DNA from: Bacteroidota bacterium | GTDB lineage: Bacteria > Bacteroidota > JABWAT01 | Direction: 5' to 3' | NCBI GenBank assembly: GCA_017303995.1 | Contig: JAFLBE010000044.1 | Span: 1 to 38,442 of the forward strand | DNA: 38,442 nt | Shown: piece after piece, positions 1 through 38,442 of the stretch | Numbering within the stretch: position 1 is the first letter of the stretch | Layout: each line of letters begins with the position of its first letter | The notes under the pieces: model-generated | Told to the model about the DNA's origin: nothing | The model's database searches: none | What the model saw: only the letters and a program-made list of their open reading frames with translations | Made by a program: the position numbers and the translations under genes

Positions 1-72
1 CAACTTCATGGCTTGCTTTCTTAGGGCTTCCTGAGTTGCTTGATCTAATTTTCTAACATCTTGTTTTTCCAT
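1..72 (-). CDS. IS630 family transposase, N-terminal fragment
   Basis: Reading the minus strand from the ATG at 70-72 gives 24 residues beginning MEKQDVRKL and continuing DQATQEALRKQAMKL to the window edge with no stop. The pattern of an acidic-basic start, a KL and an (E/Q)ALRxxAxxL helix is typical of the DNA-binding N-terminus of IS630-family transposases. The frame is open at the left edge, so the catalytic DDE domain is not seen. It is too short for firm family assignment; the support is the start of the HTH region plus the interruption of the neighbouring gene. It reads in the same direction as the interrupted methylase gene upstream. Confidence 0.55.
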   Translation of the reverse strand, partial: MEKQDVRKLDQATQEALRKQAMKL

Positions 73-133
73 AAATACAAGATACTTAATATTTTATTTA
101 AATGCTATTTATCCGCCGTGGTAATAAAGCAAA
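1..133 (-). mobile_element. End of an IS630-type insertion sequence, cut by the window edge
   Basis: The first 24 codons of an IS630-type transposase lie at 1-72 and run off the left edge. The neighbouring methylase frame stops making family-like sequence near position 133, soon after its Trp-Phe at 131-136, and then runs through about ten unrelated codons to a stop at 98. The end of the element is therefore inferred to fall at about 110-133. IS630 elements duplicate a TA dinucleotide on insertion, and TA steps are present here, but the other copy is outside the window, so the exact end and inverted repeat are not proven. Confidence 0.55.
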
Positions 134-1663
134 CCAACACGTTACATAATCTAAACTTGATGCCCCTTTGTGCGTTTTGAATATCGAAAGGACATCTTGT
201 TTTTGAATTTCATTCTGCCATTGATAACCAATAAAAGGAGGATTTCCAAATATAAAATCTACATTTGAAACTACTGTCTCCCAATCTATTCTTAATGCAT
301 TACCGTGCACAATTTTAGCTGATTTCTTCAATGGTAAACGAACAAAGTATTGCCCAAACTCATTACTTATTTGCATATTCATTTGATGATCTATAAGCCA
401 CATAGCAACTTCGGCAATTCTTGCAGGAAATTCTTCATACTCAATTCCGCACATCATATCAACGTCAAGCCAAATAATACTGCTAACATCCATTACTTGT
501 TGTCCTCCTTTGTAGGAGGCTCTTAAAATCTCTAATTCTAACAAACGTAATTCTCTGTATGTAATAACCAAAAAATTTCCGCAACCACAAGCAGGGTCAA
601 GGAATTTAAGCGCACTTAATTTTTTATGAAATTCAGGAAGCTTGTTTTTATTGTCTTTTATACTTTCAAATTCTTTCCAAAGTTCGTCCAAGAAAAGTGG
701 TTTGATAAGTTTTAAAATATTGGTTTCGCTTGTGTAATGTGCTCCCAAGTTTCTTCGTTCTATCGGGTTCATTACACTTTGAAACATTGAACCAAAAATC
801 GCAGGTGATATTTTGCTCCAATCAATGTAACAGCATTCAAGCAAGGCTTGACGCATTTTTGTGTCGAAACTTGCTGTAGGCAAATTTTCTTCAAATAGTT
901 TACCATTTACATAAGGAAAGTCGTCAAGTTGTTCATCAAGATTTTTAAAACGATTTTCTTTCGCTGTATTTAATACTTGAAATAATTCTTGAAGTTTTGA
1001 TGCAAGGTCACTTCCATCTTCGGCTGTTCGTTTTTCTAAATAATCTTGAAATTGTTGCTTATTAAATATTGTTGTGTCTTCAGCAAACAAACAAAACAAA
1101 ATACGAACCAAATAAACTTCTAACGGATGTCCTGTATATCCAATTTCTTCAAGTCTGTCGTGGAGTTTACCCATTAACTCTGCTGCTTTTATGTTTGCAG
1201 GGTCTTGTTCTTTGTAAACCTTTTTTTGATAACCTGAAATGTAGCCGAAATGCTGAACATTATTTACAAGGTCATTGAGTTTAAATTCAATGTGTTTATC
1301 TTCTTCGAGGTCGTAAAGTCGAAAGTTTTCAAAGTCGGAAACAAGTATGTATTTTGGTAATTCGTGTTGTTTTAAACCGTGTGTATAGTCAATCGCTTGT
1401 TGATAGGCTTTGTCAAGGTTTTTGCCAAGACTTTTCATTTCAATTAAAATCGTCCCTTTCCAAAGCAAGTCTATATAACCGTCTTTGTCGTCCAATTTTT
1501 TTACTCTGTGTTCAAAGGTCGAAACTCTTTTACTGCTAATACCAAACACATTAAAAAACTCAACTAAAAATGGTTTAGCGTCTGCTTCTTCGTTTGAAGT
1601 GTCAGCCCATTCTTTTGAGAAATTTAACGCTCGGTCTTTTATTTCGTTCCAGCTCAATGCCAT
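98..1663 (-). CDS. MmeI-like (type IIL) restriction-modification enzyme, truncated at the C-terminus
   Basis: Single-chain enzymes of this family cut and methylate DNA and are usually 900 or more residues; this frame has 521. Residues 60-80 hold a PD-(D/E)xK nuclease motif (Asp65, Glu75-Met-Lys77). A helical spacer follows, then adenine-methylase motif X-like LGAHYTS (306-312), motif I DPACGCGNF (356-364) and motif IV NPPF (474-477). After Trp510-Phe511 the family sequence ends and about ten unrelated residues lead to a stop. The target-recognition domain and the remaining methylase motifs are therefore missing. The adjacent IS630-type element explains the loss. With no specificity domain the product is probably inactive. 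It is AT-rich compared with the metabolic genes further right, consistent with transfer. The start is ATG at 1663; no strong ribosome site is visible. Confidence 0.8.
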   Translation of the reverse strand: MALSWNEIKDRALNFSKEWADTSNEEADAKPFLVEFFNVFGISSKRVSTFEHRVKKLDDKDGYIDLLWKGTILIEMKSLGKNLDKAYQQAIDYTHGLKQHELPKYILVSDFENFRLYDLEEDKHIEFKLNDLVNNVQHFGYISGYQKKVYKEQDPANIKAAELMGKLHDRLEEIGYTGHPLEVYLVRILFCLFAEDTTIFNKQQFQDYLEKRTAEDGSDLASKLQELFQVLNTAKENRFKNLDEQLDDFPYVNGKLFEENLPTASFDTKMRQALLECCYIDWSKISPAIFGSMFQSVMNPIERRNLGAHYTSETNILKLIKPLFLDELWKEFESIKDNKNKLPEFHKKLSALKFLDPACGCGNFLVITYRELRLLELEILRASYKGGQQVMDVSSIIWLDVDMMCGIEYEEFPARIAEVAMWLIDHQMNMQISNEFGQYFVRLPLKKSAKIVHGNALRIDWETVVSNVDFIFGNPPFIGYQWQNEIQKQDVLSIFKTHKGASSLDYVTCWFALLPRRINSI

Positions 1664-2259
1664 TCTTTTTTTCTATGTTATTTCGGTCAGTCGATGATTG
1701 TTTTATCGTCCATTACGCTTGCACTTAACTCCCTTGTGGGGGAAAAAAATTTCTCTTAGTTGCGAAAATCAGGCGGTTGTGCGCATGTTTGTTTCGTGTT
1801 ACTTAAAGGTCCATCAAACGGTGATCCTATTAGTTCTAGGGTAAATCGGCAAACGTGCGTGTAAATCCCGGTCGTCTTTAATTTGTTGTACCCCATTAAG
1901 GTCTGAATATACCGGATGCCTGTGTTTTTTCCAAGAGGGTAGGTTGGAAGTTTCCTCCATCTTCTCAGGCCTCCGTTTCATGAAGTTTTGACTATTCTTT
2001 ACTATTCAACTGCTCATTTGACTAATTATTTACTTGCAAATAAGGCTTCTTAATAGTGAAAACACCAGACATTCAATTGAAAGTCAAAGGGAAAATGATA
2101 AAGGAAAGTGAAAACATTGGATCAATGCAAGTTGAATTGGATGGATCAGGGTCACTAAGAAAAGTTAGATTTATTTTAAAATGATTGGTTTCACAACTGG
2201 TAAAATTTTATCTTAACTGCGCGGGTTCATTTTTCAAATTGGTTTAAAGTGTTGATTCC
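1664..2259. other. Intergenic stretch, no gene recognised
   Basis: This 596-base stretch separates the truncated restriction gene from the lipoprotein gene. I see no convincing coding region. A 37-codon GTG-started frame at 2056-2169 is open but has no ribosome site. No RNA gene, hairpin terminator or copy of the repeat families seen elsewhere in the window was recognised. Confidence 0.5.
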
Positions 2260-2844
2260 ATGAAAATCTTAATTCTTATTTTGCTTATTACCTTATCAGG
2301 ATGCACCCCAATCATTGATACCTATTGGGATTACTCCTGGAGAAAATCGTTTCAAAATGGGAAACCAACTTACCAAGTTAAAAAGTATATGTATTTTATG
2401 AAAAATACGAAATATAGTTCTGATACGTACGGGGTTTACGCCTACTTTTTTAGTTCAATGACATTTCGTGAGCCTCTTAATTTTGTTTTGACAGATGACG
2501 GGTATTTAATTGGGTTTAATGAAATACCAGAATCAAAGAAACTAAATAGAGGCAGACGTTGGGGAACTTATGAAATCGAAAATAAGAATGGCATAAAATA
2601 TTTCGCAGCACAGTATTTTAAAGATGATGGTGTCAGTGGTCCTACATTTTACAAGAAAACGGTTTCACGAATGAGTGGTTATTTTGAAGGTGACTCGCTA
2701 TTATTTATTACTGATCTATTTTCAAATCGTGTGATTTATGATACCACCTATTCTGTTCAATTAAATCCTCCATTAAGGTATCAATGTGTTCCGGATTCGG
2801 TTTTGATTCCAGAGGATAACTGGCTTATTGACAAGAATTTATAA
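2260..2844 (+). CDS. Hypothetical lipoprotein
   Basis: The 194-residue product starts with a short lysine and a hydrophobic stretch ending in the lipobox LSGC (Cys15), so it should be lipid-anchored after export. The rest is rich in aromatic residues (many Tyr and Phe) with a beta-rich look and several extended-strand segments; no catalytic motif or known domain is recognised. It stands alone, between the AT-rich restriction remnant and the TetR gene, and is itself AT-rich. The ATG at 2260 is the only start that keeps the signal peptide. No function can be assigned. Confidence 0.75.
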   Translation: MKILILILLITLSGCTPIIDTYWDYSWRKSFQNGKPTYQVKKYMYFMKNTKYSSDTYGVYAYFFSSMTFREPLNFVLTDDGYLIGFNEIPESKKLNRGRRWGTYEIENKNGIKYFAAQYFKDDGVSGPTFYKKTVSRMSGYFEGDSLLFITDLFSNRVIYDTTYSVQLNPPLRYQCVPDSVLIPEDNWLIDKNL

Positions 2845-3028
2845 ATTTATTTTGAAACTTTCCGGGAATTTTAGGGGACCATTATAAACCTTTTTATTTT
2901 CCTTATACTAGATGAGCTTTGCTTTTCCCGTTAAAGTTAACAGAATCATTTGGCCGATCGCCGATTACGATTCCTTCAAAACTGCCACCTTTCAGTTGTT
3001 GACCTTTTTTTTCTTCCTCCTGCTTGAC

Positions 3029-3046
3029 ACATACTGGTTGGTATGT
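3029..3046. promoter_or_regulatory. Probable TetR operator 1
   Basis: The sequence ACATACTGGTTGGTATGT is an inverted repeat (ACATAC-N6-GTATGT) ending 14 bases before the preferred ATG of the TetR gene at 3061. The reverse complement of a second site at 3662-3679, in front of the next gene, differs from it at only one of 18 positions. TTGACA at 3024-3029 overlaps its edge, so binding would block a promoter there. Confidence 0.75.
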
Positions 3047-3060
3047 TTAACTTTGCATCC

Positions 3061-3645
3061 ATGACAGATACAAGACAAGCCATTCTGGAGAAAAATTTCG
3101 AGGTCATGCGCCTGAACGGCTTTCAGGGAACGCGGTCCGATAAGATCATAGAGGATCTGGGAATCACCAAGGGTGCGTTCTACTACTATTTTCCCTCGAA
3201 AAAGGATTTGGGATACGCTGTGATTGATGAAATGCTGGCACCGGGTTATCTGAAACTCTGGGGACAGGTTCGCCAGCAAACCGGACAAGCGCCCGACCGG
3301 TTGATTTTAGTTATCCGATTGGTGGCGTCACGTGCTGATTCCCAAAATATCCGGCTTGGCTGTCCACTGAACAATCTGGTGCAGGAAATGTCACCCATTG
3401 ATGACGGATTCAAACAAAGACTCGACTCGCTCAGTCAGCAGATCATTGGCATGATCAGAGAAACCATCGAAGCAGGAATCCGGGAGGGAAGTATCCGTCC
3501 TGAGGTAAATCCGACCGGTGTCGCACACCTGGTCTGGGCTTCGGTTGAGGGTAGTTTTTCCATCGGGAAAGCCAGTCAAAGCACCGGGTCGTTTTTGACG
3601 GCCATTGAAGCACTCATTTCTTACATTAACAGCCTTCGTACTTAA
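3061..3645 (+). CDS. TetR/AcrR family transcriptional regulator
   Basis: The 194-residue product has an N-terminal helix-turn-helix (about residues 25-46, with LGITKGAFYYYFPSKKDL typical of the TetR recognition helix and following Lys-Lys-Asp) and a helical ligand-binding C-terminal part with the LGCPLNNL motif often seen in small TetR regulators of oxidoreductases. I place the start at ATG 3061 rather than 3043, because the first six residues of the longer frame lie in the operator-proximal region and the family starts with a short polar segment. Matching operators in front of this gene and the downstream NmrA-type gene indicate that it represses both; the inducer is unknown but is likely an electrophile or other substrate of the oxidoreductase. 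Confidence 0.9.
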   Translation: MTDTRQAILEKNFEVMRLNGFQGTRSDKIIEDLGITKGAFYYYFPSKKDLGYAVIDEMLAPGYLKLWGQVRQQTGQAPDRLILVIRLVASRADSQNIRLGCPLNNLVQEMSPIDDGFKQRLDSLSQQIIGMIRETIEAGIREGSIRPEVNPTGVAHLVWASVEGSFSIGKASQSTGSFLTAIEALISYINSLRT

Positions 3646-3661
3646 AAAAATTTGCCTATAA

Positions 3662-3679
3662 ACATACCAACCGGTATGT
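3662..3679. promoter_or_regulatory. Probable TetR operator 2
   Basis: ACATACCAACCGGTATGT is an inverted repeat with the same ACATAC-N6-GTATGT plan as the site at 3029-3046 and matches it in 17 of 18 bases when reversed. It lies 16 bases after the TetR stop and about 32 bases before the NmrA-type start, so that gene appears to have its own regulated promoter. Confidence 0.75.
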
Positions 3680-3711
3680 ATCAAGCTTACAAACAAAACA
3701 AGGAGATACCC

Positions 3712-4599
3712 ATGTACGTTATCACAGGAGCCACCGGACATACCGGTTCCATCATCGCACACAGTCTGCTGAAAGCAGGAAAATCAGTTACCGTTGTCGG
3801 CCGGTCTGCCGATAAACTGGAGGAGTTGAAAAAGGCCGGCGCTCAGGTTGCCATCGGTAATCTGGAAGATGCTGCTTTTCTGACGACGGTTTTCAAAGGG
3901 GCAAAGGCAGTTTATGCATTGATTCCGCCCAATTTTGCCACCGATCAGTTCCGTGCCTATCAGAACCGTGTGGCCGATGCCCTGGTTACTGCTCTGAAAT
4001 CCTCTTCTGTCACCCATGTGGTCACGCTGAGCAGTTTCGGTGCGCATCTGACTGCCGGTGCCGGGGTTGTTCAGGGATTGTATGACATGGAACAAAAATT
4101 CAAGGCGCTCACCAGCACCAACGTTCTTCACCTGCGTGCCGGCTTTTTTCTGGAAAACCTTTTAGGCAGTATTGGCCTTCTGAAACAAGCCGGGATTTTT
4201 GGCGGATTTCCAATTGAAGGAAATGTGACCATGTCGTTTGTTCATACCCATGACATTGCAGAAAAGGCAACTCATCATTTACTGAATCTGGATTTCACCG
4301 GTCAGGGACATGAATTTGTTGCCGGAGACCGGGATTATACACTGAATGAAGTATCCGGAATAGTCGGAGCAGCTATCGGAAAGCCCGAACTGACCTGGAC
4401 CCGTTTCTCCGATGCAGATGCGTATCAGGGAATGGTTGGAATGGGAGTCCCAGCCGATCTGGCGAAGAATTACGTGGAGTTTTGTAACCGTGCAAACGAG
4501 GGTAAGCTGACCGATGGTTTCATCCGGACGGAAGCTAACACCACCAAAACCTCGGCAGCTGATTTCGCTAAGGAATTTGCGGTTGCTTATCAGGCCTGA
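3712..4599 (+). CDS. NmrA-type NAD(P)-binding oxidoreductase (atypical short-chain dehydrogenase)
   Basis: The 295-residue product opens directly with a Rossmann strand and the dinucleotide motif GATGHTG (residues 6-12), followed by VVGRSADKL, which suits NADP binding. The NmrA/QOR2-like family includes quinone reductases and redox sensors; no SDR Tyr-x3-Lys pair is obvious, so either role is possible. The start at ATG 3712 is chosen over 3652 because AGGAGA at 3701-3706 sits five bases ahead of it and the longer frame would overlap the operator. A rho-independent terminator follows at 4608-4640. Linked control by the upstream TetR protein is likely. Confidence 0.88.
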   Translation: MYVITGATGHTGSIIAHSLLKAGKSVTVVGRSADKLEELKKAGAQVAIGNLEDAAFLTTVFKGAKAVYALIPPNFATDQFRAYQNRVADALVTALKSSSVTHVVTLSSFGAHLTAGAGVVQGLYDMEQKFKALTSTNVLHLRAGFFLENLLGSIGLLKQAGIFGGFPIEGNVTMSFVHTHDIAEKATHHLLNLDFTGQGHEFVAGDRDYTLNEVSGIVGAAIGKPELTWTRFSDADAYQGMVGMGVPADLAKNYVEFCNRANEGKLTDGFIRTEANTTKTSAADFAKEFAVAYQA

Positions 4600-4607
4600 T
4601 TGTACTC

Positions 4608-4640
4608 AAAGCCGGGTGGAGAGAATTCACCCGGCTTTTT
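4608..4640 (+). terminator. Rho-independent terminator after the NmrA-type gene
   Basis: GCCGGGTG at 4611-4618 pairs perfectly with CACCCGGC at 4628-4635 across a nine-base loop and is followed by TTTTT. It begins nine bases after the stop codon. Confidence 0.9.
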
Positions 4641-4684
4641 GTGTGAATCATTGGGGGTAAATTCCCCGCTGCTTGCGGCGCCTG

Positions 4685-4752
4685 CTGTCATCCCCGCGAA
4701 GGCGGGGATCCATGCCTTCTAAACTGGATTCCCGCCTTCGCGGGAATGACAG
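4685..4752. repeat. Inverted repeat of the CTGTCATTCCCGCG type
   Basis: Two 28-base arms (4685-4712 and 4725-4752) match with two differences and are separated by 12 bases. The arms contain CCCGCGAAGGCGGG, itself a hairpin. This is an interspersed extragenic palindrome type seen in many genomes; here it sits between the terminator and a convergent gene. Confidence 0.85.
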
Positions 4753-4777
4753 CCAAAAAATTACTCAAAAATCAGCT

Positions 4778-5191
4778 TTACCTTTTCCCAATCGCCAATT
4801 TCCCGGCCAGATATCCCATTGGAAGGTAAGCACCAACCAGATCGATCACCGTAAACCAAACGGGAGAGGGAAGCATGAAAACACTGGCAATGCCACCAAG
4901 CAGGTTAAAACCAGCAATAGCAAGTGCAAATTTCATTTTGTGGGATGCAGCCAATAAAGCCGCTACGAAAGCACCGGTAAACGTTCCGAGCGCATGAGCC
5001 AGAAAAGGGAAGAGAAAGTGTCTCGGCTCAAACAAATGCATCGAGGCTTTTAACCCTTCCGTTGTCGTCACATCGGCACCGTTTGGCGGTGGAATAACGG
5101 AACTGCTGATCATGATGAGTCCCATATTTACAATACCGCCAATGATAAGTCCGGCCAGCACGGCCAGTGTGTTTCTGATGATTGGATTCAT
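4778..5191 (-). CDS. Small four-helix membrane protein, unknown function
   Basis: The 137-residue product has four hydrophobic segments: about residues 8-30, 58-81, 87-107 and 112-131. Glycine is frequent in the first (AGLIIGGIVNMG), and small residues (GTFTGAFVAALLAA) pack in the second. No transporter or enzyme motif is recognised; it looks like one of the many uncharacterised small integral membrane proteins of this group. The ATG at 5191 is preceded by AAGG eleven bases upstream. It reads in the same direction as the B12 mutase but is separated from it by 218 bases full of repeats, so co-transcription is doubtful. Confidence 0.7.
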   Translation of the reverse strand: MNPIIRNTLAVLAGLIIGGIVNMGLIMISSSVIPPPNGADVTTTEGLKASMHLFEPRHFLFPFLAHALGTFTGAFVAALLAASHKMKFALAIAGFNLLGGIASVFMLPSPVWFTVIDLVGAYLPMGYLAGKLAIGKR

Positions 5192-5262
5192 TGCTGCTGA
5201 CCTTTTTTATGTTATTCTCAGATTATAAAAGCGGGCCTTCGATTTTCGCTGAAAAGGTGTCG

Positions 5263-5337
5263 CACTTCGATACCCGTCGGTTGCCGGATCTACGACGTCC
5301 CGATCCCGTTTCCCGGGACGGGACACTCAGTGTGACA
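5263..5337. repeat. CTGAG/TCGAAG family element with a long core
   Basis: On the minus strand it starts TGTCACACTGAG and ends ATCGAAGTG; the core contains the self-complementary CCCGTCCCGGGA and GGGACG runs. The same ends occur at 12281, 12411 and 29911 around other cores. Confidence 0.55.
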
Positions 5338-5352
5338 TTAATTATTTATGCC

Positions 5353-5372
5353 GGGCGACCAGCCGGTCGCCC
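5353..5372. repeat. Short perfect palindrome
   Basis: GGGCGACC at 5353-5360 pairs with GGTCGCCC at 5365-5372 around a four-base loop. No T-run follows on either side, so it is more likely an interspersed repeat than a terminator. Confidence 0.7.
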
Positions 5373-5374
5373 CT

Positions 5375-5409
5375 ACTTACCACTTATAACTTATCACTTG
5401 TCACTATTC
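5375..5409. repeat. 7-bp repeat array at the mutase stop codon
   Basis: Five heptads (ACTTACC, ACTTATA, ACTTATC, ACTTGTC, ACTATTC) end at the base next to the stop codon of the mutase gene. Read in the direction of that gene, several contain TAA or TAG at 7-base spacing. Confidence 0.8.
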
Positions 5410-8400
5410 CTACATATTCCTGCGATACTGTCCGCCAACGCTGTAAAGCGCACCTGAGATTTGTCCCAGCGAACAGACTTTTACCGTTTCCATCAGTTCT
5501 TCGAATATATTTCCGCCTGAAACTGCAACCGATTTCAGTCTTGCTAACGCTTCTGCGGATTCTCCTGCATGACGGAGGTGAAAAGCTTCCAGATTCCGGA
5601 TCTGATCCTGCTTTTCCTGATCTGTCGAACGGGACAGTTCCATTTTTTCGTACGAGGCAGGATTCTGATTCAGGAACGTGTTGACGCCGATCACCGGAAG
5701 CTCACCGTTATGTTTCAGCGTTTCGTAATACAGCGATTCTTCCTGGATTTTTCCCCGCTGATACATGGTTTCCATGGCACCCAGAACACCGCCACGATCC
5801 GATATGCGGCGAAATTCGAGAAGGACGGCTTCTTCCACCAGTTCCGTCAGTTCTTCGATGATAAACGCACCCTGAAGCGGATTCTCATTTTTTGTTAAAC
5901 CCAGTTCCTTGTTGATGATGAGCTGAATGGCCATTGCCCGGCGGACTGATTCTTCGGTCGGCGTGGTGATGGCTTCATCATAGGCATTAGTATGAAGCGA
6001 ATTGCAGTTGTCGTAAATGGCATACAAAGCCTGCAGCGTCGTCCGGATGTCGTTGAAATCAATTTCCATCGAGTGCAGCGACCGTCCGGAAGTCTGAATG
6101 TGATATTTCAGCTTCTGACTGCGGTCATTGGCGCCGTACCGGTTTTTCATGGCCGTCGCCCAGATCCGGCGGGCAACCCGTCCGATAACCGCATATTCCG
6201 CATCAATTCCGTTCGAAAAGAAAAACGACAGATTCGGTGCGAAATCGTCAATTTTCATGCCCCGGCTCAGGTAATATTCCACATAGGTGAATCCGTTCGC
6301 CAGAGTAAAAGCAAGCTGTGAAATTGGGTTTGCACCGGCTTCAGCGATGTGATAACCTGAAATCGAAACCGAGTAATAATTCCGGATGTGGTTCCGATTG
6401 AAAAAGAGCTGAATGTCACCCATCATTCTGAGTGCAAACTCCGTAGAAAAAATGCAGGTGTTCTGGGCCTGGTCTTCCTTCAGGATATCCGCCTGAACCG
6501 TTCCCCGAACCATCGACAGGGTTTCTTTGCGCAGTTTCCGGTAGGTGTCCTGATCGAGAACTTCAGAAGCTGAAACGCCCAGAAGTCCCAAACCAAGCCC
6601 TGTGTTTCCTTCGGGTAACGATCCGGTATAAACCAGTTGTGTGATGCCCAGCGTTTTGAATTTTTTACGGATGGATTCAACCGCAGCTTCCCACTGACCC
6701 GACTTGCGAAGTAACTGTTCTGCCTGCTGATCAATGGCGGCATTCATGAAAAACGCAAGAATAACGGGTGCAGGTCCGTTGATTGTCATGGAAACTGAGG
6801 TGGTTGGTGCACAAAGATCAAAACCGGAGTACAGTTTTTTTGCATCGTCAAGTGTGCAGATAGAGACGCCGGAATTCCCGATTTTCCCGAAAATGTCGGG
6901 ACGGATGGCAGGATCTTCACCGTAAAGCGTCACCGAATCGAAAGCTGTTGAAAGCCGGGCTGCCGGTTGTCCTTTTGAAACGTAATGGAAGCGACGGTTT
7001 GTTCTTTCCGGCGTTCCTTCACCGGCAAACATCCGGGTCGGATCTTCACCTTTCCGCTTATATTCAAAAACGCCGGCAACAAACGGGAATTTCCCGGGTA
7101 CGTTTTCAAGCAGCTGCCAGTACAAACTATCACCCCAATCGCGGAATTTCGGCAGAGCCACTTTCGGGATTTTCAGATGTGAGAGCGATTCAGTGTAATT
7201 TTCAACATCAATGACTTTGCCCCGCACTTCATAATGATGAACATCATCGAGGTACTCATGCCGGGTCTGATCCCAGGTTTGCAGCAGCATCCGGCTTTCA
7301 GACGTGAGATCGAGCAATGCTTCATTGTAACGCTGGCGAAGGAGTTCAATCGTTTTGCCCGTGTGGAATAACTCGTCTTTTCCGAAAAGTTCTGCCGGTT
7401 TGGGAACGGCTGACCCCAGTGATTTCAGAATCTGGTAACAGGAAAAAGCCAGAGAAGCCAGCTCCGCCTGGGCGGTTGCCTGTTTTTTGTAAGTTTGAAC
7501 GGTATCAGCAATTTCGGCGAGATAACGGGTTTTTTCGGCAGGAATCACGACCTGTTTTCTTGGATCGCTGATTTCTGCAACGGTTTCAGGTTGCCAGTTG
7601 ACGCCGGTTTTTTTATTGACGGCCTGAATGAGATTGAAGAAAAACCAGTTGGTTCCGGCATCATTGAACTGCGAAGCAATGGTTGGATAAACCGGCATGA
7701 GGTCAGTATTCTCATCAAACCGTTTATGATTCCGCTGATACGTTTTCCTGATGTCACGAAGGGCATCTTCTGCGCCCCGTTTTTCGAATTTGTTCAACAC
7801 AACCAGATCGGCAAAATCGAGCATGTCAATTTTTTCAAGCTGAGTGGCAGCACCGTATTCGGGTGTCATCACATAAACTGAAACATCAACCAGATCGGTG
7901 ATGGAAGAATCAGACTGACCAATTCCTGCCGTTTCGATGATGACAAGATCAAATCCCGCCAGTTTGCAAACATGAACGGCTTCTTTCAGCGCTTTTGATG
8001 TCGCCATATTCGCAGCCCGGGTTGCCAGGGAGCGCATGTAAATCCGGTCGCTGTAAATGGCGTTCATCCTGATCCGGTCACCCAGCAAAGCGCCACCGGT
8101 TTTTCTTTTTGAAGGATCGACGGAAAGAATTGCTGCAGATTTATCTGGAAACTGATCAAGAAACCGGCGGACAAGTTCATCAGTGAGAGAAGATTTTCCT
8201 GCTCCGCCTGTACCCGTTATCCCGATAACCGGAATTCCGGCAGGTGGATGATGAGAAAGAAGTCCGGAAGTGAGTTGGTTGTAAAGAGGTTGGGTGAGAT
8301 CGGGAACTTCACCGGTGGCGTGATTTTCAAGCAAAGTAATCAGCCGGCCCAGATCACGGGGATTCCGGGATATCGTTTTAAATTCGGAAGGGGATTGAAC

Positions 8401-8835
8401 GGCAAGCGTTGAAAAGTCACATTCGGTCATCATGAAATCAATCATGCCCTGAAGTCCCATGAGCCGACCATCTTCAGTTGAGAAAATCCGGCAGATGCCG
8501 TAGTCGTGCAGGTCCTGAATTTCCTGCGGGATAATCACACCGCCGCCGCCGCCGAAGATTTTGATGTGACCGCAGCCCTGTTCTTTCAGCAGATCGGCCA
8601 TGTATTTAAAATATTCAACATGTCCGCCCTGATAAGACGAAATGGCAATGCCCTGAACATCTTCCTGAATGGCCGTGTCGACGATTTCCCTGACAGAGCG
8701 GTTATGCCCCAGATGGATGACCTCAGCCCCGGTTGACTGAAGAATCCGGCGCATAATATTGATGGAAGCATCATGTCCGTCGAAAAGGGAAGCGGCAGTT
8801 ACAAAACGGATTTTATGAGTTGAAGAATGAGTCAT
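5410..8835 (-). CDS. icmF: Fused B12-dependent acyl-CoA mutase with G-protein chaperone (isobutyryl-CoA mutase type)
   Basis: The enzyme interconverts isobutyryl-CoA and butyryl-CoA by radical rearrangement with adenosylcobalamin. All three IcmF parts are in one 1141-residue chain: a B12-binding domain with DGHDAS (His21 is the likely cobalt ligand) and FGGGGGV (94-100); a MeaB-type GTPase chaperone with Walker [10 protein letters not shown] (208-216), SVDPS (238-242) and NKFEKRG (348-354); and a TIM-barrel mutase from about 560. Two residues that set substrate choice support isobutyryl-CoA: Phe603 in RMFAGEG, where methylmalonyl-CoA mutase has Tyr, and Gln791 in QAQNT, where it has Arg. It stands alone, with no ribosome site that stands out. 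Its likely role is in valine or branched fatty acid metabolism. Confidence 0.95.
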
Positions 8836-8982
8836 GGTTTGGTATGAATTCTGGTCTTTTTTGAGTTTAAAATAGGGTTTTTCTCTGGTCAGGAGAATTA
8901 TGCAGACAATTTACAAATAGGGAGGCGGTTCAAACAAATGAAATGCGGATTTAGGGAGTGAAAGGGAGACCGCGGAGGGAAA

Positions 8983-9017
8983 AGCTGTTAGCTATTGGCT
9001 GTTAGGTTTTAGGTAAT
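8983..9017. repeat. 7-bp repeat array (AGCTGTT type)
   Basis: Five heptads: AGCTGTT, AGCTATT, GGCTGTT, AGGTTTT, AGGTAAT. The order resembles the array at 29828-29855. Unlike most arrays in the window this one is not beside a stop codon; it lies 147 bases upstream of the mutase start. Confidence 0.75.
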
Positions 9018-9026
9018 TTCCATTAG

Positions 9027-9069
9027 TCCCCCTTTGAAGGGGGAAATCTGGCTTCAGCCAGATGGGGGA
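9027..9069. repeat. C-run/G-run palindromic repeat
   Basis: CCCCCTTTGAAGGGGG forms a hairpin, followed by CTGGCTTCAGCCAG, another hairpin, and a G-run. Related elements lie at 12544, 19005, 19119, 28729 and 28817. Confidence 0.7.
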
Positions 9070-9230
9070 TGTTGAATGTGAAATTCGGTATCTCCGCATT
9101 TTATCCCTGCACCAAACAAATTAAAGCATCTCCGTTAGAAACCAATTAGAATCTAAATCTGAAGATGTAATCAGTTTCAAAATTAAATATTCTTTTTCTT
9201 TATTTGCAATTTGCAAAAACAGGGGTTGAT

Positions 9231-9671
9231 ATGGCTTTTTGGGTTTGGGATAACGGATTGAATACAGGCATTCAGGAGATTGATTCGCAACATAAACGGA
9301 TTGTTGATTATGTGAACCAGTTGGATGAGGCAATTGCAGTCAATAAAACGAACGAGCGGATTGGGGTGATTCTGGATGATCTGATCGATTATACCTATTC
9401 CCATTTCATCTTTGAGGAAACCCTGATGGAGCAGGCGGGCTATCCCATGATTGATCCGCATAAAAAATTGCATGAAGCATTCCGGAATCGGGTTCAGTCA
9501 CTCAAAACCCGATTTGACCGTGGAGAAGATGTGGCCTTGATCGTCCGGTCAGAATTGAAAGTCTGGCTGACCAACCATATTAAAGGTGATGATGTTTTCT
9601 ACGTCCCTTCTGTAAAGAAAAGTTTGAATCCATCCTTCATGAGCCGGACGCTGAAAAACATCTTTGGTTGA
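9231..9671 (+). CDS. Bacteriohemerythrin
   Basis: This is a 146-residue single-domain hemerythrin that binds oxygen at a di-iron centre. All seven iron ligands are present in the expected spacing: His21, His58, Glu62, His77, His81, His116 and Asp121 (in DSQHK, YSHFIFEE, DPHKKLHEAF and HIKGDD). The N-terminus FWVWDNGLNTGIQEIDSQH is characteristic. The start at ATG 9231 is chosen over 9204 because AGGGG at 9221-9225 lies five bases ahead and hemerythrins begin just before the WxxxxxTGI segment. Roles known for this family are oxygen storage, delivery or sensing in microaerobic bacteria. It appears to be a single-gene unit, ended by the terminator at 9734-9764. Confidence 0.95.
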   Translation: MAFWVWDNGLNTGIQEIDSQHKRIVDYVNQLDEAIAVNKTNERIGVILDDLIDYTYSHFIFEETLMEQAGYPMIDPHKKLHEAFRNRVQSLKTRFDRGEDVALIVRSELKVWLTNHIKGDDVFYVPSVKKSLNPSFMSRTLKNIFG

Positions 9672-9733
9672 AATACCGGATTATTCGCTAAGACGCGGGA
9701 ATAAGACCAAGAGCGCAAAGGATTTTTATTTTT

Positions 9734-9764
9734 AAAGGCTTGTCAGATGATAAGCCTTTTTTTT
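9734..9764 (+). terminator. Rho-independent terminator after the hemerythrin gene
   Basis: AAAGGCTT at 9734-9741 pairs with AAGCCTTT at 9752-9759 across a ten-base loop, with a run of eight T from 9757. Confidence 0.85.
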
Positions 9765-9782
9765 GAGACATTCTGAACTTAG

Positions 9783-9897
9783 TGTCATTCCCGCGTTAAA
9801 AATCAGTCAGCAGACTGAAAGGCGGGTTAACGAAGTTCTGCGAAGTTCATCCAGAATAAAATGCCTGGATGGATCCCGGATCAAGTCCGGGATGACA
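9783..9897. repeat. Composite extragenic repeat of the TGTCATTCCCG type
   Basis: The element is bounded by TGTCATTCCCG and its near complement CCGGGATGACA. Inside are smaller hairpins, TCCCGGA/TCCGGGA and CAGTC/GACTG. The ends resemble those of the repeat at 4685-4752. Confidence 0.6.
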
Positions 9898-10034
9898 TTT
9901 TTCGAAGTACCCACCGTGTTCATGATAAGCAGAATTCTTTAAATCTCCTGTCTTTCCTCTGTGTAACTCTGTGGTTAACCGTATTCATGTACTCAAAATC
10001 TGTTTTTTCCTGTTCAATTCCGTAAATTCCATCC

Positions 10035-10805
10035 ATGAAAAAGAAAATCGGACTCGCACTTTGTGGCGGTGCAGCACGGGGAAGTGCTCACCTTGGCGTT
10101 ATTCAGGCACTTGAAGATTTTAATCTGAAGCCGGATTATATCTCAGGAACCAGTATTGGAGCCGTTGTGGCTGCCCTTTATGCTTTTAATGTCCCGATTT
10201 CGGAAATCAGAAAATTTGCAGAATCGCTGAAATGGTTCAAATTTACCCGCTTTTCCCTTTCCAGAACAGGATTCATGTCGAATGCAGATGTTGGCCGGAT
10301 TATTGAATCGATCATCGGTTCCAAAAACATTGAAGACGCCAAAATAAAACTGGCAATTGTTGCCAGTGATATTGCAACCGGTGAAACGGTGATCTTAAAA
10401 AAGGGGAAAGTTTCTGATGCCATTATGGCATCGACTTGTATTCCCGGCGTTTTTTCTCCGGTCATTCTCGATGGGCGGATGCTGGTTGATGGGCTGATAA
10501 CAGAAAATATCCCCGTTTCTCCGCTCAAACCGATGGGTGCAGATTATATCATTGCCGTCAGTTTTAATCCGAAATCAAAATTCCGGAAACCGGAAGGTTA
10601 CATCGACGTGCTCTTAAATGCCTTTGAAATTGCCGCCTGGCAACGGACGGAATATTTTCTTCAGGAGGCGGATGCAGTTGTTGAACTGAATCTTGAAGAG
10701 TTCAGCCGGACTGATTTCCGGAAAAAAGTAGATGCACTTTTCAATGAAGGTTACCGCCAGACCGTCCTCCAAATCAATTCTATAAAATCCTCCCTCAATG
10801 AGTGA
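10035..10805 (+). CDS. Patatin-like phospholipase (RssA-type)
   Basis: The 256-residue protein is a serine acyl hydrolase with the Ser-Asp dyad of the patatin fold. The glycine-rich oxyanion motif is CGGAARG (10-16), the nucleophile is Ser40 in GTSIG (38-42), and the catalytic Asp is Asp152 in VDGL. There is no signal peptide or added domain, so it should be cytoplasmic or membrane-associated, acting on phospholipids or lysophospholipids. Its last eight bases overlap the start of the nuclease gene, which implies translational coupling. Patatins also serve as effectors in CBASS defence, but no cyclase or sensor gene is near, so a housekeeping role is more likely. Confidence 0.9.
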   Translation: MKKKIGLALCGGAARGSAHLGVIQALEDFNLKPDYISGTSIGAVVAALYAFNVPISEIRKFAESLKWFKFTRFSLSRTGFMSNADVGRIIESIIGSKNIEDAKIKLAIVASDIATGETVILKKGKVSDAIMASTCIPGVFSPVILDGRMLVDGLITENIPVSPLKPMGADYIIAVSFNPKSKFRKPEGYIDVLLNAFEIAAWQRTEYFLQEADAVVELNLEEFSRTDFRKKVDALFNEGYRQTVLQINSIKSSLNE

Positions 10806-12252
10806 AACCCAATTTTCTGTGAAAAGATATCTGACCGGAGTCGCCTGCGAACGGAAACTCTGGTTCAGATACCATACTGAACGTGAACCTGAAGACCGTA
10901 AACCCAGCTGGAAGTTCAACTATCAAAAAGCTGATGTGTATCATTTTGCCCGTCAGTTATTCCCGGGCGGAATCAGAATCAGTGATGACTGGAATCTGGC
11001 AGTAGACCAAACACGTGATGCGATTTCAAAAAAGTCACCGGCGTTATTTGAGGCCACTTTTACCTCAGAAAAATACCGGATTCGTTGTGATATCCTCGAA
11101 AAAAATGAAACTGGCTGGACGGTTTACAAGGTGAAGGCAGCAACCCGGTTTTATGACCGGTATGCAGAAGAACTTACGATTCAGGTCTATGTTGCCAGGG
11201 AAAATGGGGTGAACATTTCCCGTGTGGTGTTGTTGACCATCAATCCGGATGCAACCGTGAATGATCCCGAAACACTGTTTACGCATCACGATCTCACGAA
11301 TAAGGTCATGGGCAGATTGGATTTTGTTAAAGGACGGATGGATTTATTCTGGGCAATTCCTGATCAGCAAACCCCGCCTTCCGTCAGGAAAAGTTACCTG
11401 TGTCTCGATTGTTACGCCATGAAACATTGCTGGGAACCGGTTCCTGAGTTGCCTGTGTTTTTTCTTCCCGGATTGGGTGCACTCCAGATTGATGTGCTGA
11501 ATGAGCATCAGAGCTTTGACATGAAAAAGCTTCCGGCTGATCTGCATCTGAATCCACGTCAGAAAGAAATTTTGGCTGCAACACTTGAGAATAAAGAAAT
11601 TCTGGATCAGGGAAAGTTAAATTCCTGGTTGGATCAGCTGATCTATCCTCTTTATTTTATTGACTTTGAGGCTGATTGCCCGCCCTATCCAAAATATACC
11701 GGAACGAAGCCGTTTGATCTGATTCCTTACCAGTTCAGTCTGCATATTTTACATGAAGACGGCCGTTTGGAAGAGAAAATGTTTCTTCATACTGAAGACT
11801 CAGATTCCCGGATTCCATTTGTTGAAGCTTTGCTTGAATTTGTAGGTCCGGTTGGGACGATTATCGTTTACAATAAACTTTTTGAGCAGAAAGTTATTCA
11901 GGATCAGATGAACTGGTTTCCTGATTTTGCAGAACAATTAAAGCCCTTTGCTGAGCGGATGTGGGATTTGCATGCGGTGGTTTCGGAATGTTATTACCAT
12001 CCGGGATTTCATGGCCGGACGTCTCTGAAACAGATTCTTCCGGTTTTAGTACCTGAATTAACGTACCACGATCTTCAGGTTCAATCGGGACTTGAAACTC
12101 AGCTCATGTGGAATGCCATGATCAGGATGGGGCCTTCTGCAGAACGGGATAAAATGAAAACGGATCTTGAAGCTTACTGCCGGATGGATACACTTGGGAT
12201 GGTGAAGGTTTTGGAGAAATTGAGGGGGAAGGTGATAAGTGGAAAGTTATAA
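10798..12252 (+). CDS. DUF2779 protein: Cas4-like iron-sulfur domain fused to a DEDD exonuclease domain
   Basis: The 484-residue protein has a Cas4/RecB-like N-terminal domain and an RNase H-fold exonuclease C-terminal domain. Cys17 (ACERKLW) and Cys202, Cys205 and Cys211 (CLDCYAMKHC) match the four cysteines that hold a 4Fe-4S cluster in Cas4. Core residues Glu85 (FEATF) and Asp98 (RCDIL) are present, but the expected Glu-x-Lys reads Lys111-Val-Lys113, so this nuclease site may be dead. The C-terminal domain has Asp289 and Glu291 in FIDFEA, Asp390 and Asp464 (YCRMD), as in DEDD exonucleases. It overlaps the patatin gene by eight bases. A role in DNA or RNA processing is inferred. The last codons run into a 7-bp repeat array, so the C-terminal ISGKL is encoded by repeat DNA. 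Confidence 0.85.
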   Translation: MSETQFSVKRYLTGVACERKLWFRYHTEREPEDRKPSWKFNYQKADVYHFARQLFPGGIRISDDWNLAVDQTRDAISKKSPALFEATFTSEKYRIRCDILEKNETGWTVYKVKAATRFYDRYAEELTIQVYVARENGVNISRVVLLTINPDATVNDPETLFTHHDLTNKVMGRLDFVKGRMDLFWAIPDQQTPPSVRKSYLCLDCYAMKHCWEPVPELPVFFLPGLGALQIDVLNEHQSFDMKKLPADLHLNPRQKEILAATLENKEILDQGKLNSWLDQLIYPLYFIDFEADCPPYPKYTGTKPFDLIPYQFSLHILHEDGRLEEKMFLHTEDSDSRIPFVEALLEFVGPVGTIIVYNKLFEQKVIQDQMNWFPDFAEQLKPFAERMWDLHAVVSECYYHPGFHGRTSLKQILPVLVPELTYHDLQVQSGLETQLMWNAMIRMGPSAERDKMKTDLEAYCRMDTLGMVKVLEKLRGKVISGKL

Positions 12253-12268
12253 GTTATAAGTGGTAAGT
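12234..12268. repeat. 7-bp repeat array running through the DUF2779 stop codon
   Basis: Five heptads: GATAAGT, GGAAAGT, TATAAGT, TATAAGT, GGTAAGT. The stop codon TAA (12250-12252) lies inside the third unit, so the array has contributed the last residues and the stop of the gene. Confidence 0.85.
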
Positions 12269-12280
12269 GAATTATATAGT

Positions 12281-12326
12281 GTCACCCTGAGTGAATTTGA
12301 ATAAAATTCAAATTTATATCGAAGGG
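12281..12326. repeat. CTGAG/TCGAAG family element
   Basis: It starts GTCACCCTGAG and ends TCGAAGGG. The core pairs with itself: GAATTTGAAT and ATTCAAATT. Confidence 0.7.
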
Positions 12327-12410
12327 TTTGCTGTTGGGTTTTAAATTCCCCTCTCCGTCAGTGGACGGATTTTCAACTTTTTAAGGAGAGGAAAATCCGG
12401 TCACTTAGTG

Positions 12411-12458
12411 TGTCATCCTGAGTAATTTTTTGTGAAGCAAAAAATTGTATCGAAGGAC
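12411..12458. repeat. CTGAG/TCGAAG family element
   Basis: It starts TGTCATCCTGAG and ends ATCGAAGGAC. The core is AATTTTTTG ... CAAAAAATT, a hairpin unrelated to the core at 12281. Confidence 0.75.
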
Positions 12459-12543
12459 GAAGTGCCCGGATTTTGATGGTTTTACAATTATTAGAATTTC
12501 AACCCGGCTTAACTGGCTCTTCTTTGCACCTGGAGAAAAATAC

Positions 12544-12581
12544 ATCCCCCCGGCTTCGCCGTTCCCCCTTCGAAGGGGGAC
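12544..12581. repeat. C-run/G-run palindromic repeat
   Basis: It contains CCGGCTTCGCCG and CCCCCTTCGAAGGGGG, two adjacent hairpins, in the orientation typical of this family. Confidence 0.7.
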
Positions 12582-12594
12582 TTTTTAATTAAAT

Positions 12595-12629
12595 TCTTAC
12601 CACTTATAACTTGTAACTTACCACTGATT
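12595..12629. repeat. 7-bp repeat array at the kinase stop codon
   Basis: Five heptads (TCTTACC, ACTTATA, ACTTGTA, ACTTACC, ACTGATT) end one base before the stop codon of the minus-strand kinase gene; in that gene's direction they read GGTAAGT, TACAAGT, TATAAGT and so on. Confidence 0.8.
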
Positions 12630-12630
12630 C

Positions 12631-13395
12631 CTATTTTTTCCCAAAACTCTGTCTTGCTGCCATTGCTGCACCGATAATGCCGGCTTCATTTCTGAAATGA
12701 GCGGCGACAAACGGAGTTCTGAGTTTCAGTTCCGGAAAGAACTTCTCCTGCTTTTTACTCACCCCGCCACCGATGATAATCAGATCAGGCCAGGTTAAAT
12801 CTTCCATGGTTATCAGGTAGGTATTTAATCGTTTGGCCCAGGCATTCCAGTTTAAATCTTTTGCTTTTCTTACGGCATCTGAAGCATATTTTTCGCCTGC
12901 AAGTCCGTTATGAAGAAAGATATGTCCCATTTCAAGGTTCGGAACCATATTTCCGTTTACAAATAAAACAGTACCAATTCCGGTTCCGATCGTGACCAGA
13001 AGGACCGTTCCTTTATGATCTTTTCCGCTTCCGAAGGTCATTTCAGCCAAACCGGCGGCATCTGCGTCATTTAGTACGGTTACCTGAGCCCCTGTCATTT
13101 TTGAAAACAAGTCACGGGCATTGGTCGAAATCCAGGATTTATGAATATTGGAAGCTGTTTTTGCAATTCCGTTATGAATGACGGAAGGGAATCCGACGCC
13201 AATAGGGCCGTGGTAATCGAAAGATTTGGCAAGCTGGTGAATTCCGTCTGCAACCGCTTGTGGGGTTGATGGGTCTGGTGTTGGAATCCGGTGCCGGTCG
13301 GTAATCAGTTCGCCAGTTGTGGTATTTACAATTGCGCCTTTTATGCCGGATCCACCGACGTCAACACCAAGAATATTCATTTTTGTGGTTCCCAT
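12631..13395 (-). CDS. ppgK: ROK-family kinase, polyphosphate glucokinase type
   Basis: The 254-residue protein phosphorylates a sugar, most likely glucose, using polyphosphate and possibly ATP. It has the phosphate motif DVGGSGIKG (12-20), the catalytic [11 protein letters not shown] (Asp110 in the Asn-Asp pair), phosphate-2 motif TIGTGIG (135-141) and EMGH (155-158). The zinc-binding cysteines of ordinary ROK glucokinases are absent, and both length and DVGGSGIKG fit polyphosphate glucokinases. The start is uncertain: ATG 13395 is used, while ATG 13380 (beginning [10 protein letters not shown]) is equally plausible, and a GTG exists at 13398. It diverges from the STAS gene. Confidence 0.85.
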
Positions 13396-13553
13396 CACAT
13401 TAAAAATTGAAGGTAGGAAAGGTGCCGGGTAAATTCAACTTGAAAATGGAAGAGATTAAAAGTTATTTCCTGAAAAAAAGGGTTTAATTTTTCCGCAAAA
13501 AATGATTAACTTCAATCTATTCCGTTCTAAATCAGTATTCTCTGGAGACAATT

Positions 13554-13889
13554 ATGAAAGTAAAAGAAACAATTAAAGGCGAAGTAGCCATCCTAACCGT
13601 TTCGGGTAATATGATGGGCGGACTTGAAACCGCACAACTGCATGATTCTGTGAAAGCTCTTGCAGAAAAGAAAATTGTGAAAATTGTTGTTGATCTCAGT
13701 GATGTGAAGTGGATGAATTCTTCAGGAATTGGAACCTTGATGGCTTGTTTTTCGACATTGAGTACACATAACGGGAAAATCCGTCTTGCAGGCGTATCCG
13801 AAAAAATTGAAAGTCTTCTTGTGGTCACCAAACTGATGAACCTTTTTGAAACTGCACCAACAGTTGATAAGGCAGTAGAAGGTTTCTGA
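13554..13889 (+). CDS. STAS-domain anti-sigma factor antagonist (SpoIIAA/RsbV type)
   Basis: The 111-residue protein is a single STAS domain that in this family binds an anti-sigma kinase and is switched off by phosphorylation of a serine. The phosphorylation loop is WMNSSGIGTLM (53-63), with the target serine at 56 or 57, preceded by the strand KIVVDLSDV. GGAG at 13544-13547 sits six bases before the ATG. No partner kinase (RsbW) or phosphatase gene is adjacent, so it works with proteins encoded elsewhere. A strong terminator follows at 13898, making it a single-gene unit. Confidence 0.92.
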   Translation: MKVKETIKGEVAILTVSGNMMGGLETAQLHDSVKALAEKKIVKIVVDLSDVKWMNSSGIGTLMACFSTLSTHNGKIRLAGVSEKIESLLVVTKLMNLFETAPTVDKAVEGF

Positions 13890-13897
13890 TCTTTTCT

Positions 13898-13936
13898 ACA
13901 GGTTGTTTCTGGTTTCGAAACAACCTGTGTTTTTTT
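13898..13936 (+). terminator. Rho-independent terminator after the STAS gene
   Basis: ACAGGTTGTTTC at 13898-13909 pairs perfectly with GAAACAACCTGT at 13917-13928 across a seven-base loop, followed by a T-rich run to 13936. Confidence 0.93.
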
Positions 13937-13992
13937 CTGCTAAGGATGAGTGGTGGTATTGCAGATAATCATACTTATTGTCACACCCATTG

Positions 13993-14003
13993 TACTAACC
14001 ATT
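13993..14003. promoter_or_regulatory. Possible half-site of the methylase operator
   Basis: TACTAACCATT matches the operator arm near the methylase start (TAGTAACCATT, reverse of 15999-16009) in 10 of 11 bases, and lies 34 bases before the restriction enzyme start. It may let the methylase's helix-turn-helix domain also control the endonuclease. A single half-site is weak evidence. Confidence 0.35.
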
Positions 14004-14037
14004 CAGATTTGAACCCCATTTAATCAAAATATTTACT

Positions 14038-14754
14038 ATGTCAGAAGCTGAACTCTTAAAGTGTATTGTTGAATATTTTGAAAAGAATATTTTTAAAAAC
14101 CACATTAATTCAACATTAAAGAGTCATTCCAATCTGAAAAGTTATAATATTAATCCCATCGTTGTGAAGTATTTATCAAAGATACTTGATGATAAATATA
14201 CCCCGGAAGGAGTAGCAAAGGCTCTTTATTACCCAAGAGTGCTGGGAACCTCAATAAATACTTCATTTGGTACCCAAATCCAAAAAATGTTTGTTGAACT
14301 TAAAATAGCAGAAGGTTCTCTCATTAAGGGAATGGATATTGAGTTTACTGATCGGTTTGATGGCAGAAAAAAATGGTGCCAATTGAAGGCGGGACCCAAT
14401 ACAATTAATTCAGAAGATGTTAAGCCACTGATTAAAAAGTTTACAGATACTATAAATCTTGCAAGAACGAATAGTGCAATGAAGGGAATCAGTAATTCGG
14501 ATTTTATTGTTGGGGTGCTCTACGGAGAAACTTCAGAATTAAGTATGCACTACCGGGAAATTGATAAAATTCATCCGGTCTATGCAGGAAGTGAATTCTG
14601 GTTTAGGATTACAGGATATCCGGATTTTTATAACCACCTGGTAACCGATCTGCATGCCTGTATAAATTCACTTGAAACCAATGGTTTTTTTGAAATTGGG
14701 TTTAATAACCTTGTAAAAGAAATAAAAGCTTCATTACTATTCAATTTTGATTGA
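14038..14754 (+). CDS. Type II restriction endonuclease (PmeII-like, tentative)
   Basis: The 238-residue protein is the nuclease partner of the adjacent C5 methylase. A conserved block RVLGTSINTSFGTQIQ (67-82) and the active-site region GMDIEFTDR ... WCQLKAGPNTIN (98-124) resemble small type II enzymes; I recall them from the PmeII/Eco47II-like group but cannot confirm the name. The PD-(D/E)xK residues would be Asp100 and Gln115-Leu-Lys117, with Gln in place of the usual Glu, a change known in several active restriction enzymes. The gene is AT-rich. Its last 18 bases overlap the end of the methylase gene on the other strand. No ribosome site is evident. Confidence 0.8.
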   Translation: MSEAELLKCIVEYFEKNIFKNHINSTLKSHSNLKSYNINPIVVKYLSKILDDKYTPEGVAKALYYPRVLGTSINTSFGTQIQKMFVELKIAEGSLIKGMDIEFTDRFDGRKKWCQLKAGPNTINSEDVKPLIKKFTDTINLARTNSAMKGISNSDFIVGVLYGETSELSMHYREIDKIHPVYAGSEFWFRITGYPDFYNHLVTDLHACINSLETNGFFEIGFNNLVKEIKASLLFNFD

Positions 14755-15981
14755 AGTGGTATACGCATTTAGAAATTTTATAATGGAATATCCTATCTCC
14801 TTGCCCAGATTTACTGGCACAGCATTCCCGATCTGTTTGTATTGCTGTGCAGTGGAACCCGAGAAAACCCAATCGTCAGGAAAAGTTTGAATTCTTGCAT
14901 ATTCGCGAACAGTAAACGGTCGTGTTTCATCAGGATGGCATCTTTCAGTTTGCTTTTGTGCCGGGCTACAAGTTAAAGTTAAACAGGGTTCATCCCAACC
15001 AATTCGTCTTCCCATTCCTGTTTTTCCACCTCCCAAATAAAAACTTTGTCCCATAAATTCCTTTTGGATATGAATTGGCAAATCCCGCCAGTAGCCCTTT
15101 GGGGGCACTAAATCTAAGATTTCTTTTTTCCTTTTTGGATAGGTCACACCAGATGAAGGTGGAACATCAGTATTAAATAATTCTCCCTTTTTCAGGGCAT
15201 CCGAAAGCGTATAAATTCTCTTATAGGGTTTAGGGTATTCAAAGTTAAGATTTATATCTTTTCTTATTCCAACCAAAATAATTCTTTCCCTTTTTTGCGG
15301 AACTTTAAAGTTTACCGCTTTAAGGATCTGAATGGGTTCAACTTTATAACCAATTTCATCAAGAATTGAAATCATACCTTGTAACGTTCTACCATTATCA
15401 TGACTTAATAACCCCCGAACGTTTTCTCCAATACAAATCAAAGGATTTACTTCCTTTACAACCCTTGCAAACTCATAAAATAAAGTTCCTCTAGCATCGT
15501 TTAATCCAAGTTTTTTTCCTGCATAACTAAACGCCTGACAAGGAAATCCACCAGTAACGACATCAATCGTATCTAAATAGGTTGAAAAATCAAAGGATTT
15601 AATGTCCCCTTCAAGAACCTCCCATTTTGGACGGTTTGCTCTTAAGGTTTTACATGCCCATTTATCAATTTCATTAAGGGCAACACATTTCAATCCTGAT
15701 TTTTCTAATCCAACCGCTAATCCCCCTGCTCCTGCAAAAAGTTCTAAGACTGAGTAATCTTTTAACGGTTCAACAAAGTTAATATCGGGTTCATTTGGTA
15801 CAGGTTCAATAAAATTGAAAAAAAGGTTTTCAACATCCTCTTTTTTATAAACTCTATAATTACTAACTGGTTCACGAACTGCACTAAAAGTTCCTTCTCT
15901 ATCCCATCTTCTAAGTGTTTCCTTGCTTTTACCAATGAGTTTAGATGTTTCATCAAGTGTTAAATACTCTTTTGTAACCAT
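14737..15981 (-). CDS. C5-cytosine DNA methyltransferase with N-terminal MerR-type helix-turn-helix
   Basis: This enzyme protects DNA from the partner endonuclease by methylating cytosine. Residues 1-55 or so form a MerR/excisionase-like HTH (LTLDETSKLIGKSKETLRRWDREG, then NYRVYKKEDVENLF). The methylase follows with motif I ELFAGAGGLAVGLE, IV GGFPCQAFS (catalytic Cys), VI ENVRGL, VIII QKRERI and X QIGNAVP, all intact; the 414 residues are full length. I start at ATG 15981; the longer frame would need TTG 15990. An inverted repeat spans this start and is a likely site for autoregulation through the HTH. The 3' end overlaps the endonuclease gene. Confidence 0.92.
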   Translation of the reverse strand: MVTKEYLTLDETSKLIGKSKETLRRWDREGTFSAVREPVSNYRVYKKEDVENLFFNFIEPVPNEPDINFVEPLKDYSVLELFAGAGGLAVGLEKSGLKCVALNEIDKWACKTLRANRPKWEVLEGDIKSFDFSTYLDTIDVVTGGFPCQAFSYAGKKLGLNDARGTLFYEFARVVKEVNPLICIGENVRGLLSHDNGRTLQGMISILDEIGYKVEPIQILKAVNFKVPQKRERIILVGIRKDINLNFEYPKPYKRIYTLSDALKKGELFNTDVPPSSGVTYPKRKKEILDLVPPKGYWRDLPIHIQKEFMGQSFYLGGGKTGMGRRIGWDEPCLTLTCSPAQKQTERCHPDETRPFTVREYARIQTFPDDWVFSGSTAQQYKQIGNAVPVNLGKEIGYSIIKFLNAYTTSIKIE

Positions 15982-16010
15982 ATTATCCAACCTTATACAA
16001 TGGTTACTAA
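15971..16010. promoter_or_regulatory. Inverted repeat over the methylase start: candidate autoregulatory operator
   Basis: TTTGTAACCAT (15971-15981) and ATGGTTACTAA (16000-16010) pair in 10 of 11 positions around an 18-base spacer. The first arm ends exactly on the methylase start codon. A fused HTH domain in the gene product makes self-binding the natural reading. Confidence 0.55.
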
Positions 16011-16404
16011 AATAGATAGTCTACAACGGAAAAAGCAAATTAAATCAACAAAAAGACTGATTATTTATTCAGTATTATGGTGGGTTACCCTAATATCTGG
16101 TTTAGGCTTTCTGTCGACTCTATTCCATAGTTAATATTCCCAAATTTGAATTTCGTCACTAGTATTAGGATTCATATTGAATTCAATTTGTTTAAACCGA
16201 TTTCCAATCCCTCTCTCCGGTTAATTTTCCCGATGTGATTACCTTTCGTAATTTCCAAAGAGCAAAAAACTGATCATTTGGTTGAAAATGATATTTTGCG
16301 CTTTGGCACGTAATTTGGCATTGTAAGGGTATTTAAAACCAAATAAACACAGGTTGGTCAGATTTCATTTACCTGCAACCTAATAAATTAATCGAAAGTC
16401 CGGA
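15982..16404. other. Intergenic stretch after the restriction-modification pair
   Basis: The 423 bases contain the outer arm of the methylase operator, then AT-rich DNA with no gene seen. TTTGGCACGTAATTTGGCAT at 16302-16321 resembles a sigma-54 promoter (TGGCAC-N5-TTGC) but has TTGG in the second box. The response regulator promoter should lie in the last 100 bases. Confidence 0.4.
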
Positions 16405-17355
16405 ATGAAAATTCTATTTATTGATGATGACCAGATGTCACATGTGCTGGTTGGGAAAATGATTCAATCGATTGGAATGCCACTGGTTCATGCATTCAAT
16501 GTTCAGGAAGGTATTGATAAGCTGAAATCAGAAGATATCAGTCTGATTATTACTGACATCCACATGAATGGCATTGATGGACTCTCTTTTTTAACGATGC
16601 TTAAAAAAGACAAAAAACTGAATACCATTCCCGTCGTTGTCGTAACCAGTGATGCAAATGAAGAAAAAGCAAAAATTGCCTTTCACCAGGGTGCAGTTGG
16701 GTTTTTGAAAAAACCCTTTGCAGAACGGGAATTACTCCATTTGGTTCAAACTTTTGCCATACTTGATTCATCCCGCTTCAGCGAATCAGACCCGGATGAA
16801 TTTCTTGCCCGCAAAAAACATAAATTAACAACTCTCCTGGCAAAAGATTCACTTGCGCTCAATCATGAAACTGCCATTGAAAACTATATGGGCGGATTGA
16901 ATGAAATTTTTGATTTCTCATCAATTGGTTTTTTTATGCAGACCAATCAGTTCAATTATGTTTTGGTAAAAGAAAAAGGGGATATTCCGTTTTTAAATGA
17001 TTTAAAACTGGTTAACCGTGAAAACTCTTCAAATCTTCACCGTCTGATTACCATGAAAAAAGAGGTTTTCAGCAATGATCTGCTCAGAAATCCGAATCCA
17101 CAGATCAAACAATGGGCAAATCAGTATTCCTTGGTGAGTGAAGTATTGCTTCCCTTTTTCAAATATGAAAAAAGCAGTTACCTCGTTGGTTCCGGTCTTG
17201 GAGCCAAATTAAATGAGATGAACGGATTTTTCTGGGGATTCAGAAACACGACGCTTTCCTCGCTTGAGTGTGAGACTCTGATCAGATTGTCCAATCAGGC
17301 AAATCCGATTTTATTCGGACTTCTAAACCTGCCAAAAATGAGTTCGGTGTTATAG
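16405..17355 (+). CDS. Response regulator with an uncharacterised C-terminal domain
   Basis: The first 120 residues form a receiver domain with the acidic pocket Asp7-Asp8, phosphoacceptor Asp51 (TDIHM), Thr81 and Lys103 (LKKP), all intact, so it should accept phosphate from a histidine kinase. The remaining 195 residues match no DNA-binding or enzymatic output domain that I recognise; alternating strands and helices (for example FSSIGFFMQTNQFNYVLV) suggest a GAF-like sensory fold. No kinase gene is adjacent. The downstream GTPase gene starts 160 bases later with its own ribosome site. An inverted repeat AAAGTCCC/GGGACTTT at 17406-17437 lies between them but has no T-tail. Confidence 0.88.
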   Translation: MKILFIDDDQMSHVLVGKMIQSIGMPLVHAFNVQEGIDKLKSEDISLIITDIHMNGIDGLSFLTMLKKDKKLNTIPVVVVTSDANEEKAKIAFHQGAVGFLKKPFAERELLHLVQTFAILDSSRFSESDPDEFLARKKHKLTTLLAKDSLALNHETAIENYMGGLNEIFDFSSIGFFMQTNQFNYVLVKEKGDIPFLNDLKLVNRENSSNLHRLITMKKEVFSNDLLRNPNPQIKQWANQYSLVSEVLLPFFKYEKSSYLVGSGLGAKLNEMNGFFWGFRNTTLSSLECETLIRLSNQANPILFGLLNLPKMSSVL

Positions 17356-17514
17356 GGACTGCAAAAACCTGACTGATACCTCAGGAATTAAAACTCCATT
17401 AGAAGAAAGTCCCCTTCTCCCGGATGAACGGGACTTTCGCTATCTTTCCTCAGACCAAATGAAACCCAGGAAACTGACCTTTTCCTGACACGGACAAACC
17501 AAACTGAGGATACT

Positions 17515-18882
17515 ATGACACGCCGTAAAGTACTGATTATGGGAGCCGCAGGCCGTGACTTCCATAATTTCAACACGATCTTCCGCAACAATCCCGATTA
17601 TGAAGTTGTAGCATTTACTGCAACGCAAATCCCAAATATTGACGACAGAAAATACCCGAAAGAACTGGCCGGATATCTCTATCCTGCGGGAATTCCGATT
17701 TTCCCTGAATCGCAACTGGAAGACCTGATTTCAAAATATCACCCTGATGAAGTTGTTTTCTCATACAGCGATGTGAATTACAGTTATGTGATGTCACGGG
17801 CATCAAGAGTGAATGCTGCCGGTGTTGATTTTAAACTGATCGGCGGCCATCCGACCATGATCAAAAGTACAAAACCAGTCGTTTCGGTTTGTGCCGTCAG
17901 AACCGGTTGCGGAAAAAGTCAGACCACACGAAAAGTGAGTCAGATTCTTCAGGAAATGGGTAAAAAAGTGGTGGCCATCCGTCACCCGATGCCATACGGC
18001 GACTTGAACAAGCAAAAAGTACAACGTTTTGCCCAGCTTTCTGACCTCGATAAACATGAATGCACGATTGAAGAACGGGAAGAATACGAACCTCATATCA
18101 CATCAGGAACGATTATTTATTCGGGTGTTGATTATGAAGCCATCGTTCGTGAAGCTGAAAAAGAAGCTGATATCATTTTGTGGGATGGAGGAAATAATGA
18201 CCTGCCGTTTTACAAACCTGATCTGCACATTGTCGTGACTGATCCGCACCGGACGGGAAATGAACTTGCTTACTATCCGGGCGAAACCAATCTACGGCTG
18301 GCTGATGTCGTGATTATCAATAAGATTGATTCTGCAGATTATAAAAATATTGAACAGCTTCGCCTGAATATCAGATCGGTAAATGCAAATGCAGTGATAA
18401 TTGATGCTGCATCCCCGGTTTCTATTGAAGATGCAGAAGTTATTCGCGGTAAAAGGGTTTTGGTGGTTGAAGACGGTCCGACTCTCACTCACGGTGAAAT
18501 GAAATATGGTGCCGGTGTAATTGCTGCTATGAAATTCGGAGCATCAGAAATTATTGATCCGAGACCATATACCGTCGGTGAAATTTCTGAAACCTTTAAA
18601 AAATATCCGAATATCGGAACCGTTCTTCCTGCGATGGGCTATGGCGATCTGCAGATAAAGGACCTGGAAACCACGATCAATGCCACCGATTGTGATGCCG
18701 TCATTATCGGAACACCGATTGATCTCCGCAGGATTCTAAAGATCAAAAAACCTTCAGTACGGGTGACCTACGATCTTGCTGAAATCGGTAAACCTGATCT
18801 CGCAGATGTTCTGTCAAGATTCATGTACCGGGTGGATCATCCGGAAATGAAGAAAAAGGAAATGGCGGGGAAGAGGGAATAG
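17515..18882 (+). CDS. Cyclic 2,3-diphosphoglycerate synthase-like GTPase
   Basis: The 455-residue protein belongs to the predicted GTPase family annotated as cyclic 2,3-diphosphoglycerate synthetase. An N-terminal Rossmann-like part (KVLIMGAAGRDFHNFN, 5-20) precedes a P-loop domain with AVRTGCGKSQ (127-136), WDGGNND (223-229) and the guanine-specificity motif NKID (269-272). A C-terminal segment contains GYGDLQIKDLE. True cDPG synthesis is known from methanogens; in bacteria the product is unproven and a different GTP- or ATP-dependent ligase role is possible. GAGGA lies four bases before the ATG. It is probably transcribed alone, and a 7-bp array follows its stop. Confidence 0.85.
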   Translation: MTRRKVLIMGAAGRDFHNFNTIFRNNPDYEVVAFTATQIPNIDDRKYPKELAGYLYPAGIPIFPESQLEDLISKYHPDEVVFSYSDVNYSYVMSRASRVNAAGVDFKLIGGHPTMIKSTKPVVSVCAVRTGCGKSQTTRKVSQILQEMGKKVVAIRHPMPYGDLNKQKVQRFAQLSDLDKHECTIEEREEYEPHITSGTIIYSGVDYEAIVREAEKEADIILWDGGNNDLPFYKPDLHIVVTDPHRTGNELAYYPGETNLRLADVVIINKIDSADYKNIEQLRLNIRSVNANAVIIDAASPVSIEDAEVIRGKRVLVVEDGPTLTHGEMKYGAGVIAAMKFGASEIIDPRPYTVGEISETFKKYPNIGTVLPAMGYGDLQIKDLETTINATDCDAVIIGTPIDLRRILKIKKPSVRVTYDLAEIGKPDLADVLSRFMYRVDHPEMKKKEMAGKRE

Positions 18883-18883
18883 T

Positions 18884-18911
18884 TACTAGTGGTAAGTTAT
18901 AAGTGGTAAGT
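18884..18911. repeat. 7-bp repeat array at the GTPase stop codon
   Basis: Four heptads, TACTAGT, GGTAAGT, TATAAGT, GGTAAGT, begin one base after the stop codon (TAG at 18880-18882). Confidence 0.85.
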
Positions 18912-18920
18912 GAAAAAATG

Positions 18921-18957
18921 CAGGACACTGAGTCCCGAGAGTCGGGAAAGTGCCCTG
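18921..18957. repeat. CTGAG-type element with hairpin core
   Basis: CAGGACACTGAG and AAGTGCCCTG flank TCCCGA-GAG-TCGGGA, a perfect small hairpin. The left end matches the CTGAG family; the right end lacks the TCG of TCGAAG. Confidence 0.6.
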
Positions 18958-19004
18958 TTTTTAACTATAAATCAAAAGTAAACGTTACCGGTTTAGTAAA
19001 TGGT

Positions 19005-19050
19005 TCCCCTCCTTTTTCAAAGTGGGGGTGGCGAAGCCGGGGTGGTTTGG
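19005..19050. repeat. C-run/G-run palindromic repeat
   Basis: CCCCTCCTTTTTCAAAGTGGGGG continues into GGCGAAGCCGGGGTGGTTTGG; same family as 28729-28770. Confidence 0.65.
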
Positions 19051-19092
19051 CTTTTTGTTCAAATTTAAAAGAAAACCACCCCAATCCGGGCA

Positions 19093-19108
19093 CTTCGACT
19101 CCGCTCAG
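19093..19108. repeat. CTGAG/TCGAAG family element, short form
   Basis: CTTCGACTCCGCTCAG; identical copies lie at 29992-30007 and 30496-30511. On the minus strand it reads CTGAGCGGAGTCGAAG. Confidence 0.8.
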
Positions 19109-19118
19109 TGACCGAATT

Positions 19119-19144
19119 CCCCCTCCTTTTTCAAAGGAGGGGAG
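19119..19144. repeat. C-run/G-run hairpin
   Basis: CCCCTCCTTTTTCAAAGGAG is followed by GGG and forms a nearly perfect hairpin. Confidence 0.65.
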
Positions 19145-19199
19145 TTTAAAAATAATAAGTTGTTGTAATATAAGTATTTAGAATTATTTTTTCTCTCCT

Positions 19200-19583
19200 T
19201 CAATACTTCTTGGACCATTGCCGGTCATGTTCATCCGTCCAGTATAAAATCAGTTTTGTGCTTCCCTGACTTTGCCCTGAACCTCTGGATGTCATCAGGA
19301 CCGTAACATTCATGCTTTCTCCAGGTTCAAGTGTCCCGACAGAAGCACCACCCTGTGCAATAATCATTGAGCCCGATTTCATTTCAGCATCAATAGAAAT
19401 GTTATAAGCCGTGTAAGCGTTACTGGTATTGGTAACAGTAACAGATTGTCTGTATACTGAATACTCTTTGACAACCCCGGATTGGGAAGAAATTTCAACT
19501 TCGGGATGTTGAATCCAGGAGTCACAGGAGGAAAACACAAGGCTTGAAAAGGTGAAAAGAATAACTCGGATTGCGGGTTTCAT
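19200..19583 (-). CDS. Small lipoprotein with a FxLyD-like beta domain
   Basis: The 127-residue product has a signal peptide ending in the lipobox FSSC. The mature part is a beta-rich domain (EYSVYRQSVTVTNTSNAYTAYNISIDAEM, GTLEPGESMNVTVLM) with the layout of immunoglobulin-like FxLyD or CARDB domains, which often mediate binding at the cell surface; the assignment is by pattern only. The start is ATG 19583, not the distant 19757: AAAGGA lies six bases ahead and only this start gives a signal peptide. The product is anchored in a membrane. It stands alone, convergent to the GTPase gene. Confidence 0.72.
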   Translation of the reverse strand: MKPAIRVILFTFSSLVFSSCDSWIQHPEVEISSQSGVVKEYSVYRQSVTVTNTSNAYTAYNISIDAEMKSGSMIIAQGGASVGTLEPGESMNVTVLMTSRGSGQSQGSTKLILYWTDEHDRQWSKKY

Positions 19584-19933
19584 AAACGTCCTTTCATGTT
19601 GGGGAAAGCAGACTTTACGCCATTCAGGAAGGTGGGTTGCGGAAGGTAATTTTTTATGAACTGTGGAACTTTGGGGAATTATTAAATTGGAGAATATGAT
19701 CCCCAAAAACAACCGAATTCTGGGAATGTAATCCCCAAACTCATAAAAACCAGACAAATTAGTAGGGTTAAGGGGGATTTCTTTTTAGTCGGGACGATGA
19801 TTTCCTAATTCGAAAAAGACAAGAATGTCATTTGGATAAGTCTCTGATTTACGTTAATTTACTTCAATGAATTGCTGTTCAGGCTAACTGAACGACCGGG
19901 AAATTAACTCATTCAAGAACGGAGCTTTAAGAT
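19584..19933. other. Divergent promoter region with T3G4A/T C4A3 repeats
   Basis: The 350 bases between the lipoprotein and NfeD genes contain TTTGGGGA (19670-19677) and its complement TCCCCAAA twice (19700-19707 and 19732-19739), which could fold into alternative hairpins. No gene is seen. Promoters for both neighbours must lie here, but no consensus stands out. Confidence 0.45.
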
Positions 19934-20377
19934 ATGGATGGATTTACCTTTTCCCCCGAACTGATCTGGGCTATTCTGGGAATTGTGCTGCTAGCCCTTG
20001 AGCTGGTGACCTTCACTTTTATTTTATCCTTTTTTGGCATCGGTGCAATTCTCACTGCATTGACCACCTGGACCGGATTGACACCGGAAATCAGCAGTCA
20101 GCTAGGCGTGTTTTCGGTAACTTCACTTTTAGCTGTCTTTTTATTCAGAAAAACAGCGAAAAAAATGTTCGCCGGAACCAATGACCGGGTTCCTGAATAT
20201 GTGGGTGAAAAGGTCACCGTGCTGAAAGAAATTCCGGTTGATGGTGAAGGTGTGATTGCTTACCGGGGTTCTGAATGGATTGCTTTTTCTGATCACACAG
20301 AATCCATTTCAGAAGGAAGTAAAGTTGAAATATTTGCAATTGAAGGCATCAGAGTTAAAGTGAAACCTGTTTTATAA
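19934..20377 (+). CDS. nfeD: NfeD-family membrane protein (short form)
   Basis: The 147-residue product has two or three N-terminal membrane segments (about residues 10-50 and 58-72) and a soluble OB-fold C-terminal domain (from GEKVTVLKEIPVDGEGVIAYRG). This is the short NfeD type without the serine protease domain. It is followed 18 bases later by an SPFH-domain gene, the classic pairing in which NfeD's OB domain partners a stomatin-like protein in membrane microdomains or protein quality control. GGAG at 19921-19924 is ten bases from the ATG. Confidence 0.9.
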   Translation: MDGFTFSPELIWAILGIVLLALELVTFTFILSFFGIGAILTALTTWTGLTPEISSQLGVFSVTSLLAVFLFRKTAKKMFAGTNDRVPEYVGEKVTVLKEIPVDGEGVIAYRGSEWIAFSDHTESISEGSKVEIFAIEGIRVKVKPVL

Positions 20378-20395
20378 GTAAAAGGATTACCGATT

Positions 20396-21304
20396 ATGTC
20401 GACTTTTTTTCTCATTTTCACCGGATTGGTCGTACTGATCATTATCTCCGGCGTTCGTGTAGTACCGCAGCAAAGTGCTTTTATCATTGAACGGCTTGGG
20501 AAGTTTTATGTAACTCTTCAGGCTGGCGTGAGCTACATTGTTCCCTTCATTGACCGGGTTGCTTACCGGCATACGCTTAAAGAGCAAACCATTGATATTC
20601 CCGAACAAATCTGTATCACCCGTGACAACGTTCAGGTTGGTGTTGACGGGGTAATTTTTATTCAGGTTTTTGATCCGCAGATGTCTTCGTATGGCATCAG
20701 TAATTATTTGTTTTCGATCATTCAGCTGGCCCAGACAACCATGAGAAGTGAAATCGGAAAAATTGATCTTGATAAAACTTTTGAGGAAAGAACCGTCATC
20801 AATTCGGCCATTGTGGGTTCAATCAACGATGCTTCCCGGACGTGGGGCGTTAAAATTCTGAGATACGAAATCAAGAATATCATTCCGCCCGAAACCGTTT
20901 TGCGTGCCATGGAAAAACAGATGCAGGCTGAACGGGAAAAACGGGCGATTATTCTTCAGTCGGAAGGTGAAAAACAATCGGCGATCAACGTGGCAGAAGG
21001 ACAAAAACAAAAAGTTGTTCTTGAATCTGAAGCTGTTAGTCAGAAACAAATCAATGAAGCAACCGGTCAGGCCGAAGCCATCAGAGCCATCGCCAATGCG
21101 ACTGCAGACGGAATCAAAGCGGTTGCAAAAGCAGTTGAATCAGAAGGCGGAATGGAAGCTGTTCAGCTTCGTGTTGCAGAAAAACTCGTTGAACAATACG
21201 GAAAACTTGCCAAAGAAAGCACGACCTTGATTCTGCCGGCAAATTTCGGTGATATTTCTTCGCTGATTGCCACTGCAATGAGTGTGGTGAAAAAGACGAA
21301 GTAA
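20396..21304 (+). CDS. SPFH/stomatin-like protein (paraslipin type)
   Basis: The 302-residue protein has one N-terminal membrane helix (about residues 4-24), an SPFH domain (VPQQSAFIIERLGKFYVTLQAGVSYIVPF onward, to about 190), an alanine/glutamate-rich coiled coil (about 175-260) and a conserved C-terminal LILPANFGD segment typical of this group. It should assemble into large membrane-bound rings. AAGGAT at 20382-20387 precedes the ATG. It is the second gene of an NfeD-SPFH operon ended by a terminator at 21313. Confidence 0.93.
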   Translation: MSTFFLIFTGLVVLIIISGVRVVPQQSAFIIERLGKFYVTLQAGVSYIVPFIDRVAYRHTLKEQTIDIPEQICITRDNVQVGVDGVIFIQVFDPQMSSYGISNYLFSIIQLAQTTMRSEIGKIDLDKTFEERTVINSAIVGSINDASRTWGVKILRYEIKNIIPPETVLRAMEKQMQAEREKRAIILQSEGEKQSAINVAEGQKQKVVLESEAVSQKQINEATGQAEAIRAIANATADGIKAVAKAVESEGGMEAVQLRVAEKLVEQYGKLAKESTTLILPANFGDISSLIATAMSVVKKTK

Positions 21305-21312
21305 CCAAATTT

Positions 21313-21350
21313 AAATGGGGCTGGTAAATTAAAAATCAGCCTCATTTTTT
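21313..21350 (+). terminator. Rho-independent terminator after the SPFH gene
   Basis: AAATGGGGCTG at 21313-21323 pairs with CAGCCTCATTT at 21337-21347 (one G-T pair) and is followed by further T to 21350. Confidence 0.8.
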
Positions 21351-21407
21351 ACCCAAAAGCAAAACCTCTATTTTCCCTTCATAAAGGCCATGGCATACCA
21401 CTTTTGT

Positions 21408-23357
21408 CTACCCTAATTGAGCAATAGGAACTGTAAACCAAAAAGTTGTTCCTTCCCCCTCATGGCTTGAAAAACCTATTTCTCCTCCATTTTTTTCTGC
21501 AAATTCCTTACATAAAATAAGACCAAGCCCTGTTCCTTTTTCGCCAATGGTTCCATTCTGAGTAATGGTTTGATCTAATCTGAAAATTTTATACTGATTT
21601 TCAAGAGTGATGCCAACACCATTGTCAGTGACTTTAATCCTCACCCATTCTTTGCTGATCAATTCTGATTGAATTTTTACAGTACCGCCTTTACCAGTAA
21701 ATTTAATTGCATTATTGATCAGATTCCTTAGAATTCCTGAAAGTAAATCACTATCAGACCAAAGAACTAAATCGGAATCTGTTTCATTGATCAGAGCAAT
21801 CATTTTTTCTTCTGCAACTGGATGATATAGATCGAAAACAGTTTCAGTTTCTGTCTTTAACCTGATCGGTTTTGGTGAATAAGAAAGTGCACCTGTTTGT
21901 GCACGACTCCATTGAAGCAAATTTTCTAGCAATTTGTGCAGATCAGAGATTGCAAGGTAAATTCGTTTTATATGCTTTTTGCGGGTTCCATCATCTAAAT
22001 GATCAAACTGATTAAAAAGAAGATCTGAAAAACCAAGTGCAGGTGTCAGTGGATTTCTGATATCATGGGCAATAATTGAAAAAAACTTGTCTTTTGTTGC
22101 ATTCAATTCCTGAAGTTTCAAATTGGTTTTATTTAAAAGGGTATTTTGGGCAACAGATTGCAAATGAGCTTTTTGTTTAAAACGATAAGCAAGGAAAACC
22201 GTAACTATCAGGATAAAGAGAATGAGTCCGATCAGCGTAATTAAAACGTTCAGATTTTCACTTTTTTCGAGTAATTGCTTTTGAATTGCATTTTCCTGTT
22301 TGAGTAATTCCTTTTCCCGCTGGGACATTTTGAGGTCAAATTGTTTTTCAATTAAACTGGTTTGCTTTTTAATTTCAGCAGAACTGATACTGTCGCTTAA
22401 TACCCGGTTTTCAGCAAGTGAAAGATATGCGCTAAGGAAATTCCCAAAAGCAGAATCAATTCTGGCTTTTACCACCAGGGCATCGGTTTTTATAACAGGG
22501 AATTTGTACAGACGACTATAGCGAAGACTTTTTGAAATATAAAAATCGGCATTCTGAAAATCTTTCATTGAAACAAACAGCGAAGCCATATCCAGATATA
22601 ATTTGGTAACTGCATCTTTTGCCAGATGTTTTCCGGTGAAGGATTCAGCCTTTCTGTAATAAACCAAGGCTTGAGCATATTGTTTCAAGCCAGAATAGTC
22701 TGCTGCAAGATTCAGGAGATCAATTGCAATGCCAATGGTATCTTTTAATTCAGTCGATTTTTTTAATTTTGTCTGATGAATTTCAAGTGCTTTTTCATAC
22801 TCACCCAACTGACTGAAACACAAACCGATATTCCCGAATGCATAATTGGAAACAATGGCGTCACCAATTTTATCACTGATTGTTTTCGACCGTTCATAAT
22901 AGGAAATAGCATTTTTATAATCCTTCTGAAACCAGAAAAGATTCCCGATTCTCAGTAACGTTCTGGCCATGTTAGCTTCGGCCTTTAAGCTATCAAAAAT
23001 CTCATAGGCCCGGATGAAGTTTTCAAGAGCAACCGAATAATCGCCCCATCGGCTGTGAATGCTGGCAATACTGGAAAAAAACTGGGCGGCTTTAAGATGA
23101 CTTTTATTTTTCTGGGCAAGTTCAAGTCCGGTCGTCAGGAAAATCATTGCATGGACGTTGCTTGAATCTGCAAATTTTTGTCCGAGTGACAGATATGAAT
23201 TGATGAGGATGCTGTCTGGTTTGTTTAGAAGAGAATCAGGTAAACGGGATGGGGTCGAAATCGTCTGGCTAATTAGAGAAATCGTCCCGAAACAAAGCAG
23301 GATGGTGGTTAAAAACCAGCTTTTAAAAACCGGGATAGAACGAAAAGATGGGCACAA
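21408..23357 (-). CDS. Sensor histidine kinase with TPR sensor region
   Basis: The 649-residue protein has an N-terminal signal or anchor (about residues 12-30), five or six TPR-like repeats (about 80-320), a coiled coil, a membrane helix (369-391) and a kinase core. The H-box is SIIAHDIRNPLTP with His431; N-box LRNLINNAIKF (543-553), G1 TDNGVGI (577-583) and G2 GEKGTGLGL (605-613) are complete. Such TPR kinases are common in Bacteroidota relatives and sense periplasmic or surface partners. The start is TTG at 23357, with AGGGTG about nine bases ahead; no in-frame ATG precedes the signal segment. No response regulator is adjacent; the partner may be the orphan regulator at 16405. Confidence 0.92.
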   Translation of the reverse strand: MCPSFRSIPVFKSWFLTTILLCFGTISLISQTISTPSRLPDSLLNKPDSILINSYLSLGQKFADSSNVHAMIFLTTGLELAQKNKSHLKAAQFFSSIASIHSRWGDYSVALENFIRAYEIFDSLKAEANMARTLLRIGNLFWFQKDYKNAISYYERSKTISDKIGDAIVSNYAFGNIGLCFSQLGEYEKALEIHQTKLKKSTELKDTIGIAIDLLNLAADYSGLKQYAQALVYYRKAESFTGKHLAKDAVTKLYLDMASLFVSMKDFQNADFYISKSLRYSRLYKFPVIKTDALVVKARIDSAFGNFLSAYLSLAENRVLSDSISSAEIKKQTSLIEKQFDLKMSQREKELLKQENAIQKQLLEKSENLNVLITLIGLILFILIVTVFLAYRFKQKAHLQSVAQNTLLNKTNLKLQELNATKDKFFSIIAHDIRNPLTPALGFSDLLFNQFDHLDDGTRKKHIKRIYLAISDLHKLLENLLQWSRAQTGALSYSPKPIRLKTETETVFDLYHPVAEEKMIALINETDSDLVLWSDSDLLSGILRNLINNAIKFTGKGGTVKIQSELISKEWVRIKVTDNGVGITLENQYKIFRLDQTITQNGTIGEKGTGLGLILCKEFAEKNGGEIGFSSHEGEGTTFWFTVPIAQLG

Positions 23358-23441
23358 GTTGGATCACCCTGTTTTAGTTTCCAAAAAGATACATAATTTG
23401 AAAAAAGAAAACACAACCAACGTTTTTTTTGAGGATGTAGG

Positions 23442-24569
23442 TCACTCCAGCTTTTTACTGAATCTCATAATTGCGCCCCATAAAATCAGCACTGAAAATC
23501 CGAAGAGGATCAAGGCTTCCTGCCACATCAGCTCCAGTCCGATTCCTTTCAGGAAAATGCCACGAACCATGACCAGCATATATTTCAACGGGATAATCAC
23601 TGAAATCCATTGAATAATCACCGGCATATTTTCAACCGGGAAAATGAAACCGGAAAAGAAAATCATCGGCGGCATGATCATGAAAATGGCGGTTAAAGCG
23701 GCTTGTTGCTGGGTGTTTGAAACCGTTGAAATGAAAAGACCGAGTCCGAGCGTGGTGATCAGATAAATGTAAATCAGAAAAATAAGAGCAAAGACATTTC
23801 CTCTGAGCGGAACTTCCATTAGAACTGAATTGACGCCAAGAAGCAAAATAACTACGATCGTGGCGGTAATTGAAAAGGGAAGCAGTTTTCCGCCGATAAT
23901 CTGCCAGGGTTTAATGGGTGTCACGATCAGTTGTTCCAGCGTTCCCAGTTCTTTTTCTTTTACAATTGACATGGATGTGGTGATCATTGTCGAAATCAGT
24001 AAAACCAGACACAGGATGCCGGGCACCATGAAATTCATGGTTTTCAGATCGGGGTTGTACCAGATTCGGGTTTCCGCAGAAACAGAGGCGATTTTGGGTT
24101 TCACCGGCATCCCGTTCATGATTTCGGTGATGATCTGCTGATTGTAAGTATTCAGAATTCCCATCGAATAGGCAGTTGCAATACTGGCTGTATTGCCGTC
24201 AGCACCATCAATTAAAAGCTGAACCGGAGCAGAAATCCGCTGCTGGATTTTCGCTGAGAATTCCGCAGGAAAAACGACGACAACCCGGGCTTTGCCGGCA
24301 TCGAGCCAGTAATCAGCTTCACGGGCATCTTTCCCGACTTCGGTCACTGTGAAATATCCCGACTGACTGAATTTATCCCGGATTTCACGGGTAATTGAAG
24401 AGTTATCAGGATCGACAAAAGCCACTTTGATATTATTGACATCAATATTGGCGGCATAGGAAAAAAGGGTCACCATGATAACTGGGGCAACCAGAGAAAT
24501 CGCCAGCAGGCGTTTGTCTTCCTTCAGCTGAAGGAACTCTTTCCGGATCATAGCTAGCAGGGTTTGCAT
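23442..24569 (-). CDS. ABC-2 type transporter permease (YbhR/YbhS-like), second
   Basis: The 375-residue permease has one N-terminal membrane helix (about 22-40), a large external domain (about 45-175) and five C-terminal helices, the layout of ABC-2 exporter subunits of the YbhS/YbhR type. The motif IVKEKELGTLEQLIVTPIKP (212-231) is the cytoplasmic coupling segment that contacts the ATPase. It is the last gene of the export locus and is paralogous to the permease at 24879; the two probably form a heterodimer. The gap of 309 bases to the preceding permease is the widest in the operon and contains inverted repeats. Confidence 0.92.
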   Translation of the reverse strand: MQTLLAMIRKEFLQLKEDKRLLAISLVAPVIMVTLFSYAANIDVNNIKVAFVDPDNSSITREIRDKFSQSGYFTVTEVGKDAREADYWLDAGKARVVVVFPAEFSAKIQQRISAPVQLLIDGADGNTASIATAYSMGILNTYNQQIITEIMNGMPVKPKIASVSAETRIWYNPDLKTMNFMVPGILCLVLLISTMITTSMSIVKEKELGTLEQLIVTPIKPWQIIGGKLLPFSITATIVVILLLGVNSVLMEVPLRGNVFALIFLIYIYLITTLGLGLFISTVSNTQQQAALTAIFMIMPPMIFFSGFIFPVENMPVIIQWISVIIPLKYMLVMVRGIFLKGIGLELMWQEALILFGFSVLILWGAIMRFSKKLE

Positions 24570-24878
24570 AAGATTTTTGTTTTATAGTTAGACTTAGATG
24601 TTCGGCCTGTTTGAAAAATTTAATAGCCAATGCCCCTTTGGGAACCTACTTTTGACTGCACCCAAGCTTAACGCACGGGTTAAAACAAAAGTAGGCAACC
24701 CTTCGACAGGCTCAGGGGCCTACCGCCCGCAATATCTACTTTATGACTTTTGGCTGGTAGTCGTTGGTTGCTGAGCCTGTCGAAGCATGGCCAATGCGTC
24801 GATCGGATGACGGCGGTCAGAAATGTATTTAAATCCAAATCACATTTTCTATCAATTAAAGTCTATCCGGTTTCATTC
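24570..24878. other. Gap between the two permease genes with nested inverted repeats
   Basis: The 309 bases include CCTACTTTTG (24645-24654) with its exact complement CAAAAGTAGG (24686-24695), then a 15-base inverted pair (24701 and 24771). No gene is seen. The rest of the locus has overlapping or close genes, so this block looks inserted. Confidence 0.6.
24701..24785. repeat. Inverted pair of CTGAG/TCGAAG elements
   Basis: CTTCGACAGGCTCAG at 24701-24715 and its exact complement CTGAGCCTGTCGAAG at 24771-24785 flank 55 bases. Confidence 0.8.
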
Positions 24879-26018
24879 TCATCTGATTAACTGATTCAGT
24901 TTTGTTCTTGTAATTCCCAGAACGATGGCGACAAAGACGATGAGTCCGACCAGATCTGGCCACCAGGCCTCTGGACCGGCGCCTTTGATGATAATAAATC
25001 TTAAGGCTTCCAGAAAATACCGTCCCGGGATGACGAGTGAAATGGCTTGCAAAAACGGATGCATCGATTCAATGGGGAAAATAAAACCGGAAAGCAAAAT
25101 CGTGGGCAGAACCGAGACAAACGCTGCAATCATGAATGCAACCGATTGATTGGGTGCAATCGTTGAAATGAGAAGTCCGAGCCCGAGCGCACCAATCAGG
25201 AATAGAAGCACAATCAGGAATAAATACAGGTGACTGCCGGCTACCGTTGCACCAAAAAGGAACCAGGCGGCGGTCAGAATTCCGTAAGCAGCAATCAGGG
25301 AAATAATGAGATAGGGAATGGTTTTTCCCAGAATCAGTTCAGCCGGTTTGATTGGGGAAATCATGAGCTGTTCAAGTGTACGGCGTTCTTTTTCCCTGAC
25401 GATGGAAACCGCAGTTGAAATAACGGCAAGCAGCATCATGATGTAAACAATCAGCCCTGGAACCAGATACCGTGAACTTCTCAGTTCCGGATTGTACCAG
25501 ATTCTGGGACGGATATCCATCGGCAAATATTGATTTTGTCCGTTCCGGGCAAGAAAATCCATCCTGAACTTTTGATTGAACTGACTTGTAATCAGTGAAA
25601 AATAACTCTGAACCTGTGTGGCTTCGTTGGCGTTGCTTCCATCAACCAGAATCTGAACCCGGCTTTCCGTACCGGCAAGAATGCTTCGGCTGAAATCGGG
25701 CGGGATGACCAGAATTGCAACCACAATGCGTTTATCCAACAAATAGTCAGCATCACCATACCGGTCAACCGTCATTCCGTAAGCAAAAAATTCAGTTTCG
25801 GTAAACTTGCTGATGAATTCACGGGAATCAGCCGTTCTGCTCTGATCAAGAATGCCAAGACGTACTTCTTTGACGTCGTAGGTAAGGGCGTAGCCAAACA
25901 TCAGCAGCATAAAAATGGGCAGGAAAATGTAGATTCCCAGACTCCGGCGGTCCCGGCCAATCTGACGGAACTCCTTCAGGGCAACGACTTTCATCCGCCC
26001 AAAATTCAATGATTTCAT
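24879..26018 (-). CDS. ABC-2 type transporter permease (YbhS/YbhR-like), first
   Basis: The 379-residue permease has the same plan as its neighbour: an N-terminal helix (about 28-46), an external domain (about 50-180) and five C-terminal helices. The coupling segment is IVREKERRTLEQLMISPIKP (215-234). Its ATG overlaps the stop of the SRPBCC gene (ATGA), so the two are translationally coupled. In family terms it forms the membrane channel driven by the two ATPases and fed to the HlyD-TolC conduit. Confidence 0.92.
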   Translation of the reverse strand: MKSLNFGRMKVVALKEFRQIGRDRRSLGIYIFLPIFMLLMFGYALTYDVKEVRLGILDQSRTADSREFISKFTETEFFAYGMTVDRYGDADYLLDKRIVVAILVIPPDFSRSILAGTESRVQILVDGSNANEATQVQSYFSLITSQFNQKFRMDFLARNGQNQYLPMDIRPRIWYNPELRSSRYLVPGLIVYIMMLLAVISTAVSIVREKERRTLEQLMISPIKPAELILGKTIPYLIISLIAAYGILTAAWFLFGATVAGSHLYLFLIVLLFLIGALGLGLLISTIAPNQSVAFMIAAFVSVLPTILLSGFIFPIESMHPFLQAISLVIPGRYFLEALRFIIIKGAGPEAWWPDLVGLIVFVAIVLGITRTKLNQLIR

Positions 26019-26452
26019 TTGATTTGTTCTGCTCTTTGTTTTAAAGCAAGGTTCATGGCTGCAAATCCTTCCCGGGTAGGTCCCATCAGATTTTTCATCA
26101 GCGGAGTAACCAGAATTCCCGAAAAATATTCATAGTGACGGAATAACGTGGTATGCTCATCTTTTTCAATGAGTTTGAAATGATGTTCACCGTCGAAAAG
26201 TCCGTGAAACAAAACTTTCCCGAGCCAGGCAAAATGTTTCCCGGTTTCCAGTTCAATGACCGTCGGGCGGAAAGTCATTGTCCGCTGACCTAATGGCTGT
26301 AGTTTTACCTTCAGTTTGGCCCCTTTTTCTTTTTTACCGGAAATGGAAAGGATAAACGGATTCCATTCCGGGTACTTTTCAAAATCCATCAAAATGGACC
26401 AGACAACGCCTGCCGGAGCCAGAATCTGAATATCTTCACGAATTTCTTTCAT
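26015..26452 (-). CDS. SRPBCC (START-like) ligand-binding protein
   Basis: The 145-residue protein begins IREDIQILAPAGVVWSILMDFEKYPEWNPF, the hallmark of the SRPBCC/polyketide cyclase fold, whose deep cavity binds hydrophobic ligands. The C-terminal helix (residues about 120-143) closes the cavity in this fold. It has no signal peptide, so it is cytoplasmic. Its start overlaps the stop of the ATPase gene by one base (TAATG) and its stop overlaps the permease start (ATGA). Such tight coupling suggests a ligand or substrate partner of the exporter. No enzyme motif is evident. Confidence 0.85.
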   Translation of the reverse strand: MKEIREDIQILAPAGVVWSILMDFEKYPEWNPFILSISGKKEKGAKLKVKLQPLGQRTMTFRPTVIELETGKHFAWLGKVLFHGLFDGEHHFKLIEKDEHTTLFRHYEYFSGILVTPLMKNLMGPTREGFAAMNLALKQRAEQIK

Positions 26453-27441
26453 TAAGCTTTTCCTTTTGAGATCTGATCGATCAGGTGGATAAAAACATCT
26501 TCAAGGCTGGGAACGACCGGTTCAGCCGATTTCAAAACCAGGTGGCGGCTTTCAAGAAACGTCCGGAATGAAGTTTCAACATCCGGTGACCAGCTGATGC
26601 CCGGCTTCAGAATGGCATGAACCAGATTTCCGAAAATGGAAGATTCTGCCACATCGGGGTGATCCGGAATGATGCTCACAGCTTCCATCGGGTTTGAAAC
26701 ATCCAGCTCAATACTGGTTTCTTTAAACGTATTTTCCCTTAGGGCTGTCGGACTCCCCAACGCAATGAGTTTTGCATTGTAAATCATTCCCACATTCTGG
26801 CAATATTCGGCTTCATCGAGAAAGTGGGTGGTCACAAAAACCGTGGTTCCAGAAGCAGAAAGTTGATCAATAACCGACCAGAAATTCCGTCTGGAAACCG
26901 GATCAACGCCACCGGTAGGTTCATCCAGAAAAATAATTTCAGGCTGGTGAAGCATGGCACAACCCAGAGCAAGCCGTTGCTTGATTCCGCCCGGAAGGGT
27001 TTGGGTCAGCCGGTTTTTCCAGTCTTCGAGATTCAGGTCTGCAATCAGTGATTCTTTTCTTTCTTTCAGGTCTGATGCACTCACTTTGTACAGAGTTCCC
27101 CAGAAATCAATGTTCTGACTCACGGTAATGTCGTTGTACAAACTGAACCGTTGACTCATGTAGCCGATTTTCGTTTTCACCTGCTCAGGGTTTTGGTTGA
27201 TGTCGAACCCGGCAACTTCAGCCGTTCCTGACGTGGGTGACATAAGTCCGCACAGCATCCGGATAGTGGTGGATTTTCCTGATCCGTTCGGACCTAAAAA
27301 CCCAAAGATTTCTCCTTTTTTGACGGAAAAGGATACATCATCCACCGCCGTAAAAGCACCGAATTTTTTCGTCAGATTTTTGATGTCAATGGAAAATCCG
27401 TTGGTCACGGCAGCACTCCCCGGGCTTTTTTCAGTTTCCAT
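26452..27441 (-). CDS. ABC exporter ATPase, canonical Walker/H-loop partner
   Basis: This 329-residue cytoplasmic ATPase drives the ABC-2 permeases. Walker A is GPNGSGKST (50-58), Walker B IIFLDE (169-174) and the H-loop His206 (TTHFLDEAE) is present. The signature is LPGGI (149-153) instead of LSGGQ. An added C-terminal domain of about 100 residues follows. Its start overlaps the end of the TolC-type gene by 37 bases. With the ATPase at 28897 it makes a heterodimer in which this protein's ATP site is paired with the partner's intact LSGGM signature. It resembles one half of E. coli YbhF. Confidence 0.93.
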   Translation of the reverse strand: METEKSPGSAAVTNGFSIDIKNLTKKFGAFTAVDDVSFSVKKGEIFGFLGPNGSGKSTTIRMLCGLMSPTSGTAEVAGFDINQNPEQVKTKIGYMSQRFSLYNDITVSQNIDFWGTLYKVSASDLKERKESLIADLNLEDWKNRLTQTLPGGIKQRLALGCAMLHQPEIIFLDEPTGGVDPVSRRNFWSVIDQLSASGTTVFVTTHFLDEAEYCQNVGMIYNAKLIALGSPTALRENTFKETSIELDVSNPMEAVSIIPDHPDVAESSIFGNLVHAILKPGISWSPDVETSFRTFLESRHLVLKSAEPVVPSLEDVFIHLIDQISKGKA

Positions 27442-28682
27442 TGGTTGGTGATCAGGTCGAGGCGATTTTGAATCTGCTGAACCCGGGCAGAAAGTTCCTG
27501 AGTCTGGGCATCAAGCAGATCGGTAGCTGAAATGAGTCCGTTCCGGTATTGATTCTCAGTCAGGGATAAATTTTTTGATGTTTGTTCAACCTGAAGCTGA
27601 GAAACTGAAGTCATTGCTTTAGCTTTATCCAGACTGGCAAGAACCGATTGTTCTTCGAGAGAAACAACCTTTTCGATTTGGGATTTGGCCAGTTTTGCCT
27701 GCTGAAGCTGCAGCTCAGACATTTCAGAATTCCGCCAGCGGGTTCCCCAGGTCCAGAGATCAATACTCATTACCAGATTCACATCCCATGTGGATTTAAA
27801 TTTTGCTTCCTGCGGAAAAATGCGGGAATTCGGATTGGCGTAATCCCAGTTTGCCTGCAGAAAAAGGGAAGGGTACCAGTCTGCCCGGCTAACGTTGGTC
27901 ATGCTTTCTGCGGCAAGAACCCGGAAACCTGCTGCCTGAAGTTCCGGCCGTTCACCTGAACTTGGCAATGCCGGTTCAGGTTCAGGGGAAATGAGTTGGG
28001 TGGATTCTGAAACTTGTTTTCCGGTTAACTGTGACAGATTCAAAGCGGTGATTTTGACGTTGTGTTCAGCCTGAATCCGGTTCGCCTGGGTTTCGGTCAG
28101 TTTGACTTTCACCTTCAACAGATCTGATTCGGTGATCAGTCCGTTTTTGAGCAAAGCTTCGGAATCTTTCTGCCGTTCGGTCAACGCTTTTTCGGTGGAT
28201 TTCAGCAGGGATAAAATCTCTCTTGCTGCAAGGGTATTCAGGTAAGTTGTAACGACAAGAACAGTCAGCTCGGCCCGTTTTGCTTTCAGATCAGATTGGG
28301 ATGCCAGAGAAAGTTGTTCTGCTGATTCCTGAATTCCTGTGAGTTTGAATCCGGTAAAAAGAGGTTGTGTTGCAGTGAGTTTTAGCGCATAAGCTTCTGT
28401 AATTGAAGGGCTTATTACTCTGTTACCCAAAAGCGGAATAGGAATTGAAAACGGATCAACTTCAGATAACTTCGAAACCCGGGCGGTCGCCTTCAGGGTT
28501 GGCAGCCGGTTATCAAAAGCATTTTCAGCCGTTAGCTGTGCAGATTGTGATTTTACAGATTCAATGCCGATGGATTCGTAAGAACCCAAAGCCTTCTGAA
28601 TGGCATCCTCAAGTGTCAGTTTGTTTTGACCCAAAACTGTCAAGGGAATGACAGTTAAAAAGAGAAAAACGGTAGTTTTCAT
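27405..28682 (-). CDS. TolC-family outer membrane efflux protein
   Basis: The 425-residue product has a signal peptide (MKTTVFLFLTVIPLTVLG, cleavage near residue 19) followed by LTLEDAIQKAL, the standard start of OMF proteins. Two long helical halves with heptad character and a NGLISATDLLDAQ motif near the end match TolC/OprM. It would form the trimeric tunnel through the outer membrane. The start is placed at ATG 28682, not 28865: AGGA lies eight bases ahead, the signal peptide begins there, and the longer frame is repeat DNA. It is embedded in the export locus and overlaps the downstream ATPase gene. Confidence 0.93.
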   Translation of the reverse strand: MKTTVFLFLTVIPLTVLGQNKLTLEDAIQKALGSYESIGIESVKSQSAQLTAENAFDNRLPTLKATARVSKLSEVDPFSIPIPLLGNRVISPSITEAYALKLTATQPLFTGFKLTGIQESAEQLSLASQSDLKAKRAELTVLVVTTYLNTLAAREILSLLKSTEKALTERQKDSEALLKNGLITESDLLKVKVKLTETQANRIQAEHNVKITALNLSQLTGKQVSESTQLISPEPEPALPSSGERPELQAAGFRVLAAESMTNVSRADWYPSLFLQANWDYANPNSRIFPQEAKFKSTWDVNLVMSIDLWTWGTRWRNSEMSELQLQQAKLAKSQIEKVVSLEEQSVLASLDKAKAMTSVSQLQVEQTSKNLSLTENQYRNGLISATDLLDAQTQELSARVQQIQNRLDLITNQWKLKKARGVLP

Positions 28683-28728
28683 TTTAGTAATCCTGAACGA
28701 TAAATAAAGTATATTTTTGATTTTTATT

Positions 28729-28770
28729 CCCCTCCTTTTCAAGGAGGGGTGCCGTAGGCGGGGTGGTTTG
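28729..28770. repeat. C-run/G-run palindromic repeat
   Basis: CCCCTCCTTTTCAAGGAGGG forms a hairpin and continues as GTGCCGTAGGCGGGGTGGTT. It lies upstream of the TolC-type gene. Confidence 0.7.
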
Positions 28771-28816
28771 CTATCAAAAAAAACACAAACCGTTACACTT
28801 TTTTCCATTTTCCAGA

Positions 28817-28848
28817 CCCACCCCCTTACCCCCTCCGTCGGAGGGGGA
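28817..28848. repeat. C-run/G-run palindromic repeat, inverted copy
   Basis: ACCCACCCCCTTA leads to CCCCCTCCGTCGGAGGGGG, a hairpin. It is oriented opposite to the copy at 28729. Confidence 0.65.
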
Positions 28849-28863
28849 TTTAAACCAATACCC

Positions 28864-28891
28864 AATAGCTAACAGCTAACAGCTAACAGCT
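28864..28891. repeat. 7-bp repeat array at an ABC ATPase stop codon
   Basis: AATAGCT followed by three AACAGCT, ending five bases from the stop codon of the ATPase gene. In gene direction it reads AGCTGTT, with TAG once per heptad. Confidence 0.85.
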
Positions 28892-28896
28892 TCCGC

Positions 28897-29811
28897 CTAC
28901 CCCTGACCAATTCTCTGAATAAAGACCGTTTCCATTGACGGTTCAGTGACCCGCCACGATGTGATTTCATTTTTGCCTGAAATGGAACTGATAAAAACGT
29001 CCGGATTGGTTTGAGCCGGATTTAACAGAATATGAACCCGTTCACCCACCAGATGCATATCAATTTCACTGAATGTTGATTTCATGACTTTCAGCAATTT
29101 TCTCGGATCGGCGGCCACGATTTCCAGAACCTTAAATCCCAGCTCATTTTTAAGATCTTCAGGAGTTGCAATAGCAATGAGTTTTCCCTTGTGGATCAGG
29201 GCAATCCGGTGGCAACGTTCGGCTTCATCCATATAGGGTGTTGCAACGATTATGGTCAGTCCGGTTTTAAGCAGATCGAACAGGATTTTCCAGAAATCAC
29301 GGCGTGAAAGCGGATCAACTCCGGTCGTGGGTTCATCGAGAAAAAGAATTTCCGGTTTATGGATGAGCGTGCAGGCCAGAGCCAGTTTCTGTTTCATCCC
29401 GCCTGAGAGTTTACCGGCGAGGCGGTCACCGAAAGGCGTCATCCGGGTAAATTCAAGCAGTTCGATCCGCCGTTCATTGAAGTTTTCAACCCCGTGAATA
29501 CGTGCAAAAAACTCAATATTCTCTTTGACGGTCAGATCTTCATAAAGAGAAAATTGCTGACTTAAATAGCCGGCCCGGGTTTTCACCAGATTCCGGTTTT
29601 TCCGGCGGTCTTCACCGAAGAGCTGAATATCTCCCTGATCAGGCTCTATGATGCCAAGTATTGATCTGATTAAAGTTGATTTTCCTGCCCCATCCGGACC
29701 AATAATCCCGAAAAGTTCACCTTTTTTAACGGACAAGGAAATTCCGTTCAGCGCCTGAATTCCGGCGAAGGAATGGTGAAGGTCGGATGTTGAGAGCAAG
29801 GTGTTAGGCAT
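28897..29811 (-). CDS. ABC exporter ATPase with a lost H-loop histidine
   Basis: The 304-residue ATPase has Walker A GPDGAGKST (38-46), Walker B LFLDE (156-160) and an intact signature LSGGM (135-139). At the H-loop position it has Pro192 (ATPYMDEAE) where the partner has His, so hydrolysis at its own ATP site should be weak. This mirrors the N-terminal half of E. coli YbhF as I recall it. A C-terminal domain of about 80 residues follows. It is first of the two ATPase genes in the locus, 86 bases after a 7-bp array-containing gap from the four-helix gene. Confidence 0.92.
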   Translation of the reverse strand: MPNTLLSTSDLHHSFAGIQALNGISLSVKKGELFGIIGPDGAGKSTLIRSILGIIEPDQGDIQLFGEDRRKNRNLVKTRAGYLSQQFSLYEDLTVKENIEFFARIHGVENFNERRIELLEFTRMTPFGDRLAGKLSGGMKQKLALACTLIHKPEILFLDEPTTGVDPLSRRDFWKILFDLLKTGLTIIVATPYMDEAERCHRIALIHKGKLIAIATPEDLKNELGFKVLEIVAADPRKLLKVMKSTFSEIDMHLVGERVHILLNPAQTNPDVFISSISGKNEITSWRVTEPSMETVFIQRIGQG

Positions 29812-29827
29812 AAGGTTTAAGGTTTTT

Positions 29828-29855
29828 AGCTATTAGCTGTTGGCTGTTAGGTAAT
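29828..29855. repeat. 7-bp repeat array upstream of the ABC ATPase
   Basis: AGCTATT, AGCTGTT, GGCTGTT, AGGTAAT. It lies 16 bases upstream of the ATG at 29811, one of only two arrays not next to a stop codon. Confidence 0.75.
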
Positions 29856-29910
29856 TCGAATTGCAAAATTTCATACGGTAAATGGTTTCTGTTTCTTCTC
29901 TTAAAGCTTA

Positions 29911-29958
29911 GTCCTTCGATACAATTTTTCACTAAGTGAAAAATTAATCAGGATGACA
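29911..29958. repeat. CTGAG/TCGAAG family element, reverse orientation
   Basis: GTCCTTCGAT to TCAGGATGACA; the core is AATTTTTCAC ... GTGAAAAATT, a hairpin. The ends match the reverse complement of the element at 12411-12458. Confidence 0.75.
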
Positions 29959-29991
29959 TGTTCAGTGATCGTATTTATCTAACAGCCAACC

Positions 29992-30007
29992 CTTCGACTC
30001 CGCTCAG
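29992..30007. repeat. CTGAG/TCGAAG family element, short form
   Basis: CTTCGACTCCGCTCAG, identical to 19093-19108 and 30496-30511. It lies 20 bases after the stop of the four-helix gene. Confidence 0.8.
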
Positions 30008-30027
30008 GGACCGTAGCTAACAGCATT

Positions 30028-30393
30028 TTAATTGTTTTTGGCATTGGACAAATGGGAAATAAACGAGTTTAGCATTCGTTTTACTTCGTTAATATTTTTA
30101 TCAGCATCCAGATATATTTCTTCTGTAATAAAGGTCAGATCTTTTGCTAAAAATAGCTGGTAGTCCAGTTCATTAGCGGAACCCAGGGCGATGTAAAGAA
30201 ATTGAATAAATTCCTTATCCGTTTTTCTTGCACTGCCTTCAACAATATTTGAGGCAACTGAAACAGCCGCCCGTCGCATCTGGGAAGTGAGACCAAATTG
30301 TTCTTGTTTTGGGAATTTTGACGTCAAATGGTAAACATCAAGTGTAACAGAATGTGCTTTTTCCCAAACTTTCAACTCTTTATAATTCCGCAT
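30028..30393 (-). CDS. Four-helix bundle protein of the S23 / intervening-sequence family
   Basis: The 121-residue protein is a member of the small helical family first found as 23S rRNA intervening-sequence proteins: it begins RNYKELKVWEKAHSVTLDVY and continues FPKQEQFGLTSQMRRAAVSVASNIVEGSA, the family signature. A related fold is the Avd accessory protein of diversity-generating retroelements, but no reverse transcriptase is near. The start is placed at ATG 30393, where the family begins; the longer frame from 30450 is not supported. It lies inside the export locus between HlyD and ATPase genes, with identical 16-base repeats on both sides, so it is probably a passenger. Confidence 0.88.
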   Translation of the reverse strand: MRNYKELKVWEKAHSVTLDVYHLTSKFPKQEQFGLTSQMRRAAVSVASNIVEGSARKTDKEFIQFLYIALGSANELDYQLFLAKDLTFITEEIYLDADKNINEVKRMLNSFISHLSNAKNN

Positions 30394-30486
30394 AAATTTT
30401 TGGTATTTAATTGTTTTTTGAATTTCCTGAAAACCAGCAATTCTTATCATTTGAAGTTTGAATTACCCTGAAACAACCATATCTAA

Positions 30487-30520
30487 ATACGGACACTTCG
30501 ACTCCGCTCAGTGACCGTAT
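30487..30520. repeat. CTGAG/TCGAAG element inside a larger inverted repeat
   Basis: ATACGGACACT (30487-30497) and AGTGACCGTAT (30510-30520) pair in 10 of 11 positions around the repeat CTTCGACTCCGCTCAG (30496-30511). Confidence 0.7.
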
Positions 30521-30526
30521 TTACCT

Positions 30527-30561
30527 AATAGCCAACAGCTAAAAGCTAATAGCTAAAAGCT
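30527..30561. repeat. 7-bp repeat array touching the HlyD stop codon
   Basis: AATAGCC, AACAGCT, AAAAGCT, AATAGCT, AAAAGCT: the array ends on the base next to the stop codon (30562-30564). Confidence 0.85.
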
Positions 30562-31512
30562 TCATCTCCCCACCAAAGCATCTGCAGGCATTCCCGGTTT
30601 TAAGACGCCATCCGGATTTTGGATATGAACCCTGACTTCATAAACCAGTTTCACCCGGTCATCTTTTGATTGTACATTTTTTGGCGTGAATTCAGCAACA
30701 GGTGAAATATAGGCTACTTTGCCGGTAAAGGAAGAATCAGGAAAGGAATCAACTTTGATCGAAACGTCATCACCGGTTTTTACAAATCCGAGATCGGTTT
30801 CTTTGACATAGATTTTCAGTTTCAGCACCGAGAGATCCGTTATTTTTGCAATCTGTGCACCCGGATTTACCAATTCCCCCTGATCAACCGAAATAGTTGT
30901 GACCGTTCCGGTTCCTGCAGCACGGATTGAACAATCCCGGATTTTTTTCTGAATCTGATCAACCTGTGCCTGAGCCTGTTCAAACCTGCCTTTTGCCAGA
31001 GAAAGTTCTTCGGGGCGGCTGCCGTTCTCAAGTTTTTTCAGTAATTCCTGACTTTGGTTTAACTGAGCCTGGGTCACCGAAAGTCGGGTTTTGGCATCAT
31101 CGGCTTGTTTCTGGCTGGCAGAATTGGTTTTCATCAAATCAGCAAAACGGTCGGCATCCTTTTTTGCACTTTCAAAACTCGCCTGAGCGGAGGAAACGGC
31201 TTCATGTGCTGCTTTAATATCCTCAGAACGGGCACCTTTCAAAGCCAGATCATATTGGGCTTTTGCCTGATTGGCCACTGCCTGAACCTGGCGAAGCTGA
31301 ATGAAATAATCAGCCGTATCAACCTGAATCAGAAGTTCACCGGGTTTTACCACCGATCCTTCTTCTTTAAGAATGGACGTGATCAGTCCGGAAACCTGCG
31401 AACTCACAATTATTTCGGTTCCTTCAATGGTTCCTGAGGTTTCAATTTTCCCGTTGTCTGAACAGGCTGACAAAACAAAAAATGTGGCAATGGTAAAAAG
31501 CTGCGCTTTCAT
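30562..31512 (-). CDS. HlyD-type membrane fusion lipoprotein (YbhG-like)
   Basis: The 316-residue periplasmic adaptor links the ABC-2 permeases to the TolC-type channel. It has a lipobox LSAC (Cys17) and so is lipid-anchored in the membrane. Lipoyl-type half motifs flank a long coiled-coil hairpin: VSSQVSGLITSILKEEGSVVKPGELL (about 36-62) and AAGTGTVTTISVDQGELVNPGAQIA (about 198-222), with an alanine/glutamine-rich helical hairpin between (about 70-190). A beta-barrel follows to the C-terminus. AAAGGA lies just before the ATG, within 11 bases of the TetR stop, so the two genes are co-transcribed. Confidence 0.93.
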   Translation of the reverse strand: MKAQLFTIATFFVLSACSDNGKIETSGTIEGTEIIVSSQVSGLITSILKEEGSVVKPGELLIQVDTADYFIQLRQVQAVANQAKAQYDLALKGARSEDIKAAHEAVSSAQASFESAKKDADRFADLMKTNSASQKQADDAKTRLSVTQAQLNQSQELLKKLENGSRPEELSLAKGRFEQAQAQVDQIQKKIRDCSIRAAGTGTVTTISVDQGELVNPGAQIAKITDLSVLKLKIYVKETDLGFVKTGDDVSIKVDSFPDSSFTGKVAYISPVAEFTPKNVQSKDDRVKLVYEVRVHIQNPDGVLKPGMPADALVGR

Positions 31513-31523
31513 TTTCTTTCCTT

Positions 31524-32087
31524 TTACTTCTTTAAAATTCCATGGAAAACAACATTGTAAATCGTTTCCAGTGCCGTTTTAGGCGTGTGGGGAGAGTTCA
31601 TCAGATAATCGGGAACAATGATGCCGTTAATGACCGCCATAAACATATCAATGGCGAGCTGAATATCAAGATCATCACGAATCAGCCCTTCCTGCTGACC
31701 TTCACGAAGCACGATGACCAGGTTTTTTTTAATATTTGTCGTTCTGAATTCAACGATCCGCTGAAATAAATCAGGTCGAGACCGCTGCAAATCATCAAGC
31801 GTTTGTTTTGAAACCCTGAAAATGTAATGCGAAATGGTTTCAAACAGTTTTTCAAGTTTCTGAACGGCATTCAGGGAAGAATCGGCCACAATGGCTTCAA
31901 CCTTTTCCCTGATGGAGTCCATCAGGTGCTGAACAACTGCTTCAACCAGAATATCCTTGGTTTCAAAATATTTGTAGAGGGTTTTCTTGCTGATTCCCAT
32001 ATCGGCCGAAATTTCGTCGGTCGTAACCCGGTTGAATCCGGAAGCAAGAAATTTGAATAGCGTCTTTTCTAAAATGGTCTGTTTCAT
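31524..32087 (-). CDS. TetR family regulator of the export locus
   Basis: The 187-residue protein has an N-terminal TetR helix-turn-helix (about residues 20-44, DEISADMGISKKTLYKYFETKD) and a helical C-terminal ligand-binding part. As in the E. coli ybiH-ybhGFSR arrangement, it is the first gene of the exporter operon. Two palindromes of identical geometry lie right upstream (32090-32117 and 32129-32160), so it likely represses itself and the whole operon until an exported compound binds. The start at ATG 32087 begins four residues before the usual ILEKTLFKF helix. Confidence 0.93.
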   Translation of the reverse strand: MKQTILEKTLFKFLASGFNRVTTDEISADMGISKKTLYKYFETKDILVEAVVQHLMDSIREKVEAIVADSSLNAVQKLEKLFETISHYIFRVSKQTLDDLQRSRPDLFQRIVEFRTTNIKKNLVIVLREGQQEGLIRDDLDIQLAIDMFMAVINGIIVPDYLMNSPHTPKTALETIYNVVFHGILKK

Positions 32088-32089
32088 CA

Positions 32090-32117
32090 GGAAACTATTC
32101 TCGTGTATTTAGTTTCC
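32090..32117. promoter_or_regulatory. TetR operator, proximal
   Basis: GGAAACTA (32090-32097) and TAGTTTCC (32110-32117) form a perfect inverted repeat. The arm core is GGAAAC-N16-GTTTCC. It begins three bases upstream of the TetR start codon. Confidence 0.8.
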
Positions 32118-32128
32118 TGTAAAGTTAA

Positions 32129-32160
32129 ACGGAAACTATTTCAGTGTCAAGAGTTTCCGT
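32129..32160. promoter_or_regulatory. TetR operator, distal
   Basis: ACGGAAACT (32129-32137) and AGTTTCCGT (32152-32160) form a perfect inverted repeat with the same GGAAAC-N16-GTTTCC core as the proximal site. The two cores are 41 bases apart, close to four helical turns. Confidence 0.8.
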
Positions 32161-32299
32161 CAGAAATTTTTATTTGGAATATAAAAGTAAAAAATCTAAT
32201 AAATAGTTAAGGAAAAAACGGAACAACAAGAAAGATATTAAAAATATATTTAGTATTTTGGGTAAGATAAAAATTGATCAATGTAACAGGACGAGTATT

Positions 32300-32758
32300 G
32301 TGCGAATTCTTTATTTTTTAATGGTTGTTCTCCTTTCTGGCTGTTCCGACAAAAAAGAGTATTCTTCGCAAAAAGACCTTCCCGGTGAGTGGAAAGCATT
32401 CCGGGCTGAAGTGACTTCTGTTTCAGCGAATGAAACACTTTCCTTTTCAATGGATCAGTTTGGAAAAGGTAGTTTGGTTTTGGGTGCTGATAGTTCCTGT
32501 GTTTTTTCCATGTCGTTAAGTAGGGACCTGATTATTGAAAAGGATGTTTTGGGGAATTCTTATCGCAAAACAATCCTCCATAGTGGGTTTTCAACCTACC
32601 AGAGGGGTTATTATTCTGCAACTGACTCTATTCTTTTAGTCCTGGATTATAATAAAAAAAATACTCAGTTTTTAAAATACGGTTTTCAGGAGCAGACCCT
32701 CCTGACTCATCATGCTGATAAAAAGAATCTTCAGTGGAAAATTTTTTGGGAAAAATAG
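32300..32758 (+). CDS. Hypothetical lipoprotein
   Basis: The 152-residue product has a signal peptide and lipobox LLSGC (Cys15 counting from the GTG). The start is probably GTG 32300: AGGA lies at 32288-32291, the signal peptide begins there, and the longer frame would need TTG 32258. The mature part is about 135 residues, rich in Ser, Asp and hydrophobic residues, with no known domain. It is followed at close spacing by a second lipoprotein gene and may be in one transcript with it. Confidence 0.7.
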   Translation: MRILYFLMVVLLSGCSDKKEYSSQKDLPGEWKAFRAEVTSVSANETLSFSMDQFGKGSLVLGADSSCVFSMSLSRDLIIEKDVLGNSYRKTILHSGFSTYQRGYYSATDSILLVLDYNKKNTQFLKYGFQEQTLLTHHADKKNLQWKIFWEK

Positions 32759-32783
32759 GATCAATAAAAAGGAAAGGATAGAT

Positions 32784-33575
32784 ATGAAACATGTAATGGG
32801 AATTCTTATTTCGGTTGTGCTGGTTGCCGGGTGTGATAATGAAGATAATGTCAACAGTGACGAAAAAGCCAACATGACTTTCAAAGGCTCCGATTTTATG
32901 TCAGTCTCTGCCGGCAAATCGATGTCATTTATAGCATCAGGAACCTCAACAAATTATGATTCACTCGGAATTGTCACAAGCTCTTTCACCGCTTCCAATG
33001 AAGAACTGAAGATGACTATTGGAACAGGAGAAATTATTCAATCTGTTCTGGCCTATCCTCTGAATCAAGTAAAAGAAAATTCTTTAGAGACAATTGCCTA
33101 TTTGGCAATAAACAACGCTTCTGTGTTGGGATATGACGGCTCATCAGAAGGTCAGCCAGTCATATTGCTTCCTTCTGAATTTAAAATTGGGAAAGAGTGG
33201 ATTGCAAATCCACAGCGTTCAAGTGACGAACAGGTTAAACTAAAATTGGTGGATTATCTGTCATCCTACACCGCAAAATCAGGAACAAAATTTTCAGATG
33301 TTTTGAAAATCGAACTGACCCATACAGGTAAATCAGAGTATACTTATTTTTACTCATGGAGTTTAAATAATTTCTATTCAGACACCACAACGTTTACCCA
33401 AAAGGTTTCTGGCTTTATCTATTACGCAAAAAATGGCGGTCTGGTTGAAGCGGTACTAACCAATCTGGATGTTCAATCACGTAATGTGAATATTTACAGA
33501 AACGGCAATTACTACGAAAGGGACGTAGACTATAACCATAGCGTTGGAAGTGGTTCACTCAGTTTAAAATATTAA
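32784..33575 (+). CDS. Hypothetical lipoprotein
   Basis: The 263-residue product starts with a signal peptide ending in the lipobox VAGC (Cys17). The start is ATG 32784, with AAGGA (32774-32778) ahead; the frame from 32712 would overlap the previous gene. The mature part has many Ser/Thr and alternates strands, with WSLNNFYSDTTTFTQKVSGFIYYAKNGG as a typical segment; no known domain is recognised. It has a terminator at 33618-33648. The neighbouring small lipoproteins suggest a surface or envelope role. Confidence 0.75.
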   Translation: MKHVMGILISVVLVAGCDNEDNVNSDEKANMTFKGSDFMSVSAGKSMSFIASGTSTNYDSLGIVTSSFTASNEELKMTIGTGEIIQSVLAYPLNQVKENSLETIAYLAINNASVLGYDGSSEGQPVILLPSEFKIGKEWIANPQRSSDEQVKLKLVDYLSSYTAKSGTKFSDVLKIELTHTGKSEYTYFYSWSLNNFYSDTTTFTQKVSGFIYYAKNGGLVEAVLTNLDVQSRNVNIYRNGNYYERDVDYNHSVGSGSLSLKY

Positions 33576-33617
33576 ATCATTAAAAACAGGGAAGCAAGTC
33601 TTTCTTTGTTTTTGGTT

Positions 33618-33648
33618 GGGGAATAACATTATTATTCCCCTTTTTTTA
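33618..33648 (+). terminator. Rho-independent terminator after the lipoprotein pair
   Basis: GGGGAATAA at 33618-33626 pairs perfectly with TTATTCCCC at 33632-33640 across a five-base loop, followed by TTTTTTTA. Confidence 0.9.
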
Positions 33649-33743
33649 TTTACCAAAACCAGCTTTGAGGCTTTTCCATTGAAAAGGCTTTGGTTTATCT
33701 GGTAAAACTCCTAATTTCACAGACTTGCAAAAAAGGACTCCCC

Positions 33744-34232
33744 ATGAAATTTCTTCTTCCTCTCCTGCTTATCCTTCTTTCGGCGTGCGGATCAACCAAA
33801 GAGAAAAACACTGACAAAGAACCTAAAGCCGTACTCAAAGCTGAAACAGAACTTGCAATGCCAATAAATCTTCCTGACCCGGGACCTGACCAGTGCAGAA
33901 TTACCGGAACCATCGTTTCAGTGCTTCCGGTTTCATCCGAAAAAAACAAAGGACTTTGCGCAAACCACGCCTGCAAAGCAGTTGTAAAGATTTTAAAAGT
34001 GATTGCAAAAGGTAATTCCTTCAAGCAACCCATAACCGAAACTTCTGAACTAACGGTTCATTTTGAATTTACACTTGAGCCAACCGCCGGTTTAGTTCCA
34101 GAACTTGAACAAGCATTGCCTGGTTTAAAAGTTGGGGATTCCTTTGAAACCATTCTTTCAGCACCAGGTCAAAAAATGGGAATGGAATCCACCCCGGTCA
34201 TTTACAAAGCTTTTACTTATAACCGTCTTTAA
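33744..34232 (+). CDS. Hypothetical lipoprotein
   Basis: The 162-residue product has a signal peptide (MKFLLPLLLILLSAC, lipobox LSAC, Cys15) followed by a charged linker. Four cysteines occur in the mature part (Cys50, Cys71, Cys76 and the lipid Cys), with CANHAC in the middle, so a disulfide or metal site is possible. The start is ATG 33744, with AAAGGA seven bases ahead. It ends 11 bases before the type IX cargo gene, so the two probably share a transcript. No function is known. Confidence 0.72.
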   Translation: MKFLLPLLLILLSACGSTKEKNTDKEPKAVLKAETELAMPINLPDPGPDQCRITGTIVSVLPVSSEKNKGLCANHACKAVVKILKVIAKGNSFKQPITETSELTVHFEFTLEPTAGLVPELEQALPGLKVGDSFETILSAPGQKMGMESTPVIYKAFTYNRL

Positions 34233-34243
34233 GGAATCAGTCA

Positions 34244-37003
34244 ATGAAAACCTGGACCAGCGTTTTATTTGTCTTTATACTCAGTTCTGCAATCTGGATT
34301 GGTCAGATCAACCGTGAAACACCGGTGAGTGAAAAACTCCGTGCAAAAACTGAAAAATCAAAAATTAAAAAAGAAGTCAAATCTGAAATCAGATCTTTAG
34401 ACAACCCAAACGGCAGATCCGATTGGGAAAGAAAACGGTTGATTGATCCTTTAACAAAAGAGATTCCGACCGGAATCAGAGACCGGGAAATTGAATTTGC
34501 AAAATTGTTGCCGGCCTATGACCTGATTTCAGTTGAAAAGGCTGTCTTAGGCAAAACCTCAGCAGATATCTGGAGTCACCGGGGACCTGCAAATGTGGGT
34601 GGGCGAACCCGTGCGTTGGAAATTGACAAAAACAATGTATCCATTATTATTGCTGGCGGAGTCAGCGGCGGAATGTGGAAGTCATCAGATGCCGGAAATA
34701 CCTGGAAAAAGACGACGAAACCAGAAGCCTTTCACCCGGTTTCCAGTCTGATTCAGGATCCAAGATCAGGTAAAACAGCGACGTGGTACTATGGAACAGG
34801 AGAGCTTTCAGGGAATTCTACAAGCAAAGAAGGTGCCTATTATAACGGTGACGGAATTTTTAAATCAACAGATAATGGCGAAACGTGGACCCAGATTTCA
34901 GCCACAAAATCAACAAGTGTAACCAAATTCGATTCTTTCCTCGATTTTTCCTGGACGTTGGCAATTGATCCGTCAAATAACTCGGGAACTGAAATTTATG
35001 CTGCAACTTATGGCGGAATCTACAGATCAGCCGACGGTTTTTCAACTTTTTCGATGACACTAAAAAGCAATACTGCAGGTAATAACGCTTATTATACTGA
35101 TGTTGCTTCAACTTCTGCAGGTGTAATTTATGCAACCATGAGTTCAGATGGCGACAACTATGGAATTTTCAGGTCGACAGATGGACTTTCATGGACGGAT
35201 ATTACGCCTTCAACCTTTCCGTCAACCTTTAACCGTGTTGTCATTGGGATTGCCCCATCCAATGAAAAAGTGGTTTACTTTCTTGCTGAAACGCCGGGGA
35301 CTGGCTTAAATGACCATAGTTTTTGGAAATATACTTATGTGTCTGGTGATGGTTCCGGATCTGGCGGAACGTGGTCAAACCGGTCAGGAAATTTACCTGC
35401 TTACGGTGATCCGGTTGGTAATTTCAATTCTCAGGGATCCTACGATCTTGTCATTAAGGTCAAACCCGATAATGAAAATGTTGTTTTTATCGGCGGAACC
35501 AATCTTTACCGGTCAACCGATGGATTTGCCACTAAAACCAAGACAAACTGGGTTGGCGGCTATGCAATTGATAACGATATTTCCCAATATGATAACCACC
35601 ATCCCGATCAGCATAGTCTGGCTTTTAATCCGTCTAATTCGGCTGAACTTTATTCCGGACATGATGGCGGGATAAGTAAAACCACAAATGCTTTGGCACC
35701 CCAAATTGTTTGGTCATCTAAAAACAATGGTTATCTCACAACCCAATTTTATACCCTTGCAATCAATGCGGTTGTTGCCAATGATCCGATCTTATTTGGT
35801 GGGATGCAGGATAACGGCACCTGGCGTACGGTCACGACTTCAGGTTTAACTGCCTGGACAAACTTATTTTCTGGCGATGGTGCCTATTGTGCGATCTCAA
35901 ACAGCAATTCAAATCTTTATGTTTCTGCCCAACAAGGGATTATATACCGGCTTACTTCAGGGAGTTATACCAGTATTAAACCTTCAACGGCAACAGAAAC
36001 CTATGAATTTATCAACCCGTTTGTTCTGGATCCGACTGATTCCAAAATCATGTATTTATTCAACGGAACAACATTGTGGCGGACGGTGAATGCAGAAGCA
36101 GCTTCAGTCAGCTGGACAAAATTAACCTCAACCACTTCGTCAGGTTTTACCTTATCTGCCATTGCGGTTTGTAAAACACCGGCCAACCGGGTTTATTATG
36201 CATCACATAACGGAACATCTAACAAACTCATGAAACTTGAGGGTGCAAATTCGGGCAATCCTGCACCGGTTTCAATCACCGGAAGCAATTTCCCTTCAGG
36301 TGGCTATATCAGTTCAATTGCTGTTAATCCGGATGATGGAAATGAACTTGTGGTGACTTTTTCGAATTATGGGATCTTCAGTGTGTTTCATTCAGCAAAC
36401 GGCGGAACGTCCTGGACGAATATTTCAGGAAATCTGGAACAGAAGTCCGATGGAACTGGTGACGGACCTTCCGTCCGTTCAGCAGCGATTTTGCCGGTAA
36501 GCAACGGAAAATTATTTTTTGCCGGAACAAGTACTGGACTCTATGCTGCTGCAACCTTAAATGGCATGTCAACGGTTTGGGTTCAGCAAGGAAAATCCAC
36601 CATCGGGAATGTGGTGGTTGAGGCATTGAGATCAAGACAGGCCGACGGACTGGTTGTTGCCGGTACTCACGGAAACGGAGTTTATTCAGCAAAATACACA
36701 TCTACAACTGTTAAAGTTCTCGATGAATTTAAACCCAATGCTGTTGTTCTCTATGATAACTTTCCAAACCCGTTCAACCCTGAAACGGTTGTCAGATACT
36801 ATTTGCCATCCGCCCAGCAAGTTAAACTTGAAGTTTATGATATGAATGGCAGATTGGTAACTGTTGCAGATACAGGTGTAAAACCTGAAGGTGTGAATGA
36901 AGTCAGGATTTCTGGCAGGAACTTGGCATCAGGAACGTATCTCTACCGGCTAACCACCCAATCAGGAAAAGTTCTGTCAAAGAAAATGATAGTGCTGAAA
37001 TAA
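34244..37003 (+). CDS. Secreted BNR/propeller repeat protein with type IX secretion sorting domain
   Basis: The 919-residue protein has a signal peptide (about residues 1-20), a charged segment, and then many BNR/sortilin-type repeats with Asp-box motifs (SSDAGNTW, STDNGETW, SANGGTSW), which form beta-propellers. The last 81 residues (from 839, NFPNPFNPETVVRYYLP) are a type IX C-terminal sorting domain ending in KKMIVLK. This domain directs export through the outer membrane and attachment or release. The substrate is unknown; related proteins bind or cut glycans. AAGGAA precedes the ATG by eight bases. Its stop is followed at once by a palindromic 7-bp array. Confidence 0.88.
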   Translation: MKTWTSVLFVFILSSAIWIGQINRETPVSEKLRAKTEKSKIKKEVKSEIRSLDNPNGRSDWERKRLIDPLTKEIPTGIRDREIEFAKLLPAYDLISVEKAVLGKTSADIWSHRGPANVGGRTRALEIDKNNVSIIIAGGVSGGMWKSSDAGNTWKKTTKPEAFHPVSSLIQDPRSGKTATWYYGTGELSGNSTSKEGAYYNGDGIFKSTDNGETWTQISATKSTSVTKFDSFLDFSWTLAIDPSNNSGTEIYAATYGGIYRSADGFSTFSMTLKSNTAGNNAYYTDVASTSAGVIYATMSSDGDNYGIFRSTDGLSWTDITPSTFPSTFNRVVIGIAPSNEKVVYFLAETPGTGLNDHSFWKYTYVSGDGSGSGGTWSNRSGNLPAYGDPVGNFNSQGSYDLVIKVKPDNENVVFIGGTNLYRSTDGFATKTKTNWVGGYAIDNDISQYDNHHPDQHSLAFNPSNSAELYSGHDGGISKTTNALAPQIVWSSKNNGYLTTQFYTLAINAVVANDPILFGGMQDNGTWRTVTTSGLTAWTNLFSGDGAYCAISNSNSNLYVSAQQGIIYRLTSGSYTSIKPSTATETYEFINPFVLDPTDSKIMYLFNGTTLWRTVNAEAASVSWTKLTSTTSSGFTLSAIAVCKTPANRVYYASHNGTSNKLMKLEGANSGNPAPVSITGSNFPSGGYISSIAVNPDDGNELVVTFSNYGIFSVFHSANGGTSWTNISGNLEQKSDGTGDGPSVRSAAILPVSNGKLFFAGTSTGLYAAATLNGMSTVWVQQGKSTIGNVVVEALRSRQADGLVVAGTHGNGVYSAKYTSTTVKVLDEFKPNAVVLYDNFPNPFNPETVVRYYLPSAQQVKLEVYDMNGRLVTVADTGVKPEGVNEVRISGRNLASGTYLYRLTTQSGKVLSKKMIVLK

Positions 37004-37053
37004 TGGTAAATGGTAAATGGTTAATGATCATTTACCATTTACCATTAACCATT
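37002..37053. repeat. Palindromic 7-bp array between convergent genes
   Basis: Heptads TGGTAAA, TGGTAAA, TGGTTAA, TGATCAT, TTACCAT, TTACCAT, TAACCAT run from 37004. The two halves (37002-37027 and 37028-37053) are reverse complements in 24 of 26 positions with no loop, and overlap the stop codons of both neighbouring genes. Confidence 0.85.
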
Positions 37054-38442
37054 AAATGCTAAATCCTGTCAATGGAATCTGAATGATAATGGTCGTTCCG
37101 CTGCCAACTGAGCTTTTGGCTTCAATCGTGCCGCCGTGTTTTTTCAGGATACTGAAGCAAACTGCAAGTCCAAGTCCCTGACCTGAACCAACCGGTTTGG
37201 TGGTAAAAAAAGGTTCAAAAATTCTCGGCAGCAGATCTGCCGGAATTCCGTCGCCGGTATCAGAAACAGTGACTTTTGCCATATTTCCTGATTTTTCTGT
37301 GTGGATAGTCAGGGTTCCGCCATCGGGCATGGCATCCAGGGCATTGTTGAAAACGGCAAGATAAACCTGATTCAGTTCGCCGTGGTTGGCGTCGATAAGT
37401 GGCAAATGGTGGTCATAAGCTCTGATCACATCCACGTTGATGCTGATTTTCGGATTCAACAGCTCAAGTGCTGAATTCAACCCGTCGTGGATATCTGCCT
37501 TTTTGATGACATTTTCATCCAGCCGGGTGAACTTTCTTAAATCCCGCACAATGGCTGCCGTTCTCAATGCACCCGAATCAATCGCTGAAATCAGGTCGTT
37601 TATTTCTGGCAGCAGGGTTTCGATATCGGCCTGTTTCTCCACTGTTTTTAAACGTTGTGCAAGCTCAGTGTGAGTTCCAATCAATTGCCGCATTTCCCTG
37701 ATAAACCAGGTGACTTCTTCCATATCCTTTTTCAATGTGACTGAACTGGACGAAATAAAATTAAGCGGATTGTTCATTTCATGTGCAAGCCCGGCAGTCA
37801 TTTGTCCTACCGACGCCATTTTCTCTGACTGAACCAATTGCAGCTGGGCTTTCTGAAGCTGATCCAGCGTTTCTATGAGCTGATCATTTTTTGCTGCCAG
37901 TTCTTCCGATTTCAGGCGAACTTCCGCCGTCCGGTTTAAAACAAGTTGCTCCAGAATCTGTTTTTGTTTCCGTTCATTTCTCAGCCGGAGAAAAAACACG
38001 AGCAATACAACTGAGATAAGGATTAAAACGCCTGTGATTCTGAACCAGGTGGTCATCCAGAAAGGAGGGGTGATCGAAATCGTTAGAATTTTCGGCTGAG
38101 TCGTCCAGACGCCATCGTGATTGGTGGCTCTGATCATGAGTGTGTAAGTTCCGGGATCGAGATTGGTGAACGAAACAAACCGCTGACGTTGCAGACGAAC
38201 CCAACCGTTCGACACGCCTTCCATGGAAAATTCAAACTGATTATTTTCCGGTTGGGTAAAGTCAAGTGCAGCAAATTCAATGGTCAGAAAATTACGGCTC
38301 CAGGGAAGGCTGAAGGAATCCCGTTCATCCGGATCCCGTTTTCCCGTTGCAGGTTTATCCAGAACTTTGATGGCGGTAATGACAACAGCCGGTTCAAACC
38401 GGTTTTCACGGATCGAATCCGGAAAAAAGGCATTTAACCCCG
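37052..38442 (-). CDS. Sensor histidine kinase with Y_Y_Y domain, N-terminus beyond the window
   Basis: The frame runs to the right edge without a start: translation continues past ATG 38224 (to GLNAFFPDSIREN at the edge), so that ATG is internal. The visible 463 residues hold the end of an extracellular propeller and a Y_Y_Y domain (FAALDFTQPENNQFEF, then FTNLDPGTYTLMIRATNHDGVW), a membrane helix (about 120 residues in), a coiled coil and a kinase core. The H-box is GLAHEMNNPLNFISS, followed by NALDAMPDGG and the G boxes SDTGDGIP and GQGLGLAV. This is the plan of two-component regulators with extracellular seven-bladed propellers, common in Bacteroidota relatives. No output domain follows the kinase; the regulator is encoded elsewhere. 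Confidence 0.9.
   Translation of the reverse strand, partial: GLNAFFPDSIRENRFEPAVVITAIKVLDKPATGKRDPDERDSFSLPWSRNFLTIEFAALDFTQPENNQFEFSMEGVSNGWVRLQRQRFVSFTNLDPGTYTLMIRATNHDGVWTTQPKILTISITPPFWMTTWFRITGVLILISVVLLVFFLRLRNERKQKQILEQLVLNRTAEVRLKSEELAAKNDQLIETLDQLQKAQLQLVQSEKMASVGQMTAGLAHEMNNPLNFISSSSVTLKKDMEEVTWFIREMRQLIGTHTELAQRLKTVEKQADIETLLPEINDLISAIDSGALRTAAIVRDLRKFTRLDENVIKKADIHDGLNSALELLNPKISINVDVIRAYDHHLPLIDANHGELNQVYLAVFNNALDAMPDGGTLTIHTEKSGNMAKVTVSDTGDGIPADLLPRIFEPFFTTKPVGSGQGLGLAVCFSILKKHGGTIEAKSSVGSGTTIIIQIPLTGFSI

Follow-up and report, generated by a model that had tools for sequence, protein, structure and literature searches.

This locus raises the question of how a restriction-modification pair with no adjoining controller gene might be regulated, and in particular whether the methylase itself could take on that role. 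The pair lies in a window of 38,442 nt (the whole stretch of DNA analysed here, contig JAFLBE010000044.1 of a Bacteroidota bacterium), for which an earlier note made from the sequence had pointed to a methylase with an N-terminal helix-turn-helix (HTH) domain, to an inverted repeat at its start codon and to a near copy of one repeat arm before the endonuclease gene. The pair is of Type II and is composed of an endonuclease (R) and a C5 methylase (M) that are encoded on opposite strands and meet tail to tail:

14038 to 14754, plus strand: R, Type II restriction endonuclease of the EcoO109I/PmeII family, 238 aa (Pfam PF14511)
14737 to 15981, minus strand: M, C5 cytosine methyltransferase, 414 aa from its ATG (Pfam DNA_methylase, 1.2e-85)
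14737 to 14754, both strands: 18 nt shared by the 3' ends of the M and R frames, tail to tail (measured)

R belongs to the Pfam family RE_EcoO109I (PF14511) with a score of 86.2 bits for a cut-off (gathering score) of 22.5, the name "PmeII family" being the annotation of three of its four plasmid relatives. No match to R was detected in the PDB at E 0.01 and no relative in phages at E 1e-3. The C5 methylase domain of M starts at residue 77 and scores 288 bits. In another genome of the same genus (G011, loci L003/L032), the R protein is identical and M is 99.5% identical. The genes flanking the pair encode a STAS-domain protein and a response regulator and no C gene occurs directly beside it, which bears out, for its immediate surroundings, the claim that a separate controller protein is absent. 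A terminator-like hairpin of 13 pairs with a T-rich tail is found at 13897-13929, after the STAS-domain gene and just upstream of R; scans of the region for sigma-70 promoters and for terminators returned numbers at about chance level.

The front part of M corresponds to the following feature:

15766 to 15981, minus strand: N-terminal winged HTH of MerR type followed by a linker, 72 residues, recognition helix ETLRRWD (Pfam MerR_1, 8.9e-7)

The MerR_1 match covers residues 8-53 of M and lies above the Pfam cut-off, indicating that a DNA-binding domain is fused to the N-terminal end of the methylase. When the HTH was used in a profile search of the PDB, the best MerR-like match was 3qao (2.8e-7), and the best profile matches overall belong to the MerR family rather than to XRE/Cro/434-like proteins. 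Judged by these profile matches, the front domain of M is a winged HTH of MerR type, as had been noticed earlier. A structure model of the 72 residues, of middling confidence (pLDDT 75), was matched by Foldseek to BldC and BmrR with a probability of 1.00 and a TM of about 0.6; the E-values, of which the best is 3.7e-3, are all above 0.001 and give weaker support than the profile searches. In full-length MerR-family regulators, a long dimerisation helix follows the winged HTH. The model displays no long helix after residue 58, where its pLDDT is low, and the methylase domain that begins at residue 77 leaves little room for one. Eight phage matches to the HTH correspond to short HTH stretches.

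The inverted repeat is present exactly as described in the earlier note and consists of the arms TTTGTAACCAT (15971-15981), which holds the start codon of M, and ATGGTTACTAA (16000-16010), with 10 of 11 positions that pair and a gap of 18 nt. Taken on the window alone, this repeat is not clearly more than chance: inverted repeats of such quality (arms of 11 nt with 10 or more matches and a gap of 3-30) form 27 clusters in the window, and 10, 9, 8, 16 and 8 clusters in five Markov shuffles of it. Its significance thus comes from its conservation in homologues, not from the single sequence. Comparison of these homologues indicated that the repeat supplies the outer portions of an element of 31/32 bp, TAACCNNTGTNTAANGTTnnnnnAnnTGGTTA, which in the window is the following:

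15975 to 16006, minus strand: 32-bp candidate operator TAACCATTGTATAAGGTTGGATAATATGGTTA (in the sense of the M gene), single genomic copy, kept in homologues

This candidate operator is composed of outer arms and of an inner half-site (GGTT), its right arm overlapping the M start codon. It occurs once in its own genome at up to three mismatches, with no second close copy that would suggest a regulon at that threshold.

Of 394 genomes of the phylum, 49 match R; six of them, among which is the own genome, do so closely, with 44-100% identity, and the remainder weakly, with 25-32%. Scanning the genome contigs with R gave 13 loci. The search for the repeat in homologous loci that had been proposed as a check found TAACC-N21/22-GGnTA across the M start in all 16 loci first tested and before R in none of them; this set includes L032, nearly identical to the window system, and leaves out L035, which has no M 5' end, and L001-L003, which are copies of the window system. 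With the first 130 residues of M as a query (E 1e-15), the HTH-methylase was found in 10 of the 394 genomes, and the element is present in all 10. Among the copies aligned, 36 are of 32 bp and share invariant bases at positions 1-5 (TAACC), 8-9 (TG), 13-14 (AA), 16 (G), 18 (T), 28-29 (GG) and 31-32 (TA), while five further copies are of 31 bp, the missing base being one that separates left arm and core. The asymmetric element is inverted as a whole in L005, a situation that would suit DNA bound by a protein rather than an encoded peptide or a structure in the mRNA.

Searches made with the DNA alone led back to the same methylases. A 20-base pattern matched six of the 394 phylum genomes with at most one mismatch, three of which had no R match and carry the same methylase and element next to a partner of the Eco47II family (PF09553); this pattern is incomplete, as it found six of the 10 genomes with the HTH-methylase and missed four in which the element is 31 bp long or has diverged further. 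When 397 genomes belonging to a single family, some of them also in the phylum set, were searched by DNA alone with up to two mismatches, 26 places in 25 genomes were obtained (18 with none, 3 with one and 5 with two). All 21 places with 0-1 mismatch (19 new and two already known from the phylum search) lie ahead of an HTH-methylase gene of the same orientation, with a constant distance in 20 cases and an offset of 3 nt in the remaining one. This holds for none of the five places with two mismatches in these 397 genomes, which are located within or close to unrelated genes (a release-factor gene contains two of them). The reversed pattern, used as a control at up to two mismatches, had matches in 11 of the 397 genomes.

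The element also follows the recognition helix of the methylase. A T(L/I)RRW helix was identified in 30 of 49 distinct related methylases, and the element or its core accompanies 28 of these 30, window's M included, so that the repeat persists in close homologues that keep the HTH. It occurs with none of 18 methylases having other helices, these being the 19 that remain minus L110, which begins at the edge of its record and has no upstream sequence; among the 18, an XRE-like HTH is present in two, and in four no N-terminal domain can be seen. The Fisher value of 3e-11 for this co-occurrence is indicative only, since the patterns were set after part of the loci had been seen and since relatedness of the loci overstates their independence; with shuffles, the figure is 0.8%. 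The 30 methylases fall into 23 of the window type, four of a gamma type (L075-L078) and three of a second class (L079, L080 and L089) with a shorter repeat, TAACC-N14/15-GGTTA. In gamma-type loci, R is upstream in tandem and TAACCATGnnnAAnGTT precedes M as copies or near copies. The two misses are L077, which has near copies only, and L073, which keeps the RRW helix and has, in place of the usual operator, a different repeat upstream of M (GATTACC-N13-GGTAATC). In the gamma-type loci, one copy of TAACCATGnnnAAnGTT is located at the R stop codon beside a TTTGAC sequence and one near the M start. In L080 (2809-3001), the two genes are divergent and are separated by a nearly perfect AATAACC-N15-GGTTATT, a single operator that could control both.

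Alignment of 41 loci, chosen for carrying the element (L073 and L035, the latter without M 5' end, were left out), further revealed a promoter-like sequence abutting the operator:

16007 to 16014, minus strand: -7 promoter box of the TAnnTTTG type, TATTTTAG, directly next to the operator (41-locus alignment)
16036 to 16039, minus strand: TTTG as candidate -33 box, with 21 nt between it and the -7 box (read from the sequence)

The eight bases that precede the operator read TAnATTTG, with T and A each in 37 loci at -8 and -7, and T, T, T and G in 39, 41, 37 and 37 loci at -4 to -1; the window box departs from this at one position, with TTAG in place of TTTG. The upstream box is weaker, with a T at -30 in 34 of the 41 loci and with varying position and spacing. 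TAnnTTTG is the sigma-A -7 box of flavobacteria, located at -12 to -5 (excerpts of PMC9723704), from which transcription is predicted to start ca. 5 bases into the operator, at about position 16002 of the window. The operator would then overlap the predicted methylase promoter, and a protein sitting on it would cover the start site.

Overall, these data suggest that the element is very probably the operator of M, bound by its MerR-type HTH to repress its own gene, a reading for which conservation, promoter position, co-occurrence with the helix and the DNA-only search all speak. The HTH at the front of the methylase would bind the 32 bp at 15975-16006, which extend from the base after the -7 box to the start codon, so that the bound methylase would cover the transcription start and keep RNA polymerase from its own promoter. 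Methylase would be made freely when its level is low and its synthesis would be shut off when the level is high, that is, by negative feedback. We infer repression rather than activation from the position of the element. In MerR-family regulators the operator lies between the -35 and -10 boxes; here, in contrast, it follows the -7 box.

Three other explanations of the conserved element were considered. Because many loci have an uninterrupted frame that leads through the element to the ATG and reads ICN.C.RL.N.V, what is conserved might be an extended in-frame N-terminal peptide and not the DNA. This is extremely unlikely: where the length differs by one base (31 versus 32 bp), the frame changes and runs into a stop, yet the DNA motif is retained (L006, L037, L041 and L071/L116), the element is inverted in L005, and gamma-type loci hold a copy further upstream, at the R end. 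Furthermore, the first in-frame ATG falls within the right-arm register in 38 of the 41 loci, at codon 1 in 17 and at codon 3 in 21, and only 9-10 nt further on in the remaining three. Outer arms that can pair and a start codon in or beside the right arm would likewise agree with an RNA hairpin by which the methylase mRNA conceals its start codon. Such a hairpin would, however, leave the conservation of the core unexplained, and the mRNA would lack much of the left arm if transcription starts, as predicted, at about its base 5. The five outer pairs hardly vary, and the pair that does (7-26) has no covariation, being Watson-Crick in 8 of 36 copies, a number reached or exceeded by 99.9% of shuffles; such a hairpin is thus very improbable. 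As for the protein involved, sequence is what points to the methylase, and another host regulator might bind the element instead. We regard this as no more probable than the hairpin, since close matches were found at these methylase genes only (all 21 places with 0-1 mismatch among the 397 genomes, and the single copy in the own genome) and since the element is absent from all 18 relatives with other helices. A methylation-sensitive promoter was also considered and set aside: no GGNCC occurs within -100 to +60 of the operator in any of the 41 loci, which makes regulation through promoter methylation unlikely if the site of M is GGWCC/GGNCC.

The remaining alternative concerns the endonuclease side, where the near copy of one arm reported 34 bases before the endonuclease start was found as follows:

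13993 to 14003, plus strand: TACTAACCATT, lone half-site, probably a chance occurrence, 34 nt before the R ATG at 14038

This half-site, located just before the R start, shares 10 of 11 positions with the left arm, it is also carried by L003/L032, which has the same R, and a half-site may suffice for weak binding, all of which would be in line with the proposal that the same HTH also binds there and times the endonuclease. Yet it comes without the conserved core and the second arm. In a test of 20 loci, from which 18 more were dropped for too little upstream sequence, only the window had it; the full operator precedes R in none of 38 loci (the 39th, L334, has no recognised R), and isolated half-sites do so in seven of the 38, for a chance estimate of about five. 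Moreover, TAACCAT occurs eight times in the window, four times per strand. The half-site before R therefore looks like chance, and control of the endonuclease through it, as put forward in the earlier note, is quite unlikely. The preferred reading, in which the operator serves the methylase gene, leaves R as no direct target of the HTH on the evidence presented here.

Comparison of partner enzymes suggests that the operator belongs to M, since it stays whichever of two endonuclease families is the partner. It is kept with EcoO109I-type and Eco47II-type enzymes, the 19 new loci having nine partners of the former type, nine of the latter and one in which none was recognised. On a quick tree of 57 methylases, the fewest changes of partner type amount to 13, a figure that depends on the tree, in which 19 of 54 inner branches are weak. 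L328 and L329 have nearly identical methylases and different partner enzymes. R and M are convergent in the window and in 36 of 38 pairs compared; the two exceptions are L041, which has a second and convergent R, and L116, in which a 28% match lies in tandem. Of 41 convergent pairs, 37 have reading frames that share 4-112 nt, and the frames of the other four are 1, 2, 14 and 290 nt apart. This tail-to-tail overlap has persisted through the many changes of endonuclease family counted on the tree. The single methylase of L041 (2843-6055) is accompanied by two EcoO109I-type endonucleases, of which the one upstream in tandem is 64% identical to R and the convergent one 46%.

Self-repression and gene layout might together act as a timer that needs no C protein, a suggestion that we consider tentative and on balance doubtful. 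Upon entry into a new host, unrepressed transcription of M would run into R and delay the cutter by collision or antisense; as the methylase fills its operator, M transcription would fall and R would be released, with no site needed before R.

That HTH-fused methylases can repress their own genes, as stated in the earlier note, is experimentally established for M.Ecl18kI and M.SsoII (excerpts of PMC3695355 and PMC3978073), and self-regulating methylases have been reviewed (PMC12707154, in part). According to these excerpts, M.SsoII and M.Ecl18kI share with the present M a C5 methylase with a front DNA-binding domain (about 70 residues in the SsoII/Ecl18kI type), an inverted repeat at the methylase promoter and self-repression, which is predicted here. 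Their HTH is 434-repressor-like, the front domain of M.SsoII having been modelled on the 434 repressor (excerpts of PMC3978073), whereas that of M is of MerR type. The Ecl18kI operator is a 15-mer repeat (excerpts of PMC3695355) and the present one has 31/32 bp with an inner half-site. In addition, Ecl18kI has divergent genes with overlapping R and M promoters, while here the genes are convergent and their promoters neither shared nor overlapping; consequently, repression of M could not free an overlapping R promoter as in Ecl18kI. In M.EcoRII, a fused repressor domain mediates self-repression and the endonuclease gene is unaffected (excerpts of PMC12707154), as would be the case for M. EcoRII repression requires methylated substrate sites, in contrast to the 41 loci studied here, none of which has a GGNCC near the operator.

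Other pairs with related enzymes differ in their regulators. The firmicute plasmid pairs of the PmeII family from Aerococcus (L045) and L. plantarum (L046) have an endonuclease of the same family and methylases that are ca. 53% identical in their catalytic part and that also carry a front HTH; the latter is XRE/CI-like (HTH_3 and HTH_26, weak matches) and not of MerR type, and the TAACC/GGTTA operator is absent. The EcoO109I system, whose endonuclease belongs to the same Pfam family (PF14511), has a C protein, whereas the window pair has no adjoining C gene. Partners of related methylases belong to the EcoO109I/PmeII, Eco47II, SinI and TdeIII families and, given the recognition sites of these partner families, M is likely a GGWCC/GGNCC methylase. 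Excerpts of PMC8112702 report a GGWCC methylation motif in P. mendocina DNA and list PmeII among enzymes whose site is the methylation motif of the strain; we take PmeII to be the P. mendocina enzyme, and R would cleave a GGWCC-type site.

No MerR-fused regulatory methylase was found in the literature, a search that covered open-licence papers only and is thus weak evidence of novelty; in the part of the review PMC12707154 that was available, the word MerR has 0 occurrences. PMC10746215, which lists both MerR and a C5 methylase, deals in its available part with an orphan Dcm and names MerR only among regulated genes, and the available parts of PMC3346939 and PMC8989522 are not relevant to such a fusion. 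As far as the open-licence literature goes, a MerR-type HTH on a self-regulating methylase would therefore be an undescribed variant of the SsoII/Ecl18kI/EcoRII kind. The small set of self-regulating methylases would gain a second domain type (MerR versus 434-repressor-like) together with a 32-bp operator. The occurrence of one front module and operator with two endonuclease families further suggests that a methylase carrying its own regulation can change cutters and, if the tail-to-tail layout matters, it may explain in a simple way how the cutter is delayed in pairs that have no C protein. Finally, a further restriction-modification gene was detected in the window, at 98-1663 on the minus strand; its product is MmeI-like and its frame stops inside the methyltransferase domain, near the window edge.
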